Shown here piece by piece: positions 1 to 64,000 of a stretch of DNA of 64,000 bases (position 1 is its first letter; every line of letters begins with the position of its first letter). Made by a program: the position numbers and the translations under genes. Under the pieces are notes generated by a model that ran no database searches, was not told the origin of the DNA, and saw nothing but the letters and a program-made list of their open reading frames with translations. This DNA comes from Acinetobacter sp. 10FS3-1 (GTDB lineage Bacteria > Pseudomonadota > Gammaproteobacteria > Pseudomonadales > Moraxellaceae): positions 1,302,001 through 1,366,000 of the forward strand of contig NZ_CP039143.1 of the NCBI RefSeq assembly GCF_013343215.1. Reading direction: 5' to 3'.

Positions 1-1
1 G

Positions 2-601
2 GCGGAATATTTGCCGGCTGAGGCAGCTTCCATTCATCATGAAAAGACCGGGCAAAACCTTGTACTTGAAGCAGCATGCGAAGAGGTGGTGGCCGAGCAG
101 CAGCTGAATGAAACAGCTATTACATTAGAATCTCAGCCAAGGGCACAGCTTGCAAAAACTGAGCAGAATAATTCTGCAGATTTAATGCCTCAGGATATTC
201 TAAAAACACCTGAACAGGTGCTGGAAGGTGAGTGGACGGTGGAGAAATGGGAATACTGGTTTAGAAATAGCCAGCTTTCTCCAGCGGTACAGGAGTTGGC
301 ACAATACGGTATTATGAGTGGCCAGATTAATGCAGCATCGGTATTTCATCTGCCTGAACAATATCAGCAGTTGTTTAGCCAGTTGCAGCACATTCTGGAA
401 GAAGCGCTGAAGGAGAAATGGCCACAGACTTTCTTTACGGTCAAATTTGAAGATGTCGAGCAACTTACGCCATATGTCATGCAACATGAACGTAAAGCAC
501 GAGCTTTTAAACGTGCTAAAGAGCTACTCTATGCCGAGCCGGCAGTGCGTGACCTGATTCGGCAGTTTGATGGCGAACTGCAAAATATTCAGCTGAAATA
601 G
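2..601 (+). CDS. dnaX: DNA polymerase III subunit gamma/tau, C-terminal part (5' truncated by window)
   Basis: The reading frame is open to the left edge, so only the last ~200 codons of the gene are present. The fragment starts with an acidic, low-complexity linker rich in Glu, Ala and Gln. It then enters a compact helical domain (EWTVEKWEYWF near residue 75, then HERKARAFKRAKELL) that resembles the tau C-terminal domain which binds the polymerase alpha subunit. No ATPase motifs are visible because the N-terminal clamp-loader part lies outside the window. The gene converges on a thioesterase gene only 8 bp away. Identification rests on the tau-like C-terminus; the upstream sequence would settle it. 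Confidence 0.75.
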   Translation, partial: AEYLPAEAASIHHEKTGQNLVLEAACEEVVAEQQLNETAITLESQPRAQLAKTEQNNSADLMPQDILKTPEQVLEGEWTVEKWEYWFRNSQLSPAVQELAQYGIMSGQINAASVFHLPEQYQQLFSQLQHILEEALKEKWPQTFFTVKFEDVEQLTPYVMQHERKARAFKRAKELLYAEPAVRDLIRQFDGELQNIQLK

Positions 602-609
602 AACATATC

Positions 610-1044
610 TTAAGGCGAAGCATATTCTGCTAAAGCATCCCGCATTTCTTTAGAAATCGGGATGCTTTTTCGTGTCTGACGGTCTACAAATACATGAATA
701 AAACTGCCCTGAGCTGCTGCGCTGTCTGAACCTTGCTTAAAAATTGCCAGATCATAACATAGGGAAGATTGTCCTATTTTTTCAATTGCCACAGCCACCT
801 CAATGATCTCGGGATAAGACAATTCTTGATTAAACTGACAGTTGGAGCTAACCACCAGTCCGATAAAAGCAGAAGATTTCGGGTCGAAACCTGTTTTTTG
901 AATGAGCAGTGTATTCGCTGCCGTGTCAAAATAGCTGTAATAGGTGACATTATTGACATGTCCATACAAGTCATTATCGGCCCAGCGGGTCTGAATAGGC
1001 AGAAAAAAAGAATATTGCGCGCGCTGTTTAATAGTTAATTTCAT
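610..1044 (-). CDS. Acyl-CoA thioesterase, 4HBT hotdog family
   Basis: A 144-residue single hotdog-fold protein, the usual length for the 4HBT family. The N-terminal segment TRWADNDLYGHVNNVTYY carries the family's active-site Asp/Asn and the GHVNN turn that starts the long hotdog helix. Such enzymes hydrolyse acyl-CoA thioesters in the cytoplasm; substrate chain length cannot be read from the sequence. It is monocistronic, convergent with dnaX and separated by 59 bp from the alcohol dehydrogenase gene transcribed the same way. Confidence 0.85.
   Translation of the reverse strand: MKLTIKQRAQYSFFLPIQTRWADNDLYGHVNNVTYYSYFDTAANTLLIQKTGFDPKSSAFIGLVVSSNCQFNQELSYPEIIEVAVAIEKIGQSSLCYDLAIFKQGSDSAAAQGSFIHVFVDRQTRKSIPISKEMRDALAEYASP
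632..670 (+). terminator. Intrinsic terminator for dnaX, inside the convergent gene
   Basis: AAAGCATCCCG (632-642) pairs with CGGGATGCTTT (658-668), and the inner arms ATTTCT/AGAAAT extend the stem around a TT loop. A T-tract ends at 670. The hairpin lies wholly inside the last codons of the thioesterase gene on the other strand, so those codons also serve as the dnaX terminator. Confidence 0.7.
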
Positions 1045-1103
1045 AAAGTTTAAGATTCAAGCGATTAGGTCGGAAAATATGGTCTATTTTTTTTAGATAA
1101 AAA

Positions 1104-2261
1104 CTAATAAATTGCCTGATAAATCTGGTAAGCATCCTCTACGCTCAGCTCTCGTGGATTGTTCTGCAACAGACGTCCTTGTTTCATGGCATCCTCTGCC
1201 ATAACTATCAGCATATGCTCAGGAATATCCAGTTGTCTGAGTTTTAAAGTGAGTCCGCTTTTGGTTAAGTGATTATTAAAATGGTCAATAAACAGATCCG
1301 CCAGCCCATCATGACAGCCCTTGCTTTGTGGTTCCAGCCAAGTCATAAGCTCGGCATAGCGCTGTTTGGCAGCCGGTATATTGAATTTCAGAACTTCAGT
1401 CAGTACCAACGCATTACTATGCCCATGAGAAATATGGAAATGTCCACCTAAAGGGTAGGCCAGCGCATGTACGGCACCGACAGGTGCATTGGCAAAAGCC
1501 TGCCCGGCCAGCATTGAACCGACCAGCATATTCTGTCGTGCTTCCAGATTACTGCCATCTTTGAGTACCAGAGGCAGATTCTGGTTCAAAAGTGTCAGGG
1601 CATGCTTGGCCAGTATATCTGTATAAAAATTTTTCTTGAGCTTTGAGGTATAAGCTTCAATTGCATGCACCATGGCATCAATGCCGGTCGCTGCTGTGAT
1701 ATGTGCCGGCAGGCTCTGGGTAAAACTGGCATCTAAAATTGCCGTATCAGCATAGAGAATAGGGGCCACAATCCCACTTTTAGTGGTTTCTCCGGTTGTT
1801 ACAATGGAAATAGGCGTGACTTCAGAGCCAGTCCCTGCCGTAGTAGGCACCAGAATAAGCGGCAGACGTGGGCCAGTGGCCTGATCAACCCCATACAGGT
1901 CGGACAGGCTTTGATGCTGCGTCGGGTGACTCAAGATCGCAATCAGTTTGGCGACATCCATGGAGCTGCCGCCACCAAAACCGAGCACCACATCAATATT
2001 TTCCTGCTTGGAAAAAGCGGCTGCCTCAAGAATTAGAGTATCGGCCGGATCAGCCTGAACCTGAGCATAAATGGCATAGTCCAGTCCAGCATCTTCAACA
2101 ATATCTAGAATAGGAAGATGGAGTTTATGTTGAAACATGCCGGGATCAGTGACCAGCAACAGCCGTTCATAACGGCCTTTTTTAAGAATCTGGGACAATT
2201 CCTGAATCGCGCCAAGTCCGGCAATAATATTGGGTACGGTTTGAAACTGAAAACGATCCAT
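1104..2261 (-). CDS. Iron-containing alcohol dehydrogenase
   Basis: 385 residues, the normal size for group III metal-dependent dehydrogenases. Seen: the dinucleotide loop GFGGGSSMDVAK near residue 95, PTTAGTGSEVTP near residue 140, and the metal-binding region with HAIEAY, HALAYPLGGHFHISHGH containing the conserved Asp/His ligands around residues 195-280. Known role of the family: NAD(P)-linked oxidation of primary alcohols or reduction of aldehydes with Fe2+ or Zn2+. Substrate is not predictable. A divergent phosphatase gene starts 117 bp away. Confidence 0.9.
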   Translation of the reverse strand: MDRFQFQTVPNIIAGLGAIQELSQILKKGRYERLLLVTDPGMFQHKLHLPILDIVEDAGLDYAIYAQVQADPADTLILEAAAFSKQENIDVVLGFGGGSSMDVAKLIAILSHPTQHQSLSDLYGVDQATGPRLPLILVPTTAGTGSEVTPISIVTTGETTKSGIVAPILYADTAILDASFTQSLPAHITAATGIDAMVHAIEAYTSKLKKNFYTDILAKHALTLLNQNLPLVLKDGSNLEARQNMLVGSMLAGQAFANAPVGAVHALAYPLGGHFHISHGHSNALVLTEVLKFNIPAAKQRYAELMTWLEPQSKGCHDGLADLFIDHFNNHLTKSGLTLKLRQLDIPEHMLIVMAEDAMKQGRLLQNNPRELSVEDAYQIYQAIY

Positions 2262-2378
2262 GGGCTTATCCTTTCTTTTTATGCTAAATACGAGATTATT
2301 CTAGGGGGGTGATATAGGATTCATGCAGTAAATAACTTAACATAAGAATCCAGGAATTGATTAACTTTGAGGTTGTTT

Positions 2379-2888
2379 ATGTCATCCAGAACGCCATATA
2401 AGGTGTTATGTGTCTGTTTGGGAAATATTTGTCGCTCTCCCACGGCAGAAGTGGTACTCAGACATTATTGTGATGCAAGGAAACTCAACATTGTGGTCGA
2501 TTCAGCTGGCACCAGTAATTATCATCCGGGCAAGGCACCCGATTTGCGCAGTCAGCAACATGCTTTAAAGCGTGGCTATGACTTATCTAGCTTACGGGCA
2601 CGTCAGCTGACTATTCAGGACTTTCTTGAGCATGACCTGATTCTGGCTATGGATTTGGAAAACCTGTCTAATATTCAAGACTTGCAAGCCAAGGCGGAAG
2701 CCCAATTCGGTGCTTTACGTGCCCGTACTGCCTTGATGAGCGAGCATGATCAGGACTATCCACAGCAGGCCTTACCCGATCCTTATTATGGAGGTGCTGA
2801 GGGCTTTGAGCGTGTGCTGGATCAATGTGAGTCCAGCAGCAAAGCTTGGGTCGAGATTTTTCAACAGCATCAAAGCAGCCAGGTTTAA
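2379..2888 (+). CDS. Low-molecular-weight protein-tyrosine phosphatase
   Basis: 169 residues from the ATG at 2379, which has GAGG at 2369-2372; a TTG four codons earlier is possible but less likely. The P-loop CLGNICRS (Cys13 nucleophile, Arg19) matches CX5R-S, and DPYYGG near residue 130 supplies the general-acid Asp. The family dephosphorylates phosphotyrosine, and in bacteria often partners a tyrosine kinase in capsule export. No capsule genes lie nearby; instead it is followed after 3 bp by murB, so a housekeeping role in this unit is more likely. Confidence 0.9.
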   Translation: MSSRTPYKVLCVCLGNICRSPTAEVVLRHYCDARKLNIVVDSAGTSNYHPGKAPDLRSQQHALKRGYDLSSLRARQLTIQDFLEHDLILAMDLENLSNIQDLQAKAEAQFGALRARTALMSEHDQDYPQQALPDPYYGGAEGFERVLDQCESSSKAWVEIFQQHQSSQV

Positions 2889-2891
2889 GTT

Positions 2892-3926
2892 ATGCAGATT
2901 CAAACTGAAGTTCAGCTTAAATCCTTCAATACCCTGAATCTTGACGCGGTGGCTTCTTATTATACGGAAATTCAGTCGACGGATGATCTGACTGTTGCAC
3001 TGGATTTTGCAGCACAGCAGCAGCTGAATAGTTTAATTCTGTCAGGCGGCAGTAATATGCTCTTACCTGAACGCATCCATGCGCTGGTATTGCATATGAA
3101 TATCCGCGGAATTGAACTGCTGCATGCAGATGAGCACCATCAATTTCTACAAGTTGGCGCAGGTGAAGTGTGGCATGATTTTGTGCTCTGGACCACTGCA
3201 CAGCAGCTGTATGGGTTACAGAATCTGGCGCTGATTCCCGGACGTGTCGGTGCCTCTCCGGTACAGAATATTGGCGCTTATGGGGTTGAGGTCGGCGAGT
3301 TTATCGACTCGGTACAGGTATATGATCGCCAGACCAAGCAGTTTGGGTCAATTGCTGCGGCAGATTGCCAGTTTGCCTATCGGCATAGTATTTTCAAAGA
3401 TGACCCGACTCGTTATGTCATTACGCACGTCACGTTTAAATTACTCAAACATGAAGATCTGAAACTGAATTATGGAGATCTGAAGACTGCGGTAGGTGAT
3501 CATCTCACTGCAGAAAATCTGCAACAGCAGGTGATTGCCATCCGCCAAAGCAAATTGCCTGATCCTAAAGACTATCCTAATGTGGGAAGTTTCTTTAAAA
3601 ATCCGGTGGTGGATCAGACAGATTTTGACCAAATTGCAGCAAATTTCCCGCATTTACCCCATTATCCGCAGCCTAATGATCGGGTTAAAATAGCGGCAGG
3701 CTGGCTGATTGATCAGGCGGGCTGGAAAGGTAAACAGCTGGGGCCGGTAGGGATGTTTCATAAACAGGCACTGGTACTGGTGAATTATGGTCAGGCATCG
3801 CTGAAAGATGTGCAATATACATATCATGCGGTACAACAGGCAGTCTGGGCACAATTTAGGATCATGCTAGAGCCGGAGCCGGTATTATTTGATATAAATG
3901 GCTTAATCCGTTCTCATCAAGGATGA
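2892..3926 (+). CDS. murB: UDP-N-acetylmuramate dehydrogenase (UDP-N-acetylenolpyruvoylglucosamine reductase)
   Basis: 344 residues, the type I (E. coli-like) length. FAD-binding signatures are visible: LSGGSNMLL near residue 52, [17 protein letters not shown] near residue 115, and [11 protein letters not shown] near residue 230 with the catalytic Ser that protonates the substrate. A C-terminal LEPEPVLFD segment contains the conserved Glu. MurB uses NADPH to reduce UDP-GlcNAc-enolpyruvate to UDP-MurNAc, the second committed step of peptidoglycan synthesis, in the cytoplasm. It follows the phosphatase by 3 bp and precedes the YdcF gene by 8 bp, so the genes are likely cotranscribed. Confidence 0.97.
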
Positions 3927-3934
3927 ATAATTAA

Positions 3935-5074
3935 ATGAAAAACACCTTTTGGATGGTCCGTCTGGTACAGCTAATCACGGGATTGTTTGTGCTGTTCGGC
4001 TGTTTGCTGGTGTTATTCTATTCGCCTTTTTATTCGCATCTGGTGGTTAAGGGACTCAATCAGTTTGTATCTCTGGAAGTGAATGAAGTTGCGGCACAAA
4101 GCCAAAAAATGGCTGCTCTGAGTGAGCATGAAACACTGGAGCCAGGCTCTGATTTATGGATTGCCCGTCAGGCTTATTTACAGGTAATCGAGCAGGATAT
4201 TCAGCAAAATAACTCAGCTAACCTAGTGCTGATTCAGGCCCGTTATAAAGCGTTGCAGCAGCTAATCGAAGACTACCAACGTCAACAGCAGGAAGAAAAA
4301 GCTGAGCAAACTCCTCCGCCGCAAGTGCCGTTATTGCCCACTCAGGCCGTCGCTGTGGAAATTAGTGATCCCACCGAAAATGTCCGCCAGTTACTGGAAT
4401 GGGACAGCAATGAAAATAAAGAGCGTATAGAGCAGTATATCGAGTTTTTGACTACTCATTCTTTGGAGCAGGAAGAAGCCAGCGCAGCAGAACTGGTGGA
4501 CGAGAAAGCCATCCAGCAGGAGCTGGCATTGTTACAAGATCAGCAACAAAAGCCACTTAATAACGCCAAACCTTATGCAATTGTAGTGGTGGGTGGTGGT
4601 TTGACGCTGGACGAAAATGGCAAAGATATAGTGGTTAATAATTATACTCGACTGCGTTTGGAAACAACCCTAGAAGTTGAAAAACGCTTTCAGTTGCCGA
4701 TTGTATTAAGTGGCGTTGAAGCACCTTATATGCAACGCTGGCTACAACAATATGATGTCGATGCCAAACTGCTTGAAGATCGCAGTATGAATACTTGTGA
4801 GAACAGTCGCTTTAGCTCGTTATTATTACAAAAAAAAGGTGGAGCACCGACAGTGATACTGATTACAGACCGTTATCATATGCCGCGTACCCGCCGTTTA
4901 TTTGCATTAAACGGAATTCAGACCATTCCGGTAGAAGCACCAATGCCGACGTCATTAACCAGATGGCGTCCAAGTACACAAAACTATGATCATAGTCGCC
5001 GGGCCAATTATGAACTGTTGGCCACCATACGCGATGTGTGGTTCGGATCCAGTGACTGTCGGGAGGTACCATAA
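3935..5074 (+). CDS. YdcF/ElyC family (DUF218) membrane-anchored protein
   Basis: 379 residues. A hydrophobic segment at residues ~8-30 predicts an inner-membrane anchor, followed by a Gln/Glu-rich coiled region (~45-190) and a C-terminal DUF218 fold (~205-350). Conserved positions seen are IVVVGGGLT, RLRLETTLEV, PIVLSGVEA, DRSMNTCENSRFSS and LITDRYHMPRTRRLF. The family includes ElyC and SanA, linked to envelope integrity; the reaction is not established. The position after murB fits an envelope role. Its stop codon shares one base with the start of the next gene (TAATG). Confidence 0.8.
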   Translation: MKNTFWMVRLVQLITGLFVLFGCLLVLFYSPFYSHLVVKGLNQFVSLEVNEVAAQSQKMAALSEHETLEPGSDLWIARQAYLQVIEQDIQQNNSANLVLIQARYKALQQLIEDYQRQQQEEKAEQTPPPQVPLLPTQAVAVEISDPTENVRQLLEWDSNENKERIEQYIEFLTTHSLEQEEASAAELVDEKAIQQELALLQDQQQKPLNNAKPYAIVVVGGGLTLDENGKDIVVNNYTRLRLETTLEVEKRFQLPIVLSGVEAPYMQRWLQQYDVDAKLLEDRSMNTCENSRFSSLLLQKKGGAPTVILITDRYHMPRTRRLFALNGIQTIPVEAPMPTSLTRWRPSTQNYDHSRRANYELLATIRDVWFGSSDCREVP

Positions 5075-6120
5075 TGTCTGATATTCCATTTTTAAATCCT
5101 GCAATCCTAAAACAGCTTGACCTGCCTGTACCGAGCCGGGACATTACGCCGCAATTATTAGAATCGCTGAATTTAAACCGGCTAGACGAGCAGGTATCAC
5201 CTGATTTGCAGTCCTATCGCAAGTTATATGGCTTTGATTCACTGGATTGTAAACACTGGCAGGGCTATATCGAAATGCCACTGTTCAGGCTGCATGTTCA
5301 GGTCTTTGAGCCTCATCTGGAAAATACCCGTTTTGACAAGATACAGGGTACGGCTTTTTTATTACATGGCTATTTGGAACATAGCGGAATCTATCAGCCG
5401 ATTGTACGGGAACTGCTGGAACAGGGGTTTAGCGTACTGACCTATGATTTGCCGGGGCATGGGCTGAGCGATGGTTCACCGGCCAGCATTCAGAATTTTG
5501 ACCATTATCAGCAGGTCTTGCATGCCGTGTATCATTATGTCAAACATGCAACGCAATTACCGAAGCCTTGGGTTGGTATTGGACAAAGTACCGGTGGCGC
5601 GATCTGGATGCATCACTTATTGGAATTTGCAGAACGCCGCGAGAATCCTTTTGTGGATCGTGTGCTGCTGCTCTCTCCACTGATTCGTCCAGCCAAGACA
5701 GCCTGGTGGCATAATCCGCTTGGACTGGGAATTATTAGTCGGATTAAGCGTGAAGTGCCACGGCATTTTAGACGGAATAATCATAATCCGGAATTCCTGC
5801 GTTTTATCCGTTTAAAAGATCCTTTGCAGCCCCGTATGATGGGGATGGACTGGATTCTGGCCATGTCGCGCTGGATGCTGGAAATGGAAGAGCGTCCAGC
5901 TTGCCGTATTCCGGTCTGGCTAGCGCAGGGTGCGCAGGATCAGACAGTGGACTGGCGTTATAATATCGAGTTTATCCGGCGTAAGTTCCGTTTGCAGACT
6001 CTATTGATGCTAGAAGAAGGTTCGCATCAGCTGATTAATGAGCGTGCGGATATACGGGCAGCCTTAACAGGTCTTATTCCGGCTTTCCTGCATGCGCATG
6101 GCAGCAAAACTTATTATTAA
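5074..6120 (+). CDS. Alpha/beta hydrolase, lysophospholipase-like
   Basis: 348 residues. The alpha/beta hydrolase core begins near residue 85 with AFLLHGYLEHSG (oxyanion HG), then LTYDLPGHGLSDG. The nucleophile elbow GIGQSTGG (Ser near residue 170) departs from the standard GxSxG only in spacing of flanking glycines. A late Asp (AQGAQDQTVDW) and His (EEGSHQLIN) complete a plausible triad. The resemblance is to the serine-aminopeptidase/PldB group. A strong Shine-Dalgarno (GGGAGG around 5061-5066) sits inside the end of the YdcF gene, and the two overlap by one base. Substrate is unknown. Confidence 0.8.
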   Translation: MSDIPFLNPAILKQLDLPVPSRDITPQLLESLNLNRLDEQVSPDLQSYRKLYGFDSLDCKHWQGYIEMPLFRLHVQVFEPHLENTRFDKIQGTAFLLHGYLEHSGIYQPIVRELLEQGFSVLTYDLPGHGLSDGSPASIQNFDHYQQVLHAVYHYVKHATQLPKPWVGIGQSTGGAIWMHHLLEFAERRENPFVDRVLLLSPLIRPAKTAWWHNPLGLGIISRIKREVPRHFRRNNHNPEFLRFIRLKDPLQPRMMGMDWILAMSRWMLEMEERPACRIPVWLAQGAQDQTVDWRYNIEFIRRKFRLQTLLMLEEGSHQLINERADIRAALTGLIPAFLHAHGSKTYY

Positions 6121-6137
6121 GCAGCATCCAAAATCTA

Positions 6138-6166
6138 AAAGAGGCGTTGAATAACGCCTCTTTAAT
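6138..6166. terminator. Bidirectional intrinsic terminator
   Basis: AAAGAGGCGTT (6138-6148) and AACGCCTCTTT (6153-6163) form an 11-bp stem with a GAAT loop. It lies between the convergent hydrolase and glutamate-synthase-like genes, with A-rich sequence on one side and TTTAATT on the other. Confidence 0.75.
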
Positions 6167-6192
6167 TGAGTAGGAATCTGAGACCTGTAAAA

Positions 6193-7863
6193 TCAAAAGC
6201 GTTCCAGTTCAGCCATATTCCACATCCGGAAGTAAAAATTCTCCTCATCCTTGTTTTCACAAGACAGTAATTCGCCTTCTTTTAACCAGAAATGAATCTG
6301 CGCAAAATTCTTGATTTCATGATTGCTAATCCGCTGTGCCAGATGATGCGGCTTAATGGCTGAAGGATGTTCTAAACCTGCAGAGGCAATCAGTTCTGCC
6401 AGAGCATGCAGGGTGTTTTTATGAAAATGAAATGCCCGTTCAGCTTTGGTCGGGACATGCAAAGCCTTCTGGCGGTTGTGATCCTGAGTGGTTACGCCGA
6501 CTGGACATTGGTTGGTATGACAGCTTTGTGCCTGAATACAGCCTACGGCGAACATGAAGCCTCGCGCTGAATTGACCCAGTCAGCACCCATTGCCAGAGT
6601 ACTGGCGATGTCAAAGGCACTAATAATTTTACCACTGGCACCAATCTTGATTTTATCCCGGATCCCTGCACCTACCAGCGTATTGTGTACAAAAAGCAAA
6701 CCTTCACGTAGAGGAGCGCCTACGTAGTCCACTAGTTCAATGGGGGCCGCGCCAGTCCCGCCTTCAGAGCCATCTACCACAATAAAATCCGGGTAAATCT
6801 GGGTATGCAGCATGGCTTTGACCATACTCATAAACTGCCAGGGTTGTCCCAGACAAAGCTTGAGGCCGACAGGCTTGCCTTTAGAAAGTTCACGTAATTG
6901 CCGAATGAAATGCATCATTTCAATAGGGGTGGAAAAGGCCGGGTGGTTAGAAGGGGAAATACAGTCATGCTCACGACTGATGCCACGAATTTGGGCAATT
7001 TCTTCGGAAATCTTGCTCTTTGGCAGAATACCGCCATGGCCCGGCTTGGCACCTTGTGAGAGCTTGATTTCAATCATTTTTACTTGAGGTAGTTGAGCTT
7101 GGGCTGCAAAGCGTTCAGGATCAAACTGACCACTTAGCGTACGGCAGCCAAAATAGCCGCTACCGAGTTCCCAGACCAGGTCCCCACCATGTTCCAGATG
7201 ATAGGGACTAATGCTGCCCTCACCAGTATCATGATAAAAGTCACCTTTTTTAGCACCCAGGTTAAGAGCGCGAACAGCATTGGCACTCAGGCTGCCGAAA
7301 CTCATGGCCGAGATATTAAAAATAGAAGCAGAGTAGGGCTGACTACATTGTTCATTCCCAATCAGGATACGGAAGGTTTGTGGATCTGCAATCTGGCATG
7401 GGGTCATAGAATGGGTCACAAACCTGTAATTATCTTCATACACATTCAGGATTGAGCCAAAAGGCTTGTCAGCATTTTCATTTTTAGCTCGCTGATAGAC
7501 CAGACTGCGCTGCATACGTGAAAAAGGCAACGCATCACGGTCTGCTTCAATAAAATACTGACGAATTTCGGGGCGGAATTCCTCAAAAATAAAGCGGAAA
7601 TGCCCCATGATTGGGTAGTTTTTAAGAATGGAATGTTTGGTTTGCAGGACATCATATAGCCCAAGTAAACTCAGTAGAATAGTCACAATCCATAAGGTAT
7701 TCACGAGGGTTTGTGGCATAAAATAATTAATATAATGCGGCTCATAACCAATATGAAACGTGGTAAAAATCACGGCAATAATAATGCACGCAAACCAGAT
7801 CGAGTGGCGTGAAAAAAAAGTATTCAATAGTTTGTGGCGTATTAATTGAGCGGGGTTAGCCAT
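6193..7863 (-). CDS. FMN-binding glutamate synthase family protein, membrane anchored
   Basis: 556 residues. Two hydrophobic segments (~20-40 and ~50-70) precede a GltB-type FMN barrel. Seen in the barrel: ISAMSFGSLSANAVRALN, HDTGEGSISPYHLEHGGDL, IEIKLSQGAKPGHGGILP, VDGSEGGTGAAP and MGADWVNSARGFMFAVGC. The Cys cluster CIQAQSCHTNQCPVGV matches the 3Fe-4S ligands of glutamate synthase. The amidotransferase domain is absent, as in the stand-alone archaeal-type GltS-like proteins. Its physiological substrate is not known. No obvious operon partner is present. Confidence 0.85.
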   Translation of the reverse strand: MANPAQLIRHKLLNTFFSRHSIWFACIIIAVIFTTFHIGYEPHYINYFMPQTLVNTLWIVTILLSLLGLYDVLQTKHSILKNYPIMGHFRFIFEEFRPEIRQYFIEADRDALPFSRMQRSLVYQRAKNENADKPFGSILNVYEDNYRFVTHSMTPCQIADPQTFRILIGNEQCSQPYSASIFNISAMSFGSLSANAVRALNLGAKKGDFYHDTGEGSISPYHLEHGGDLVWELGSGYFGCRTLSGQFDPERFAAQAQLPQVKMIEIKLSQGAKPGHGGILPKSKISEEIAQIRGISREHDCISPSNHPAFSTPIEMMHFIRQLRELSKGKPVGLKLCLGQPWQFMSMVKAMLHTQIYPDFIVVDGSEGGTGAAPIELVDYVGAPLREGLLFVHNTLVGAGIRDKIKIGASGKIISAFDIASTLAMGADWVNSARGFMFAVGCIQAQSCHTNQCPVGVTTQDHNRQKALHVPTKAERAFHFHKNTLHALAELIASAGLEHPSAIKPHHLAQRISNHEIKNFAQIHFWLKEGELLSCENKDEENFYFRMWNMAELERF

Positions 7864-8478
7864 TGTGATTTTATTTCCCTGAGTCTACATAGGCTTTATC
7901 ATGTACAAACCAAGGGCTGAGATACAAGCAGAGAATTGTTGTTTAATTTTATAGGCTTATTGTAATAGCCCTGAATCAAGGAAAAGCTGGATAGATAATA
8001 GCGAGAAATTTTGCAGAAATTATTCTAAGGGAAAAACTCTATAAAATTTATGTATTTTTGATATTACTCTCAAAGAATGAACTATGGTTATACATAGTAC
8101 ATGGCAATATTAAAGATGAAAATGACACCTCAAAAATCCATTCATTTGAATGATGCAGAACTGACCTGTCTATAAGTCATGCTAGGTGTTTAGTGCCGGC
8201 ATTTCCTGCAATGGAACAAATTCAAAACTTCAGGTTCATCTGTCCGTGGTTTGCAGAGGGACCCGTAGGGACTCAGCTGCTTGGATTGTTTTTGAGTCTG
8301 CGGCCAAAGTTGTATACAGGCATAAACTCAGCAAGGTGAATGCATAATTGAGTACGATCGTCATACTGGAACCGTTTGACGGCAGCTTCCTCTCTTCTCA
8401 TGGATTATTGATAAAGCAGACAAAGACAATAGATGGGTTTGCTGGCCGATTGATCAAACCCAGATAATCAAAAAATAT
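7864..8478. other. Gene-free stretch with possible coding relics
   Basis: No open frame longer than ~30 codons has a credible start. Translated fragments on the plus strand look protein-like but break repeatedly, for example TPQKSIHLNDAELTCL near 8130-8175 followed by a stop, and VRGLQRDP then LSAAWIVFESAAKVVYRHKL near 8240-8335. I could not match these to a family. The stretch probably contains a worn-out gene. Confidence 0.35.
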
Positions 8479-8500
8479 AGTCCCCAATAGGGGACTTTTT
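8479..8500. terminator. Intrinsic terminator beside the WYL regulator
   Basis: AGTCCCC (8479-8485), loop AATA, GGGGACT (8490-8496), followed on the plus strand by TTTTA and on the minus strand by ATATTTTTT. It can end transcription of the WYL gene (minus) and anything arriving from the left. Confidence 0.65.
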
Positions 8501-8533
8501 ATACTATGGGATTTTTAAAGTTGAGTGGATATT

Positions 8534-9544
8534 CTATTGAGAATCCTGACTATCAAGCTGATAAACTGCATTCGCTACAGTGGTAGGCTCTATCTGTTTG
8601 ATTTTTTTTCCAAAGCTGCGTAACCACCAGGTCAGTTGCGAAGTAAAGGGGACAGTCGCACTGATCAGGAACATGCCATTTTCCAGCTTTTCAATTTTTT
8701 GGTCTTTGCTGAGCTGGCTTTCTTCAAAATAGTGGGCATCTACCTCATCCATGGTCAATTTCAGGGTGACATTTTCAGTTGGATGGTTGAAGTCGACGCG
8801 AAAGCCCAGTGCCCCTGATTCAATATAATCATCAATATCAAAATTTACAGGATGCAAAGCACGGGAATTTAGCACAATTGCGGATTTAAAGCGGTGCAGG
8901 GCAAAGGTTTGAATATCGGACTTATCATGACGGGTACAGACCAGATAAATAATTGAACCTTTTTGTACCAAAGCCAGTGGATTCAGAATATAGGTTTTTT
9001 CCTCACTTTGAAGACCACGGCCCTGATAGATACATTCCAGTTGCTTGTCCTGTAATAAAGCTTCATAAATGGCTTGCTGGGCGACCTTATCGACAAAAGG
9101 CGGAATCAGTGGTTGGGTGGCCGGTACAATCCGGACCCGGTTGATCCATTGCCGGACATTATTTTGCGAAGAAAGACTACGTCGCGCCAGATCAAACCAG
9201 GGATTCATTTCATCAATCAGGCTGGGCGGTAGCAAATGCTTCAGGTGTTCTTCTACCATCATAAAGGTTACAGCCTGCGAGCTGGTCATATGAGGCAAGC
9301 TTTGAATAGGAGCATCTGAACGCCAGCGCCAGCCTTGGGGTGTCGTTTTACTGCTTTCAATCGGAAAGCGCTGGGCAATCTGGTTTAAATCACGCTGAAT
9401 GGTCCGCAAGCTGATTTCAATGCCTTCACGGTTCAGGATTTCCTGTAATTCACGTGTTCCCATCCATTTACCGGTAGAAAGACGCGACAAGATTTGCCAT
9501 TGGCGATAAAGGCTATTCGAGGTTTCTTTTTCTTGTGCTGACAT
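8534..9544 (-). CDS. WYL-domain transcriptional regulator (HTH + WYL)
   Basis: 336 residues. The N-terminal winged HTH spans ~10-65 (TRELQEIL and ISLRTIQRDLNQI are the recognition parts). A WYL domain follows at ~135-225, with TYILNPLALVQKGSIIYLVCT and FALHRFKSAIVL as recognisable strands, then a WCX-like C-terminal extension to ~330. WYL proteins are ligand- or nucleic-acid-sensing regulators of many processes, including defence and DNA damage. It faces away from the decayed ATP-grasp locus, so it may once have regulated that cluster; this is inference from position only. Confidence 0.85.
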   Translation of the reverse strand: MSAQEKETSNSLYRQWQILSRLSTGKWMGTRELQEILNREGIEISLRTIQRDLNQIAQRFPIESSKTTPQGWRWRSDAPIQSLPHMTSSQAVTFMMVEEHLKHLLPPSLIDEMNPWFDLARRSLSSQNNVRQWINRVRIVPATQPLIPPFVDKVAQQAIYEALLQDKQLECIYQGRGLQSEEKTYILNPLALVQKGSIIYLVCTRHDKSDIQTFALHRFKSAIVLNSRALHPVNFDIDDYIESGALGFRVDFNHPTENVTLKLTMDEVDAHYFEESQLSKDQKIEKLENGMFLISATVPFTSQLTWWLRSFGKKIKQIEPTTVANAVYQLDSQDSQ

Positions 9545-9646
9545 AATATATTTTACTGGCTATCAATAGGACAAGTGTAGATCAAGAGAGTAACACAATA
9601 TGAAATCCGCATTTTTTTCGCAAGTCATTCTGCGCAACAAAGGTTC

Positions 9647-9652
9647 TATAAT
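9647..9652 (+). promoter_or_regulatory. Candidate -10 element facing the decayed ATP-grasp locus
   Basis: A perfect TATAAT occurs 102 bp from the WYL start and points rightward. No good -35 hexamer stands at 16-18 bp, so activation by a regulator would be needed if it is used. It could be the former promoter of the peptide-ligase cluster. Confidence 0.25.
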
Positions 9653-9769
9653 ACAAAAACTCAGGTTAGAGACGAAATTAATTCAGACCCTGTAATTATC
9701 AAAGTAATTAAGCTCCGCCCTTCGCAACTTTTATACCAGCAGTTGCCTTTAAAAAGTTATCCATAAAAT

Positions 9770-10738
9770 ATAGCCAGATTCGCAGGATTAATGTGATCTG
9801 TGATTCCACGGCCGAATGAGTCATGCTCGAAGATAATTTAAGAACATCTTTCGAAGTTGTCGAAATGATAAAATACCTGAAGATAAGTCAAAAATTAAAG
9901 CCTAAATTATTTGAACAGTTTCATGTTTTTAGCACGGAAATAATCAAAATTATTAAAAGGGATTCTGATTGAAAGAGCTGATACTGACCGGTCTTTGGTG
10001 GTGGTCTTAATATCGGTTACTATAACAGCGCATATTATGAACTGTTTTTCTGGCAAGAGTAATAGATAGGCTCTTGGTAACATCGCGTAACCTTTTTGTG
10101 GGAAGCATGAAGGTTTATGTAAAAACCATAGGTGGCTATCATCTAGTTAATGTTATTTATAAATGTATCGATGGTGTATCTTGATTTTTTACTTTAAAGC
10201 AGAGAGGAACTAAGGTACTCCCAATTTAATGGTAATCTGTTTATAGCATCATATTGTAATTGCCCATGCATCAAGAGCAGGGGCAGTAAATGATAAATCA
10301 ACCTTCCCTATATCGATAGCATAATCGGATCTTATTTGGATGAGACAGTACTTGTCAAAATGTTCTGAGCTACCAAAGTCCTCAGGCAAAATATGTGAAA
10401 TATATTTCGTCTTGTGGAGCTTAGTGGATCGTGAGAGCAGCTTAAGGTTTGGGTCACTGAATACTGGTCGGGCGACTGGCTTCTAAGCAGTCAATTGAAA
10501 TATTTAAAATATTTGGAATAAGAATCTTGGTTAGCCTGTATCTTTATAGTGTGCAGCCTACTTTGAAATTAGTTCTAAATAAAATAATTCAATATCAATA
10601 TTTTAGAGCACCTTATTGATTTACATTTTTTAAGTTCAGTTTAGTGCGCTGAAATAGTATCGAGCAGTTTAACGCGATAAGCGATCTCTGGTGGTAGTTT
10701 ATCCTAAGGGTAAGGAAAAAAATATGGGAGTAGTTGAC
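9770..10738 (+). pseudogene. Circularly permuted ATP-grasp protein (type 2), decayed
   Basis: No long ORF exists here, yet translated fragments line up in order with the circularly permuted ATP-grasp family that sits beside alpha-E genes. LEDNLRTS is at ~9826-9849 (family: LEDNLRxPSG). YYNSAYYELFFWQE is at 10018-10059 (family: NSAYxEHxFLAxxMG). MKVYVKTIGGYHLVNVIY then CIDG is at ~10107-10175 (family: VDVIYRRxDD). PYIDSIIGSYLDETVLVKMF is at 10306-10365. SLYLYSVQPTL is near 10530-10565 (family: YxAQPTLxLS). A tail resembling the GGxKDTWVVD ending runs into 10738. Multiple stops and frame changes separate the pieces, and the first ~130 codons are missing. The call rests on remembered family motifs, but their order and spacing make chance unlikely. 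Confidence 0.75.
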
Positions 10739-10771
10739 AATCTGCATTCACAGCCAACGAAGGAAAACGTC

Positions 10772-11374
10772 ATGGTCTTGTTGAATACCAATGCGCAGCA
10801 TATTTTTTGGTTAGGTCGATATTTATCTCGAACCCAGTTTTTATGTTCGCATTTTCCATTTCTGGATGATGAGGCGGCACTTAATTATGCTCATGCCTTT
10901 TGCCTACCGGCTTTTGATGCCAGTTCGTTAAATGAGTTAATCCTGGATGCGAAGCAACCCGCTTCTTTCAGGTACTATTTTAAGCAAGCTCAGGAGAAGA
11001 TTCAGAAGTTACGGGGAGTTTTATCAGCCAGCGCCTATTCAGAACTGAGCAGGCTGATTAAAACTACTCATGAAAATGCTGCTTATATCTGTGATGTTGT
11101 TCATGATTGCGAAGATGTCTTGGAGGCAGAATCCCCGGATATCTTTTTATTTTTCAGCTTGGGCCAGTCTTTAGATCAACTGGATCAACAGCTACGTTTA
11201 GCCATAGACACTCAAAAGACCTTAACTAAAATTGATTATCTTGTTGAAACTTTAGTTGAGATGGGATGGGAAGATTTGGAAGAATACTGGCAGCAATTAC
11301 GCCGTACACCGAGTTCCATCCAGTTTTATCAGTTCAGTGATCATATTCATCAGTTATTCGAGGCTGATCTCTAA
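10772..11374 (+). CDS. Alpha-E domain protein (DUF403)
   Basis: 200 residues from the ATG at 10772, which has GAAGGA at 10759-10764. A longer frame starting at 10691 exists, but its extra N-terminus (KGKEKNMGVVDN) is the tail of the preceding ATP-grasp relic. The start NAQHIFWLGRYLSRTQFL matches the ENLYWLGRYxERAE opening of alpha-E proteins. The rest is predicted all-helical, with YFKQAQEKIQKLRG and DQQLRLAID as later conserved-looking helices. Alpha-E proteins accompany ATP-grasp ligases in predicted peptide-synthesis clusters; their reaction is unproven. At 200 residues it is shorter than the usual ~300, so partial degeneration is possible. Confidence 0.75.
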   Translation: MVLLNTNAQHIFWLGRYLSRTQFLCSHFPFLDDEAALNYAHAFCLPAFDASSLNELILDAKQPASFRYYFKQAQEKIQKLRGVLSASAYSELSRLIKTTHENAAYICDVVHDCEDVLEAESPDIFLFFSLGQSLDQLDQQLRLAIDTQKTLTKIDYLVETLVEMGWEDLEEYWQQLRRTPSSIQFYQFSDHIHQLFEADL

Positions 11375-11690
11375 TTGAAGGTGAACCGACTTATTACAGG
11401 CGATATGCTATTGGTTTTGAAGCTACCATTTCTGCATGTATCTTGTTTAAGTCGAAATAGGTGTGCTATGCGATATTTTTGAGGCCCATCATTTGGTAAG
11501 TCATGCTTGGGCAGAAGTATAAATTAAGAAAAAGTAGTATTGTTTTGATATTAGTCATCAGCTGTGTAGGGCAAGTACCGAGGTGTATATTGCCGCTGGT
11601 TGGGATGATCGGGATGTAACCCGCACGCAGGGTAAGGGAAAAGGAGGAGAGGAATCTATGTATTCTATCTTCCAGATATTAGGCTGTTAA
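11375..11690 (+). pseudogene. Transglutaminase-like protease gene, 3' remnant
   Basis: Between the alpha-E and Anbu genes two fragments in different frames match the C-terminal half of bacterial transglutaminase-like proteins. IFEAHHLVSHAWAEV, followed by a stop, lies at 11475-11519 and contains the catalytic-His motif SHAWAEV. Then VYIAAGWDDRDVTRTQGKGK and GGEESMYSIFQIL run through ~11583-11682 and end at a TAA at 11688-11690; these resemble the AxGRDxxDVxPTRG...GGGxE ending of the family. The part carrying the catalytic Cys is not recognisable. About one third of the normal gene length remains. Confidence 0.75.
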
Positions 11691-11703
11691 CAGGAGTCAA
11701 ATA

Positions 11704-12438
11704 ATGACCTATTGTTGTGCGCTACGTTTAGAACAGGGAATGGTTTTTATTAGTGACACTCGAACCAATGCGGGTGTGGATCATATTTCAGTATTTCGTA
11801 AACTATATACTTTCGGGGTGGATGGAGAGCGTCTGATTGTGGTTCAAGCCTCGGGAAACCTGGCGACAAGCCAGGCGGTGATTGGTCACATTAAAAACCA
11901 TCTGGAGCTGAAACAGGAGCCGAATATACTCAGTTTGCATACCATGTTTGATGTGGCAGAGCTGATTGGCAGTATACTGAAAAAAGTCATCGCCAATGTT
12001 ACTGAGGATGTGCAGGAGCAAAGTACCTATTATTGTAATTTGCTGGTGGGCGGACAGATTAAAGATCAGGAAATGCAGCTTTACCATATTTATCCGCAAG
12101 GTAATTTTATTTGCTCGACAACGGATACGCCATATTTCCAGATTGGAGAAAGTAAATACGGTAAACCGATTCTGGACCGCGCTTTGACCTATGATATGCC
12201 ATTAGATGAGGCGCTGCGTTGTTCTCTCATCTCCTTTGCCTCAACTTTACGTTCTAATGTATCTGTGGGAATGCCACTGGATGTGCTGGTGTATAAAAAA
12301 AATAGTCTGATGATGCCGAAGGGTAAGCGGATTGCAGAAGATGATAAGTATTTTACTGATATTAGCCGTCAATGGTCGGAAACTTTAAAAAAGGGTCTGG
12401 CAGAATTACCGACGCCTTCAAGTGAGTATTTTCTTTAA
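11704..12438 (+). CDS. Proteasome-type peptidase (Anbu / bacterial proteasome homologue)
   Basis: 244 residues, the normal length for Anbu. The protein begins MTYCCALRLEQGMVFISDTR: after Met removal Thr2 becomes the N-terminal nucleophile, and SDTRTNAG is the conserved segment holding the catalytic Asp. GERLIVVQASGNLATSQAV and LLVGGQI are further family signatures. Anbu proteins form self-compartmentalising rings related to HslV and 20S beta subunits, and their genes cluster with ATP-grasp, alpha-E and transglutaminase genes. Here two of those partners are broken while this frame is intact. It ends at a strong terminator. Confidence 0.9.
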   Translation: MTYCCALRLEQGMVFISDTRTNAGVDHISVFRKLYTFGVDGERLIVVQASGNLATSQAVIGHIKNHLELKQEPNILSLHTMFDVAELIGSILKKVIANVTEDVQEQSTYYCNLLVGGQIKDQEMQLYHIYPQGNFICSTTDTPYFQIGESKYGKPILDRALTYDMPLDEALRCSLISFASTLRSNVSVGMPLDVLVYKKNSLMMPKGKRIAEDDKYFTDISRQWSETLKKGLAELPTPSSEYFL

Positions 12439-12460
12439 TAAGTAATAGAATGATCTCGGA

Positions 12461-12497
12461 CAATACAAAGCCCAACTCAAGGTCGGGCTTTGTATTG
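12461..12497. terminator. Bidirectional terminator between Anbu and alr
   Basis: CAATACAAAGCCC (12461-12473) pairs with GGGCTTTGTATTG (12485-12497), a 13-bp perfect stem. It lies between two convergent genes. Confidence 0.75.
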
Positions 12498-12513
12498 CTG
12501 ATAAAATTTATGT

Positions 12514-13584
12514 TTACAGCACTTTACGTCGTGGGCGGTTGGTCAGACGGCAAAGCAGCTCATAACCAATGGTGCCATTGGCTTCAGCCACATCATCCAC
12601 CAAACGGGTTTGCCCCCAAAGCTCAACCTCGGTGCCTAAGTCTACATTTAAGCCCGTGACCTCAATTGCAATCATATCCATAGCTACGCGACCAATCACA
12701 CGGGTAGTCTGGCCATTAATCGCAACATAGTTTTGTTGAGGGAAAGCACGTGGATAGCCGTCCCCATAGCCAATTGAAACAATGGCTAAATCCATATCTT
12801 GATCAGCGGTAAGGGTTGAACCATATCCCACAGACTCTCCTGCTTTAATTGAATTCAGCGCGATAATTTCTGCGGTAAATGTCATGACAGGTTTTAAGTC
12901 CAGATCATGGATTGTTTTATCTGCAAAGGGGGAGGCGCCGTAAAGCATAATCCCGGGACGAACAAAATCAAAATGTAATTCAGGATACTTATAAATTGCT
13001 GCCGAGTTACAGCAGGAGCCCATGAGCGGCGCACAGTCATTTTTGACTTCAAGGAACTGGCGAATCTGTTCATCATTTAAAGGATGATCAGCATCGGCAT
13101 TGGCAAAATGCATCGCCAGGACGCAATTAAAGCCTTCGGCTTTGAGCTGATGAATAACATCTTTAATGTGCTCAAGTTTAAAACCAAGACGGTTCATGCC
13201 ACTATTCAGTTTAACCCAGACTTTCAGTTTTTTAGCGTTATAGGCCTCTTTATAGGCCAGTAGCCAGTCTAGCTGTTGCGGGTGATGCACAACAATTTCA
13301 ATATTTTGTTCAATGACCACTGGCATTTCATCAACTGAAAAAACCCCTTCAATCAGGGTGATGGGCTGCTGATATCCGAGTTGGCGGATTTCCAGAGCTT
13401 CTTGCAGACAGGCGACCCCGAAGGCATCACTCTCTTTTAAGGCTGCTAAGCAGTCTTTAACTCCATGTCCATAAGCATTGGCTTTGACCATGCTGACGAT
13501 TTTAGCGTTTGGGGCAAGTTGTTTGACACGGTTTAAATTATATTGCAGGGCAGAACTGTCAATATAAACTGTAGCTTGACGCAC
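12514..13584 (-). CDS. alr: Alanine racemase
   Basis: 356 residues. VSMVKANAYGHG near residue 33 carries the PLP-binding Lys, and AGESVGYGSTL near residue 250 holds the catalytic Tyr region. GYGDGYPRAFP and RVAMDMIAIEV are also typical. The start is GTG at 13584, preceded by AAGGAGT. Alr converts L-alanine to D-alanine for peptidoglycan, in the cytoplasm. It lies 41 bp downstream of dnaB on the same strand and is probably cotranscribed with it. Confidence 0.95.
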   Translation of the reverse strand: MRQATVYIDSSALQYNLNRVKQLAPNAKIVSMVKANAYGHGVKDCLAALKESDAFGVACLQEALEIRQLGYQQPITLIEGVFSVDEMPVVIEQNIEIVVHHPQQLDWLLAYKEAYNAKKLKVWVKLNSGMNRLGFKLEHIKDVIHQLKAEGFNCVLAMHFANADADHPLNDEQIRQFLEVKNDCAPLMGSCCNSAAIYKYPELHFDFVRPGIMLYGASPFADKTIHDLDLKPVMTFTAEIIALNSIKAGESVGYGSTLTADQDMDLAIVSIGYGDGYPRAFPQQNYVAINGQTTRVIGRVAMDMIAIEVTGLNVDLGTEVELWGQTRLVDDVAEANGTIGYELLCRLTNRPRRKVL

Positions 13585-13625
13585 CCTAAATTACTCCTTA
13601 AGGGACGGTGGAAATGTGAGAATGA

Positions 13626-15068
13626 TTACTCATCATCCTCATACTGAGCATAAAACTCAGGAGACAGATTACTAAAACGGGTATATTGACCTTCAAAGGC
13701 CAGACGAACGGTGCCAATTGGACCATTACGCTGTTTACCAATAATAATTTCGGCAGTCCCGGCTTCTTTGGATTCCTTGTTATAAACCTCATCACGGTAA
13801 ATAAACATAATCAAGTCGGCATCCTGCTCGATCGCACCAGATTCACGCAGATCCGACATCACCGGACGTTTATTTGGCCGGTTCTCCAGAGAACGGTTGA
13901 GCTGGGACAAGGCAATGACCGGACACTGCATTTCTTTGGCCAGTGCCTTCAGGCTGCGAGAAATTTCTGAAATCTCACCGACACGGTTATCCCCCATACC
14001 CGGAACTTTCATCAGCTGTAAATAGTCGACCATGATGCAGCCCAGTTTACCGCCATGCATTTTGGCAATACGGCGCGCACGCGCACGAACTTCTGTCGGT
14101 GGCAGGGCAGATGAATCATCAATATAGAGATGCTTTTCCTGTAAATGTACAATCGTACTGGTTACTTTGGACCATTCATCACTATCCATTTTACCGGCAC
14201 GTAAATGTCCCTGATGCACACGGCCAAAAGAAGAAATCATACGCATGGCAATGGAGTCAGCGGGCATCTCCATTGAATACACCAGAGCTGGCAAATTATT
14301 ATTAAACAGGACGCTTTCGACCAGATTCATGGCAAAAGTGGTTTTACCCATAGATGGACGCGCTGCAACAATAATTAAATCACCGGCCTGCATCCCGGAA
14401 GTTTTATTATCCAGTTCTACAAAGCCTGTAGTCAGACCAGTAATACTGCCTTCCATTTGTGACAGTTCGTTCAGCTTGTCAAATACATCGGCAACGACGG
14501 TGTTAATGGCTTTTGGGCCTTGCGCCTTGGCATTATTATTATGCTGTTCGGCAATCGAGAAAATATTGGTTTCGGCCAGATCCAGAATTTCACTGACTGG
14601 ACGACCTTTGGTGTCATAGGCGTTCTGCAAAATTTCAGAACTGACCTTGATCATGCTACGAAGGGTAGAGAACTCCTTAATTTTACCTGCATAAGTTTCC
14701 AGGTTATAGAAACTTGAAGGAGAATCTGCCATCAATTGCATCAGATATTCTTCACCGCCAACCGCTTCCAGTAAGTTTTGCTTGATCAGCCAGTCATGTA
14801 CCAGCACAGCATCATAAGGTGAGTTTTCTTTGGACAGCTGTTCAATTGCACGGAAAATATATTTGTGGCGTGTTGCATAGAAATCATTTTCGGTCAGTAC
14901 GTCGCCAACCTGTTCAAAAGATTCAGCCACAGTCATCAGGGCAGCAAGTACAGCTTGTTCAATCGCTAAATTGTGAGGTGGAGTGCGAAACTCCTTGAGA
15001 CTGCTATTTTCAGTAACAATTTCTGGTTTAGCGCTAGTTGCCTTGATGCTGGCATTCGCCTGTGACAT
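13626..15068 (-). CDS. dnaB: Replicative DNA helicase DnaB
   Basis: 480 residues from the ATG at 15068, preceded by AGGGA at a 6-base distance; an upstream in-frame ATG at 15092 would add eight residues without a better ribosome binding site. The N-terminal primase-binding domain begins PPHNLAIEQAVLAALM. The RecA-like motor has the Walker A loop ARPSMGKTTFAMN and Walker B IMVDYLQLM; arginine-finger region RGxxEQDADLIMFIYRDE appears as RESGAIEQDADL. It unwinds DNA as a hexamer at the fork. The gene follows rplI, separated by a terminator. Confidence 0.97.
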   Translation of the reverse strand: MSQANASIKATSAKPEIVTENSSLKEFRTPPHNLAIEQAVLAALMTVAESFEQVGDVLTENDFYATRHKYIFRAIEQLSKENSPYDAVLVHDWLIKQNLLEAVGGEEYLMQLMADSPSSFYNLETYAGKIKEFSTLRSMIKVSSEILQNAYDTKGRPVSEILDLAETNIFSIAEQHNNNAKAQGPKAINTVVADVFDKLNELSQMEGSITGLTTGFVELDNKTSGMQAGDLIIVAARPSMGKTTFAMNLVESVLFNNNLPALVYSMEMPADSIAMRMISSFGRVHQGHLRAGKMDSDEWSKVTSTIVHLQEKHLYIDDSSALPPTEVRARARRIAKMHGGKLGCIMVDYLQLMKVPGMGDNRVGEISEISRSLKALAKEMQCPVIALSQLNRSLENRPNKRPVMSDLRESGAIEQDADLIMFIYRDEVYNKESKEAGTAEIIIGKQRNGPIGTVRLAFEGQYTRFSNLSPEFYAQYEDDE

Positions 15069-15246
15069 ATAAATCCCTGATTTTAAAAACAATGGTCAAA
15101 TATTATCGGAGATGAATAGCTTTCATTCACTACGATATGAAATGATACGCGCTCTGGCATCAAATGCGAAGCCTAATTTTTTATCAACACGAATAATAAA
15201 ATGAATTTTAAACAGTCGAGTGGGAGGACTGACATTTTTTAGAGAT

Positions 15247-15280
15247 AAAAAAAGAGCATGCTCACGCATGCCCTTTTTAT
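15247..15280 (-). terminator. Terminator of the rpsF-rpsR-rplI operon
   Basis: On the minus strand AGGGCATGC, loop GTGA, GCATGCTCT, then seven T residues (positions ~15273 down to 15247). It sits 10 bp past the rplI stop codon. Confidence 0.75.
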
Positions 15281-15289
15281 GGTGAGAAA

Positions 15290-15736
15290 TTACTCAGCTA
15301 CGATTGTAACTAGAACTTCTGCAACAACATCATGGTGCAATTGAATTGCGATGTTGAATTCACCAGTGTTGCGAAGTGCGCCATTTGGAAGACGAACTTC
15401 AGCACGGTCAACTTCAAGACCAGCATTTGTCAACGCGTCAGCGATGTCACGAGTACCGATTGAACCGAATAGTTTACCTTCGTCACCTGACTTAGCAGTA
15501 ATAACGATGTTCACTTCGTTCAATTGGTCAGCACGTGCTTGAGCAGCAGCTAAAATATCAGCTTCTTGCTTCTCAAGTTCAGCACGACGAGCTTCAAAAG
15601 CAGCAGTATTTGCTTCAGTAGCAGCAACTGCTTTACCTTGAGGGATAAGGAAGTTACGGCCGTAACCAGCTTTAACTGAAACTTTATCGCCTAATTTACC
15701 AAGGTTTTTAATGCGTTGTAATAAGATAATATCCAC
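15290..15736 (-). CDS. rplI: 50S ribosomal protein bL9
   Basis: 148 residues, full length. The start [19 protein letters not shown] and the [14 protein letters not shown] loop are the classic N-terminal rRNA-binding domain. A long Ala/Glu-rich linker helix (~45-80) joins the C-terminal domain ([12 protein letters not shown]). bL9 spans the L1 stalk base and affects reading-frame maintenance. Last gene of the rpsF-rpsR-rplI unit, 9 bp after rpsR. Confidence 0.98.
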
Positions 15737-15745
15737 AGCTCAACC

Positions 15746-15973
15746 TCACTTATGATTGTCAGTGTAAGGGATCAAAGACAAGTAGCGAGCTTGTTTGATA
15801 GCAAGCGCTAATTGACGTTGATAACGAGCTTTAGTACCTGTAATACGGCTAGGAACAATCTTGCCATTTTCAGTGATGTACTGTTTTAAAGTGTCGATAT
15901 CTTTGTAGTCGATATATGTAACGTTCTCAGCTGTAAAGCGGCAGAACTTGCGACGACGGTAGAAACGTGCCAT
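15746..15973 (-). CDS. rpsR: 30S ribosomal protein bS18
   Basis: 75 residues. [20 protein letters not shown], then [19 protein letters not shown] and [11 protein letters not shown] are diagnostic of bS18. It pairs with bS6 on the 30S platform, which fits its position 12 bp after rpsF. Confidence 0.98.
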
Positions 15974-15985
15974 GTTATGTTCTCC

Positions 15986-16372
15986 TTATGCTTCAGCAGA
16001 GTCTTGAGCTTGTTGTGCTTCTTCACGTTGAGCTTTACGCGCACGTTTTTCTTCAGCACTTTTAGCCAGTAAAGACTCTTCAGTGATAGCGTTTTCACGA
16101 CGGATGATAAGGCTACGAATGATTGCGTCATTATAACGGAATAATTCTTCAAGCTCATCAAGAGTAGTTTGACCACACTCAACATTCATTAGAATGTAGT
16201 GAGCTTTGTGGATCTTGTTGATTGGGTAAGCCAATTGACGACGGCCCCAGTCTTCAAGACGGTGGATTTGACCTTCAGCTTCTTTGATGTGGGTTAGGTA
16301 ACGTTCTACCATACCCACAACTTGATCGCTTTGGTCTGGATGTACCAATAGTACGATTTCGTAGTGACGCAT
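15986..16372 (-). CDS. rpsF: 30S ribosomal protein bS6
   Basis: 128 residues. [18 protein letters not shown] opens the ferredoxin-like fold, with [20 protein letters not shown] and [15 protein letters not shown] as conserved strands. The C-terminus is an Ala/Glu/Gln-rich tail of ~25 residues. The ribosome binding site is AGGAG six bases from the ATG. It is the first gene of the operon and has its own promoter upstream. Confidence 0.98.
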
Positions 16373-16465
16373 TGTCAGCTCCTTACGGTTTACACAGCCC
16401 CAATTTAGATAAATTGAAGCAAGGAGTCACAACCTGGGTTGTGTCGCAGTGTTTGCGAAGCGTGG

Positions 16466-16494
16466 ATTTTAGTGGGTTTTGGTAAAAAATACAA
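16466..16494 (-). promoter_or_regulatory. Promoter of the rpsF-rpsR-rplI operon
   Basis: Reading the minus strand, TTGTAT (16494-16489) and TAAAAT (16471-16466) are separated by exactly 17 bases. The -10 lies about 94 bp before the rpsF start, leaving an untranslated leader that could host bS6:bS18 feedback, though no motif for it was verified. Confidence 0.6.
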
Positions 16495-17156
16495 TAGGAT
16501 TGGTATAAATTGCATGATCAAAATCTTGGTTTTGTTCTGAGCAGCAAGAGGATATGGCCTTTCAATAGGGGAGACTGCTGATAATTTAAGTGAGGGTTGA
16601 GTCTTCCGTGTTGTACCAAGCCCACCTTAAAAGCCAAGCCCAATTAGCGAGTGTATTGCAAAGAAGTTTCATAATCTACAGCGGTGCGTATCCCTGTTTG
16701 AATAGAAATTTCATCATTATTGACCAACTTTGGGGCACCCCGAAAATTGCTCCAGTCCAACAAATTGGTAATACTGAGCTGATATTGACGAGGCAATTTC
16801 TGACGCAGCTGGTGTAAAATAAAGCACACTCATATAGATTTGGGATTTTATTATCGAAATCAATCTGTAAGCCTTATACCTGATTTTCTCGCTGCTACCA
16901 CTGACTGAGTAAACTCGGCACCTGTTGATAGTCTTGTGTACTCCAGCTTAGATGATAACAGCAGATGACTAGCCGGATTTTTTGCTCTTATGGTCGTGGT
17001 GCAATACCTTGCCGAATAACTGACAGAATGAAGACTAGAAAATAATAATAAAGCGGCTAAATACAGTATGGAGCTTTTTATAATTGCTATATGAAATGAA
17101 CATTTTTATTTATTTTGAATATTCTGTTTTAGCAAAAATTCCATAAAGAGAAATAA
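16495..17156 (-). pseudogene. Degraded, unidentified secreted-protein gene
   Basis: No intact gene. On the minus strand translated pieces look like a signal peptide, LYLAALLLFSSLHSVSYSA (~17066-17010), then LLLSSKLEYTRLSTGAEFTQ, ending in a stop. After a frame change comes YQLSITNLLDWSNFRG with NDEISIQTGIRTAVDYETSL to a stop at ~16644. These suggest a short exported protein broken by frameshifts, but the family was not recognised. Confidence 0.35.
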
Positions 17157-17185
17157 AAAAAGATAGAGACTAACTCTATCTTTTT
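17157..17185 (-). terminator. Terminator of the cyo operon
   Basis: On the minus strand AAAGATAGAG, loop TTAGT, CTCTATCTTTTTT, directly after (and overlapping) the cyoE stop codon at 17184-17186. Confidence 0.75.
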
Positions 17186-18062
17186 AAAAAAATACGATTG
17201 GATTGGCAGGTAGAGTAGAGGTAAAACTGAATGAAATACTGATAATGGTAATCAGCAGGACAGAAAACAGAAAATAACGTTTTGCCCAGAGCTGGTCATT
17301 TTCAGCCTTAAATCCAATTACTCCTAAATACAGCCAATAAATACAAAGCGCATTGAGAATAATGACATAAATCCAGTTTGCATAGCCGTAGATAAATAGT
17401 GCATTCATTGTCAGTGTAAATAATACGACATAAATAAATGACTCAATCTTGGTTCGATAAATCGAACGAGCTACAGGCAAAATTGGAATATTGGCATTTT
17501 TGTAGTCATCAAAGCGGTAAATAGCAATTGCCCAAGAGTGGGGCATTTGCCAGAAGGCATAACCCAAAAAGATGAGTAATGCACCCATGTCAAACTGACC
17601 GACTACAGCCGTATAGCCAATGACAGGTGGAGATGCGCCGGAAATACTGCCGACAATAGTTTGATGAATAGTCGTTCGTTTTGTCCATAAGCTGTAAAAA
17701 CCAACGTATACGACAAAACCAATGACCGCGAATAGGAAAGCGTATGCATTTACCCAAAACCATAAAATACCAAAACCAATCACACCTAGCACCAGGGCAA
17801 AAGCCAAGGCTACAGGAACAGAAATAGTTTTTTGCACCAGAGCACGGTTTTGCGTGCGCTGCATTTTCTGGTCGATGTCCTGATCAATAACGTTATTGAC
17901 CACACATCCTGAGGCAACTACAAGCGTAGTACCCAGAAGAGTAAGGAGCAAGAGAAGGAAATCTACAGAACCTTGAGTGGCTACAAAGTAGCCACCCAAA
18001 GTGGTAACGAAGTTACCAAAGAGAATCCCTGGCTTCGTCAGGAATAAATACTTTTTCAGCAT
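17184..18062 (-). CDS. cyoE: Protoheme IX farnesyltransferase (heme O synthase)
   Basis: 292 residues with about eight or nine hydrophobic segments. The polyprenyltransferase motif NVIDQDIDQKMQRTQNR (Asp-rich, near residue 60) and YTKxxKR-like YSLWTKRTTIHQT (near residue 145) are present, and a second Asp-containing loop is YRFDDYKNANIPILP. CyoE adds a farnesyl group to heme B to make heme O for the bo3 oxidase, in the inner membrane. Last gene of cyoABCDE, 10 bp after cyoD. Confidence 0.95.
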   Translation of the reverse strand: MLKKYLFLTKPGILFGNFVTTLGGYFVATQGSVDFLLLLLTLLGTTLVVASGCVVNNVIDQDIDQKMQRTQNRALVQKTISVPVALAFALVLGVIGFGILWFWVNAYAFLFAVIGFVVYVGFYSLWTKRTTIHQTIVGSISGASPPVIGYTAVVGQFDMGALLIFLGYAFWQMPHSWAIAIYRFDDYKNANIPILPVARSIYRTKIESFIYVVLFTLTMNALFIYGYANWIYVIILNALCIYWLYLGVIGFKAENDQLWAKRYFLFSVLLITIISISFSFTSTLPANPIVFF

Positions 18063-18072
18063 GACAACCAGT

Positions 18073-18399
18073 TTAGATCATCATGTTGTAGTGTAGGTAA
18101 TTCATGATCCATACAGAACCCACTAAAAGAATAGAGATGGTTAAGATGGTATACACGAATGCAATCACGTTCCAGCGCTGCTCTGAAGAAGAGTTCATGT
18201 GCAAGAAGTAGATTAGCTGTATAAGAATCTGGGCAACTGCAGTAATCGCAATGACTGTGATCAAGATACCGCGACCAAAACCGCCTGCCATGACCATACC
18301 AAATGGAATGATAGTCAGAATAACAGACAGGATAAAGCCGATTGTATATTGCTTAGTGTTACCGTGTGCTGCACCAGCTGAGTTATGATCGTGACTCAT
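18073..18399 (-). CDS. cyoD: Cytochrome bo3 ubiquinol oxidase subunit IV
   Basis: 108 residues from the ATG at 18399, which shares one base with the cyoC stop codon (TAATG). An ORF reading from 18444 would overlap cyoC and add an unrelated N-terminus. Three transmembrane helices are visible (~22-42, 48-70, 82-104), and IYFLHMNSSSEQRWN is typical of the family. The subunit helps assemble the Cu-B site of the oxidase. Confidence 0.95.
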   Translation of the reverse strand: MSHDHNSAGAAHGNTKQYTIGFILSVILTIIPFGMVMAGGFGRGILITVIAITAVAQILIQLIYFLHMNSSSEQRWNVIAFVYTILTISILLVGSVWIMNYLHYNMMI

Positions 18400-19016
18400 T
18401 ACAGAACTCCCATCAAGTAAACTACGCTGAATACACAGATCCAAACGATGTCAAGGAAGTGCCAGAACAAGCTTAGGCAAGCAAGACGACGTGTGTTTGC
18501 CAGAGTCAAACCATATTTCTTGATTTGAACCATTAACACGATCATCCACACCAGACCAGAAGTTACGTGAATACCATGCGTACCAACTAGAGTAAAGAAC
18601 GCAGATAAGAACGCACTTGCGCTTGGACCGTGACCTGCATGAACTAAATGATTGAACTCATATAGCTCCATGCCGATGAAAATTGCACCGAATACCCAGG
18701 TAATTGCTAACCAAGTTAATACTTTTGCAACATCTTTTTTGTATGCAGCAAGAACCGCAAAACCAAAAGTTACAGAAGAGATCAAGAGAGCAAAGGTTTC
18801 AGTTAATACAAAACCTAAAGAATCGCCAAAAAGATCTTTTGCACTTGGCGTACCCACTGGAATGTGGCTACTTAAAACAGCGAACGCAATGAAGAGTGTA
18901 CCAAACAGGATAAGGTCACTCATCAAGTAAGTCCAGAAACCAAAGACTGTGATGTCAGTATCATCGTGATGATGCTCATCGTGTCCGTGGTTCTGATGAT
19001 GAAGTACTTCAGCCAT
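18399..19016 (-). CDS. cyoC: Cytochrome bo3 ubiquinol oxidase subunit III
   Basis: 205 residues with five transmembrane segments. A His-rich N-terminus ([14 protein letters not shown]) precedes [19 protein letters not shown]. The segment [17 protein letters not shown] and the final [18 protein letters not shown] match subunit III of heme-copper oxidases. It starts 4 bp after cyoB. Confidence 0.96.
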
Positions 19017-19020
19017 TGTC

Positions 19021-21009
19021 TTAGTCCTTCTTCAAGTGTTTATCAAGGATCGCATAGCGTTCGTTTTCAATACGCTCTACTTCAGCAGCCGGAACATAGT
19101 AATCCACTTTCTTGGTGAAAGAAGAAACGATGAAGCTGATAATTGAAGCAATGAAAGTAACGAATACTAACCACCAGATGTGCCAGATTAACGCAAAGCC
19201 CATTACGGTGATAAACATAGCGATAACGAAACCAGCAGCACGGTTAGTCGGCATGTGGATGTCTTCATACTTCGTTGGTTTTGCATAAGCAACACCATTT
19301 TCTTTGTCAGTCCAGAAAGTATCAATACCATTGATCTTCGGAAGATAGGCAAAGTTGTAGAACGGAGCAGGGGAAGAAGTAGACCACTCAAGCGTACGAC
19401 CATCCCATGGATCGCCAGTCAAATCTAGACGTTGGTCACGCTGTAGGAAGCCAACTACGATTTGCATAATGAAACATACGATACCAAATGCAACTAGGAC
19501 AGAACCGAACATTGCAATGTTTACATACGGATCCCAGTCTGGGTTGTCAAATGTATTCAGACGACGAGTCATACCCATGAAACCAAGGATATAAAGCGGC
19601 ATGAATGCAAAGTAGAAACCGAAGAACCAGAACCAGAACGCCAGTTTGCCCCAAGTTTCATTCAGTCTCCAGCCAAACATTTTTGGCCAGTAGAAAATGA
19701 TACCTGCGAACATTGCAAATACTACACCACCAATAATTACGTTATGGAAGTGAGCGATCAGGAACAAAGAGTTATGTACCAGGAAGTCCGCTGGTGGAAC
19801 TGCCATCAATACACCAGTCATACCACCAATACCGAAAGTCACCAGGAAGCCCAGTGTCCATAGCATTGGCGTAGTGTAGACAATACGACCCTTATACATG
19901 GTGAATAACCAAGAGAAGATTTTCACACCTGTAGGAATCGCAATAATCATGGTCATGATACCGAAGAACGCGTTAACGTTGGCACCTGCACCCATGGTAA
20001 AGAAGTGGTGAACCCATACAACGAATGACAATACGGTGATTGCTACTGTTGCATACACCATCGATTTATAACCAAATAGCGTTTTGCGGCAGAATGTTGC
20101 TACAACTTCTGAGTAAATACCAAAAGCAGGTAAAATCAGAATATATACTTCCGGATGACCCCATGTCCAAATCAGGTTTACGTACAACATCGGGCTGCCG
20201 CCTAGGTCGTTCGTAAAGAAATGGAAACCGAAGTAACGGTCAAGCGTTAGCATTGCAATTGTTGCAGTTAACACCGGGAATGCGGCAATGATCAGTACAG
20301 ACGTACATAGTGCAGTCCAGGTAAAGATCGGCATTTCCATCAGCTTCATGCCAGGTGCACGCATTTTAATGATGGTAACAAAGAAGTTAACACCCGTTAG
20401 AAGCGTACCTAGACCAGAAATCTGCAGTGCCCAGATATAGTAATCCATACCGACGCCAGGTGAATATTCAATACCTGACAGTGGTGGATACGCCATCCAA
20501 CCTGTTGCTGCGAATTCACCTAGAGCAAGTGAAACCATCATCAGACCCGCAGCACCAGCGAATAGCCAGAAGCTTAAAGAGTTCAATAATGGGAATGCAA
20601 CGTCACGTGCACCGATTTGAAGCGGTACAGAGATGTTCATTAAACCAACAACAAGACCCATCGCTACGAAGAAGATCATGATTACACCGTGTGCGGTGAA
20701 GATCTGGTCATAGTGTTCAGGGTGTAAGTAGCCTTCGCCGCCACCTTTTGCAAGGAACTGCTGAAGACGCATCATGATCGCATCGGCGAAACCACGCACC
20801 AGCATGATCACTGATACGAGGATATACATGATACCAATTTTTTTATGGTCTACCGATGTGAACCATTCGTTCCACAAGTAGCCCCATTTCTTGAAGTAGG
20901 TAATACCAGCAACAACTGCGATACCACCCAAGATCATCATTGCAACTGTGACCAATACGATTGGATCGTAAGGAATTGCATCTGGACCTAACTTACCTAA
21001 GAAGCTCAT
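19021..21009 (-). CDS. cyoB: Cytochrome bo3 ubiquinol oxidase subunit I
   Basis: 662 residues, matching E. coli CyoB (663). Seen: [14 protein letters not shown] with a heme-ligand His, [16 protein letters not shown] with the Cu-B His and the His-Tyr crosslink, [10 protein letters not shown] with two further Cu-B His, and [15 protein letters not shown] with the remaining heme ligands. This subunit houses low-spin heme b, heme o3 and Cu-B, reduces O2 to water and pumps protons in the inner membrane. It is 2 bp from cyoA. Confidence 0.98.
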
Positions 21010-21011
21010 TC

Positions 21012-22121
21012 TTATTCTCCTTGAGAAGCAGTCGCATGTTCAACAGCTACATGAGCTTCAGAAGCCGCAGCTTCATCATGAGCAACAGCGTCAGTCGCTG
21101 TAGCCTCTACAGCCGGAGCTGAATGGTCAGCACCATGGTAGTTACTCATATAGTTATTAATCACAGATTCAAACAAGCCCGGCTCTACAGAAGAATAATA
21201 AGTCACAGGATGTGGCTGAGTCTTATATGGACCTTCTGCCTGAGCAGTTGCAGCGAGTTTTTTCTCTAGATCTGTTCTTGCATTACGAACCATTGCATCA
21301 ATTTGTTTTTGTGAACGGTTGCCATCACGTAAGGCTGCAAATTCAGCTTGATCTAGAACAGTCTTTTGAACTGCTTTTGAATTGACTGAAGTACCATTAC
21401 CTGACTGAACAGCAGAAACCCATTCAGCAAACTGAGCATCTGTCACAGAGTGAGCACGGAAATGCATTTGTGAGAAGCCGTAACCTGAGTAGTTGGAAGA
21501 GAAACCGCGGTAGCCTTCAGCCGGGCTAGTTTCATCAGCCAAGATATTCAAGTGGGTTTGCATACCTGCCATTGCATAGATCTGACCACTTAACGCCGGG
21601 ATGAAGAACGAGTTCATCGTGAAGTTAGAGGTTAAACGAAGGCTTACCGGAGTTTTCTCAGGGAAACGCAATTCGTTAACAGTTGCAATATTTTGCTCAG
21701 GATAGATGAAAATCCATTTGAATTGTTCTGCAATTACTTGAACAGTTAGTGGTGCTTTATCCGCCTCAATTGGACGGTATGGGTCATACTTGTGGGAACC
21801 CCACCAAGTTAACCAGGCTAAAACACCAATAATAATGACAGGAATACCCCATACTACAATTTCAATCGCAGTAGAGTGTGCCCATGTAGGTTTATAGTCT
21901 GCGTCTTTATTCGATGCGCGATATTTCCAACCGAACCATAATGCCATAATGATAGATGGAATAACCACCAACAGCATTAAGTAGATCGCAGTCATCATCA
22001 GGTTACTTTGACCTTCAGCAACTGGACCTTTAGAGTTCAGAAGTACTAAATCACCACCACACCCAGTTAAGAGTGCAGCCATCGCAGATAAAGACAATAC
22101 AGCTAAAATTGTTTGTCTCAT
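21012..22121 (-). CDS. cyoA: Cytochrome bo3 ubiquinol oxidase subunit II
   Basis: 369 residues. A lipoprotein signal peptide ends at the lipobox LLTGCGG (Cys21), followed by two transmembrane helices (~42-65, ~85-108) and a periplasmic cupredoxin domain ([36 protein letters not shown]). As in other quinol oxidases the Cu-A ligands are missing. It is longer than the E. coli protein (315), with an insert at ~235-290 and an Ala/Glu/His-rich tail of ~40 residues. GAGG precedes the ATG. First gene of the operon. Confidence 0.96.
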
Positions 22122-22383
22122 TTTACAACCTCGGTGAAGAGTCCCATTCCCTAATTTAATATGGGATAGCGATTAAAGTGTGGCATGACTAAAAAGGCTG
22201 ATTTTTTATAAAAACATCCTTCTGGTCACAACACACCGCTACGTTGTGGGGCATTATGCCTGATATTGATAAACTAAGCTATATATAAAGGTGCTTTAAA
22301 TCCCTGTAAAAGAAACTGATTTTGCTGGTCGGGATTTAAGAATAATTGTTGGAATTTTATTTTAATTTCAACGTAATGAGGGA

Positions 22384-22408
22384 AAATGGGATGCACTCCA
22401 TCCCATTT
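22384..22408 (-). terminator. Hairpin after the RDD gene
   Basis: AAATGGGATG (22384-22393) and CATCCCATTT (22399-22408) form a 10-bp perfect stem with a 5-base loop. On the minus strand the 3' arm runs into TTTTCCC, 15 bp past the RDD stop codon. The remaining stretch 22122-22383 up to cyoA should hold the cyo promoter, but I saw no convincing hexamer pair. Confidence 0.55.
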
Positions 22409-22422
22409 AAAAGAATGATAAG

Positions 22423-23220
22423 TTATTGTTTTACGACTTGTGTTTTAGCAAGTTTATCATGCAGGGTCTGTCGTTTTTCCCCCAGACCAAAAGCCCAGTC
22501 AATGATTGTGCTGATTGGCATAAGCATGATATTCAAGAAAATAAAGCATACACTACGAATTGTAAAAGCACGTAGCAGACTGGTTTTCTCCCCAGTTTCA
22601 GCATCTACAATCTTAATTTTGGTTAGTTTTTTCCCGATACTCTGTCCTGATTTCGCAATCAGAAAAGCCTGTATTGCCAGCATGATAATGAGGTAAAGCG
22701 CGGTGGCGATCCAGGCCTGCTGTGAGAACATTTCGAACATTTGGGTTTGTAATTGTTGTGCCAGAGCAGGGTCAGCATTGCTGTCCAGCATGACATTTAT
22801 AAACTCCTGATTCAGGGTTGCAAACTGAGTTTCCTGTGCCGGTGTAAAGAAAGCTGTCAAAATGAACGTCGCAGGAAGCCATAATAACAGATCAACAATC
22901 TTGGCAAGAATACGACTCGGGATGCTGGCCAGCTCATTTTTATTGGTTGTATGTTGAGCGTGGGTCTGAGTAGAAGAGGCTGGGGTTGAGGTGGTGTGCT
23001 GATAGGCAGTTGATGCAGGTGCAGGCGCGGGGGGGATATAGCCCTCAGGCATATATACTGATTTTCCTTGCGTCAGTTCACCTAAAGCCTTCCACTCTGT
23101 CATACCCTGATGCCAAGCCAGATCAGTCAGTAACACTTGCTGGTCAGCAAGCATCTGATTGAGTTGTTCCAAGGTATAAGGACCAGCTTGTTGATTATTT
23201 CGTGCCAAGTAAATCTGCAT
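22423..23220 (-). CDS. RDD-family membrane protein with N-terminal GYF_2 domain
   Basis: 265 residues. Residues 1-50 form a GYF_2 domain (IYLARNNQQAGPYTLEQLNQ; WHQGMTEWKALGEL). An Ala/Pro/Thr-rich linker (~60-95) leads to an RDD domain (~100-260): SRILAKIVDLLLWLPATF, a helix pair near 170-190 and the KSGQSIGKKLTKIKIVDAET motif. RDD proteins are multi-pass inner-membrane proteins, some acting as ion antiporters; the role of the GYF_2 fusion is unclear. It is upstream of cyoA but separated by a hairpin and 300 bp. Confidence 0.85.
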   Translation of the reverse strand: MQIYLARNNQQAGPYTLEQLNQMLADQQVLLTDLAWHQGMTEWKALGELTQGKSVYMPEGYIPPAPAPASTAYQHTTSTPASSTQTHAQHTTNKNELASIPSRILAKIVDLLLWLPATFILTAFFTPAQETQFATLNQEFINVMLDSNADPALAQQLQTQMFEMFSQQAWIATALYLIIMLAIQAFLIAKSGQSIGKKLTKIKIVDAETGEKTSLLRAFTIRSVCFIFLNIMLMPISTIIDWAFGLGEKRQTLHDKLAKTQVVKQ

Positions 23221-23577
23221 ATAAACTGAATCTCAAAATGTAAATTTGAAAAAAGAACTGAAATCAGACTCTCTTGCGTTTTATGTTAAAACAAATAGAA
23301 GCGCCTGTGTTTAGATATAGAGATAAATTCAGTATTTTCAAGAATATTGATAACTGAAATTCTCTCTGGGTGAAACTAGTGTAGCAAGGATTCGTGATTT
23401 TAGTACTCGAATATGGATTTCAGTGCTAATTAATTATGGCAATTTATAGGGTAATTAAATGTTGGTATTTGTTTGTGCTTGAATTAAGAATGTGTACAGA
23501 GTGACCTATATTAAAATAATTAAAAATCAATAGACTAGGCTTTTCTGGAAACTGATTTACCACTATCTTTAAGCCAT
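23221..23577. other. AT-rich intergenic stretch
   Basis: No ORF, RNA gene or repeat was recognised. It contains the upstream region of the RDD gene, which is AT-rich without a clear promoter pair. Confidence 0.4.
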
Positions 23578-23606
23578 AAAAAAGACCCTGAAACGGGTCT
23601 TTTTTA
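23578..23606 (-). terminator. Terminator of ppsA
   Basis: AAAAAAGACCC (23578-23588), loop TGAAAC, GGGTCTTTTTTA (23595-23606). Symmetric A/T tracts make it active in either direction; it lies just past the ppsA stop codon. Confidence 0.8.
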
Positions 23607-23617
23607 TCAGCATTTAG

Positions 23618-25996
23618 TTATGCTTTTTGAGCTTTTTCTTCAGCCAGGAAGAACCAGGTATCTAGTACAGAGTCCGGGTTTAGAGACACAGATTCAATGC
23701 CTTGTTCCATGAGCCATTGTGCAAGATCTGGATGGTCTGAAGGACCTTGACCACAGATACCTACATATTTGCCTGCTTTACGGCAAGCATGGATAGCCAT
23801 CGAAAGTAGCGCTTTAACGGCTGGATCACGTTCATCAAACAGGTGAGAGACGATACCAGAATCACGGTCCAGACCAAGTGTAAGCTGAGTCAAGTCATTT
23901 GAACCGATTGAGAAGCCATCGAAGTGCTCCAGGAATTGTTCAGCTAATAATGCGTTCGTTGGCAATTCACACATCATAATAACTTTCAGGCCATTTTCGC
24001 CACGTTTCAAACCGTTTAAGGCAAGAAGTTCGATTACACGTTTTGCTTCAGCAACTGTACGTACGAATGGAATCATAATCTGTACGTTGGTTAAGCCCAT
24101 TTCGTCACGTACTTTCTTCAGTGCGCGGCATTCAAGTTCGAAGCAGTCACGGAAGTTGTCAGACACATAACGGCTGGCACCACGGAAGCCCAACATAGGG
24201 TTTTCTTCTTCTGGTTCGTATAACTTACCACCGATCAAGTTGGCATATTCGTTTGACTTGAAGTCAGACATACGCACAATTACTGGCTTGTCAGCAAATG
24301 CAGCAGCAAGGGTAGAAATACCTTCGACCAGTTTTTCTACATAGAACTCGATCGGAGACGCATAGCCCGCAGTACGTGCCATAACTGCCGCACGAGTTTC
24401 ACGTGGCAGGCTGTCAATATTTAATAGCGCTTTAGGATGCACACCAATCATACGGTTGATGATGAACTCCAGACGAGCTAAGCCAATCCCTTCGTTTGGA
24501 ATTTGTGCAAAGTCAAATGCCCGATCCGGGTTACCGACGTTCATCATGATTTTGAACGGCAGTTTTGGCATTGATTCGATAGAGTTGGTTTGAATTTCGA
24601 AATCAAGTGCGCCTTCATAAATGAAACCAGTATCACCTTCTGCACATGATACCGTCACTTCCTGACCATCTGTCAGAACTTCGGTAGCATTACCACAGCC
24701 GACAATCGCTGGAACGCCAAGTTCACGAGCAATAATAGCCGCATGACAGGTACGCCCACCACGATTCGTCACAATAGCAGCAGCACGCTTCATAACTGGT
24801 TCCCAGTCCGGGTCAGTCATGTCAGATACAAGTACGTCACCATCTTGTACTTTGTCCATCTCTTTAATAGAGGTCACGATACGGACTTTACCAGAACCGA
24901 TGCGTTGACCGATTGAACGGCCTTCACAAATCACGGTGCCGCGTTGCTTTAACAGGTAGCGCTCCATTGTACCAACGTTTTCACGGCTCTTTACAGTCTC
25001 AGGGCGTGCTTGAACAATGTAAATTTTACCGTCATCACCGTCTTTCGCCCATTCAATATCCATTGGTGAGCCATAGTGATTTTCAATGATGATTGCTTGT
25101 TTAGCAAGTTCTTGAAGTTCTTGATCATTCAGTGCGAACTGTTGACGATCTGCTTTTTCTACATCCACAACAACTACAGACTTACCTGCAGCGCCTTCTT
25201 CACCGTAGATCATTTTTTGGTGTTTAGAACCTAGGTTGCGGCGTAAAATCGCGTGTCGACCAGCATTGAGAAGAGGCTTGGAGATATAGAATTCATCCGG
25301 GTTAACCGCACCCTGTACTACCATTTCACCCAAGCCATAAGATGCAGTGATAAATACCGCATCACGGAAACCAGATTCTGTATCCAGCGTAAACATTACA
25401 CCGGCAGCACCTGTTTCAGAGCGAACCATGCGTTGTACACCTGCAGAGAGGGCAACCACGTCATGGGCAAAATTTTGGTGTACACGATAAGAAATTGCGC
25501 GGTCGTTGTACAAAGAGGCGAACACTTCTTTAATTGCGATCAGCACGTTGTCAATGCCGCGAATGTTCAAGAAGGTTTCTTGCTGGCCTGCAAAAGATGC
25601 ATCGGGTAAATCTTCTGCGGTCGCAGATGAACGAACGGCAACCGCGATGTCAGGGTTGCCGTTTGAAAGCTCTGCAAAAGCTGTACGAATTTCTTTTTCT
25701 AATTCCGCTGTAAGTGGAGTATCCACAATCCATTGGCGAATTTTTGCGCCAGTTTCAGCCAGAGCATTTACATCATCTACATTCAGTGCTGCAAGCTCTG
25801 CATTAATTTTAGCGTTTAGGCCACTCTGCTCGAGGAACTCACGATAGGCATTTGCAGTTGTTGCAAAACCACCTGGCACTGATACACCAGCCTTTGATAA
25901 ATGGCTGATCATTTCACCTAGTGATGAGTTTTTCCCACCAACAAGCTCAACGTCGTGCTTCCCTAATTTTTCAAGACCAATTACGCGCGCTTCCAA
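23618..25996 (-). CDS. ppsA: Phosphoenolpyruvate synthase
   Basis: 792 residues, the size of E. coli PpsA. The N-terminal ATP-binding domain opens [19 protein letters not shown], and [20 protein letters not shown] is seen near 120. The phosphohistidine domain has [18 protein letters not shown] (catalytic His near residue 420), and the PEP barrel ends with [17 protein letters not shown] and [12 protein letters not shown]. The enzyme converts pyruvate, ATP and water to PEP, AMP and phosphate for gluconeogenesis. It is divergent from ppsR, which encodes its regulator. Confidence 0.98.
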
Positions 25997-26026
25997 AGTT
26001 GTTACTCCACTTTTGCAGTATTAATC

Positions 26027-26048
26027 ACTATCTTGGCATGAGAGTATA
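26027..26048 (-). promoter_or_regulatory. Candidate extended -10 promoter of ppsA
   Basis: On the minus strand TGCTATACT places TATACT at 26048-26043 with an upstream TG, an extended -10. The -35 region is poor. It lies in the 154-bp gap between the divergent ppsA and ppsR genes. Confidence 0.4.
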
Positions 26049-26150
26049 GCAAATCGTCTAGGTTTTTGATTTTACTAAGCGACAGTCATGTAAGATCGGT
26101 TTACTATAAAGATTATATAGCACTAAGACAAATGTTTGAGGAGAATTTTA

Positions 26151-26987
26151 ATGTCAGAAGGTAAACAAATTCAGCGTAGTGTTTTCTTTATTTCAGATGG
26201 TACTGCCATCACCGCTGAAACGCTTGGCCACTCGCTGTTAGCGCAGTTTCCCCATGTAAAATTTGACATTCATATTATCCCTTACATTAGCTCTGAAGAA
26301 GCCGCTACAAGTGTGGTGGCAGAGATCAATGCAAGAGCTCAAATAGACGGTGAAAAACCTCTGGTATTTGATACTTTGGTTGATCCTTATGTGCGCGATA
26401 TTATTAATACAGCAAATGCGGTAAATCTTGATGTATTTGAAGGGCTTATTAGTAAATTGGCTGATGAGTTAGGCACGATTCCTACGACTTTAGTCGGTCA
26501 GACTCATGCGGTTACAGATTCTGAATCTTATAAGGCTCGTATTGATGCAGTTCATTTTGCACTCGATAATGATGATGGCGCACGTACCCGCCATTATGAT
26601 AAAGCTGATTTGATCCTGATTGGTGTGTCACGTTCGGGTAAGACACCCACCTCCATTTATCTGTCTTTACAGTTTGGAATTCGTGTGGCCAACTATCCAT
26701 TGACTGAGGAAGACCTGGATGACAATCGCCTGCCAGCAGTACTCAGACCGCATAAGAACAAGCTTTTCGGCCTGATGATTGATGCAGACCGTCTGGTGGC
26801 AATCCGTACCGAACGTAAAGCCAATAGCCGTTATGCAAGTTTTAGTCAGTGCCAGATGGAGCTGCGTGCGATTGAAGGGATCTATATTTCAGAAGGCATT
26901 AAATACCTGAATGTCTCGGAAATGTCGATTGAAGAGATTTCCACCCGTGTGCTACAGATGACAGGTCTCAAGCGTCGTATCGGTTGA
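26151..26987 (+). CDS. ppsR: PEP synthase regulatory protein (kinase/pyrophosphorylase)
   Basis: 278 residues from the ATG at 26151, chosen because GAGGAGA (26138-26144) lies seven bases before it. Family features: SVFFISDGTAITAETLGHSLL at the start (quoted in part), PTTLVGQTHAV, and the P-loop-like GVSRSGKTPTSIYLS near residue 165. The DUF299 family reversibly phosphorylates PpsA on a Thr near the catalytic His, using ADP for inactivation and phosphate for reactivation. Divergent location from ppsA supports the assignment. Confidence 0.95.
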   Translation: MSEGKQIQRSVFFISDGTAITAETLGHSLLAQFPHVKFDIHIIPYISSEEAATSVVAEINARAQIDGEKPLVFDTLVDPYVRDIINTANAVNLDVFEGLISKLADELGTIPTTLVGQTHAVTDSESYKARIDAVHFALDNDDGARTRHYDKADLILIGVSRSGKTPTSIYLSLQFGIRVANYPLTEEDLDDNRLPAVLRPHKNKLFGLMIDADRLVAIRTERKANSRYASFSQCQMELRAIEGIYISEGIKYLNVSEMSIEEISTRVLQMTGLKRRIG

Positions 26988-26998
26988 AAAGTATCCAG

Positions 26999-27023
26999 GA
27001 CCAAGCCTTAGCTTGGTCTTGAT
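26999..27023 (+). terminator. Terminator of ppsR
   Basis: GACCAAGC (26999-27006), loop CTTA, GCTTGGTC (27011-27018), then TTGATTT. It begins 11 bp past the ppsR stop codon. Confidence 0.65.
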
Positions 27024-27218
27024 TTATAGATAAAAATAAACAAATCTCCCAAATTTATAGAAATAAAATATGAGAATTATAATTACAGAAAATGTTTACA
27101 ATCACATTGAGAAATAAAAGAGCTGAATCATTATTAATTCTGGTTACTTAAGCAGCTTAATTCTCATTGCTGAGGTGGCTTAGAGGGTCTTAAAAGTCAT
27201 CGAAGCTTATGTAAATGA

Positions 27219-27791
27219 CTATTGTGCATCATGTTCTGGTAAATAAGTATGCACAATAACTTCGACTTGATGCTGATCTCCATTAATACAATAGAGAACA
27301 TTGCCTGTAATTTTCAGGATTGGCCAAGTAATGAGCTGGCAGTTTTCACGCTGTAGCGCGACATAATAATCATCGGACTTTAAGTACACTTTGGGCGGCG
27401 TTGCCAGATTAGGCATTAACTGACGTCTTAACCAGACATTGGCGACTTGATTTTCCAGATAGCGCAGTGAAAGTATGCTTTTAACCCGGTTATTGAACAG
27501 GCGTCTATTTTTGCTGATTAAAGGATGGTGAAACATGCGCTGCAAGCTACGGGTAGAGCAAGGCAAGATAAATTGCGGACTAATCTGGAAAACTTTAACG
27601 GATTGAGCTTGCTGAGTGAGCCGGTCAAGCTGACTGACCGTAAACTGATCGGTTCCGATAATCGCAATGTGTTTTCCTGCACAATCAAATTCAGCCAGTT
27701 TGGAAGAAGCAAGTTGAACTCCCGTAAATTGCTGAAAACACTCAGCCCGATTTTCAAAAATACCGATGTGTGTATCCTGCTTGCTGGACAT
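27219..27791 (-). CDS. Rossmann-only relative of flavin-containing (Baeyer-Villiger) monooxygenases
   Basis: 190 residues. FDCAGKHIAIIGTDQFTVSQ matches the FDLTGKRVAVIGSGATAxQ segment that starts the NADPH-binding domain of Baeyer-Villiger monooxygenases, but the second and third glycines of GxGxxG are lost. VKVFQISPQFILP fits VxVFQRSPxWVLP, and RRQLMPN with LKSDDYYVALQRENCQLIT fits the KLTPxxxxGCKRxLxSxDYYxAL block. The N-terminal FAD domain and the C-terminal half of a full-length enzyme (~500 residues) are missing. The ATG start and open frame suggest a retained protein, probably non-catalytic. What it does is unknown. Confidence 0.6.
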   Translation of the reverse strand: MSSKQDTHIGIFENRAECFQQFTGVQLASSKLAEFDCAGKHIAIIGTDQFTVSQLDRLTQQAQSVKVFQISPQFILPCSTRSLQRMFHHPLISKNRRLFNNRVKSILSLRYLENQVANVWLRRQLMPNLATPPKVYLKSDDYYVALQRENCQLITWPILKITGNVLYCINGDQHQVEVIVHTYLPEHDAQ

Positions 27792-27960
27792 TTGTGTTCC
27801 TTGAAATTATTTATTAATTGGTTTTATTTTGAATAGATATAAACAAAATTGTGGAACAATAAAAGCAGAAAATTTAACTTAGGCAGTCATCTAATTTATA
27901 GAAACAGAGATTTGATTTCTACTAAAGCATAGAAAGAGAGATCGCGTAAAAAGCTATTTT

Positions 27961-27993
27961 AAAAAGAAAAAACTTGCATCGGTGATATGCAAG
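27961..27993 (-). terminator. Terminator of the LLM oxidoreductase gene
   Basis: On the minus strand CTTGCAT, a 7-base loop, ATGCAAG, then TTTTTTCTTTTT. A second hairpin, TTCTGCTC/GAGCAGAA (28000-28027), lies between it and the stop codon. Confidence 0.75.
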
Positions 27994-28052
27994 CAGTTCT
28001 TCTGCTCACGCGTGAGGATGAGCAGAATATTTCAACTTCTAATTGAGGAGTT

Positions 28053-29057
28053 TTATTGCCCATTCTTGATATGCATGAGCAAATCAAAGTTATGCAGGCG
28101 TTTGTCTGTATCATAAATATCACAAGTAAAAATAAACTCATCAACCTCATATTTTTCCAAGAGTAATTCTAGGCCCTGTTTTACCGTAGCTTTAGAACCT
28201 ACTTGCGCCATACCAAAGAAATTATCTACGGACATTTTTTCAGGGGCTGACCACAGGCCTTCCATCGAATTAACAGGGGCTTTTAGTTTCAGGCTTTGAC
28301 CACGAATCAGCGCCAATACTCGCTGATAAGCACTGGTGACCAGATAATGAGCTTCTTCATCTGTATCAGCTACACAGGTGGGCACACCCATCGACACATA
28401 AGGGCGGTCCAGATATTCAGAGGGTTCAAAGTTGTCACGATATAATTGAATGGCCTGGCCCAGCATACGTGGGGCAAAGTGCGAAGCAAAAGAATAGGGT
28501 AGACCGAGTTTTGCTGCCAGTTGTGCACTAAACAGGCTCGAACCTAATAACCACACAGGTACGTGTGTGCTTTGGCCTGGAGTTGCCACAATGCGTTGGC
28601 CTGGAATCGGATCTTTAAAGTATTGCAGAATTTCTAAAACATCCTGCGGGAACTGATCTTCAGTTTCCTGACGGCCACGACGCAAAGCACGCATGGTCAT
28701 TTGATCTGTTCCGGGTGCGCGGCCCAGCCCCAGCTCAATGCGCCCCGGATATAAGGTAGCCAGAGTACCGAATTGTTCAGCTACTATAAGTGGTGCATGG
28801 TTGGGCAGCATAATTCCGCCTGAACCCAACTTGAGAGTCTGGGTGTTTGCCAGTAAATAGCCTAAGAGAACAGCCGTGGCCGAACTGGCGATGCCGTCCA
28901 TATTATGATGCTCTGCCAGCCACATCCGGTGATAACCCAGTTTTTCAGCGGTCTGTGCTAACTCTAAAGCATGTTGCAAGGAAAATTGAATGCTTTTGTC
29001 GTCTCGAACCGGCACCAGTTCAAGAATAGAAAATTGAATATCTGCGAGTGTGCGCAT
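28053..29057 (-). CDS. LLM-class flavin-dependent oxidoreductase (luciferase-like)
   Basis: 334 residues from the ATG at 29057. An in-frame start at 29147 would add 30 residues not typical of the family, which normally begins close to [11 protein letters not shown]. Seen: [20 protein letters not shown] near residue 50, [20 protein letters not shown] and [12 protein letters not shown] near 100-125, all hallmarks of the MsnO8/YhbW subgroup. The fold is a TIM barrel using FMNH2; the substrate is unknown. No partner flavin reductase is adjacent. Confidence 0.88.
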
Positions 29058-29143
29058 GATCAATCCAAATAAAAAATAATTGTAGACAGCATACGATTTT
29101 AGGCCGGTTTTGTATATCGATAAAAAACGATATAAATACAAAA

Positions 29144-29170
29144 GCATAAAAAAAGCATCCGAAGATGCTT
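29144..29170 (-). terminator. Terminator with UUCG loop after glycine-zipper gene 1
   Basis: AAGCATC (29153-29159), CGAA, GATGCTT (29164-29170). Read on the minus strand the RNA has a UUCG tetraloop followed by seven U residues. Confidence 0.8.
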
Positions 29171-29198
29171 GAAGGGTAAAACAGAAAAGAAGAGTAAA

Positions 29199-29693
29199 TT
29201 AACGGCGTTTGCCATTTTTATAATGACCTAAATGGCGGCCATTATCGTGACGATTGTTATAGCGATAATCATTGTAGCGATAGCCATTTGAATTATAACG
29301 GCGATCATTACGGTCATCATAGCGGCGGTCCTCACTCACTTTCTTGCCCAGTACTGAACCACCAGCAGAGCCTAAAGCTGCACCAATCAAGCCGCCATTG
29401 CTGCCTCCCATGTTATTGCCTACCGCATAACCGGCACCACCACCCAGTGCTCCACCAATAATTGCACCATTACGATCACGTTTATTGGCTGAAACTGCTG
29501 CGCCTGCACCACCGCCAATGGCTGAACCAATGGTTGCGCCAGTTTGGCCGCCTAGCTGTTTGCCTACGGCAGCACCGGCCACTCCACCCAGAGCAGAAGC
29601 AAGAGCAGTATTGGTTGAATTGCCGGCATTGGCTGCTGTCATACCCATGGCTGAGGTTGCAATAACAGCAATTATTAAATTCTTATAGTTCAT
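29199..29693 (-). CDS. Glycine-zipper outer-envelope protein, copy 1
   Basis: 164 residues from the ATG at 29693 (AGGTG seven bases upstream). A signal peptide MNYKNLIIAVIATSAMGMTA with AANA cleavage leads to four GxxxG-rich blocks (ASALGGVAGAAVGKQLGG; IGSAIGGGAGAAV; IGGALGGGAGYAVGNNMGG; IGAALGSAGGSVLGKK), the glycine-zipper pattern of membrane-inserting proteins. The C-terminal 45 residues are Arg/Asn/Tyr/His-rich. Likely exported and membrane associated; function unknown. A paralogue lies 193 bp upstream. Confidence 0.8.
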   Translation of the reverse strand: MNYKNLIIAVIATSAMGMTAANAGNSTNTALASALGGVAGAAVGKQLGGQTGATIGSAIGGGAGAAVSANKRDRNGAIIGGALGGGAGYAVGNNMGGSNGGLIGAALGSAGGSVLGKKVSEDRRYDDRNDRRYNSNGYRYNDYRYNNRHDNGRHLGHYKNGKRR

Positions 29694-29845
29694 GAGTACA
29701 CCTATAAAATATCTGGATCTAATTTGCATAACTTATAAGTTAAGGCAGTAAATTTGAGTGAACATGAAGTCAATGTTATAAAACTGTATGGGTTTTATCC
29801 TTTATTTATTCATAATCTTAGAAGGTATTAAAAGGTATATTAAAA

Positions 29846-29863
29846 AAGCACCCGAAGGTGCTT
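29846..29863 (-). terminator. Terminator with UUCG loop after glycine-zipper gene 2
   Basis: AAGCACC (29846-29852), CGAA, GGTGCTT (29857-29863); on the minus strand the UUCG-capped stem is followed by TTTTTTAAT. Same design as the terminator of the paralogue. Confidence 0.8.
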
Positions 29864-29886
29864 GTTAAATGTCGTGGGTTTAAAAC

Positions 29887-30321
29887 TTAGTGATGGCGAT
29901 GACGCTTTTTCCAGTGTTTAGAGCGTTTTTCCGCAGCACGATCAGCAGCTTTGTCCTTAGAAATTTTGTTACCCAATGCTGCACCACCAGCAGCACCTAA
30001 TGCTGAACCGATATAACCGCCATTTGTGCCGCCCATGTTTTTACCTACGGTATAGCCTGCGCCACCACCCAATGCACCACCGATTGCAGATTCGGTGCGG
30101 TTACGCTTGTTGCTCGCGACTGCAGCGCCACCTGCACCGCCCAGTACAGCACCAATGGTTGCACCTGTATTACCACCCATATTTTTACCCACTGCCGTAC
30201 CCGCAACGCTGCCTAAAGCACTGGCTGCTGCAACACGTGCAGTACTGTCGGCATGTGCATTAACAGTCATCATTGAGCCGGCAGCAAGTGCTGCACTCAT
30301 TAAAATTGCATTGAGTTTCAT
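29887..30321 (-). CDS. Glycine-zipper outer-envelope protein, copy 2
   Basis: 144 residues from the ATG at 30321, which has GGAG six bases upstream; an ATG at 30333 adds four residues. A signal peptide ending VNAHA precedes four glycine-zipper blocks that repeat the layout of the neighbouring paralogue (IGAVLGGAGGAAV, IGGALGGGAGYTVGKNMGG, IGSALGAAGGAALGNK). The tail is Lys/Arg/His-rich (KRSKHWKKRHRHH). Probably arose with copy 1 by tandem duplication; each copy has its own terminator. Function unknown. Confidence 0.8.
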   Translation of the reverse strand: MKLNAILMSAALAAGSMMTVNAHADSTARVAAASALGSVAGTAVGKNMGGNTGATIGAVLGGAGGAAVASNKRNRTESAIGGALGGGAGYTVGKNMGGTNGGYIGSALGAAGGAALGNKISKDKAADRAAEKRSKHWKKRHRHH

Positions 30322-30333
30322 ATCCAACTCCAT

Positions 30334-30662
30334 GTCCCTACAGGACTATAATTAATTTCGATGCGCAAAATGTAACAAATCATGCATAAAAAAATGTGAA
30401 GATCAATCTCCATATTTGCTGGCTTTGTTGGGCAAATTGTAAAATGAGCGAAGAATAAGAATGTAATCGCTTATAAAAAAACCAAGCACGAGTATCTTGA
30501 TCATATTGGTTAACAAATCTCAGGATCGTACAAATCTGCTAGGCGGACTTACTCAATAATGATGTTCATTAACCCAGAGAATCGTTAAACTAGGCGCAAT
30601 TTTTTGATTTCGCTGTGCTAAATGAGTTTTAGTTGCAGCCTATGTTTGAGATTTTTTAGAAA
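30334..30662. other. Upstream region of prfA
   Basis: 329 bp with no ORF. It must contain the promoters of prfA (rightward) and the glycine-zipper gene (leftward); no strong consensus pair was seen. prfA itself lacks an obvious Shine-Dalgarno. Confidence 0.35.
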
Positions 30663-31751
30663 ATGAAAGAATCGTTACGTTTACGATTAGACCAACTCTC
30701 TGACCGCCACGAAGAACTGACTGCATTATTGGCTGATGCAGAAGTCATTTCAGATAACAAACGCTTCCGTCAATTGTCTCGCGAGCATAATGACTTGACC
30801 GAGATTAGTGAAGTCTGGAGCAGATACAAACAGGCAGAAGAAGATATTGAAACTGCGCAAGCAATGTTATCCGATCCTGACTTTAAGGAAATGGCACAGG
30901 AAGAGATCAAGGAAAATAAAGCCCTGACTGAGCAGTTGGAAGCTGACTTGAATATCCTGATGATTCCGAAAGATCCGAATGATGCAAACTCGGCTTATCT
31001 GGAGATTCGTGCCGGAACGGGTGGGGATGAAGCGGCGATTTTCTCGGGCGATTTGTTCCGTATGTATAGTCGATTCGCAGAAACGCAGGGCTGGCGTATC
31101 GAGATACTTTCTGAAAACGAAGGCGAGCATGGCGGTTATAAAGAAGTCATTTGTCTTGTAAAAGGTGAAGGTGTCTTTGGTCGCTTGAAATTTGAAAGTG
31201 GCGCACACCGGGTACAGCGTGTACCCGCGACCGAGTCTCAGGGCCGTGTGCATACTTCCGCCTGTACGGTGGCAATTCTGCCAGAAATTGATGTAGATAC
31301 GACTGTGGATATTAATCCGGCAGATTTACGTATTGATACTTACCGTGCTTCGGGTGCCGGTGGTCAGCACGTGAACAAAACGGATTCTGCGGTACGTATT
31401 ACCCACCTTCCAACGGGAACTGTGGTGGAATGTCAGGAAGAACGTTCACAGCATAAGAACAAAGCTAAGGCAATGGCGCTGCTGGCATCACGTCTGGAAA
31501 ATGCCAAACGTGCTGCTGCTGATGCAGCGACTTCGGAAATGCGCCGTGACCTGGTGGGTTCGGGTGACCGTTCTGAGCGTATCCGTACTTATAACTATCC
31601 GCAAGGCCGTATGACAGATCACCGCATTAACCTGACTTTATATAAATTGGATGCCGTGATGGAAGGTGATCTGACCGAGCTGCTCGATAGCTTGCAGCGC
31701 GAATATCAGGCTGATCAGCTTGCAATGCTGGCACAGCAGAATGGTGGCTAA
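30663..31751 (+). CDS. prfA: Peptide chain release factor 1
   Basis: 362 residues. [19 protein letters not shown] contains the PAT tripeptide that reads UAA/UAG, and [20 protein letters not shown] holds the GGQ loop (about residue 233) whose Gln is methylated by PrmC. It catalyses peptidyl-tRNA hydrolysis on the ribosome. Its TAA stop overlaps the prmC ATG by one base. Confidence 0.97.
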
Positions 31752-32569
31752 TGAATATTTTAGAAGCACTGGCCTTACGCGGCGAAGCTGAAAGTTATGA
31801 GCGTCAGGAAAATGCCTGGCTGCTAGAGCACATTACCAAGATTGATTCTTTTGATTTGATAATGAAGAAAGAGCAGCAGCTGACAGCAGAACAGGAACTG
31901 GCTTATATTGAAGGTTTGGCACGTATTGCAGCGGGTGAGCCTTTGGCCTATGTCACCGGTTCACAGCCTTTCTGGACACTGGATCTGAAAGTAACTCCAG
32001 ATACTCTAGTGCCGCGTCCAGATACAGAAGTGCTGGTCGAAACTGTCCTGAAACTGGAGCTGCCAGAAGATACACGTCTGGTCGATTTAGGTACAGGAAC
32101 AGGGGCGATTGCCTTATCTCTTGCATCTGAACGTCCTCAGTGGGCAGTGACGGCTACAGATATTTATGAACCCACACTGGAAGTCGCCAAATATAATGCT
32201 GAAAAGCATGATTTAAATCATGTGCAGTTTGTACTGGGCTCATGGCTAAAACCATTAGGCCGCCAGTTTTTTGATGTGATCGTATCTAACCCGCCGTACA
32301 TTGATGCCGATGATGAGCATATGCCAGATCTGGCGACTGAGCCAGAACGTGCGCTGGTTGCGGACAAACAGGGTCTGGCTGATATTGAAATGATTATTCT
32401 GCAAGCTAAAAAGCATCTTGCGGTGAATGGCTGGGTGGTACTGGAACATGGCTATGATCAGGGGGAGGCGGTACGTCAGCTGTTTACTCAGGCTGGTTAT
32501 AAGCAGGTACGTACCCTGAAGGATTATGGTGGAAATGACCGCGTAACACTGGGGCAGTGGCCACATTAA
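31751..32569 (+). CDS. prmC: Release factor glutamine N5-methyltransferase
   Basis: 272 residues. The N-terminal helical domain precedes the SAM-binding motif VDLGTGTGAIALSLASE (near residue 115) and the substrate-Gln motif VSNPPYIDADDEHM (near residue 180). It methylates the GGQ glutamine of release factors. Overlap with prfA (TAATG) fits translational coupling of enzyme and substrate. Confidence 0.96.
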   Translation: MNILEALALRGEAESYERQENAWLLEHITKIDSFDLIMKKEQQLTAEQELAYIEGLARIAAGEPLAYVTGSQPFWTLDLKVTPDTLVPRPDTEVLVETVLKLELPEDTRLVDLGTGTGAIALSLASERPQWAVTATDIYEPTLEVAKYNAEKHDLNHVQFVLGSWLKPLGRQFFDVIVSNPPYIDADDEHMPDLATEPERALVADKQGLADIEMIILQAKKHLAVNGWVVLEHGYDQGEAVRQLFTQAGYKQVRTLKDYGGNDRVTLGQWPH

Positions 32570-32598
32570 TCCTTCATCCATGCGGGTTCTTATTGATG

Positions 32599-32628
32599 AA
32601 AAAGCGGCTGCACTGAGTCGCTTTTTTA
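32599..32628 (+). terminator. Terminator of prfA-prmC
   Basis: AAAGCGGCT / AGTCGCTTT stem with a 7-base loop followed by TTTTTTATT, 30 bp past prmC. The following stretch to 32844 holds no gene; a 9-bp direct repeat TAGCTGGCC occurs at ~32709 and ~32737. Confidence 0.7.
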
Positions 32629-32844
32629 TTGGAATATGAGTTTTAGAGGCATTTCTATCAAGACAGGAAGCGGCTTGAAAACTTGATTTTGCAAATATGG
32701 AATTTCCTTGTCAAAGCTTGGTAGCTGGCCAATATCTTAGCTGGCCGCCCTTCGTTTTATGGCCCTGAATCATTACTCCGGCAGGATGGACACTAACAAT
32801 CCTATCTTCATAAGTGATTTGCTATTGGTTTTATTATTCAAACC

Positions 32845-32869
32845 AAAAAGCGATGCCAAGGCACCGCTT
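32845..32869 (-). terminator. Terminator of the 117-residue hypothetical gene
   Basis: On the minus strand AGCGGTGCC, loop TT, GGCATCGCT, TTTTTGG. Confidence 0.65.
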
Positions 32870-32890
32870 CTGAATAATCCTTTAGACGAA

Positions 32891-33244
32891 TTACATCGGA
32901 TAATCTTCTAGACAGTCATAAATTTCGACTTGATCGAGGCTGCCGGTTTCCATTGCCAAGCATAATGCGACAACTTTTATCGTATCTGTCAAAAATTTTT
33001 CATCTTTTAAGTCAATGCCTTGCTGTAATTCCTGCATACGCTCTGCCGGAATTTCAAGTGCATGCGCTGTTTCCGTTGCGTCCACCTGGTTAAAGAAGTG
33101 CGAAATTGCGTCTTTCAGTTCTGCATCCGATGCATTCAAAATTCCTTGATTCAACTGCTCTGTCAGCAGATCAGTTGAAGAAGATAAAGCTTGAGAGAAT
33201 TTTTGAGCAAGGTTTTGACCCAGCACATCAGTCATCTTTAACAT
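32891..33244 (-). CDS. Conserved-looking hypothetical protein
   Basis: 117 residues from the ATG at 33244 (AAGG seven bases upstream); a further start three codons downstream is possible. Predicted helical and acidic, with no signal peptide or membrane segment. Regular Leu/Ala spacing in LAQKFSQALSSSTDLLTEQL and EIPAERMQELQQGI suggests a helical bundle. I do not recognise the family. It stands alone with its own terminator. Confidence 0.6.
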   Translation of the reverse strand: MLKMTDVLGQNLAQKFSQALSSSTDLLTEQLNQGILNASDAELKDAISHFFNQVDATETAHALEIPAERMQELQQGIDLKDEKFLTDTIKVVALCLAMETGSLDQVEIYDCLEDYPM

Positions 33245-33470
33245 GGAGATACCTTCAACAATAAAGGAGAAAAGGGAGAACATAACCCAAAGGGATGTTT
33301 TAAGTTGGTTGAAAATTAACCTATATTGAGTGAAAATGCAAAGCTTTGTAGATGACTGAGCAGTAGGATAATTTAAGAGAATAAGCCTTGAAATATATAA
33401 CTATCAGATAAATATGAGCTTAAATGGGTTTTAGAGCCAAATTTGATTTTTTGGAGCTATATTGAAGGAA

Positions 33471-34493
33471 TTATTTAGTAATATTTTGCCGATACGCCCC
33501 TGGACTTACACCTGTCCATTTTTTAAAAGCTCGATGAAATGCGCTGACTTCCTGAAAGTTCAATTGTTCACTGATGTCCTGCAAACTTTGGTCGGTACGG
33601 GTTAACAGCTCAATTGCGGTATCACGTCGAATCTCATTTTTAAGCTGCTGATAACTAAACCCTTCATTTTTTAGGCGCCGTTGCATCGTGGCTTCGGACA
33701 TATTCATTTTTAGGGCCAGTTCATGGAATTCCAGCCATTCGGCGGGTGGAACCGTTAAAAGCCGTTTGCGAATCTGGGTGCTTAGCGCATAGGGATTTTT
33801 AAACCGGACCAACAGGTTGTCGGGCGTTCGCTGGATAAATTGATACCAGGAGTTTTGATCCTGCTTCACCGGCAGATGTAAATAGGCTGCATCAAACTGG
33901 ATATAATTTTCGCTGGCCTGATATTCAATCTGTTCACAAAAACGGACTTTATAATCAAAATCCTCCAGCGGTGCAGCACACTTGAGTTGAATCTGATTCA
34001 GCAAAATTCGCTGTCCACTTAACCAGCATAAGAGAGAATGAATTAGCATTAGATAGGTTGCATAGCTAAACATGCGCTTGGTCTGCTTCTGGTCATAAAT
34101 CAGAATATAAGCAAAATTTTCCTGAACCATGAGGGTGCTGTGCAGGTCGTCCAGAACCAGATTAAAAAATTGCAGGATTTGTTGCAGGGCTTTTTCCAGC
34201 GTGTCGGCCTGTAACAGCATTCTAGATAAGAGCTTAAAACTGCCACGGCGCATCGGATGGCTATCCATCCCTAAAAACTCATCATTCATGCTGTCGGCAA
34301 GCACAGTCCACAAGGCGGCATATTGCGCGACAGAAACTCGGGCTTTGGCTGAGTGAAGAATTTCTAGCGGAATACCGGCTTTATTTAGAATTACAGAAAT
34401 ATCATAGTGCTGCGCTTTGGCATTTAACAGCGCTTCATGAACCAGATCAATCGAAATCGTTCCCTTACTATATTTCAAGGCAGGTAAATGCAT
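33471..34493 (-). CDS. AraC-family transcriptional regulator
   Basis: 340 residues: an N-terminal arabinose-binding-like domain of the OruR/ArgR type (~20-210) and a C-terminal pair of HTH motifs (~235-335; MSEATMQRRLKNEGFSYQQL, then LQDISEQLNFQEVSAFHRAF and FKKWTGVSPGAYRQ). The usual length for this subgroup. It is divergent from the SDR gene of the acyl-CoA operon, 137 bp apart, so it is the likely local activator. The inducer is unknown. Confidence 0.9.
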   Translation of the reverse strand: MHLPALKYSKGTISIDLVHEALLNAKAQHYDISVILNKAGIPLEILHSAKARVSVAQYAALWTVLADSMNDEFLGMDSHPMRRGSFKLLSRMLLQADTLEKALQQILQFFNLVLDDLHSTLMVQENFAYILIYDQKQTKRMFSYATYLMLIHSLLCWLSGQRILLNQIQLKCAAPLEDFDYKVRFCEQIEYQASENYIQFDAAYLHLPVKQDQNSWYQFIQRTPDNLLVRFKNPYALSTQIRKRLLTVPPAEWLEFHELALKMNMSEATMQRRLKNEGFSYQQLKNEIRRDTAIELLTRTDQSLQDISEQLNFQEVSAFHRAFKKWTGVSPGAYRQNITK

Positions 34494-34630
34494 GGCCAGT
34501 CCAATTTTCCTTTTTTATTGTCCAAATCCATCAATCAAGATGCGATATTTGGAAATTGTACAGAATTAAATCTCTGTTTACTCTGCCTATTAAGTCTTAA
34601 CTTGCCAAATTATCTTAATAGGACATTAAA

Positions 34631-35401
34631 ATGAAGATTCAGGGAAAAGTCATTGTGGTTACAGGTGGTGCATCCGGTCTGGGTGCCGCCACCGCCACGC
34701 ATCTGGTAGAGCAGGGTGCACAAGTGATTCTGGTCGATATGAACCAGGAACTAGGCATTGCCTTAGCGCAGCAGTTGGGCGAACAGGCTGAATTTGTGCA
34801 ACTGGATGTCACTGATGAGCAGGCGGTAGAAACCTTTTTTGCTCAGGTGGAAAATAAATATGGTCAGCTCAATGGTCTTGTGAACTGCGCCGGAATCGCA
34901 CCTTCAGCGAAGGTGCTGGGCAAGAAGGGTATTCACGAGCTTGCTATGTTCCAGAAAGTATTAAATATCAATGTGGCTGGCACCTTTAATATGTTGCGTC
35001 ATGCAGCGGCATTAATTGCAAAATATCAACTGCAATCAGACGAAGAAGAACGCGGTGTAATTGTGAATACGGCTTCAGTTGCCGCCTTTGAGGGGCAGAT
35101 CGGTCAAAGTGCTTATGCTGCTTCTAAAGGTGCTGTGGTTGCCATGACTTTGCCTTTGGCACGTGAGTTGGCGCGTGAAGCGATTCGTGTAATGACCATT
35201 GCACCGGGCATTATGGAAACACCCATGTTGAAAGGCATGCCACAGAATGTACAGGATGCCTTGGGGCAGATGGTTCCTTTTCCACCACGTCTGGCCAAAC
35301 CTCAGGAATTTGCTCAATTGGTCGGTCACATCTTTGAAAACAGTTATTTAAATGGTGAAGTGATTCGTCTGGATGGGGCGATTCGTATGGCAGAAAAATA
35401 A
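34631..35401 (+). CDS. SDR oxidoreductase, 3-hydroxyacyl-CoA dehydrogenase type II-like
   Basis: 256 residues. TGGASGLGAATATHL is the NAD-binding TGxxxGxG motif, VNCAGIAPSAK is the NAG-like strand, and SAYAASKGAVVAM gives the catalytic Tyr and Lys. Overall similarity is to the HSD17B10/FadB-like short-chain group that oxidises 3-hydroxy-2-methylacyl-CoA. First of three genes with acyl-CoA dehydrogenase and acyl-CoA synthetase, consistent with branched-chain or short-chain acyl-CoA degradation. Confidence 0.85.
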   Translation: MKIQGKVIVVTGGASGLGAATATHLVEQGAQVILVDMNQELGIALAQQLGEQAEFVQLDVTDEQAVETFFAQVENKYGQLNGLVNCAGIAPSAKVLGKKGIHELAMFQKVLNINVAGTFNMLRHAAALIAKYQLQSDEEERGVIVNTASVAAFEGQIGQSAYAASKGAVVAMTLPLARELAREAIRVMTIAPGIMETPMLKGMPQNVQDALGQMVPFPPRLAKPQEFAQLVGHIFENSYLNGEVIRLDGAIRMAEK

Positions 35402-35499
35402 AGATTTGAGCTTAAAGGGCATAAAAAGACCGGGTAAGACACTTTTTAGGTATTTACCCTGTATTAAAAAATAAGAAAGATCAGTAAAGGAAATACGCT

Positions 35500-36636
35500 G
35501 TGCTTTTAAATGATGAACAAAAAATGATTCAGGAGACGATGCGTAACTATTCGCAGCAGAAACTGAAACCTACCGCGGCCTTGCGCGATAAAACGGCCCA
35601 ATTTCCAGCTCAGGAACTCAAAGAACTGGGTGAGCTGGGAGCGCTGGGAATGACCGTTGCTGAACAGTGGGGCGGTGCAGGTCTGGACTATGTTTCTCTG
35701 GTATTGGCACTGGAAGAAATTGCCGCCGGAGACGGAGCTATCTCGACTATTGTCAGTGTACAAAACTCCCTGCCTTGTGGCATTACCCAGCGTTATGGCA
35801 CAGAAAAACAAAAGCAGACCTATTTAACCAAGCTGGCTTCGGGTGAATGGCTGGGTTGTTTCTGTCTGACTGAACCACAGGCTGGCTCAGATGCCAGTGC
35901 TTTGCAATGTAAAGCAGAACGTGATGGAGATGAGTGGGTACTCAATGGCACCAAGCAGTTTATTACCACTGGCAAACATGCCCAGATTGCCCTGGTGTTT
36001 GCAGTCACCGATAACTCTGCTGGCAAGAAAGGTATTTCATGCTTTCTGGTACCGACAGATACGCCGGGTTATCTGATTTCAGGTCTGGAAGAGAAAATGG
36101 GCCAGCATTGTTCTGATACGGCCACGATTATCTTTGATCAATGCCGGATTCCAGCTCAAAACCTGTTAGGACAGGAAGGTGAGGGCTACAAAATTGCCTT
36201 GTCTAATCTAGAATCTGGCCGGATCGGGATTGCAGCACAGTCTGTCGGCATGGCACGAGCTGCGCTGGATGCCGCAGTGGAATATGCCAATGAACGCAAA
36301 TCTTTTGGGGTGGAACTGGTTCAGCATCAGGCAGTAGCCTTTCGGCTTGCTGATATGGCGACCCAGATTGAAGCAGCGCGACAACTGACTTTGCATGCAG
36401 CTACTTTGAAAGATGCTGGTTTAGCATGCTTGAAAGAAGCCTCTATGGCCAAACTGTTTGCTTCGACGATTGCAGAGCGGGTCTGCTCGGATGCCATTCA
36501 GATTCATGGCGGATATGGCTATGTGTCGGATTTCCCCGTAGAACGTATTTATCGGGATGTACGCGTCAGCCAGATTTATGAAGGGGCTTCAGATATTCAG
36601 CGTCTGGTGATCGCCCGGGAGGTCAGCAAAATCTAA
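35500..36636 (+). CDS. Acyl-CoA dehydrogenase
   Basis: 378 residues, normal length. Start is GTG at 35500 with AAAGGA eight bases upstream. CFCLTEPQAGSDASAL and EWVLNGTKQFITTG are the FAD/substrate-binding signatures. DAIQIHGGYGYVSDFPVERIYRD is the family's C-terminal signature (quoted in part), and IYEGASDIQR contains the catalytic Glu. The enzyme alpha,beta-dehydrogenates an acyl-CoA, passing electrons to ETF. It follows the SDR gene by 98 bp. Confidence 0.93.
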   Translation: MLLNDEQKMIQETMRNYSQQKLKPTAALRDKTAQFPAQELKELGELGALGMTVAEQWGGAGLDYVSLVLALEEIAAGDGAISTIVSVQNSLPCGITQRYGTEKQKQTYLTKLASGEWLGCFCLTEPQAGSDASALQCKAERDGDEWVLNGTKQFITTGKHAQIALVFAVTDNSAGKKGISCFLVPTDTPGYLISGLEEKMGQHCSDTATIIFDQCRIPAQNLLGQEGEGYKIALSNLESGRIGIAAQSVGMARAALDAAVEYANERKSFGVELVQHQAVAFRLADMATQIEAARQLTLHAATLKDAGLACLKEASMAKLFASTIAERVCSDAIQIHGGYGYVSDFPVERIYRDVRVSQIYEGASDIQRLVIAREVSKI

Positions 36637-36889
36637 GGCGCAGGATGAAGAGGACTGTTCAAATCCTGCAGGCCTATTGAGGGATATAGAAATTGTAGAA
36701 GGTGATAAAGCATGGTGAATTATTGATTCAATCGAAAAGCCACTCGCTACAAGGACAGCAACACATGCTCTGAAGCTAAAGCAGCTTTTAACCTGCCTGT
36801 AATGGACTACGCAGGCAGTAGAGAGAACAACAATTACAGCGGACACAGACACATCGTCTGGACATACAACAGAAATAGAGGTTGTCGGG

Positions 36890-38536
36890 ATGAAGACACT
36901 AGAACAAGCATATCGCGAATTTGATTTTGACATGATGGTTCAACAACAGCTGGCAGGAACGCCGGAGGCTCTCAATGCTTATACAGAATGCTGCGGACGC
37001 TATCTGGGCCAGAACCGGACTGCGCTGATCTGGGAAGGTAAAAATGGCACAACACAGCATTGGAGCTTTGAACAGCTGGCAGATGCTTCAGCACAGCTTG
37101 CACACTATATGACAGCACTCGGTTTGCAGGCAGGTGACTGTATTGCTGGTCTGCTTCCGCGTACTCCTGAATTACTGATCACTATTCTTGCCACCTGGCG
37201 TATTGGTGCTATTTATCAGCCTTTATTTACGGCTTTTGAGAGTAAGGCGATTGAACATCGGATTAATACGGCTCACACTCGACTGATTGTTGCTGACCAG
37301 GAACAGCGTTCAAAACTGAACGGGCTAGATATTCCTCATATTTTAACGGTGCAACCAAGTTCAGAAAATGCGGCTCAAGATGCTGATTTCTGGGCTGAGC
37401 TTAAAAAGTATCCTACCGAGTTTGACACGGTTCAGGGTGGTTTAAGTGATATTTTTCTGATGATGTTTACCTCAGGTGCGACTGGTCTGGCGAAATCCGT
37501 ACCTGTGCCTTTAAAAGCTCTGCTGGCCTTTAAAGGTTATATGTTGCACGCTGTAGATTTGCGTGAAGAAGACTCATTCTGGAATCTGGCCGATCCCGGT
37601 TGGGCTTATGGTTTGTACTATGGCATTGCCGGTCCATTGAGTCTGGGGCATAGCATTATTATGGATGAACGCGCTTTTAGTGTAGACCATGCAGTTGAGA
37701 TTATTAAAAAATATCAGGTCAATAATTTAACCGGCTCACCAACGGCATTCCGGATGTTCTTTGGTTTTAAAGAAAAATTTGATGCTGAAATCAGTTCATA
37801 TTTACGTGTGGTCAGTAGTGCAGGTGAACCTTTAACTCCAGAAGTCATTCAATGGTTTAACCATGAACTGGGAGTAAATATCCACGACCAGTATGGACAG
37901 ACTGAGCTAGGAATGGTGATCGCCAATCATCATGCACTGAATCATCACAAGAAAATTGGTTCAGCCGGTTTTGCGATTCCGGGGCATCGTTTTGCAGTGC
38001 TTAATAATGACCTTCAGGAGGTAGGAAAAGGTGGTATTGGTACTTTGGCGATGGATTGTGCTGCTTCACCGCTGATGTGGTTTGAAGGCTATGGCGGTCA
38101 TAACCGGAAGGCTTTTGCCGGCCAGTATTATTTAACTGGTGATACGGTTAGGCTGAATGAGTATGGCGGGGTTGATTTTATCGGACGTGCTGACGATGTC
38201 ATTACAACTTCAGGGTATCGGGTGGGGCCTTTTGATGTGGAAAGCACCTTGCTTGAATGTGAAGGAGTGCTGGAATCTGCTGTGATTGGCAAGCCAGATC
38301 CGGAGCGTACCGAAATTGTGAAAGCCTTTGTGGTATTAAAGCCACAGTGCTTGGCCAGTGAAGAGCTGAGGCTTAAACTTCAGCACTATGTACGTTCACG
38401 ACTGTCCAAGCATGCTTATCCCAAAGAAATAGAGTTTGTGAAGGATTTACCAAAAACCTCAAGCGGTAAAATTCAGCGCAACCTGCTCAAGCAACAAGAA
38501 ATTGCAAAAACTCAGGACATTCAACAGGTCAGTTAA
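36890..38536 (+). CDS. AMP-binding acyl-CoA synthetase (medium/short chain type)
   Basis: 548 residues. MFTSGATGLAKSVP is the P-loop (A3), DQYGQTELGM is the A5 motif, YYLTGDTVRLNEYGG the A7 Asp, and KTSSGKIQRNLL carries the catalytic C-terminal Lys (A10). WNLADPGWAYGLYYGIAGPL resembles the acetyl/medium-chain ACS family. It activates a carboxylic acid to its CoA thioester with ATP. The preceding 253-bp gap has no gene. Its stop codon is immediately followed by the IS982 target duplication, yet the frame is intact. Confidence 0.92.
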   Translation: MKTLEQAYREFDFDMMVQQQLAGTPEALNAYTECCGRYLGQNRTALIWEGKNGTTQHWSFEQLADASAQLAHYMTALGLQAGDCIAGLLPRTPELLITILATWRIGAIYQPLFTAFESKAIEHRINTAHTRLIVADQEQRSKLNGLDIPHILTVQPSSENAAQDADFWAELKKYPTEFDTVQGGLSDIFLMMFTSGATGLAKSVPVPLKALLAFKGYMLHAVDLREEDSFWNLADPGWAYGLYYGIAGPLSLGHSIIMDERAFSVDHAVEIIKKYQVNNLTGSPTAFRMFFGFKEKFDAEISSYLRVVSSAGEPLTPEVIQWFNHELGVNIHDQYGQTELGMVIANHHALNHHKKIGSAGFAIPGHRFAVLNNDLQEVGKGGIGTLAMDCAASPLMWFEGYGGHNRKAFAGQYYLTGDTVRLNEYGGVDFIGRADDVITTSGYRVGPFDVESTLLECEGVLESAVIGKPDPERTEIVKAFVVLKPQCLASEELRLKLQHYVRSRLSKHAYPKEIEFVKDLPKTSSGKIQRNLLKQQEIAKTQDIQQVS

Positions 38537-38544
38537 TAATTTCA
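38537..38544. repeat. Left target-site duplication of the IS
   Basis: TAATTTCA, identical to 39525-39532. It begins on the base after the stop codon of the acyl-CoA synthetase gene. Confidence 0.85.
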
Positions 38545-38575
38545 ACCTGAGTTCGATATAAAAAAGAGTATAAAA

Positions 38576-38636
38576 AAAAGCCTTGTATTTGTAACATATT
38601 GGTTATCAAGACAAAATGTTATAAAACAAGGCTTTT
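38576..38636 (+). promoter_or_regulatory. Hairpin hiding the transposase ribosome binding site
   Basis: Left arm AAAAGCCTTGTATTTGTAAC... (38576-38597) pairs with ...ACAAGGCTTTT (38616-38636), about 20 pairs with small mismatches. The Shine-Dalgarno AAGG (38628-38631) of the transposase is in the right arm. A transcript reading in from the upstream operon would fold and block translation, as in other insertion sequences; a transcript from an internal start would not. Confidence 0.55.
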
Positions 38637-38638
38637 CA

Positions 38639-39502
38639 ATGGATCATATTACCGAATTATTTTGTATTTTGGATGATTTCTGCAAAAAATTTAATAAATC
38701 TTTAGAGAAAGCTTTAATTTCTGATCAAAAATCCAGGCTAAAAAAGTCAGCTTTAAGCTTGTCTGAAGCAATGACCATTGTCATTTTATTTCATCAATCC
38801 GGGTTTAGATTCTTCAAATATTTTTATTGCCAAATGATCGTTCCATTCTGGAAATCTGCTTTTCCTAAACTGCTTAGCTACAACCGATTTATTGAAATTA
38901 TGCCCCGTTGTTTGCAGGCTCTGAGTAGTTTCTTCCATCAAGTAAAAGGAAAAGATACGGGAATCAGTATCATTGACTCCACTAAATTGGTAGTTTGCCA
39001 TAATCTTCGGATTAAAAGGCATCGTGTATTTAAAGGTTTGGCAGGTCGTGGAAAAAGTAGTACGGGGTGGTTTTATGGTTTTAAATTACATTTGGTTATC
39101 AATAATTTAGGTGAAATAATTAACCTCAAACTGACATCAGGAAATGTTCATGATGTTGCTATATTAGATTCTTTAACTCAAGAATTAAAAGGGATCCTAC
39201 TCGGAGACAAAGGCTATTTGAGCAAAGCAAAAGCCGAAGTTTTAGCAGCAAGAGGACTGAAAATATTGACCCCATCACGTCGGAATATGAAAAACAAACC
39301 TATCCAAACAGAAGAAGAAAAACAATTGCTTTGCAGAAGAGGATTAATAGAGACAGTGAATGATCAATTAAAAAATTTACATCAACTTGAACATTCACGT
39401 CATCGTTCGGTAAATAACTTCATGGTGAATATCATGGCTGCTGTAGTGGCTTATTGTTTGAATCCCAATAAGCCAACTTTCCAAAATATGTTAAAAGGCT
39501 AA
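38639..39502 (+). CDS. IS982-family transposase
   Basis: 287 residues, full length for the family. The DDE residues can be placed: Asp in GISIIDSTKLVVC, Asp in GILLGDKGYLSKAK and Glu in RGLIETVNDQLKNL, with the YREK-like region RRGLIE. The N-terminal part (KSALSLSEAMTIVILFHQSG) is typical of IS982. It acts by cut and paste or copy-out at the inverted repeats. No frameshift is present, so it should be active if expressed. Confidence 0.95.
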   Translation: MDHITELFCILDDFCKKFNKSLEKALISDQKSRLKKSALSLSEAMTIVILFHQSGFRFFKYFYCQMIVPFWKSAFPKLLSYNRFIEIMPRCLQALSSFFHQVKGKDTGISIIDSTKLVVCHNLRIKRHRVFKGLAGRGKSSTGWFYGFKLHLVINNLGEIINLKLTSGNVHDVAILDSLTQELKGILLGDKGYLSKAKAEVLAARGLKILTPSRRNMKNKPIQTEEEKQLLCRRGLIETVNDQLKNLHQLEHSRHRSVNNFMVNIMAAVVAYCLNPNKPTFQNMLKG

Positions 39503-39524
39503 GTGGATTTCATCGAACTCAGGT

Positions 39525-39532
39525 TAATTTCA
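39525..39532. repeat. Right target-site duplication of the IS
   Basis: TAATTTCA, identical to 38537-38544. Confidence 0.85.
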
Positions 39533-39540
39533 CTTATCTT

Positions 39541-39567
39541 AAGGTCGCGGTTGCGGCCTTTTTTTAT
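39541..39567 (+). terminator. Original terminator of the acyl-CoA operon
   Basis: AAGGTCGC, loop GGTT, GCGGCCTT, TTTTTAT. Before the IS arrived this hairpin lay just after the acyl-CoA synthetase stop codon; the IS separated the two. Confidence 0.7.
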
Positions 39568-39664
39568 CGGATTTGATTTGGTGAGGTCTAAAACTGATTA
39601 AACTCAATAACCGCTCTTTGTGATTACAATGTCATTTTGTTTTTCTGGGGAATTTAAGTTTATC

Positions 39665-39695
39665 AAAAAATTAGCCCCTTTTAAAAAGAGGCTAA
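39665..39695 (-). terminator. Terminator of the PNPOx-like gene
   Basis: On the minus strand TTAGCCTCTTTTT/AAAAGGGGCTAA stem, then TTTTTTG. Confidence 0.7.
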
Positions 39696-39715
39696 AAGGA
39701 GAGAAAGGTTTAAAA

Positions 39716-40228
39716 TTATAAGTTTATTTTCGCATGTTCTGCATCTGGCTTTTCCGGTTTTCCAGTAACATTGCCTTTGAGTACTTTAAGTAAATGCGTC
39801 ACTTTATTGTCGGTAATATTCCAGTATTCTGCACTGAAGGCTTTGGCCACTAGAACACGAATACTAGGATCATCCTTGCCGTCAAACCAGTTCTCCGCCC
39901 ACGGATTCCATAATTTTTCAATGAGTGCACGATCGGTACTGATTTCACCATGCGCACTGATAGACACATAAGTATCATCCGAAGGCTTGGCGAATGACAG
40001 GCCTAAATGATGGCGTCCTGTAGTGATGGCCTGCACAATATCATTGGTATCTTTCATAATGAAATATAAGTTCTGGTTTTCATTCATTCCCTCAAAATTC
40101 AGCATTGTCATGGGCTGAGAGTGGACTTCCTGAGTCTCGGTCTGATGGCTGATCATGGTAAAACGAACACCTTTAATCAATTCCCATAATTTTTCACGAT
40201 CATTATGTTCTGAATAAGATTCGGTCAT
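39716..40228 (-). CDS. Pyridoxamine 5'-phosphate oxidase-like (general stress protein) family
   Basis: 170 residues. REKLWELIKGVRFTMISHQT then QPMTMLNFEGMNENQNLYF is the split-barrel FMN-binding start of general-stress-protein-26-like proteins. LGLSFAKPSDDTYVSISAHG and EKLWNPWAENWFDGKDDPSI are also characteristic. The fold binds FMN or a related cofactor; the substrate is not known. Monocistronic, with its own terminator. The gap 40229-40631 upstream contains two small hairpins (40363-40380, 40433-40464) and no gene. Confidence 0.85.
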   Translation of the reverse strand: MTESYSEHNDREKLWELIKGVRFTMISHQTETQEVHSQPMTMLNFEGMNENQNLYFIMKDTNDIVQAITTGRHHLGLSFAKPSDDTYVSISAHGEISTDRALIEKLWNPWAENWFDGKDDPSIRVLVAKAFSAEYWNITDNKVTHLLKVLKGNVTGKPEKPDAEHAKINL

Positions 40229-40631
40229 ACAAATTCTTCCTTCTGTTTTAGATGGGGTTTTCTGGGTGACTACTAAACAGCTTAATCTGATTTATAGGAG
40301 CAGGCAGAAGGTCTCACTGAACTTATACATTTTCAAACTGAAATACAGAGTGTGAATACAGAAGCACTCAAAAGAGTGCTATCTATTAAAGTTCGTTCAA
40401 CAGAATAGGCAAAATAAGCGCCATGAATAAAGGCAGCATTCAAATGATTTCTACTTGATGCTGCGGGTTAAGCTGATATGCTATTTGACGCCCAGTTGCA
40501 TTCTCCTTTATTAAATCGCTATTGAAGCGCTGTGACATTGATCACATTCTTATTGGTATGACATTTCCATATTTCTATAAAGGTAATTTTTGGGTAAGCG
40601 CTTTTTAAACATTTTGGAACAAGGAAAGACG

Positions 40632-41417
40632 TTGTCTACATTCACGATGGATGCTATCTCCCCGGAACTTGAATTGACAGATGCCGAATTGCACCTGTAT
40701 AGCCGTCAGATTTTATTAGAGGGCTGGGATATTGAAGCACAGGAACGACTGAAACTGTCAAATGTCTGTATTGTGGGGTGTGGCGGGATCGGTTGTGTGC
40801 TGGCAGAACTGTTGGCGCGGGCTGGTGTGGGTAAAATCACCCTGATTGACCCAGATACGATTGAGATGAGTAATCTGCAACGTCAGCTGGCTTTTACCCC
40901 TGAAGATCTGGGTTTCTATAAAGCAGAAATCCTGGCTAAAAGGTTGAGACAGATTAATCCGCATGTACGGGTTGAATCTATTAATCAGGCTTTAACGACT
41001 GAAAATGCGACTGCTCTCATCCAGCATCAGGACTTGGTGCTGGATGGTTGTGATCAGTTTGCAATACGTTATCTGGTGAATCAAAGCTGTGTAAAATTAA
41101 ATGTGCCTTTATTGAGTGCCTCTGCCATTGGATTTCAGGGCCAATTATTTATGCTTGAAGGAGATTCCGCCTGTTATGCCTGTCTGTTTCCTCCAGAAAA
41201 TCAGGCGGATGAAAGCCTGCGCTGTGCGGATTCAGGTGTGTTGGCCACCACACCCAATGTCATGGCCAGTTTGCAGGCCCACCATGCTTTGCTCTACCTC
41301 GGTTTAGGAAAAATGCCATTGAGACAGAACTTTCTGCTGTGGGATGGGCTCAATTTCAAACAGCGAATTTTAAGTTTCCAAAAAGATACAGATTGCCCGG
41401 TTTGTCAGGCAAGATAA
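40632..41417 (+). CDS. moeB: HesA/MoeB/ThiF-family adenylyltransferase
   Basis: 261 residues from a TTG at 40632, chosen because AAGGA (40621-40625) is six bases away; ATG at 40647 is the alternative. LYSRQILLEGWDIEAQERLK opens the E1-like fold, VCIVGCGGIGCVLAELLARA is the ATP loop, and ACYACLFP with CPVCQ gives the two Cys pairs that bind zinc. The family adenylates the C-terminal Gly of MoaD or ThiS-type carriers. No carrier gene is adjacent, so MoeB versus ThiF is judged from overall resemblance only. Confidence 0.8.
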   Translation: MSTFTMDAISPELELTDAELHLYSRQILLEGWDIEAQERLKLSNVCIVGCGGIGCVLAELLARAGVGKITLIDPDTIEMSNLQRQLAFTPEDLGFYKAEILAKRLRQINPHVRVESINQALTTENATALIQHQDLVLDGCDQFAIRYLVNQSCVKLNVPLLSASAIGFQGQLFMLEGDSACYACLFPPENQADESLRCADSGVLATTPNVMASLQAHHALLYLGLGKMPLRQNFLLWDGLNFKQRILSFQKDTDCPVCQAR

Positions 41418-41475
41418 GCCTGCAAAATTTATTTTTTTTGCTACACTGCGTGTAATTAATTTTTCCTAAGACATT

Positions 41476-42774
41476 ATGAAAAACAATATCTGGTTAGATG
41501 GACTTCGTTCAGTGGCCCGTATGGGAGAAACTGCGGTCGTTGCAGCAAAGGCGGGCATTAAATATGCCACTGAAAAGCCGAGCAATGCCAAACTCATGCG
41601 TGAAACTTTTGAATCTTTAGGTTCGACTTATATCAAGCTCGGGCAGTTTATTGCCAGCACACCTTCGCTGTTTCCGCGCGAATATGTAGAGGAGTTTCAG
41701 GGCTGTCTGGATCAAACACCGACTTTGCCCTTTAGTTATATCCAGCAAGTCTTAGCCTCTGAGTTTGCTGATCGTAATCTGGATGAAATTTTCGCTTCAA
41801 TTGATGAAACGCCGCTAGCGTCTGCTTCTATTGCGCAAGTTCATGCTGCCAAGCTGGTGTCTGGCGAAAATGTCGTGATTAAAGTGCAAAAGCCGGGTGT
41901 GGAAACCATTCTTTACACTGACCTGAATGTGCTGCACTGGGCCACCAAGCTGCTGGAAAAAGCTGTACCTAAAGTTAAATTTGCGTCTCTGGCCGATATT
42001 GTGGAAGAAATTAAAACCCGCATGGTACGTGAAGTTGATTTTATCGAGGAAGCGCAAAACCTGGATGATTTTGTCAACTATCTCAACGTGACCAATAATC
42101 AGGCAGCAACAGCACCTAAGGTTTATCATCAATATTCTACCCGTCGGGTCTTAACCATGGAGCGTCTCTATGGGGTGTCATTGACGGACTTTGAAGTGGT
42201 CAAGAAAATTTCTAAAGATCCATCACAGGTGTTAATTACTGCAATGAACACCTGGTTTGGCAGCTTGATGATGTGTAATAGCTTCCATGCGGACTTGCAT
42301 GCCGGTAACCTGATGTTGTTGGAAGATGGCCGGATCGGTTTTATTGATTTTGGTATTGTGGGGCAATTGAAGCCAGAAGTCTGGACTGCATGTATGGCCT
42401 TTATGGAGGCTTTGCAACACACCAATTATGAATTGATGGCAGAGAACATGCTAAAAATGGGCATGACTGCAGTCGAGATTGACACCAAAGTTCTGTCAGC
42501 CGATCTTGAGCGTTTATTTAGCGGTGTACTGATGTCTGATCCTCAGGAGCTATTGAGTTCAAATCCTGCTGATCTGAATGATATCATGATGGATATGGTG
42601 GCCGTCGGTGAACGTCATGGTATTCGTTTCCCACGTGATTTTGCCCTGTTATTCAAGCAAATGCTGTATTTTGATCGCTTTATGCGAATTCTTGCACCGT
42701 ATACCGATATTTATGCCGACCAGCGTCTGCAAATGGTGCAGGATATGGATCCTAATCTGCTGTTAAAGCATTAA
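41476..42774 (+). CDS. AarF/ABC1/UbiB-family atypical kinase
   Basis: 432 residues. GSTYIKLGQFIAST holds the invariant KxGQ motif, PLASASIAQVHAAKL the AxAS-like loop, NVVIKVQKPGV the ATP-site Lys, and SFHADLHAGNLML with IGFIDFGIVGQL the catalytic and metal-binding segments. No C-terminal membrane pair is evident, unlike canonical UbiB, so this may be a second ABC1 member. Members support ubiquinone synthesis or lipid handling through an ATPase activity. Downstream (42788-42818) is an ATCCTTCC/GGAAGGAT hairpin. Confidence 0.85.
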   Translation: MKNNIWLDGLRSVARMGETAVVAAKAGIKYATEKPSNAKLMRETFESLGSTYIKLGQFIASTPSLFPREYVEEFQGCLDQTPTLPFSYIQQVLASEFADRNLDEIFASIDETPLASASIAQVHAAKLVSGENVVIKVQKPGVETILYTDLNVLHWATKLLEKAVPKVKFASLADIVEEIKTRMVREVDFIEEAQNLDDFVNYLNVTNNQAATAPKVYHQYSTRRVLTMERLYGVSLTDFEVVKKISKDPSQVLITAMNTWFGSLMMCNSFHADLHAGNLMLLEDGRIGFIDFGIVGQLKPEVWTACMAFMEALQHTNYELMAENMLKMGMTAVEIDTKVLSADLERLFSGVLMSDPQELLSSNPADLNDIMMDMVAVGERHGIRFPRDFALLFKQMLYFDRFMRILAPYTDIYADQRLQMVQDMDPNLLLKH

Positions 42775-42894
42775 TTAAATCCCGCTCATCCTTCCTTTCA
42801 TTCAAGTAAGGGAAGGATTCCCCCCAAAAGTTTTTTTTATTCAAGGAGGGTTTTGGGGAGTTGACTTATCAATATCCTATTCTCGAGTGATCAA

Positions 42895-43275
42895 ATGGAC
42901 GCAATTATTATTGAAGGCTTAAAAGTCGATACGGTGGTCGGCTGCTTTAATTGGGAGCGTCAAATCATTCAGCCCTTATTGCTGGATTTGATCATCCATG
43001 CCAGTCTGGAACAGGCATCACAATCAGATAGGCTGGACGATACGCTAAACTATGCCGAAATTTGTGAGATTTCAGCACGTGTCATTCAGGACGCACAGCC
43101 AGAATTGATCGAACATGCAGCAAAATTGGTGCTGGATGCGCTTTTTACTACCTTTGAAAGTATAGAATCGATTATGATTACGATCCGTAAGCCTGCCATC
43201 ATCGCGCAAGCCAATTCTGTAGGGATACGTCTTGAACGCCACCGAAACGATATTCGCCTTAGCACTGGCGAGTAA
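42895..43275 (+). CDS. folB: Dihydroneopterin aldolase
   Basis: 126 residues, typical. IIEGLKVDTVVGCFNWERQI with the catalytic Glu, LDDTLNYAEICEI, and ITIRKPAIIAQANSVGIRLE with the catalytic Lys identify FolB. It converts dihydroneopterin to hydroxymethyl-dihydropterin in folate synthesis. Its last 44 bases overlap the start of folK. Confidence 0.93.
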   Translation: MDAIIIEGLKVDTVVGCFNWERQIIQPLLLDLIIHASLEQASQSDRLDDTLNYAEICEISARVIQDAQPELIEHAAKLVLDALFTTFESIESIMITIRKPAIIAQANSVGIRLERHRNDIRLSTGE

Positions 43276-43663
43276 TTGTCATCCACAGCAACATTTTCAG
43301 ACTGCACAGCAATGTATTTCACAATGGGGAGAGGTAAAATTCTCGCCTATATATGCAATTCCATGTCGTGATGCGATTGGTTCAGATTACTGGAATGGCG
43401 CCTGTCTGCTATCCAGCCATATTTCTGTTGAGGAATTAATCAATTTTCTTAAGCAGCTGGAAGCAGACTCGGGACGGGTACGTCCATCCCATCAGATCAC
43501 GCTGGACGTCGATTTAATTGCATGGGGGCCTGATCTGGCCCATATGCAGCTGAATGAGAAAAAACTGCCGCTGGCATTGGATGTCAAAATTCCTATGTGG
43601 GATGTATGGAAAAATGATCTTTTTCAACATCAGGCACACGCTTTTCCTGTTATCCAGCCTTAA
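43232..43663 (+). CDS. folK: Divergent HPPK (2-amino-4-hydroxy-6-hydroxymethyldihydropteridine diphosphokinase)
   Basis: 143 residues, shorter than the usual ~160. The start is TTG at 43232 with AGGGA six bases upstream, inside folB. TIFALALASNCHPQQHFQ resembles the ALGSNxG opening but lacks the standard Gly/Asp residues, and ITLDVDLIAWG keeps the paired Asp of the LDxDIL motif. The family's RxxGPRxxR loop is reduced to DSGRVRPSHQ. Position directly after folB supports a FolK role, but activity is uncertain given the losses. Confidence 0.65.
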   Translation: MNATETIFALALASNCHPQQHFQTAQQCISQWGEVKFSPIYAIPCRDAIGSDYWNGACLLSSHISVEELINFLKQLEADSGRVRPSHQITLDVDLIAWGPDLAHMQLNEKKLPLALDVKIPMWDVWKNDLFQHQAHAFPVIQP

Positions 43664-43905
43664 GACCTGAATATTAATTGCTTCATTAGACGATATAGTC
43701 TTCAAGCTAAATGGATGACTTGTTTCTTATTGATTTTTGATCAATTTGGATAAATCGTCTTCAAATAGTCTGTTTTATTATTTTTGGTGCTGATGAACAA
43801 ATAAAAATAATTATAAGTATAAAAAAAGCTTGTTTTAATGGGAAGGAAATAATTTTTTCGATTTTAAATTGGCATTATTTTTATCTAAATTAAGTTTAAA
43901 ACAGA

Positions 43906-43950
43906 ATACAACGTGGATTTAAGTCCGCGTTATATTCATTCTGATGTTCA
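43906..43950 (-). terminator. Candidate terminator near folK/coq7
   Basis: On the minus strand CAGAAT and AACGCGGA pair with TCCACGTT and ATTCTG, with a small bulge, followed by TTTTAAAC. It would end a leftward transcript arriving past the coq7 terminator. The surrounding gap 43664-44053 is otherwise AT-rich with no substantial gene. Confidence 0.35.
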
Positions 43951-43964
43951 GAATAGCGATATTG

Positions 43965-44036
43965 TTATGAACTAACAGGTACTAAATCTTCTTTGATCAT
44001 CACATGGTGGATTTCTTCGTCCAGCGCAGCGATCAT
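43965..44036 (-). CDS. Possible 23-residue peptide
   Basis: An ATG at 44036 opens a 23-codon frame (MIAALDEEIHHVMIKEDLVP, then VSS) ending at 43965. GAGG touches the ATG, too close for a normal ribosome binding site. It lies between the coq7 terminator and a second hairpin. It could equally be the tail of a lost gene. Confidence 0.2.
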   Translation of the reverse strand: MIAALDEEIHHVMIKEDLVPVSS

Positions 44037-44053
44037 CCTCTTATGTTAGGGCG

Positions 44054-44079
44054 AAAAAAAGCTCACCTTACGATGAGCT
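44054..44079 (-). terminator. Terminator of lplT-like/coq7 unit
   Basis: On the minus strand AGCTCA, 8-base loop, TGAGCT, then TTTTTTCGC, 18 bp past coq7. Confidence 0.75.
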
Positions 44080-44097
44080 GTTGGGCTTGGTTAGCAA

Positions 44098-44733
44098 TCA
44101 GATATAATAACTGGTTTGGGTCATTAATTTTGAAATTGCAGTCATGGTCATCCGTACGGGAGCAGGCAAATCTACGCCACCTGCGGCCAGCGCTGTATCG
44201 CGGTGATGCAGCTCATCTTCATTCATTTGCTGCAAAATGCGTCGGGAGCGCTCGTCTTGCGCGGGAAGCTGACGAATATGATGCTGCAAATGTATGCTGA
44301 CCTGACGCTCAGTTTCTGCCACAAAACCCAGACTATATTTGTCACCCGCAATTCCGGCAATGGCGCCCATACCAAAAGACAGACCGTACCAGACCGGGTT
44401 CAGCAAACTGGTATGACTGTCCAATTCTTTAAGCCGGTCTTCACACCATGCCAGATGATCCTGCTCTTCAATAGCTGCCTGTTGCATTTCCCGACGAACA
44501 TTGGGAAGCTTTGCTGTCAAAGCCTGCCCGTGATAGAGTGCCTGGGCACAGACTTCACCACTGTGATTAACTCGCATCAGGCCAGCGACATGGCGGGCAT
44601 CGCTCACCGTTAACTGGGTCTCTACCAATTGGGCTGGATTTTCACGTTGTGCAGAAGTACTCCCCGGAACAAGACTGCGTAGTGCCTGGTCAAAGGAATG
44701 AATAAGTTTATCGACACCTGTATATTGACGCAT
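44098..44733 (-). CDS. coq7: 2-polyprenyl-3-methyl-6-methoxy-1,4-benzoquinone monooxygenase
   Basis: 211 residues. The di-iron ligands of the ferritin-like fold are visible: RVNHSGEVCAQALYHGQ, AIEEQDHLAWCEDRL and MNEDELHHRDTAL. Coq7 hydroxylates the demethoxyubiquinone ring in aerobic ubiquinone synthesis and associates with the inner membrane. It starts 3 bp after the transporter gene transcribed the same way. Confidence 0.93.
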   Translation of the reverse strand: MRQYTGVDKLIHSFDQALRSLVPGSTSAQRENPAQLVETQLTVSDARHVAGLMRVNHSGEVCAQALYHGQALTAKLPNVRREMQQAAIEEQDHLAWCEDRLKELDSHTSLLNPVWYGLSFGMGAIAGIAGDKYSLGFVAETERQVSIHLQHHIRQLPAQDERSRRILQQMNEDELHHRDTALAAGGVDLPAPVRMTMTAISKLMTQTSYYI

Positions 44734-44736
44734 GAA

Positions 44737-46059
44737 TTAATCCTCCAAGGGGGCGTTTGCGGTTTTGAGCATGGATTTGAGCCGGTAGAGTAGCCAGACA
44801 GTGAAGATGCCACTCAAGACTGCGGTAATACAAAAAAGTATTTTAAGATCAAACTCTAGAACGCTTAAAATAATAATTGAAAATATAGCAGAAGATACCA
44901 TGAAAACAGCATTCAGGATGTTATTTGCAGCAACCACACGCGCACGATGTGAGCGAGGAGAATGAGCCTGCATCATGGCATATAACGGGACAATATAAAA
45001 ACCGCCACTGATGCCCAGCAAGGTTACTGCCAGCATGACATGATAATAGCTCCAGCCTTGCTGAAATACCTCAGCCAGGCCGAGCAAAGCACCGCTACGT
45101 TCAGGAATGGCAGCCAGACTTGCTGCCAGATAGAGGGCAAAAGTAACCAACCCAACTGCACCAATCGGAACCATTTTAATATTGACTTCGGTGCCGCCCA
45201 ATCTGCGGCATAAATAAGAACCAAGGCCAATCCCGACTGAGAAAAAAGTCAGCAGCAGGCTGGCTACATTTTCCGAGGCATGCAGGTTTTGTAGGGTCAG
45301 TTGTGGAATCTGGGTCAGATAGGTGGCCCCATAGAACCAGTACCAGGAGTTACCCAGTAAAATTAAAAAAATCAGCGGCAAGCTTTTTGCATATTTTAAC
45401 GTCTGAAAACTGGTGCGAAAAAAATTCCAGTCAATCTGAATGTCGGGGGCTGGAATACTCTGTTTTAGTATAGAGCGACTAGACCAATACCCCAGCATGG
45501 CAATTGTCAAAATAGTCAGACTAATCCAGAGCAGATGACCATTTGAGGCTGCAATAACAGCACCGCCCAGAATCATACCAAACAGGATGGCCAGTGATGT
45601 GCCAGACTGAAACAGGGCATTTCCAGACATCAGCTCATCTGGCTTCAGGACTTCAGGTAAAATGGCGTATTTAATCGGGCCAAAGAACGTGGACTGGGTG
45701 CCCATCAAAAACAGGGCAAAGAGCAAAATCCATAAATTCCCCAGTAAAAAACCGATGGTTCCCAAAAGCATAATGACGATTTCTAGAATCTTTAAATAAC
45801 GAATCAGTTGGGCACGTTCATATTTGTCAGCAATCTGTCCAGCAGTGGCTGAAAAAATGAAATAAGGCAGGATAAACAGCAAGGCAGCCAGGTTGTTCAG
45901 CGTGCTGATATGGGTACTCTGTTGAATCCAGCCATAGGTAATGACCAGTAATAAAGCCTGTTTGAAAACATTATCATTTAAAGCGCCAAAAAACTGGGTC
46001 AAAAACATCGGTAAAAAACGACGGGAGCCCAGCAGATGTTCGTTATTATTCATAGACAC
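44737..46059 (-). CDS. MFS transporter, LplT-like lysophospholipid transporter
   Basis: 440 residues with about twelve hydrophobic segments. FLPMFLTQFFGALNDNVFKQ at the N-terminus and STFFGPIKYAILPEVL are typical of the LplT/Aas-associated MFS group. LplT flips lysophospholipids across the inner membrane for re-acylation. The acyltransferase partner found in E. coli (Aas) is not in the window, so the substrate is inferred. Confidence 0.8.
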   Translation of the reverse strand: MSMNNNEHLLGSRRFLPMFLTQFFGALNDNVFKQALLLVITYGWIQQSTHISTLNNLAALLFILPYFIFSATAGQIADKYERAQLIRYLKILEIVIMLLGTIGFLLGNLWILLFALFLMGTQSTFFGPIKYAILPEVLKPDELMSGNALFQSGTSLAILFGMILGGAVIAASNGHLLWISLTILTIAMLGYWSSRSILKQSIPAPDIQIDWNFFRTSFQTLKYAKSLPLIFLILLGNSWYWFYGATYLTQIPQLTLQNLHASENVASLLLTFFSVGIGLGSYLCRRLGGTEVNIKMVPIGAVGLVTFALYLAASLAAIPERSGALLGLAEVFQQGWSYYHVMLAVTLLGISGGFYIVPLYAMMQAHSPRSHRARVVAANNILNAVFMVSSAIFSIIILSVLEFDLKILFCITAVLSGIFTVWLLYRLKSMLKTANAPLED

Positions 46060-46226
46060 GTGCTACATTAAGTTTTATGAAGAAATGTGAGAGATGCGTA
46101 AACATTCGGAAAAATCATGTAAGATACTTTCGGCTATGTGAAGGTAAAAACCAGTAATTTAAGTTCTTTAGCTTATATTTTTTGGTCAAATAATCAATTA
46201 AAGAATGTATTTGTTTAGAGTTTGCT

Positions 46227-48980
46227 ATGCTTGCAAAAAGAAATTTTAAAAAAACGATGCTGAATCTTAGTATGGGGAACCTCATACCACATCATGGCCG
46301 GACATGGCTGTGTATGAGCATATTTTTTATGATGTGGTCACATCAGGGCATAGCACAGACTGAACAGGCAGCAGACACTCCAGTCGCAGTGTCCCGAACG
46401 GAAAAGGTTGAAGAGCTGTCTCAGGAAGCCCTCCGCCAAGGTCTGGTTAATTCCGAAAGTGAAGCGGTCGAAACCATACAACAGGCACTGGTGCCGCAAA
46501 TATCCGTTGATAGTATGCAGATGCTGCAGGAGCAGCAAAATGCCGGTGGTATTCTGGAAGAGTTTAGTCCGATTGAATTTGAAGATCTGGAAAACCTGCC
46601 GATGCAGAGTATTGACCAGAGCATGGCCAATGAAATTTACCGTGTCGCTGAAGAAGCCAAACGTGAAGCACAGGATTATCGCAATACCCAGCAGACTGAA
46701 ACGGTGGTAGATATCAGTCAGCAGGAATTGCTTGAAATAAATCAGGCGCCGGTAAATGTTGATCAGCTGATGCAGTCTATTCGGGCAGATAGCAACATTA
46801 GCGTACAGAGTAATGAGGCGGCTCGGACTTTAAGAGATATTCCAGGGCCGACCGAGCCGGAAGATGCCAAAAAGCCCAATATCGTAAAACGACTCTGGTA
46901 TAAGCTGCGCCCACCACGTCAGATCATGATCGCCAGCACACCCCGGATCAGTGCTGAAGTCATTATTATGAATGGGAATGGTACTGCCGAGAGTAATGGT
47001 GTACTGAATCGTAGATATGAGTCTGAAGCTTATAATAATTTAAGCAATAATATCCGTGCCAAACTGTCCAGTTTTACGCAGGAATCCTTTGAGGATTTTT
47101 CTTCGGCATTGCCCCAATTACGCAACCTGTCCAAGCAGGCAGCGCAGGCAGTGGGCTATTATAATGCCGAGTTTAAGTTTGAACGAGTGTCGGATAGTCG
47201 CGTAAGAGTCCGGGTAACACCCAATGAGCCCGTACTGATTAGCAGTCATCAAGTGGAATTTACCGGACCCGGGGCAGAGCAGCCACAATTCCAGGTTATT
47301 GGTCTTTTACCGGAACAGGAAGAAGGTGATATTTTCAATCATGGTGCCTATGAAACCACCAAAGGCAGGATTGTTGAGGCAGCCAGTCATAATGGCTATT
47401 TCGATTCCTTCTGGCGCCTGCATGATGTATTGATCAAACAGCCGCAAAATACAGCGGATGTCAATCTGCGCTTTGAAACCGGTGAACGCTATAAGCTGGG
47501 ACAAGTTGAATTCAGAATGAGTGATCCTGAAAAAGAATTTCCGTTGGATCCAGATATTTTGGAAAGTCTGGTGACTTGGAAAGATGGGGCTGACTATGCC
47601 TTCTGGCGTGTCAATAGCCTGGCCAACAACCTGACCAACTCGCGTTATTTTAACTATACACTGGTTGATGCGATACGTCCTGATCCGGTGGACAGAGAGC
47701 TAGAACTGGCTCCTGATATTCAGAACCTGATTGAACAGCAGAAACTGGAAGAGGATGGTTCTACTGCGAATGTTCCTCAAAAACCGGCTAATTCTACTGA
47801 AGTCACGCAAAATGTCGTGGATGAAAGTCAATTTGCTGGTATACAGGATCAGGAAAATCCGAGTCTTATGAGCTTGCGTGTGGAGCAGAAAAGCAAGGAA
47901 AATGAGCAGGACCGTTTAAAAGCACAGGCACGTGAAGAGAAGAAAGTTCCGGTCATTGTGACTTTAAATGCAGACCGCCTGAATAGTGCTGAAGTCGGTA
48001 TCGGTTATGGTACAGATACTAATGTACGCTTACGTGGGCAGTATCGCCGTGCCATTGTCAATAAACGTGGTCATTCATTTGACGCCAACCTTGAGCTTTC
48101 CGGGATCCGCCAGTCAGTTGATGGTCGCTATAACATTCCATATCATCATCCTCTCAATGACTATGTCAGCATTGTGGGCGGGTATGAACGTGAAGAGCGG
48201 GAAGATGTCGCTCAAGATACAGGCCTGCTAATTGAGTCGGCTGTACTAGGCGCAGACCGGCTTATTAAAAATCCACTGGGGAATTGGCAGCAGGCCTTTG
48301 GTGTACGTTATCGTCTGGACCGGCTGACACAGGACGGTTCGGTTGACTTTAACCAGGTTCCAGAAGCTTTTAGATTTAATTCCGCTGCTGAGCAGCAGTC
48401 TCTTCTGTTTGGTTATGAAGTGTCACGCACGGAGAGTGACCGCCGGATTAATCCGACCAAAGGCTTTAAGCAGATTTATAAGGTCGAACTTGGGAGTGAG
48501 GCTTTATTGTCTGATGCCGATATGGCCATCCTTAATGCGGGTTGGCGTTTTATCTATTCATTGGGAGAAAATGCTGACCATCAATTTGTTGGCCGTGCCG
48601 ATCTGGGCTATATTTTCACAGAAGATTTTGCCAAAGTACCTTATAACCTGCGTTATTTCAGTGGAGGCGATCAAACCATTCGAGGTTTTGATTATAAGAG
48701 TCTTTCGCCTGAAATCGAGGGCTTTAAAGTTGGGGGGCAGGCTTTGGGTGTAGCCTCACTTGAATATAATTACCAGTTCAGGGAAGGCTGGCGAGCTGCA
48801 GTCTTTGCAGATGCCGGCAATGCCTATAATGAAGATTTTAGCAATCCGACTGAATATGGTGCGGGGTTGGGAATTCGCTGGGCCTCACCGATTGGCCCGA
48901 TTCGGGTTGATGTTGCAACCGGATTATCAGATGACAGTCATCCAATCCGACTGCATTTCTTTATTGGTTCACCGTTATAA
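46227..48980 (+). CDS. tamA: Autotransporter assembly factor TamA (Omp85 family)
   Basis: 917 residues, far longer than E. coli TamA (577). A signal-like segment at ~28-44 (WLCMSIFFMMWSHQGIAQ) is followed by a Gln/Glu-rich region (~50-225) with no known fold. POTRA-like repeats lie at ~240-500 (RAKLSSFTQESFEDF; GRIVEAASHNGYFDSFWRLH), then a second Gln/Glu-rich insert at ~500-575. The C-terminal beta-barrel (~580-917) ends IRLHFFIGSPL and contains the FSGGDQTIRGFDYKSL signature. TamA sits in the outer membrane and works with TamB, encoded 37 bp downstream. Confidence 0.9.
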   Translation: MLAKRNFKKTMLNLSMGNLIPHHGRTWLCMSIFFMMWSHQGIAQTEQAADTPVAVSRTEKVEELSQEALRQGLVNSESEAVETIQQALVPQISVDSMQMLQEQQNAGGILEEFSPIEFEDLENLPMQSIDQSMANEIYRVAEEAKREAQDYRNTQQTETVVDISQQELLEINQAPVNVDQLMQSIRADSNISVQSNEAARTLRDIPGPTEPEDAKKPNIVKRLWYKLRPPRQIMIASTPRISAEVIIMNGNGTAESNGVLNRRYESEAYNNLSNNIRAKLSSFTQESFEDFSSALPQLRNLSKQAAQAVGYYNAEFKFERVSDSRVRVRVTPNEPVLISSHQVEFTGPGAEQPQFQVIGLLPEQEEGDIFNHGAYETTKGRIVEAASHNGYFDSFWRLHDVLIKQPQNTADVNLRFETGERYKLGQVEFRMSDPEKEFPLDPDILESLVTWKDGADYAFWRVNSLANNLTNSRYFNYTLVDAIRPDPVDRELELAPDIQNLIEQQKLEEDGSTANVPQKPANSTEVTQNVVDESQFAGIQDQENPSLMSLRVEQKSKENEQDRLKAQAREEKKVPVIVTLNADRLNSAEVGIGYGTDTNVRLRGQYRRAIVNKRGHSFDANLELSGIRQSVDGRYNIPYHHPLNDYVSIVGGYEREEREDVAQDTGLLIESAVLGADRLIKNPLGNWQQAFGVRYRLDRLTQDGSVDFNQVPEAFRFNSAAEQQSLLFGYEVSRTESDRRINPTKGFKQIYKVELGSEALLSDADMAILNAGWRFIYSLGENADHQFVGRADLGYIFTEDFAKVPYNLRYFSGGDQTIRGFDYKSLSPEIEGFKVGGQALGVASLEYNYQFREGWRAAVFADAGNAYNEDFSNPTEYGAGLGIRWASPIGPIRVDVATGLSDDSHPIRLHFFIGSPL

Positions 48981-49017
48981 AACATTCATTTTTTAAAAAG
49001 ATTTATTTGGGTACGTT

Positions 49018-52000
49018 ATGGTCGAAAACCAACCACAGCCGGAACAAGAACAACCAAAGAGAGTGCCAAAGCAGCGCCGTATATTGAGAAGTATCCTATT
49101 GTCGGTACTTTTCTCTATCATTTTTTTGCTCTCTGTTCTGGCAGTTCTGTTTTCGACTAATCAGGGCAGCAAGTTTTTGCTGGAACAGGTCATGCAACGC
49201 CAGCAGATTATTCATTATGAATATGAAGGCGGGAATTTATGGCGTGGGATCATTTTAAAAAATATCTTGGTCAGTCTGGAGGCTGTAGATGTCAAAATTG
49301 ACCGGGCTGATGTCACCTTGGGCTGGCGTGCGATACTCAAAAAGGAAATCCATCTCAATAACGCAGATGTGACGCATTTGCAGGTGATTAATAAAGGTCC
49401 TTCCAGTAATGAGCCTTTCAAGTTTAATGCAATCCGTCTGCCTTTTGAGTTGCGTGTCGATCATCTGCTGCTTGACCATCTGCTAATTAAAACCCAGACC
49501 ACTGCGGTGGATATATTTAATATTGAATTAAATGATGCCTTATGGTCAGGAACTGAACTGAATTTTGAAGATTCCCGTATGGATATGGGGTATCTGTCGG
49601 TACGCGAAGCGAGCGGAAAAATGCAGTTTGAAGGCAAGTATCCACTTGATGCTCAAGGTATTGTAAATCTGCCTGCGTTAAGAGAAAGCCTGAATGTGCA
49701 TGATATTCATCTACGGGCAAGGGGTACGCTGGATACAATTCAGGCTGGCGTTGCCACGAATACCCCTGATCTACTGACCGGATGGGTAATCCTGCACCCG
49801 ATGCGCCCTCATGTACCGATGAAAGGTGAGTTGAAGTTTAAAGAATATCACTGGCCAATTCTGCCTGAACAGAAGCTGTTTACTCAGGATGGTATTGCTG
49901 AGTTTAATGGCAATATTGAACGCCTGAATTTAAATGTGCGCACTGACCTGGGCGGAGAAAATATTCCGCAAGGTGAATATAATGCGGTGATGCATACCGA
50001 TCTGGTCAATCAGCTTAATATTAGCGACCTGAATGGACAGCTCATGAAGGGTTCAGTCAGTTTGGCAGGAACTGTGGGCTGGTCAGACCGGGTGGAGTGG
50101 GATCTAAGCGGTCGTATGAATGGGATTGATCCCAAGCATGAACGTATTCCACAAGTGCTTCAGGATTTTTTGCCGCCTAGTCTGGATGGCAAGATAGCCT
50201 CTGCAGGTCATCTGGAAAAGGGTATGCATCTGACCGCTCTGGTCGATTTTGACCGCTATGAAAGCTGGAAGTTCAAGCTGGATCAAGCCCCACAAAAAGC
50301 TAACAAGCCGGAACCGATGCTACTGGATGTTGCCTGGAATAATATTGATCGTGCTGTCCCTTATATTGGCTGGCTGAGCAGTGACTCAGGGGATGTCAAA
50401 CTGGCATTGCTAGAAGGTCAGCAAAACATTCATGTGGCGACCAAGGTGAGCAGACATGAGGACGGCGTGCTGCCGCCAGGAATGTATCGGGCGCAGCTTG
50501 ATCTCAAAGATAATATTCTGCGAGTGCCAGACTTTAATTATGGTGCTGATGCACAGGCCGGCAGCTTAAGCGGTAATGCGGTCATTGAGTTGCCGGACGA
50601 AAAACGTCAGCTGAAATGGAGCGCCGTATTAAATGCCAAGGAGCTGAATACACAAACGATTGCTGCGGCTTCACCCATTGACCGTTTAAATGGTCAAATC
50701 AAGGCGAATGGCTATGCGCAACCAAATCAGCAGATTATTAAAGTAACGGGTGTGGACTTAAGCGGCAGACTGGCTGATCAAAATGAAACCGTACATTTAC
50801 AAGGAACCAGTGGAATTGCCCTGTTATTCCATAATGAAAAAGCCGGCGGCGGATTTAAGGGCTATGCGGTGAATTATAATGGTTCATTAAGCAGTAGCCA
50901 GTTAAAAGCCAGCAAAGGGATGCTTAAAGTACGCCTATCTGGAACGCCGGATATGCTGCGTATCGCAGAGCTACGACATGATGGGATCGCCGGGAAAATC
51001 AATGCCAATGGTCGCGTTCATCTGGCCAAAGGAATTGGCTGGGATATTAACGCCTCACTCATACGTTTTAAGCCACAATATTTTAATGCCAAGCTGAAAG
51101 GCGAGATTTCAGGCAACATCCATACCCGTGGGCTGTGGTCAGATCAGCTGAAACGTATCCAGATTCAGCGTTTGAACCTGGCAGGGATATTAAACGACAA
51201 ACCGGTTCGGGGCACAGGTAATCTGGCGGTCATTATTAATTCAAATCAGCGTGGCTTTGTACCGGAGCAGTTTGAAGCCAATAATCTGTTTCTGTCTTAT
51301 GCCAGCAACCAGATTCAAGCGACCGGCAATGCGCAGAACTTGCAGTTAAAAGTGAATGCACCCGCCTTGTATGAGTTATACCCAGGCTTGAAAGGCCGGG
51401 TACAAGGTTATATTAATATGCAGTCCCAGCCGCGTTTGCAGGCCTCAACCAATCTTGCGATTGATAATTTAGCCTTTAAGCGACTGTTCAGTGTGCAGCA
51501 GGTTCGGGTGCGCGGTCAGCTACCGACTTCACAAAACACACCGACTTTATTAACTGCAACCATGGAGCGCTTACGTAGCGGATCACGGGAAATTGCTCAT
51601 GGAGAGGTTTCTCTGGCGGGTACCCGTTCTGCACATATTTTAAAGGTTCGGGCAGAAAACCGCCTGTCAAAATTCTTTATCCAGCTGGCGGGTGGTTTTA
51701 ATGCGCAAAATAACTGGTTGGGCCAGATTCAAAATGGTGACTTTGACTCCTTAAGAACTCATCTGGTGCAACGTCAAAATGTAGCGGTGATTTATAATAC
51801 TGCTCAATCTGATCTTTTCATTGGTGCCCATTGCTGGATGAGTCAGCAAAGCCAGTTGTGCTTTGATCAGCCTGTTCGGGTGAATCCAGCGCGAGGCAAT
51901 GTCTCTTTTGTGACCAAAAACCTCGACCTGAATGACTTTAGTGCCTTCTTGCCTGAAGGCTTGGCTCTGACCGGTAAAATTAACGGTTATGCCAAAGCTT

Positions 52001-53538
52001 CATGGGCTAAAAATGCCAAGCCAAAAATTGATGCCCGTCTGGTCACCCGCAGTGGTGTGGTCGGACTGTCTTCTGAAGATCCGGAATATCTGGGTTCGAC
52101 CCTTCAGTATGATGAAGTGGGGCTGATCGCCAAGAGTGTTGCCGAGGGTTTACAGATTCGTCTAGATGTGAAAACGCCGGATATTGGTACGGGTTATGCC
52201 AATGTCATTATTGATCCGTATCAGGACAGTAAGCCAATGCGTGGTGAGATTGCCTTTAATCAGGTGCAGCTCAAAGTGTTTAAGCCATTTGTTCAGGATA
52301 TCCGAAATCTGGAAGGGATTTTATCCTATGCCGGTAAGGTGGGCGGCACACTAAGAGATCCATTACTTGAAGGCGAAGTCCGGGTGAAAGATGCTGCCAT
52401 CAGTATGATTTCCTTGCCGGTGAATCTGACCAATGTCCAGCTTTATTCATCCATTCGCCAGAATAGCGCCACTATTAATGGTGCATTTAATAGTGGTCGT
52501 GGAGCAGGGACACTGACGGGTTCGGTTGATTGGAAAGGCGATCCGCGTGTTCAGTTAAAGCTGCAAGGGGAAAATCTGCTGATCCGTCAGGCACCGCTGA
52601 TTGCTGCAGTGGTTACTCCTGATTTGTCCTTGGACATGTATCCATTAAATAAAAAGCTCAGCCTGCGTGGGAAAGTAGAGGTGCCACGTGCGCTAATTTC
52701 CATGCCAGAAGCCTCTGAGCCGGTGGTGGGGCTGTCTTCTGATGTGCGCGTTGTGCATGAGGGAGATGATCAATTGGCCATTTTAAATGCGGCACGTCCA
52801 TGGGATATTCGAGCAGATGTTGCAGTGTCTTTAGGTGATCGGGTCATTTTCCAAGGCTTTAATAGCCGGATTCCACTGGCAGGTCGGGTTAATTTATCTC
52901 AGCGTGGTCTGGAAACAGCAATGCGGGCCAATGGTGCAATTGGGGTATCACAACGGGTGAAGATTGAGGCTTATGGTCAAAGTCTGGACCTGACCCGTGC
53001 TATTGCCCGTTTTAATGGTGAGTTGACAGATCCGACTCTGGATATTGATGCCAATAAAACTGTACAGGGCAGCACCGTGGGGGTGCGTGTAACCGGTACG
53101 GCATCGAGTCCAAATATTCAGATTTATAACGATGCGGGCCTGTCTGAACAGGAAGCTCTCAATGCCTTGATTACCGGGCGGATTAATGAAGGTGCCTCTA
53201 GTCTAAGTCAGGCGGAAGGCTTTAGGTCTGATGTTAACAATACTATTGCTGCGGCAGGGATCAGCCTGGGCTTAGGTGGTACCCGTGCATTAACCAACCA
53301 GATTGGCCGGAGTTTTGGTCTAAGCGGTCTGGCACTGGATGCGGAGGGTACAGGTGATGATACGCAAGTATCGCTAACAGGTTATATTACGCCAGATCTT
53401 TATATCCGTTATGGGGTCGGGGTATTTACACCAGTCAACAAATTGACTTTACGTTATCAGGTAAACCAGCGTTTATATCTGGAAGCGAGTCAGTCTCTCG
53501 AACGGGCCATTGACTTGTTCTATAACTGGCGTTTCTGA
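49018..53538 (+). CDS. tamB: Translocation and assembly module subunit TamB
   Basis: 1506 residues. An N-terminal membrane anchor (~22-50) precedes a very long periplasmic domain of beta-taco repeats. The C-terminal DUF490 domain is clear: QEALNALITGRIN, AAAGISLGLGGTRAL, DTQVSLTGYITPDLYIRYGV and ERAIDLFYNWRF. TamB bridges the inner membrane to TamA and is implicated in moving phospholipids or helping insert outer-membrane proteins. Cotranscribed with tamA by spacing. Confidence 0.95.
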   Translation: MVENQPQPEQEQPKRVPKQRRILRSILLSVLFSIIFLLSVLAVLFSTNQGSKFLLEQVMQRQQIIHYEYEGGNLWRGIILKNILVSLEAVDVKIDRADVTLGWRAILKKEIHLNNADVTHLQVINKGPSSNEPFKFNAIRLPFELRVDHLLLDHLLIKTQTTAVDIFNIELNDALWSGTELNFEDSRMDMGYLSVREASGKMQFEGKYPLDAQGIVNLPALRESLNVHDIHLRARGTLDTIQAGVATNTPDLLTGWVILHPMRPHVPMKGELKFKEYHWPILPEQKLFTQDGIAEFNGNIERLNLNVRTDLGGENIPQGEYNAVMHTDLVNQLNISDLNGQLMKGSVSLAGTVGWSDRVEWDLSGRMNGIDPKHERIPQVLQDFLPPSLDGKIASAGHLEKGMHLTALVDFDRYESWKFKLDQAPQKANKPEPMLLDVAWNNIDRAVPYIGWLSSDSGDVKLALLEGQQNIHVATKVSRHEDGVLPPGMYRAQLDLKDNILRVPDFNYGADAQAGSLSGNAVIELPDEKRQLKWSAVLNAKELNTQTIAAASPIDRLNGQIKANGYAQPNQQIIKVTGVDLSGRLADQNETVHLQGTSGIALLFHNEKAGGGFKGYAVNYNGSLSSSQLKASKGMLKVRLSGTPDMLRIAELRHDGIAGKINANGRVHLAKGIGWDINASLIRFKPQYFNAKLKGEISGNIHTRGLWSDQLKRIQIQRLNLAGILNDKPVRGTGNLAVIINSNQRGFVPEQFEANNLFLSYASNQIQATGNAQNLQLKVNAPALYELYPGLKGRVQGYINMQSQPRLQASTNLAIDNLAFKRLFSVQQVRVRGQLPTSQNTPTLLTATMERLRSGSREIAHGEVSLAGTRSAHILKVRAENRLSKFFIQLAGGFNAQNNWLGQIQNGDFDSLRTHLVQRQNVAVIYNTAQSDLFIGAHCWMSQQSQLCFDQPVRVNPARGNVSFVTKNLDLNDFSAFLPEGLALTGKINGYAKASWAKNAKPKIDARLVTRSGVVGLSSEDPEYLGSTLQYDEVGLIAKSVAEGLQIRLDVKTPDIGTGYANVIIDPYQDSKPMRGEIAFNQVQLKVFKPFVQDIRNLEGILSYAGKVGGTLRDPLLEGEVRVKDAAISMISLPVNLTNVQLYSSIRQNSATINGAFNSGRGAGTLTGSVDWKGDPRVQLKLQGENLLIRQAPLIAAVVTPDLSLDMYPLNKKLSLRGKVEVPRALISMPEASEPVVGLSSDVRVVHEGDDQLAILNAARPWDIRADVAVSLGDRVIFQGFNSRIPLAGRVNLSQRGLETAMRANGAIGVSQRVKIEAYGQSLDLTRAIARFNGELTDPTLDIDANKTVQGSTVGVRVTGTASSPNIQIYNDAGLSEQEALNALITGRINEGASSLSQAEGFRSDVNNTIAAAGISLGLGGTRALTNQIGRSFGLSGLALDAEGTGDDTQVSLTGYITPDLYIRYGVGVFTPVNKLTLRYQVNQRLYLEASQSLERAIDLFYNWRF

Positions 53539-53593
53539 TTTAGAGACAATATATGTTAATATAAGTTACTGTTATTTAATTTGTTATTCATTC

Positions 53594-53622
53594 AGTCTAC
53601 ACAGGAGATAACTGTGTAGACT
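53594..53622. repeat. Perfect 11-bp palindrome after tamB
   Basis: AGTCTACACAG (53594-53604), loop GAGATAA, CTGTGTAGACT (53612-53622). No T-tract follows, so it is not a standard terminator. A second inverted repeat TTTCAGGC/GCCTGAAA spans 53632-53678. Confidence 0.6.
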
Positions 53623-53678
53623 ATTGAGTAGTTTCAGGCTTAAAATGCAAGTGTCAAATTAGTAACTTAGGCCTGAAA

Positions 53679-54061
53679 TGCAACTCAACAAGACGAATGT
53701 TGATGCTATTGCATTGACTGAAAAAGGATAAACTATCTGTCTTGTCTGGGATCTGATTGGTTTTTTAGTTTAAGCCACTCTCAGATTTACCGATTATATC
53801 TGGCCTATCAACAACCTGCGTGACCGAAGTATGCGTCGGGTTGTTATCTTGCTGTGTATCCTGCGCACAGCTCCTTCAGCTTTGACATAGCGAGTAGTAT
53901 TGCCAAGCCTCATTATTTTAAAATAACTTTTAGCAAGGAGAAGGCTATAAAATGCCGTGAAGCTTTGATCTCTAGTAAGTTGGTAATCCTCCCGATCAAA
54001 GACTGGACTGCAAATGCTTTTCTGGCGTCAGCTGCGAAGCAAGTGTATGAATCTAAGAGTT
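53679..54061. other. Gene-poor stretch downstream of tamB
   Basis: No confident gene. A 69-codon frame opens at a GTG at 53854 and ends at 54063, but it lacks a ribosome binding site and a recognisable domain. Short protein-like pieces in other frames suggest remnants of a lost gene. Confidence 0.3.
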
Positions 54062-54091
54062 AAAAAAGCCCTCAGGTTGAGGACTTTTTTT
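54062..54091 (-). terminator. Terminator of the RHH / Lys-rich gene pair
   Basis: AAAAAAGCCCTCA (54063-54075) and TGAGGACTTTTTTT (54078-54091) form the stem; both sides provide T-tracts on the appropriate strand. It lies 25 bp past the stop of the Lys-rich gene. Confidence 0.7.
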
Positions 54092-54115
54092 AATAATCAA
54101 GGCTTAATCGCGAGA

Positions 54116-54229
54116 TTACTTTTGACTTTTCAGCTTCTTTTTCAATTTAGCCAACTTGTCTTTGTGTTTAGATATTTTCTTAAGGCGAGCTTTAATTTTT
54201 TGCTTCAGGGATTTTACTTGCTTAGCCAC
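54116..54229 (-). CDS. 37-residue Lys-rich basic protein
   Basis: A GTG at 54229 has GAGGAG eight bases upstream and overlaps the stop codon of the RHH gene by 8 bases, suggesting coupled translation. The product is almost all Lys, Leu, Ala and Gln (AKQVKSLKQKIKARLKKISK...), strongly basic and predicted helical, with no membrane segment. It may bind nucleic acid or act as a small structural protein; I do not recognise it. Confidence 0.6.
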   Translation of the reverse strand: MAKQVKSLKQKIKARLKKISKHKDKLAKLKKKLKSQK

Positions 54230-54428
54230 AATGTTGCTCCTCTGTTGGTATATCCGCTGACTGATTTTTTTTAATAAAACTACGGATGAATTTTCTTAAC
54301 TCTCTAGCTGCGCTTGTATCCAAGCTATCACATAAGTGAATGAACTCATCACGCTCAGCTGTATTGATGCGAATTAAGAGCTGACCATCTTTTTTATTAA
54401 GCTTGGTTTTTTTGGGTAACTCAGTCAT
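54222..54428 (-). CDS. Small ribbon-helix-helix-like protein
   Basis: 68 residues from the ATG at 54428, with GGGGA eight bases upstream; longer frames to 54491 add a hydrophobic stretch that does not fit. GQLLIRINTAERDEFIHLCD then AARELRKFIRSFIKKN has the beta strand plus two helices of Arc/MetJ-type repressors. Such proteins are common in plasmid and toxin-antitoxin regulation, but no toxin gene was identified beside it. It is followed by the overlapping Lys-rich gene. Confidence 0.55.
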   Translation of the reverse strand: MTELPKKTKLNKKDGQLLIRINTAERDEFIHLCDSLDTSAARELRKFIRSFIKKNQSADIPTEEQHCG

Positions 54429-54523
54429 ATCATGTTTCCCCACCAAAGCTAATAAATAAAATGTATATACAAAGTATATGCTGAACAGCATTTAGTCAAT
54501 CACCTCTTATAAAACTCCAACAG

Positions 54524-54637
54524 TCAATATCCTATCCTGACTAAAAAATTCTGGGTCAAGCTACCATAACTCTTTGAAAAGAAATGATTATGTAGTTTGT
54601 ATGGCCTGATAGTAAGTTTTTGTTGCTTAACTTCCAT
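54524..54637 (-). CDS. 37-residue small protein
   Basis: The ATG at 54637 has a near-perfect Shine-Dalgarno, GGAGGA, six bases away. The product begins MEVKQQKLTIRPYKLHNHFF and continues with SKSYGSLTQNFLVRIGY. The N-terminal LTIRPYKL strand and the way the frame ends are faintly like a truncated SymE/AbrB-type toxin, but this is weak. It could be a real small gene or a relic with a preserved start. Confidence 0.45.
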   Translation of the reverse strand: MEVKQQKLTIRPYKLHNHFFSKSYGSLTQNFLVRIGY

Positions 54638-54867
54638 TGAATATCCTCCAAGCTGCGGCAGTTTTTCATTCTGTATAAAATATAATTAAATAAAGCCAAC
54701 AAGTTAAAAACCTATATGCTCAGAGCAGATGCATTTCACGATAGGAACACAATCTTTTTAATGAGGGCTTTGTTTTTAAAAACTTAATACGCAACGCCAA
54801 TATTCTTGAGCCTGAACACCCACTATCATGTTTATTCCCCTCAACCATAAATCACAAAGGAATAGCT

Positions 54868-55008
54868 ATGACTAATCAGACAGACCAAAAATCTAGTCCG
54901 CAAAAAGAATCTAATGATGATAAAGGAAAGCAGGAGTCTTATAAAAATACAGAGCCCAAGAAAAAACCGAATGCAGAACCGGAGAATCCACTGAAAGAGC
55001 AAAAATAG
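54868..55008 (+). CDS. 46-residue hydrophilic small protein
   Basis: The ATG at 54868 has AAGGA seven bases upstream. The product is highly charged, with abundant Lys, Glu, Asn, Gln and Pro (TNQTDQKSSPQKESNDDKGK...), and no hydrophobic core, so it is predicted disordered. An AGCCCTC/GAGGGCT hairpin (55025-55043) follows the stop codon. The composition resembles stress-related disordered proteins; function unknown. Confidence 0.6.
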   Translation: MTNQTDQKSSPQKESNDDKGKQESYKNTEPKKKPNAEPENPLKEQK

Positions 55009-55078
55009 CTGATTCAACTTTAAAAGCCCTCTGAGTGAGGGCTGATGATAAAAGTTAGATATGTGAGGAGTATGGATC

Positions 55079-55168
55079 ATGAGGCTTAGATCAGCTTACA
55101 GAAAACTTAAGCTCAAGCTATCTAAACAGTTTTACAAAGCTATTGCTCATGGTCTGAAGTTTAAATGA
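55079..55168 (+). CDS. 29-residue cationic amphipathic peptide
   Basis: The ATG at 55079 has GAGGAG (55065-55070) eight bases upstream. The product (MRLRSAYRKLKLKLSKQFYK, then AIAHGLKFK) has ten Lys/Arg and evenly spaced Leu/Tyr/Phe, the pattern of an amphipathic helix. It could be a membrane-active or nucleic-acid-binding peptide. It is separated from the 46-residue gene by a hairpin. Confidence 0.45.
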   Translation: MRLRSAYRKLKLKLSKQFYKAIAHGLKFK

Positions 55169-55230
55169 ATGAAAAATAGCCTAAGTCATATGGAAAGATC
55201 TGAGTGAATGCTATTTCTCATTCTTTGGAA

Positions 55231-55425
55231 TTACTCCTTAAAAGTATCGTTCAACGCCGTTTGTACGGCTTCAACACGTGCCTTGCATGCTTTATAAGCG
55301 CTCATCGATTCTTCTACAATTTTCATCAGGTTGTCGATATCTGGTTCTTGCTGAGATTCAAGCAATTCAGCATTTTTTTTCAGGATGTTATAGCCTTCCT
55401 GAAAGCTTAAAGTGTCATGACTCAT
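55231..55425 (-). CDS. xseB: Exodeoxyribonuclease VII small subunit
   Basis: 64 residues. LSFQEGYNILKKNAELLESQ and DNLMKIVEESMSAYKACKAR match the helical-hairpin XseB family. Several XseB subunits coat one XseA to form the nuclease, which degrades single-stranded DNA to oligonucleotides. It follows xseA by 10 bp on the same strand. Its partner gene is interrupted by a stop codon here. Confidence 0.88.
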   Translation of the reverse strand: MSHDTLSFQEGYNILKKNAELLESQQEPDIDNLMKIVEESMSAYKACKARVEAVQTALNDTFKE

Positions 55426-55435
55426 GAAAATTTAC

Positions 55436-56686
55436 CTATGTAAGTTGTACGGAGAAAATACCATCGTGTAATTCCACTTGAACGGGTTGTTGCACATCTA
55501 GTTGACGGACTGAGCGAACCACCTGATCTTGCTGGCGTACAATGGCATAGCCTTTAGCGAGAACATGACGCGGATTTTGTAATAAAGTTTCCCGCATCAG
55601 GGCATCCAGCTGTTGGCTGATGAGTTGAGTATGTTGTTGAGCTAGATGCGAGGTATCAGCTTTAAGTTGTTCCACCATCTGCACGGCATAACTGAGTTGA
55701 TGGCTGGCCAGATTTTGTATCAGCTTGAGATATTGATCATTCTGGTTTTGATAGGCCTGAATCTGTTGCTGGGAAAGACGCTGAATCTTTTGTAGGTTTT
55801 GCATAAGCGCCTGGATGAGCTCCACGATATGATTACGGATACCTGCAATAACTTTACTGGGTGTATCAAAGGAACGATGCGCGATTTCATCCAGAATTGT
55901 CCGGTCTTTTTCATGTCCAATGCCTACCCAAATCGGGACTGAGCGTTTACACAGCAGGGCAGCCAGCTCATAGTCATTTAAATAAGCCAGATCATTCACT
56001 GAACCACCCCCTCGAATGATAACGATCAGATCGGGTGCTTGGCTAAAAGTTTGTGCCCATTGTCTAAGTGCTTGGGCCAGACTTTGCATAATACTTTGCG
56101 GAGCCGTATTTCCCTGAAAAGTGGCGCTGTGATAAATAAACTGACAAACCTATGCACGCTGCAATGCATCTGCATCTTTCTTGAAGTCACCCAAACCAGC
56201 AGCATTTTCAGGGGCGATTACCAGAATCCGGTTCAGATCAAAAGGGGCCGGCAGTTTTTTATTACGATCAATCAGTTTCTCAACAGTGAGCTTTTCTACG
56301 ATCTGTTGATAACGTCGGGCAATGTCACCTAAAGTATAGCTAGGGTCAATCCCTACAATATTTAAAGAAAAGCCGTATTGTGGGTCAAAACTGGCCTTGA
56401 CCTTGAGCAGAACTTTTAAATCACAGCTGAGCTCAATTCCGCTGTGCCGCTCAAATTGGGTGACAATTTTTTGGGCACTAAATTTCCAGATTGTGGCACG
56501 ACAGCTGGCAATGACCCGATCTGTTTCAGCTTCTTTTTCTGCCAGTTCCAGATAGTAATGACCCGCTTTTATATTCAAGTTACGAATCTCGGCGGTCACC
56601 CACACCGGCTGATCGAAAGTGAGTTTAACCACTTCCTGTACCGTAGACAGATATTCTTTCAGGGAGAGTTGAGCGTCGTTTTGCAT
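55436..56686 (-). pseudogene. xseA: Exodeoxyribonuclease VII large subunit, interrupted by an in-frame amber codon
   Basis: 417 codons in one unbroken frame except for a single TAG at 56152-56150 (after ALQRA, before VCQFIYHSATFQGN). The first part carries the OB fold (SLKEYLSTVQEVVKLTFDQ; PVWVTAEIRNL) and the start of the catalytic domain (RILVIAPENAAGLGDF). The second part holds the active-site region (APDLIVIIRGGGSVNDLAYL; VPIWVGIGHEKD; DEIAHRSFDTPSKVI) and the coiled coil. Both sides match XseA without a frame change, so one point mutation explains the break. The ATG at 56686 was chosen for family fit; an upstream start at 56734 exists. A sequencing error cannot be excluded. The gap 56735-57071 upstream shows no gene. 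Confidence 0.85.
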
Positions 56687-57071
56687 GCCGGTATAAAGTG
56701 TATTATTCAATCGAATATTAAAGCAATATGGCAAACTTCACAAATCTCGAAGCTGATGAATGGGGCAAGTATTCCAGGATTTTAAAGCTTTTAAGCTCAA
56801 TAAAATTGAGCATTTTATAAAATATGTAATGACATTATAATGTCTTTGTACTGTAAATTTCCATGGGTTTGATCAGTCATTATTCCGGAAATCAACACAG
56901 GAAGTCTAAATAGCTTTATATTCTTCAACTGATTTAAGCAATCATGTAGATCAATTAACAGATCACCACAAAATAGAATCCCCTTTTAGGAAAGAGACTC
57001 GGATTGAAAAATCCTGAGACAGGTAGGATTAAAAGAATGAGGGGTTGTGCTTTTAATACTCAGCTAAGCGC

Positions 57072-57737
57072 TTAATAATTCAAACGAAGGATAGATTCAG
57101 GATTATGCGGCTGTAGTACCGGAAGATTTTGATCTTGTCCTTCCATATAAGCATAATCTGCCAAACTTAGCATTTCTTCATCTTCTTCACTATTTCCATA
57201 AGCATAAATTTCAGTAAAGTTTTCAAGGGGATATTTTTTCATTACCCTGATTTTCTTTTGTTCTTTACTACAGTCCGCAGTACGGTACATGCCTGTTAAA
57301 TAGTCATTTTGAATGTCAGTTTCGCTACAAATCAGGTCGATTTTCAGATAGTCACAAATCGGCTTCAAGTATAGATCTATGGAGGCTGACACCAGAACCA
57401 CCTGATGGCCGAGCCGTTGATGCATTCTCAATTGCTCGAACAACTTGGGATTTAATTTAAAAACTAGCTGTTCGGCATAATCCTGAGCCAATTGCTGAAT
57501 ATCGGTAGCATTACTATTTTTGAACATGCTGGCATAAATTTTAGGGCGCATCGCATGAGCAGGATAGAGCTTGAGATAATAGGCCTGAATCCACGGCAAA
57601 ATACGAATACCGCGTTTCAGAATATGCCTTTTCGACAATGCATGGAAGATGAACCCGGTAAAACTGTCATCAGGATACAGGGTGCCATCAAAATCGAATA
57701 AGGCTAGAGTTTGAGATTTTTGACTTTGCGTATGCAT
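57072..57737 (-). CDS. HAD-IB family phosphatase (SerB-like)
   Basis: 221 residues. ALFDFDGTLYPDDSFTGF is motif I with the nucleophile Asp, VVLVSASIDLYLKPICDYL motif II, and YAYGNSEEDEEMLSLADYAY motif III. Cap helices lie at ~25-90. HAD-IB enzymes dephosphorylate small molecules, including phosphoserine and lysophosphatidates; the substrate is unknown. Its start overlaps the end of the DUF1615 gene by 34 bases, implying coupled expression. Confidence 0.88.
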   Translation of the reverse strand: MHTQSQKSQTLALFDFDGTLYPDDSFTGFIFHALSKRHILKRGIRILPWIQAYYLKLYPAHAMRPKIYASMFKNSNATDIQQLAQDYAEQLVFKLNPKLFEQLRMHQRLGHQVVLVSASIDLYLKPICDYLKIDLICSETDIQNDYLTGMYRTADCSKEQKKIRVMKKYPLENFTEIYAYGNSEEDEEMLSLADYAYMEGQDQNLPVLQPHNPESILRLNY

Positions 57738-58912
57738 GTTTGATATCGACCATCGACACGAGTGGCAAACCAGTTGGTATTATAATCCCGGCTGAGCTTC
57801 GGACCAGAAATTACCACTTCCGGCATTATGGCATAAAATGGGGTTTTACCTGTTTTCTCTTGGTAAAGTTTACTGACGCCTCGATAGGTCATGGTGTTTT
57901 CAAAGCTTTCTTCTTTTTCTTTCTTTAAGTCGGCCCGAATCTGGCGTTCAGTAATAACAAAATTATTTTTTGCGAAAACATGGATGAGCTCACGTTCTGA
58001 CTGGCTCTTCTGTGCACGTATGCCACCATCTTTATTATAAAGTAATAAATCCCCATCTAGGCTGAGCTTAGTCTCGGTCAGGCTATTGAGCATCTTCTGG
58101 AAGGCTGCATTTCGACTAGAATATTTACCTGAATTATAATCTGCAAAACGGTAAATCGGTTTGTCATAGTTTGTCGGATACATCATCAGCCGATGAATAC
58201 CATAATATAAGCCGCCGTATTGGGTGTATAAGTCGCTGCGCAACGCTGCAATATTTCCTCCCTGACGCTTATATTCTTTGGCATAACTAATATGAACCTG
58301 CATGGAACCCAAGGTGGTGATCGGATTCAACTTCTCACCAATATTTTGACCGAACAGTTTGGCGGCACCCGTCAAGGCACTGACACGATAATGCTTGGCC
58401 ATGTAGTCAAAAATTTCACGATACAGTTCATCAAGTTCACGTTCGGTTTTCACCCGGCGCATCTGACTTAGATAATTATCTTTTGGATCCGGATGGTTTC
58501 TTAGTACATCCTGAAAATAACCCGCCACTGTTCCACCAATCGATTCGCCCAGTTTATCCTTGAATTTTTCTTCTAGGCGATCCTGCACTTCCTTCACGGC
58601 TTTTTCACCCAAACCTGGAACCACAGGATCGGCAACAAAGTTAGATTCCTGATCCACCACAGCTACAATAGTACAGATATTCTCTTTGGTTTGAGGAATG
58701 CCGAGCTGCTCGGTAATGTCATAAATATCCTTGGCCCAAGACTCGCGGTCATTGACCCGGGCTGGAATGGCTTTACGAATATGTTCAACCTCAAGGGTGG
58801 GTTCATGATCTTTAGACCACCAGGAACCATTACCGCAGCCCAGCAAACCTAGAGATAGTGTAAGCAAAGACAGGGACTTGATAGAAAAAGAAAGAGCAGG
58901 TTTTTTGTTCAT
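57704..58912 (-). CDS. DUF1615 family lipoprotein
   Basis: 402 residues from the ATG at 58912; an upstream start at 59020 adds a non-typical segment. A lipoprotein signal ends LGLLGCGNG, with Cys the likely lipidated residue. The body contains VAVVDQESNFVADPVVPGLG, resembling the Glu region of lysozyme-like transglycosylases, and GSMQVHISYAKEY plus YGGLYYGIHRLMMY, all DUF1615 features. Possibly a periplasmic cell-wall lytic enzyme; the activity is inferred. It is the last chromosomal gene before the prophage genes. Confidence 0.82.
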   Translation of the reverse strand: MNKKPALSFSIKSLSLLTLSLGLLGCGNGSWWSKDHEPTLEVEHIRKAIPARVNDRESWAKDIYDITEQLGIPQTKENICTIVAVVDQESNFVADPVVPGLGEKAVKEVQDRLEEKFKDKLGESIGGTVAGYFQDVLRNHPDPKDNYLSQMRRVKTERELDELYREIFDYMAKHYRVSALTGAAKLFGQNIGEKLNPITTLGSMQVHISYAKEYKRQGGNIAALRSDLYTQYGGLYYGIHRLMMYPTNYDKPIYRFADYNSGKYSSRNAAFQKMLNSLTETKLSLDGDLLLYNKDGGIRAQKSQSERELIHVFAKNNFVITERQIRADLKKEKEESFENTMTYRGVSKLYQEKTGKTPFYAIMPEVVISGPKLSRDYNTNWFATRVDGRYQTCIRKVKNLKL

Positions 58913-59145
58913 GGTGCCGTAAATCAATTGAAAAGATGAGTGAACAAAGCAGATGCAGTATACTATGCTCATCAAAAAAGTGATGATTTTATATGTATAT
59001 TGGTCCATATCAACTGTCAAATAATTTGATTGTTGCCCCGATGGCGGGTGGGTTAGATTAATAATTATAATTAATATAAAACAATGACTTAATGATTTTT
59101 GTGTGGCGTAAGGCGTAAAAATGGAGTAAAAAAGTAGAGGTGAAA

Positions 59146-59427
59146 TTAATTCACCTCACTCCAGTTTCTTTGTGATTCCTTTTGGAGGGAATCTAGCCAA
59201 ACTGCGATATCGGTTAAGTTTACAAAGTATTCAGACTTATTGCCATCCACCTTAAATGCTGGAAATGGCAACTTACATTTAGCAGCTCGTTGTTTTGCTG
59301 CTCCTATATCCAGGTGAGGCATATAGTCTTCAATAATATCTTTTAACGCTACAACGGGTTTTTTATAGCGCAATATTAACATCATTGATGTATCGATCTG
59401 ATCCGTCCTACTCATCGCTGCTCCCAT
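59146..59427 (-). CDS. PrtN-like pyocin/prophage activator
   Basis: 93 residues from ATG 59427 (GGGGG six bases upstream); an ATG at 59415 is also possible. MMLILRYKKPVVALKDIIED with KLPFPAFK and NLTDIAVWLDS matches the PrtN family, whose founding member activates R-pyocin genes and which resembles AlpA-type excisionase-like DNA-binding proteins. As last gene of the leftward operon it may act in late-gene activation or excision. It starts right after the stop of the zinc-ribbon gene. Confidence 0.75.
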   Translation of the reverse strand: MGAAMSRTDQIDTSMMLILRYKKPVVALKDIIEDYMPHLDIGAAKQRAAKCKLPFPAFKVDGNKSEYFVNLTDIAVWLDSLQKESQRNWSEVN

Positions 59428-59631
59428 TTAAGGCACCCCCTTTAAGCTTTGCTCTACTGATTCTGGTAAAGACTCACACGCTTGAGTGATTGCTTTATCA
59501 AAGCCGCGATTAGCAATAAAGGCATCCATTGGGTTATTGAGATCCAATATATGTGCATCTCTTTTACAAACCGGGCAGTTGCGGATTTCAATCTTAAGGC
59601 CGCAGTTATGACACTGAAAATTATTAATCAT
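59428..59631 (-). CDS. Small zinc-ribbon-like phage protein
   Basis: 67 residues. FQCHNCGLKIEIRNCPVCKR has two CxxC pairs arranged as a zinc ribbon; the rest is an acidic helix (DAFIANRGFDKAITQACESL). Function unknown. It overlaps the DUF551 gene by eight bases. Confidence 0.65.
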   Translation of the reverse strand: MINNFQCHNCGLKIEIRNCPVCKRDAHILDLNNPMDAFIANRGFDKAITQACESLPESVEQSLKGVP

Positions 59632-59992
59632 GGCTTTGCTCCTGTGTTTTTGGGGCTTCCGGCAAGTGCATCCAATACGTTACATCAGCTTCTTCAAATT
59701 CATCTAAAGCCATCACGTTGTAGATATTGAATAAATTGCTGCGAGTTTGCGACATGCCAAGCACTAATATATTTGCGGGTGGTAGCTTATCGTTAACGTT
59801 AATCCACTCCGGCACCGCTTGGACTTTGGCTGCCAACCAAGTTTCCCACTGGTTTTGAATACTAATATCGCAATAGATTACATTTCCATGTCCATCATTC
59901 ACCGTGAAAAACATAACCTTTGGTGATCGATGTGGATGGGCTACGGTTTGAATATATTTTTCAAACGCTTCTCTTTCTTTCTGAATATCCAT
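59624..59992 (-). CDS. DUF551-like phage protein
   Basis: 122 residues from the ATG at 59992, which shares a base with the upstream stop codon (TGATG). The C-terminal half, PEWINVNDKLPPANILVLGM and DVTYWMHLPEAPK, fits DUF551 (WIxVxDxLP ... HWMPLPxxP), a domain common in phage early regions. The N-terminal half begins EREAFEKYIQ, also frequent in such proteins. Function unknown. Confidence 0.7.
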   Translation of the reverse strand: MDIQKEREAFEKYIQTVAHPHRSPKVMFFTVNDGHGNVIYCDISIQNQWETWLAAKVQAVPEWINVNDKLPPANILVLGMSQTRSNLFNIYNVMALDEFEEADVTYWMHLPEAPKTQEQSHD

Positions 59993-60135
59993 CACTTTCT
60001 CCAGATTGCTTCTTTAAACTTTGCATCAGTGAGCAACGCCTCTAATTCACCGATCCCAACATTGTTAAATACATGTGTCATCTTGGCCCCGAACACTGTC
60101 AGTGTCCGGGTTATCGAGGAGTAGGAATAACTCAT
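59992..60135 (-). CDS. 47-residue phage protein
   Basis: ATG at 60135 overlaps the stop of the 413-residue gene (ATGA) and its own TGA overlaps the next ATG. The product begins MSYSYSSITRTLTVFGAKMT and ends LTDAKFKEAIWRK. Tight coupling on both sides argues it is a real gene. No family recognised. Confidence 0.55.
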   Translation of the reverse strand: MSYSYSSITRTLTVFGAKMTHVFNNVGIGELEALLTDAKFKEAIWRK

Positions 60136-61373
60136 GATGCCTCACCAGTACTAAGGAGGCGATCCAGTTGAATCCGACGCTGCTCGACAAGTTCCATTAA
60201 TCTAGGCTGAATAACTTCATCACATGCTGATACATCGATTTCTAAGGCATCCAGTTCAGTAAGGTCTTCCGCTTTTTGAATACGTACTGCCAAAGAAGGT
60301 TGTTCAGTTGTCTTGTTGAGCTCAACCAAGCGTTTATGGGTTGCATCAATTAATGGTTTGCGCTGTTCTTCGGTCCATGCCTTTGTATAGCCCACCAAAG
60401 CATTTGCTTCAGCAGGGGTTGCTGCTTTACTTGCGCGGTTCAGCAGATCAGTAAGAAGAGTTTGGTATTCTTCGCCTGCATCTTGAGCTTTGCCCTGTAT
60501 TAGCTTTTCAGCCTCTTTCTGTAGTCTTTTTGGCTCAGCAACACTTAGGTTTTCAGATGATTGTTCTTGCTCAACTGGTGCATTTAATATCTTTGAAACT
60601 GAGTCTGTAGCAGGGAAAAAGCTAATACGTTTATCTTTAATACGCTGCTTGAGCTCATCAAATTCCGTTGTATGCAGTTTTTCCTTATTACCATCCAGAT
60701 TACGGTCAATACCTTGCAAAGCATACTCAGAATCACATTTATCAATTGCTTCAATAAACTTCTGAATCGCCGGATCTGTTTCATCTAACACCTCTTCAGC
60801 AGGAATAGATGGTGCTACTGATTCAGTTTTAATGGTCTCAGCGACTTCTGACTCAGGCTGCTTCTCAATATTTGGTACGGCAGTACCTGGACCAGTTGAA
60901 ATGCCAGACTGTTCAGCATCTTCCTTGGCTTTTCGACTACGACGTTTCTTTTCAGGCTTGTAATGACTTTCTATCGTCAAAGGATAAGCAATGGTTCGTC
61001 CAAGGAGTCTACCAATTGCTTGCAGCTGTAATTCAGCATTTTCTTGATCCATTTGGGCAAAACCATTTTTTACACATTCAACATACTTGCCAGACAGTGA
61101 AGTGAATTGAGTATGTGCAATGTGGTCAGGGTAAACCAGGAAGATTTCCTGATCTTCCACGACATCATCAAGAGTTAAAGGCTTTGTAAACGTAATACCA
61201 GCCAGCTCCATGGTTTCAATCTTGATGCAGAACTCATAGCCTGGCATAGCAAAAATTGTGGCAGGGAACTGAGACAGATCATCAAAATCCACTAGCTCAC
61301 CAACAGCGCGGCACATAATATTTCTGCCGGCCATCATCGCGTCAAAAGCTTCTTTGCTATTTAAAATTTTCAT
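60132..61373 (-). CDS. Large phage early protein of unknown function
   Basis: 413 residues. The N-terminus ILNSKEAFDAMMAGRNIMCR resembles that of the 178-residue protein upstream. Residues ~140-330 are Glu/Lys/Pro-rich and probably flexible; a Lys/Arg patch (KPEKKRRSRKAK) near 145 could contact DNA. The C-terminus (~335-410) looks helical (NALVGYTKAWTEEQRKPLI). It overlaps the ATPase gene by four bases (ATGA), a strong sign of joint function, perhaps a single-strand-binding or annealing partner; that is inference. Confidence 0.55.
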   Translation of the reverse strand: MKILNSKEAFDAMMAGRNIMCRAVGELVDFDDLSQFPATIFAMPGYEFCIKIETMELAGITFTKPLTLDDVVEDQEIFLVYPDHIAHTQFTSLSGKYVECVKNGFAQMDQENAELQLQAIGRLLGRTIAYPLTIESHYKPEKKRRSRKAKEDAEQSGISTGPGTAVPNIEKQPESEVAETIKTESVAPSIPAEEVLDETDPAIQKFIEAIDKCDSEYALQGIDRNLDGNKEKLHTTEFDELKQRIKDKRISFFPATDSVSKILNAPVEQEQSSENLSVAEPKRLQKEAEKLIQGKAQDAGEEYQTLLTDLLNRASKAATPAEANALVGYTKAWTEEQRKPLIDATHKRLVELNKTTEQPSLAVRIQKAEDLTELDALEIDVSACDEVIQPRLMELVEQRRIQLDRLLSTGEAS

Positions 61374-62491
61374 GCGTTCACCATTTCTTTTGCTATTTGT
61401 TCAATTTCTTGTTTAACCGCTACCAGCTTGCTGGCTTCTATTTGATTGAGAGCATCAAGCCCCAAGTGCTCACACACTGTTTTTGTATCAAGACCACAGG
61501 TATCGATGAATTCCTGTAGAGCGGCAAGCTGCTCGTCAGATATCCCGTTGAACTCTGGTGGATCCACCCAGGCATTGCGCTGTTTATCGAATGTACATTT
61601 CATTTCTAAAGCACGGCGAACCAGTTCAGCCCGCATGTTTTTGTAATACAGGTGAGTGTCGTTAAGTGATTCTGTAAGATGATTTAAATCACTGGCATAC
61701 TGGGCTTCAGCACAGCTTTGTACCCAGTTTTCTAAATCTTCCTGAGCCTTGATTGCGGCCAGCTGGTCAGGTGTTAGGGTATTGATATGATCTTTAGCCT
61801 GCTTAATGAGATCAGCTAAAAACGTAGGATTAGTCTTTAGATCTGGTACCCAAACTTCGCCAGTTTCACCACCTAAACCACCTGCATTTTTGGCATGGTG
61901 AGTAGGGCAAGGCCTAAAGCTGATAACCCGCTCATGTTTACCTTCACCTGTTTGTACAGTGGTTAGGTAGCCCATTACGTCTGCAATGCGGTAAAGCTCA
62001 TTACGGTTCTTACCACCCAGATCCGGTCGGTAAATTACCTGGTCACCATTTTGATCTTCTGAAGCATGGGCAATGAAAACTACGTCTTTACCTGAAGCAA
62101 TCAGCGTATTCACATACTGTTTAAAGATATTGTTGGCCAAGCCTTGGGCTTTGAGTTTCAAAGAGCCATCTTTCTGTTTATTGGTCGCATTCAGCATCAG
62201 ATGAGTCTTGATGCTTTCAAGCATTGCGCCCACGGTATCAATCACAATGGTCTTGAATGGTTCTAGATCCTGCATAGTCAGGTTGGCCACATCGGCCCAT
62301 TGATTGACCTGAACCACAGCACCGCGACGCAATTCACCAGTACGGTGAGAGCCTTTGTCGAAGTCGAATGAAATAGCTTTTTCACCAGTGAAACCAATAG
62401 AAGTTTTACCCAAGCCTGGATCTGCATACAGATAAACAATGATGGCTTGGACAAGTAGCGGCTGATCCGCTGGAATAATATTAATCGCCAT
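61370..62491 (-). CDS. Phage RecA-like ATPase (Sak4/AAA_24 type)
   Basis: 373 residues from the ATG at 62491 (AGGAG nine bases upstream); an upstream in-frame start at 62551 overlaps another gene. Walker A is LYADPGLGKTS near residue 25, Walker B is FKTIVIDTVGAML near 80, and KDVVFIAHASEDQNGDQ near 160 fits the sensor strand. Proteins of this type are phage recombinases or loaders related to RecA/Sak4. The C-terminal ~150 residues are extra relative to the minimal ATPase. Central gene of the early operon. Confidence 0.8.
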   Translation of the reverse strand: MAINIIPADQPLLVQAIIVYLYADPGLGKTSIGFTGEKAISFDFDKGSHRTGELRRGAVVQVNQWADVANLTMQDLEPFKTIVIDTVGAMLESIKTHLMLNATNKQKDGSLKLKAQGLANNIFKQYVNTLIASGKDVVFIAHASEDQNGDQVIYRPDLGGKNRNELYRIADVMGYLTTVQTGEGKHERVISFRPCPTHHAKNAGGLGGETGEVWVPDLKTNPTFLADLIKQAKDHINTLTPDQLAAIKAQEDLENWVQSCAEAQYASDLNHLTESLNDTHLYYKNMRAELVRRALEMKCTFDKQRNAWVDPPEFNGISDEQLAALQEFIDTCGLDTKTVCEHLGLDALNQIEASKLVAVKQEIEQIAKEMVNA

Positions 62492-62492
62492 C

Positions 62493-63029
62493 TCAACGTA
62501 CTCCTGCAGAACGGTTTTTACGCTTAAAGCTCTTATAGTCTTCCGATGCAAAGAAGCCGGTACTTTCTAAAACCTGATGACGTCTGTTTTTACGCATAGC
62601 AACACGCGCATTTTCCAGCCCATCCAAAATCCATTGCGGAGTAACTGATTTATCCATTTTTTTCAGCGAGCCATCAGGCTGTATGCAGTAGATAATCGTG
62701 TTACACAGATAGTCGGCAATAGTCCCGGAGCTTTTGACACGTAGGGCAAAATAGCTCGCACGAGTTTTGCCTACACGATAGATTTCAAGGCCCTCAAACG
62801 TCTTGATGTATTCAGAGAAATAACGATGAGTTGAGCTAAACTTTATCGGCATTGGGATGACAGGTAACTCATCTGCTTTGAATTGCAAGAAACCGGTATA
62901 AAGGTCTGCAAAATTAACTTGTGCTTGATCATTAAGAGGTGACCAGTCATCAGAGCCATATTCACACCAGTAAACTAACTGGCCATTCAACAGAGCTTCA
63001 AAAATTTGATCAGTGGACTTAAGAATCAT
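62493..63029 (-). CDS. Phage hypothetical protein, 178 residues
   Basis: MILKSTDQIFEALLNGQLVY at the start echoes the beginning of the 413-residue protein (hydrophobic strand, F-x2-A-x2-x-G spacing). The rest includes basic patches (ARVAMRKNRRHQ; KSFKRKNRSAG at the C-terminus). It ends one base before the ATPase ATG. No known domain. Confidence 0.55.
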   Translation of the reverse strand: MILKSTDQIFEALLNGQLVYWCEYGSDDWSPLNDQAQVNFADLYTGFLQFKADELPVIPMPIKFSSTHRYFSEYIKTFEGLEIYRVGKTRASYFALRVKSSGTIADYLCNTIIYCIQPDGSLKKMDKSVTPQWILDGLENARVAMRKNRRHQVLESTGFFASEDYKSFKRKNRSAGVR

Positions 63030-63031
63030 GA

Positions 63032-63454
63032 TTACGCCTCCACCAGGTTATTTTTTTCAATAAAAGTGGAGAGCAATAAGTTGATATTGCGATGGTCGTT
63101 TTGATCAGTGAAGTCAGGAAAAGTATTGCCGTATTTGTCGGTAATGTGGTCAATAGATAATTGGGTGATTTCAACAGCATAGAATTCACTACCTGGTACG
63201 CCGTAGCTGTCTTCAACTGTTTCAAAGTCAAAGCTCACGTCGAGTGTGAAGTCATCCAGGCGAATAACAGCAGTACCTGTGTTTTCACCAGATAGATCTA
63301 TAGCAGCTACTGCCGAGAACTCGGGAATAGAGTTATGTAGAGCAGGAGTGCTGGCCGCCTCAGGCTTATAAGCGAATGTTAAAGCACCGATTGTCACGGC
63401 ACCGGCAACAAGTGTTACCTTGAGGCTATTGAAAGGTGTTAAGGTTTTGTTCAT
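63032..63454 (-). CDS. First gene of the prophage leftward operon
   Basis: 140 residues from the ATG at 63454; an upstream ATG at 63484 lies in the leader hairpin and is unlikely. A hydrophobic segment (VTLVAGAVTIGALTFAY) near residues 12-30 predicts a signal anchor, followed by an acidic domain. No family recognised. It ends 2 bp before the next gene. Confidence 0.5.
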   Translation of the reverse strand: MNKTLTPFNSLKVTLVAGAVTIGALTFAYKPEAASTPALHNSIPEFSAVAAIDLSGENTGTAVIRLDDFTLDVSFDFETVEDSYGVPGSEFYAVEITQLSIDHITDKYGNTFPDFTDQNDHRNINLLLSTFIEKNNLVEA

Positions 63455-63473
63455 AATCAATCTCGCTGTAAGT

Positions 63474-63508
63474 AAAGCACTCAAGACTTCGAACCCTTTG
63501 AGTGCTTT
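63474..63508. terminator. Hairpin in the leader of the prophage operon
   Basis: AAAGCACTCAA (63474-63484) and TTGAGTGCTTT (63498-63508) form an 11-bp perfect stem. On the plus strand TTTTAATG follows, so it can terminate rightward transcripts. On the minus strand it lies in the 5' leader between the promoter and the first start codon and could act as an attenuator. Confidence 0.5.
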
Positions 63509-63527
63509 TTTAATGTCTACGAGATGT

Positions 63528-63556
63528 AATTTAGTATTTACTAAATATTAAGTCAA
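63528..63556 (-). promoter_or_regulatory. Early leftward prophage promoter
   Basis: Reading the minus strand, TTGACT (63556-63551) and TAAATT (63533-63528) are 17 bases apart. Operator palindromes cover both hexamers, so bound repressor would shut it off. Confidence 0.65.
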
Positions 63557-63592
63557 TAGTATTTACTAATTTTTATTTAGTATTGGCTAAAT
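63529..63592. promoter_or_regulatory. Three tandem 18-bp operator palindromes
   Basis: Site 1 (63529-63546): ATTTAGTA-TT-TACTAAAT, perfect 8-bp arms. Site 2 (63554-63571): core TAGTA-TT-TACTA. Site 3 (63575-63592): ATTTAG and CTAAAT arms with the same 18-bp frame. Centres are 25 and 21 bp apart. Sites 1 and 2 sit on the -10 and -35 of the leftward promoter. The layout is that of a lambda-like operator bound by a dimeric repressor, whose gene is not in the window. Confidence 0.65.
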
Positions 63593-63733
63593 AATGTGTT
63601 GTGATAGACAAAAGAAGACTTAATTTTTGGGAGTGAATTAGCATAGTCTTTAGTATGAGATGTTTAACTTCACCCTAAAGTTATGATTTTGTTATGTTAT
63701 TATTTTTTATTTTATGAATATGTGTTTGATAAT

Positions 63734-64000
63734 ATGATGGAAAATAACGTACCAATATTTAAAGTTGGTCAAGTAAATGACATGCTAGGCAATACTTTTA
63801 GTGAGTTAGAAAGTCAAATTAATCAATACCTTGGTCAGAATATATCTATAAAAGGGAAGTTACTTAATGTTGAAGAGCAATTAAATAAATCTAGATATGC
63901 TTCAGTTTATCAGTTAAAGGTAGAAGATGAGACTGGCATCATTGAGGTTGAAATTTTTAAAAAATATATTGCTGATTTTAAGGATGGAGATTATGTCGAG
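63734..64000 (+). CDS. OB-fold nucleic-acid-binding protein (3' truncated by window)
   Basis: An 89-codon frame starts at ATG 63734 (or 63737) and is still open at the right edge. After a short helical lead (VGQVNDMLGNTFSELESQIN) the segment NISIKGKLLNVEEQ, YASVYQLKVEDETGIIEVEI and FKDGDYVE gives the strand pattern of a tRNA_anti-type OB fold, as found at the N-terminus of exonuclease VII large subunits and RecJ/Rep-like proteins. It faces away from the early operon, the usual position of the repressor. The rest of the protein is needed to name it. Confidence 0.55.
   Translation, partial: MMENNVPIFKVGQVNDMLGNTFSELESQINQYLGQNISIKGKLLNVEEQLNKSRYASVYQLKVEDETGIIEVEIFKKYIADFKDGDYVE

What the first reader, a model, noticed from the sequence alone, without database searches (positions are those of the whole stretch)
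9770..12438. Selective retention of alpha-E and Anbu while ligase and transglutaminase decay
The cluster ATP-grasp / alpha-E / transglutaminase / proteasome-like peptidase is thought to work as one peptide-modifying system. Here the ligase and the protease are dead but alpha-E and Anbu are open, with a good ribosome binding site for alpha-E and an intact Thr2 in Anbu. Either decay is recent, or Anbu and alpha-E have a separate function.
Basis: inference. Interest (0 to 1): 0.75.

Follow-up and report, generated by a model that had tools for sequence, protein, structure and literature searches.

The report
Anbu and alpha-E outlive their ligase
In an Acinetobacter genome two enzymes of a four-gene cluster of unknown purpose have rotted away while the other two, a proteasome-like protein and a small helical protein, are still protected by natural selection, and some related species show similar splits, so the two survivors probably have a job of their own.

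Summary
In an Acinetobacter genome near the A. lwoffii clade the ATP-grasp ligase is a remnant (11 stops, 19 indel runs in 1134 aligned bases) and the transglutaminase is mostly deleted, while alpha-E (200 aa) and Anbu (244 aa) are open and full length for the genus. Recent decay is not supported: on the window's branch dN/dS is 0.50 for the ligase remnant but 0.098 for alpha-E and 0.038 for Anbu, as in full-operon species. It is not a one-off: of 175 Acinetobacter genomes six keep Anbu with the ligase dead or gone (four losses plus one import by recombination; two single-frameshift cases not counted), and four keep alpha-E alone (one loss). No genome has a ligase without both. Post-loss selection is strong (Anbu-only crown 0.019, alpha-E-only crown 0.106). 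The Anbu triad is unchanged in 149 of 149. So Anbu and alpha-E have functions separable from the ligase/transglutaminase half; what these are is not shown. This alpha-E is short and lacks the ER motif. Of 34 Anbu-bearing genomes in other genera 33 have a ligase; the exception is cut by a contig end.

The parts
8534..9544 (-). WYL-domain transcriptional regulator, divergent neighbour of the cluster
   Evidence: ORF; Pfam WYL 49.2 bits, WCX 33.7 bits; a WYL match lies in 151 of 153 loci read (none in G029 and G077)
9769..10771 (+). Remnant of circularly permuted ATP-grasp ligase gene (pseudogene)
   Evidence: blastn to intact relatives, 11 stops and 19 indel runs, branch dN/dS 0.50 against 0.056 background; PF14403 family of the intact gene
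10772..11374 (+). Alpha-E gene, 200 aa, short form, open
   Evidence: branch dN/dS 0.098; confident all-helical model, mean pLDDT 92.8
11375..11703 (+). Remnant of transglutaminase-like gene (pseudogene, most of the gene deleted; the recognisable part is 11481-11687)
   Evidence: tblastn residues 190-259 with 2 stops; 429-base deletion; branch dN/dS 0.42 against 0.053 background
11704..12438 (+). Anbu gene, 244 aa, catalytic T2, D18, K33 present, open
   Evidence: nearest solved structure 5lox, E 4.7e-83; branch dN/dS 0.038
12461..12498 (+). Perfect 13-bp inverted repeat between Anbu and the convergent alr gene, a candidate terminator
   Evidence: read by eye; not reported by the scan, which allows loops of 3-8 bases only (this loop is longer)
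12514..13584 (-). alr (alanine racemase) neighbour, used as a marker of the locus
   Evidence: ORF; orthologue by tblastn; the name alr is recalled from knowledge of the sequence, not given by a call

Best explanation
The four-gene Anbu operon of Acinetobacter is modular. One module, the ligase plus the transglutaminase, was lost as a pair in this lineage. Anbu (a Thr-nucleophile hydrolase) and alpha-E (a small helical bundle) were kept by purifying selection because each has a role that does not need the ligase or the transglutaminase. Shown: the loss, its age relative to the branch, the selection on the survivors, and repetition in other species. Inferred: Anbu still acts as a hydrolase on a substrate that does not come from the ligase beside it (for example ordinary peptides or amides), and alpha-E is an adaptor that serves the ligase where there is one and at least one other partner where there is none. 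I put the modular, selected retention at about 0.85 and this mechanistic reading at about 0.5.
For: Window branch: Anbu omega 0.038 (background 0.052; omega=1 rejected, 2dlnL 56); alpha-E 0.098 (0.103; 40.5); ligase remnant 0.504 (0.056; equality rejected, 87.5); transglutaminase remnant 0.416 (0.053; 17.5). Omega=0.5, roughly what half a branch of neutrality would give, is rejected for alpha-E (2dlnL 27) and Anbu (51). Codon-position identities to full-operon G139: ligase remnant 0.66/0.70/0.50, alpha-E 0.76/0.88/0.46, Anbu 0.89/0.96/0.48. Recurrence in 175 genomes: Anbu with the ligase dead or gone in 6 (G000, G034, G036, G098, G146, G172); alpha-E without Anbu or ligase in 4 (G116, G131, G167, G168); each of the 144 other genomes with a ligase match has both. 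G036 has the window's layout, without a detectable remnant, on another branch. Anbu-only crown omega 0.019 (omega=1 rejected, 486); alpha-E-only crown 0.106, equal to background (omega=1 rejected, 135). T2, D18, K33 in 149 of 149 Anbus.
Against: Synonymous sites are saturated on the window branch (NG86 gives no finite dS for alpha-E or Anbu against G139) and in the equality fits of the two remnants the branch length ran to its upper bound, so absolute values are rough; the argument rests on contrasts within one branch. The stems, where the loss itself falls, are less clear: on the alpha-E-only stem omega is 0.199 and neither background nor omega=1 is rejected (2dlnL 1.1 and 2.2); the Anbu-only stem has 0.076 against 0.020, perhaps a short relaxation. 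Alpha-E in ligase-free lineages changes at columns that hardly vary elsewhere, so its role may have shifted; the full-operon brisouii clade shows similar numbers at other columns. At the wider cut the window's Anbu also changes 4 of 99 near-invariant columns, reached by 5 of 69 matched controls. 21 of 175 genomes have neither Anbu, alpha-E nor ligase, so the set is dispensable. No expression or biochemistry was available; published Anbu showed no activity on standard proteasome substrates (PMC6376114, passages).
Confidence: 0.75

Rival explanations
1. Recent decay: the whole operon is already useless in the window's lineage, and alpha-E and Anbu have simply not been hit yet.
For: Two of four genes are dead, and 21 of 175 genomes have neither Anbu, alpha-E nor ligase, so loss of the whole set happens in this genus.
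Against: The ligase remnant shows 11 stops and 19 indel runs; the same load on the survivors would give about 22 indel runs and 13 stops. Omega on the same branch is 0.038 and 0.098. G036, the Anbu-only clade and the alpha-E-only clade are past the stage of remnants detectable by tblastn or still show only one survivor, and are under constraint.
Confidence: 0.06
2. Replacement in trans: the ligase and transglutaminase activities are supplied by other genes in the genome, so Anbu and alpha-E still do their old joint job.
For: Each ligase-free genome has a weak match to the transglutaminase elsewhere, as do many full-operon genomes (162 of 175 genomes match at all; the few weak rows printed have 30-36% identity). 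ATP-grasp enzymes of other families exist in every bacterium (general knowledge).
Against: No second ligase of the PF14403 family in the 10 ligase-free genomes searched (in G000 only the remnant). The distant transglutaminase-like gene is also in many full-operon genomes, so it did not come in to fill a gap.
Confidence: 0.12
3. Editing or clearing role: Anbu hydrolyses the product of the ligase system (its own or that of neighbouring cells), so it is needed wherever the ligase is and still pays after the ligase is gone.
For: One-way dependence: every genome with a ligase match has Anbu, but not the reverse. The Anbu-alr segment of G034 groups with the Anbu-only species while its flanks group with its full-operon sisters, as if the Anbu-only form had replaced a full operon.
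Against: No substrate is known. Recombination at alr may have carried Anbu along by chance. Anbu is thought to be an intracellular protein (recalled), and published Anbu showed no activity on standard proteasome substrates (PMC6376114, passages).
Confidence: 0.12
4. The survivors are kept as DNA or RNA, not as proteins (for example as spacing, promoter or transcript for alr).
For: The locus is short and lies between two conserved genes; alr is convergent.
Against: Omega well below 1 and strong codon-position asymmetry; in 8 of the 17 null genomes with a WYL gene alr sits beside it (about 12-350 bases) without the operon.
Confidence: 0.02

Closest known systems
Four-gene Anbu operon (ATP-grasp ligase, alpha-E, transglutaminase-like, Anbu), credited to Valas and Bourne 2008 and Iyer et al. 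2009 (known here only through passages of PMC5666114 and PMC6376114)
   Same: Same genes, same order; 139 of 153 Acinetobacter loci read here have all four open
   Different: Ligase and transglutaminase are dead in the window and gone in other species, while Anbu and/or alpha-E are kept under selection
Anbu of characterised bacteria (solved structures 5lox, 5nyw, 5loy, 5nyj, 5nyf)
   Same: Clear homologue over nearly the full length (5lox, E 4.7e-83), with the catalytic Thr, Asp, Lys
   Different: Encoded without a functional ligase of the family in the same genome
Alpha-E family PF04168
   Same: Scores over the curated cut-off and sits in the alpha-E place of the operon
   Different: 200 aa instead of about 306-317, 34.6 bits instead of 237-326 bits for the best copy in 33 of 34 genomes of other genera (G302: 21 bits), and the Glu of the ER motif replaced
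Ligase-alpha-E fusion of a neighbouring genus of the same family (G302)
   Same: Same operon with transglutaminase and Anbu behind it
   Different: There ligase and alpha-E are one 808-aa protein, which makes survival of alpha-E without the ligase the more unexpected

Membership tests
Anbu (proteasome-like Ntn hydrolase) | Catalytic triad Thr1, Asp17, Lys32/33 after removal of Met | tested here: met
   T2, D18, K33 in the window and in 149 of 149 Acinetobacter Anbus examined; triad as in PMC6376114 (passages)
Anbu (proteasome-like Ntn hydrolase) | Full-length sequence similarity to characterised Anbu | tested here: met
   5lox residues 1-240 aligned to 2-242, E 4.7e-83; 5 distinct sequences matched, named Peptidase, Anbu or Designed Anbu Protein
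Anbu (proteasome-like Ntn hydrolase) | Open-ring (split-ring) oligomer | not testable with these tools
   Needs protein; the property is from PMC5666114, PMC6376114 and PMC8665760 (passages)
Working Anbu operon | Intact ATP-grasp ligase and transglutaminase beside alpha-E and Anbu | tested here: not met
   Both are pseudogenes in the window; no other PF14403 ligase found in the genome
Alpha-E (PF04168) | Profile score over the curated cut-off | tested here: met
   34.6 bits, cut-off 20.8, profile positions 5-172 of 294
Alpha-E (PF04168) | Conserved ER motif named in the Pfam description | tested here: not met
   Window has S-R where four full-length alpha-Es of other genera (G253, G289, G196, G219) have E-R; their second E-R is D-Q here. 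I therefore call it a short, derived relative of alpha-E
Alpha-E (PF04168) | Full length of the domain | tested here: not met
   200 aa, lacks about the C-terminal third; the other Acinetobacter alpha-Es compared have 200 aa as well
Pseudogene (ligase, transglutaminase) | Frame breaks plus loss of codon constraint | tested here: met
   Stops and indels; omega about nine- and eight-fold over background

The most novel reading that the evidence does not exclude
Anbu is not the peptidase of a synthesis pathway but a clearing or editing hydrolase: cells keep it after losing the ligase, and even take up the Anbu-only form by recombination in place of a full operon, because it acts on a ligase-type product that reaches them by another route. 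Alpha-E likewise has an independent partner, and its columns N76 and R81, each changed in two of the three ligase-free lineages that keep alpha-E, mark the surface that used to hold the ligase.
Probability: 0.1. Interest if true: 0.85.

Novelty: new variant of a known kind. Interest (0 to 1): 0.6.

Why it matters
No function is known for Anbu (stated in PMC8665760, passages), and it has been read as part of one system with the ligase and the transglutaminase (PMC5666114 and PMC6376114, passages). Here evolution has separated them several times, and each survivor is still under selection. That speaks against models in which Anbu only breaks down what its own operon's ligase makes, and it points to species in which Anbu, or alpha-E, can be studied alone. 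It also shows that alpha-E, fused to the ligase in a neighbouring genus, can be kept without it.

Tried and rejected
A conserved motif beside the WYL gene (ACACAATAAAAAACT then TTTGCAAG) was first taken for an operon promoter. It is also beside WYL in some genomes without the operon (G018, G088, G109, G027, G149), and on the minus strand it looks like the WYL gene's own promoter (my reading); dropped. Promoter-like sites in 9500-12600 were no more than in shuffles (7 against a mean of 9.8) and no terminator-like site was found.

The count of unusual alpha-E changes was first inflated by the start codon and an N-terminal length difference (M1, L4), which still sit in the counts. I count only N76K and E135D (window), R81D and D138N (G036), and N76K, R81A, F196L (alpha-E-only clade). 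E197S of that clade dropped out of the list after realignment.

I first counted G034 as an independent loss. Its Anbu and alr group with G098/G172, and its WYL and dnaB with its full-operon sisters, so it is counted as an import. The G034 branch tests, and the place of G034 in the G098+G172 test there, rest on the species tree and are not used; one search repeats the test on a tree drawn after the Anbu gene tree. In the Anbu gene tree the window falls just outside lwoffii plus G170/G133 instead of next to lwoffii; the window tests use the latter only.

Rows dropped: G011 (Anbu near a contig edge) was left out of the locus set by me, so 149 of 150 Anbu-bearing genomes were read. G077 was dropped from the tree (no flank sequence). 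Single frame breaks in G031 and G156 (ligase) and G119 (transglutaminase) may be real or sequencing errors and are not counted as losses. YN00 failed for 5 of 16 pairs and NG86 gave no dS for 3 of 16. Two papers (PMC3235984, PMC3268129) are not held.
Full report
What is there. The window lies in an Acinetobacter genome (G000:C1:1302001-1366000, 3.65 Mb, 100% complete) that branches next to the A. lwoffii clade (support 0.98; named relatives). Between a WYL regulator (8534-9544, minus) and alr (12514-13584, minus) lie a ligase remnant, alpha-E, a transglutaminase remnant and Anbu. In the 21 named relatives fetched the same place holds open frames of the ligase (514-553 aa), alpha-E (200-226 aa), transglutaminase (259-262 aa) and Anbu (244-277 aa, longest frame counted). 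Eight of them compared gene by gene have a 200-aa alpha-E and a 244-aa Anbu, so the window's two survivors are full length.

The dead genes. Against intact relatives the ligase remnant keeps 1134 aligned bases at 61.6% identity to G139, with 11 in-frame stops, 16 deletion runs and 3 insertion runs; the transglutaminase remnant keeps 338 bases with 4 stops and a 429-base deletion. The 5' end of the ligase alignment is weak; blastn aligns only from about 9769. A neutral stretch of the length of alpha-E plus Anbu and the same age would carry about 22 indel runs and 13 stops; both frames are open.

Selection on the survivors. I wrote a branch codon model (MG94 with HKY and F3x4, fixed species tree, ten taxa). 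On the window's terminal branch omega is 0.038 for Anbu and 0.098 for alpha-E, not different from the rest of the tree (0.052, 0.103), and omega=1 is rejected (2dlnL 56 and 40.5). The controls alr and WYL give 0.097 and 0.083. The ligase remnant gives 0.504 against 0.056 (equality rejected, 2dlnL 87.5; omega=1 also rejected, 14.5) and the transglutaminase remnant 0.416 against 0.053 (17.5; omega=1, 4.7). In the two equality fits the branch length reached its upper bound. By simple mixing the ligase drifted for about half of the branch (my arithmetic); half a branch of neutrality in alpha-E or Anbu would show as omega near 0.5, which is rejected (2dlnL 27 and 51). Pairwise NG86 agrees for the ligase (0.32 for window against G139, 0.074 for a full-operon pair), but synonymous sites are saturated for the window's alpha-E and Anbu, so these are contrasts, not precise rates.

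It recurs. Four searches over the same 175 Acinetobacter species genomes find Anbu in 150, alpha-E in 150, the ligase in 145 (the window's dead copy included) and some transglutaminase match in 162 (distant relatives included). Anbu with the ligase dead or gone: the window G000, G036 (with alpha-E), and G034, G098, G146, G172 (Anbu alone, same locus). G031 and G156, whose ligase has a single frame break, are not counted. Alpha-E without Anbu or ligase: G116, G131, G167, G168, at the same locus. G078 lacks only the transglutaminase. The other 21 genomes have neither Anbu, alpha-E nor ligase; in 8 of the 17 of these with a WYL gene, alr lies beside it. All 144 other genomes with a ligase match have Anbu and alpha-E. 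Of 153 loci read in full, 139 have all four genes open (G011 left out).

How many events. A tree of WYL, alr and dnaB (152 taxa) places G036 beside full-operon G001 (0.87), G146 beside full-operon G145 (1.0), G098 with G172 (1.0), and the four alpha-E-only species together (1.0). G034 has full-operon sisters for WYL and dnaB (1.0 each), but its Anbu (1.0) and alr (0.99) group with G098/G172, so it most likely took up the Anbu-only form by recombination. That makes four losses of the ligase with Anbu kept and one with only alpha-E kept. In the window and in G036, genes 1 and 3 of the row are lost while genes 2 and 4 stay, which no single deletion can do. If genes were lost in random sets of the same sizes over these five states plus G078, the chance that one and the same pair goes together in at least five of six is 0.02 (a simple count that ignores gene order).

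Selection after the loss. On a tree drawn after the Anbu gene tree, the Anbu-only clade (G098, G172, G034) has omega 0.019 within the crown (background 0.029; omega=1 rejected, 2dlnL 486), with a higher value on the stem (0.076 against 0.020). The alpha-E-only crown has 0.106 (background 0.109; omega=1 rejected, 135); on its stem 0.199, with neither the background nor omega=1 rejected (1.1, 2.2). G036 has 0.087 for Anbu and 0.153 for alpha-E (omega=1 rejected, 43 and 21), and G146 Anbu 0.039 (11). The Anbu residues T2, D18 and K33 are present in 149 of 149. Near-invariant Anbu columns are changed in the ligase-free species within the range of matched controls, the window being at the high end (4 of 99, reached by 5 of 69 controls at the wider cut). 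Near-invariant alpha-E columns are changed more often than in most controls, with N76 and R81 each changed in two of three ligase-free lineages, but one full-operon clade (brisouii) shows 3-4 changes at other columns, so this is only a hint.

Outside the genus. Anbu is in 35 of 145 sampled genomes of the order, the window included. Of the 34 others, 33 have the ligase family somewhere in the genome and 34 alpha-E; the one without a ligase (G219) has its Anbu on a 3353-base contig that ends just after alpha-E, where the ligase would begin. By the places listed, Anbu is not next to the ligase in at least G188, G199 and G262, and about 20 kb away in G213 and G309. In G302, another genus of the family, ligase and alpha-E are one 808-aa protein. 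The Acinetobacter alpha-E is short and has lost the Glu of the ER motif; it has no clear relative among solved structures by sequence and no convincing fold match.

Reading. Shown: repeated loss of the ligase and transglutaminase, and lasting selection on Anbu and on alpha-E afterwards. Inferred: Anbu hydrolyses something that does not depend on the ligase beside it, and alpha-E has a second partner. Not shown: substrate, partner, expression. Searches of the held library for Anbu with Acinetobacter, alpha-E, ATP-grasp, transglutaminase, proteasome or pseudogene, and for the protein names, listed no paper whose title or abstract start is about this dissociation; the founding papers are not held, so I cannot say that it is absent from print. 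PMC5666114, PMC6376114 and PMC8665760 were read as passages only.

Noticed in passing
L222 (G302:C190:105500-111500), 2802-5228 minus: Ligase and alpha-E are fused in one 808-aa protein, followed by separate transglutaminase and Anbu genes, in another genus of the same family.
   Followed up: partly
L130 (G078) and L053, L055, L057: G078 has lost only the transglutaminase; G034 carries an Anbu-alr segment that groups with G098/G172 while its flanks group with its full-operon sisters, probably a recombination import of the Anbu-only form.
   Followed up: yes
L201-L204 (G131, G116, G168, G167): Alpha-E survives beside the WYL gene in four related species in whose genomes no Anbu and no ligase match was found.
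   Followed up: yes
L090 (G031), L088 (G119), L058 (G156): Single frame breaks in the ligase (G031, G156) or transglutaminase (G119) of otherwise complete operons; early decay or sequencing error.
   Followed up: no
L228 (G199), L229 (G262); also G188, G213, G309: Anbu lies apart from the ligase and alpha-E genes of the same genome in several other genera of the order.
   Followed up: no
window 10772-12438: Third codon positions of alpha-E and Anbu are less like G139 (0.46, 0.48) than those of WYL and alr (0.61, 0.59), while protein constraint is normal; perhaps lower expression or weaker codon bias.
   Followed up: no
G176, G177, G188, G196, G199, G213, G262, G266, G287, G296, G309: A further copy of the ligase family sits in frames of about 835-901 aa that also hold an alpha-E domain, apparently another operon type.
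   Followed up: no
window 7864-8533: About 670 bases without an open reading frame of 60 aa or more between the glutamate-synthase-like gene and the WYL gene.
   Followed up: no
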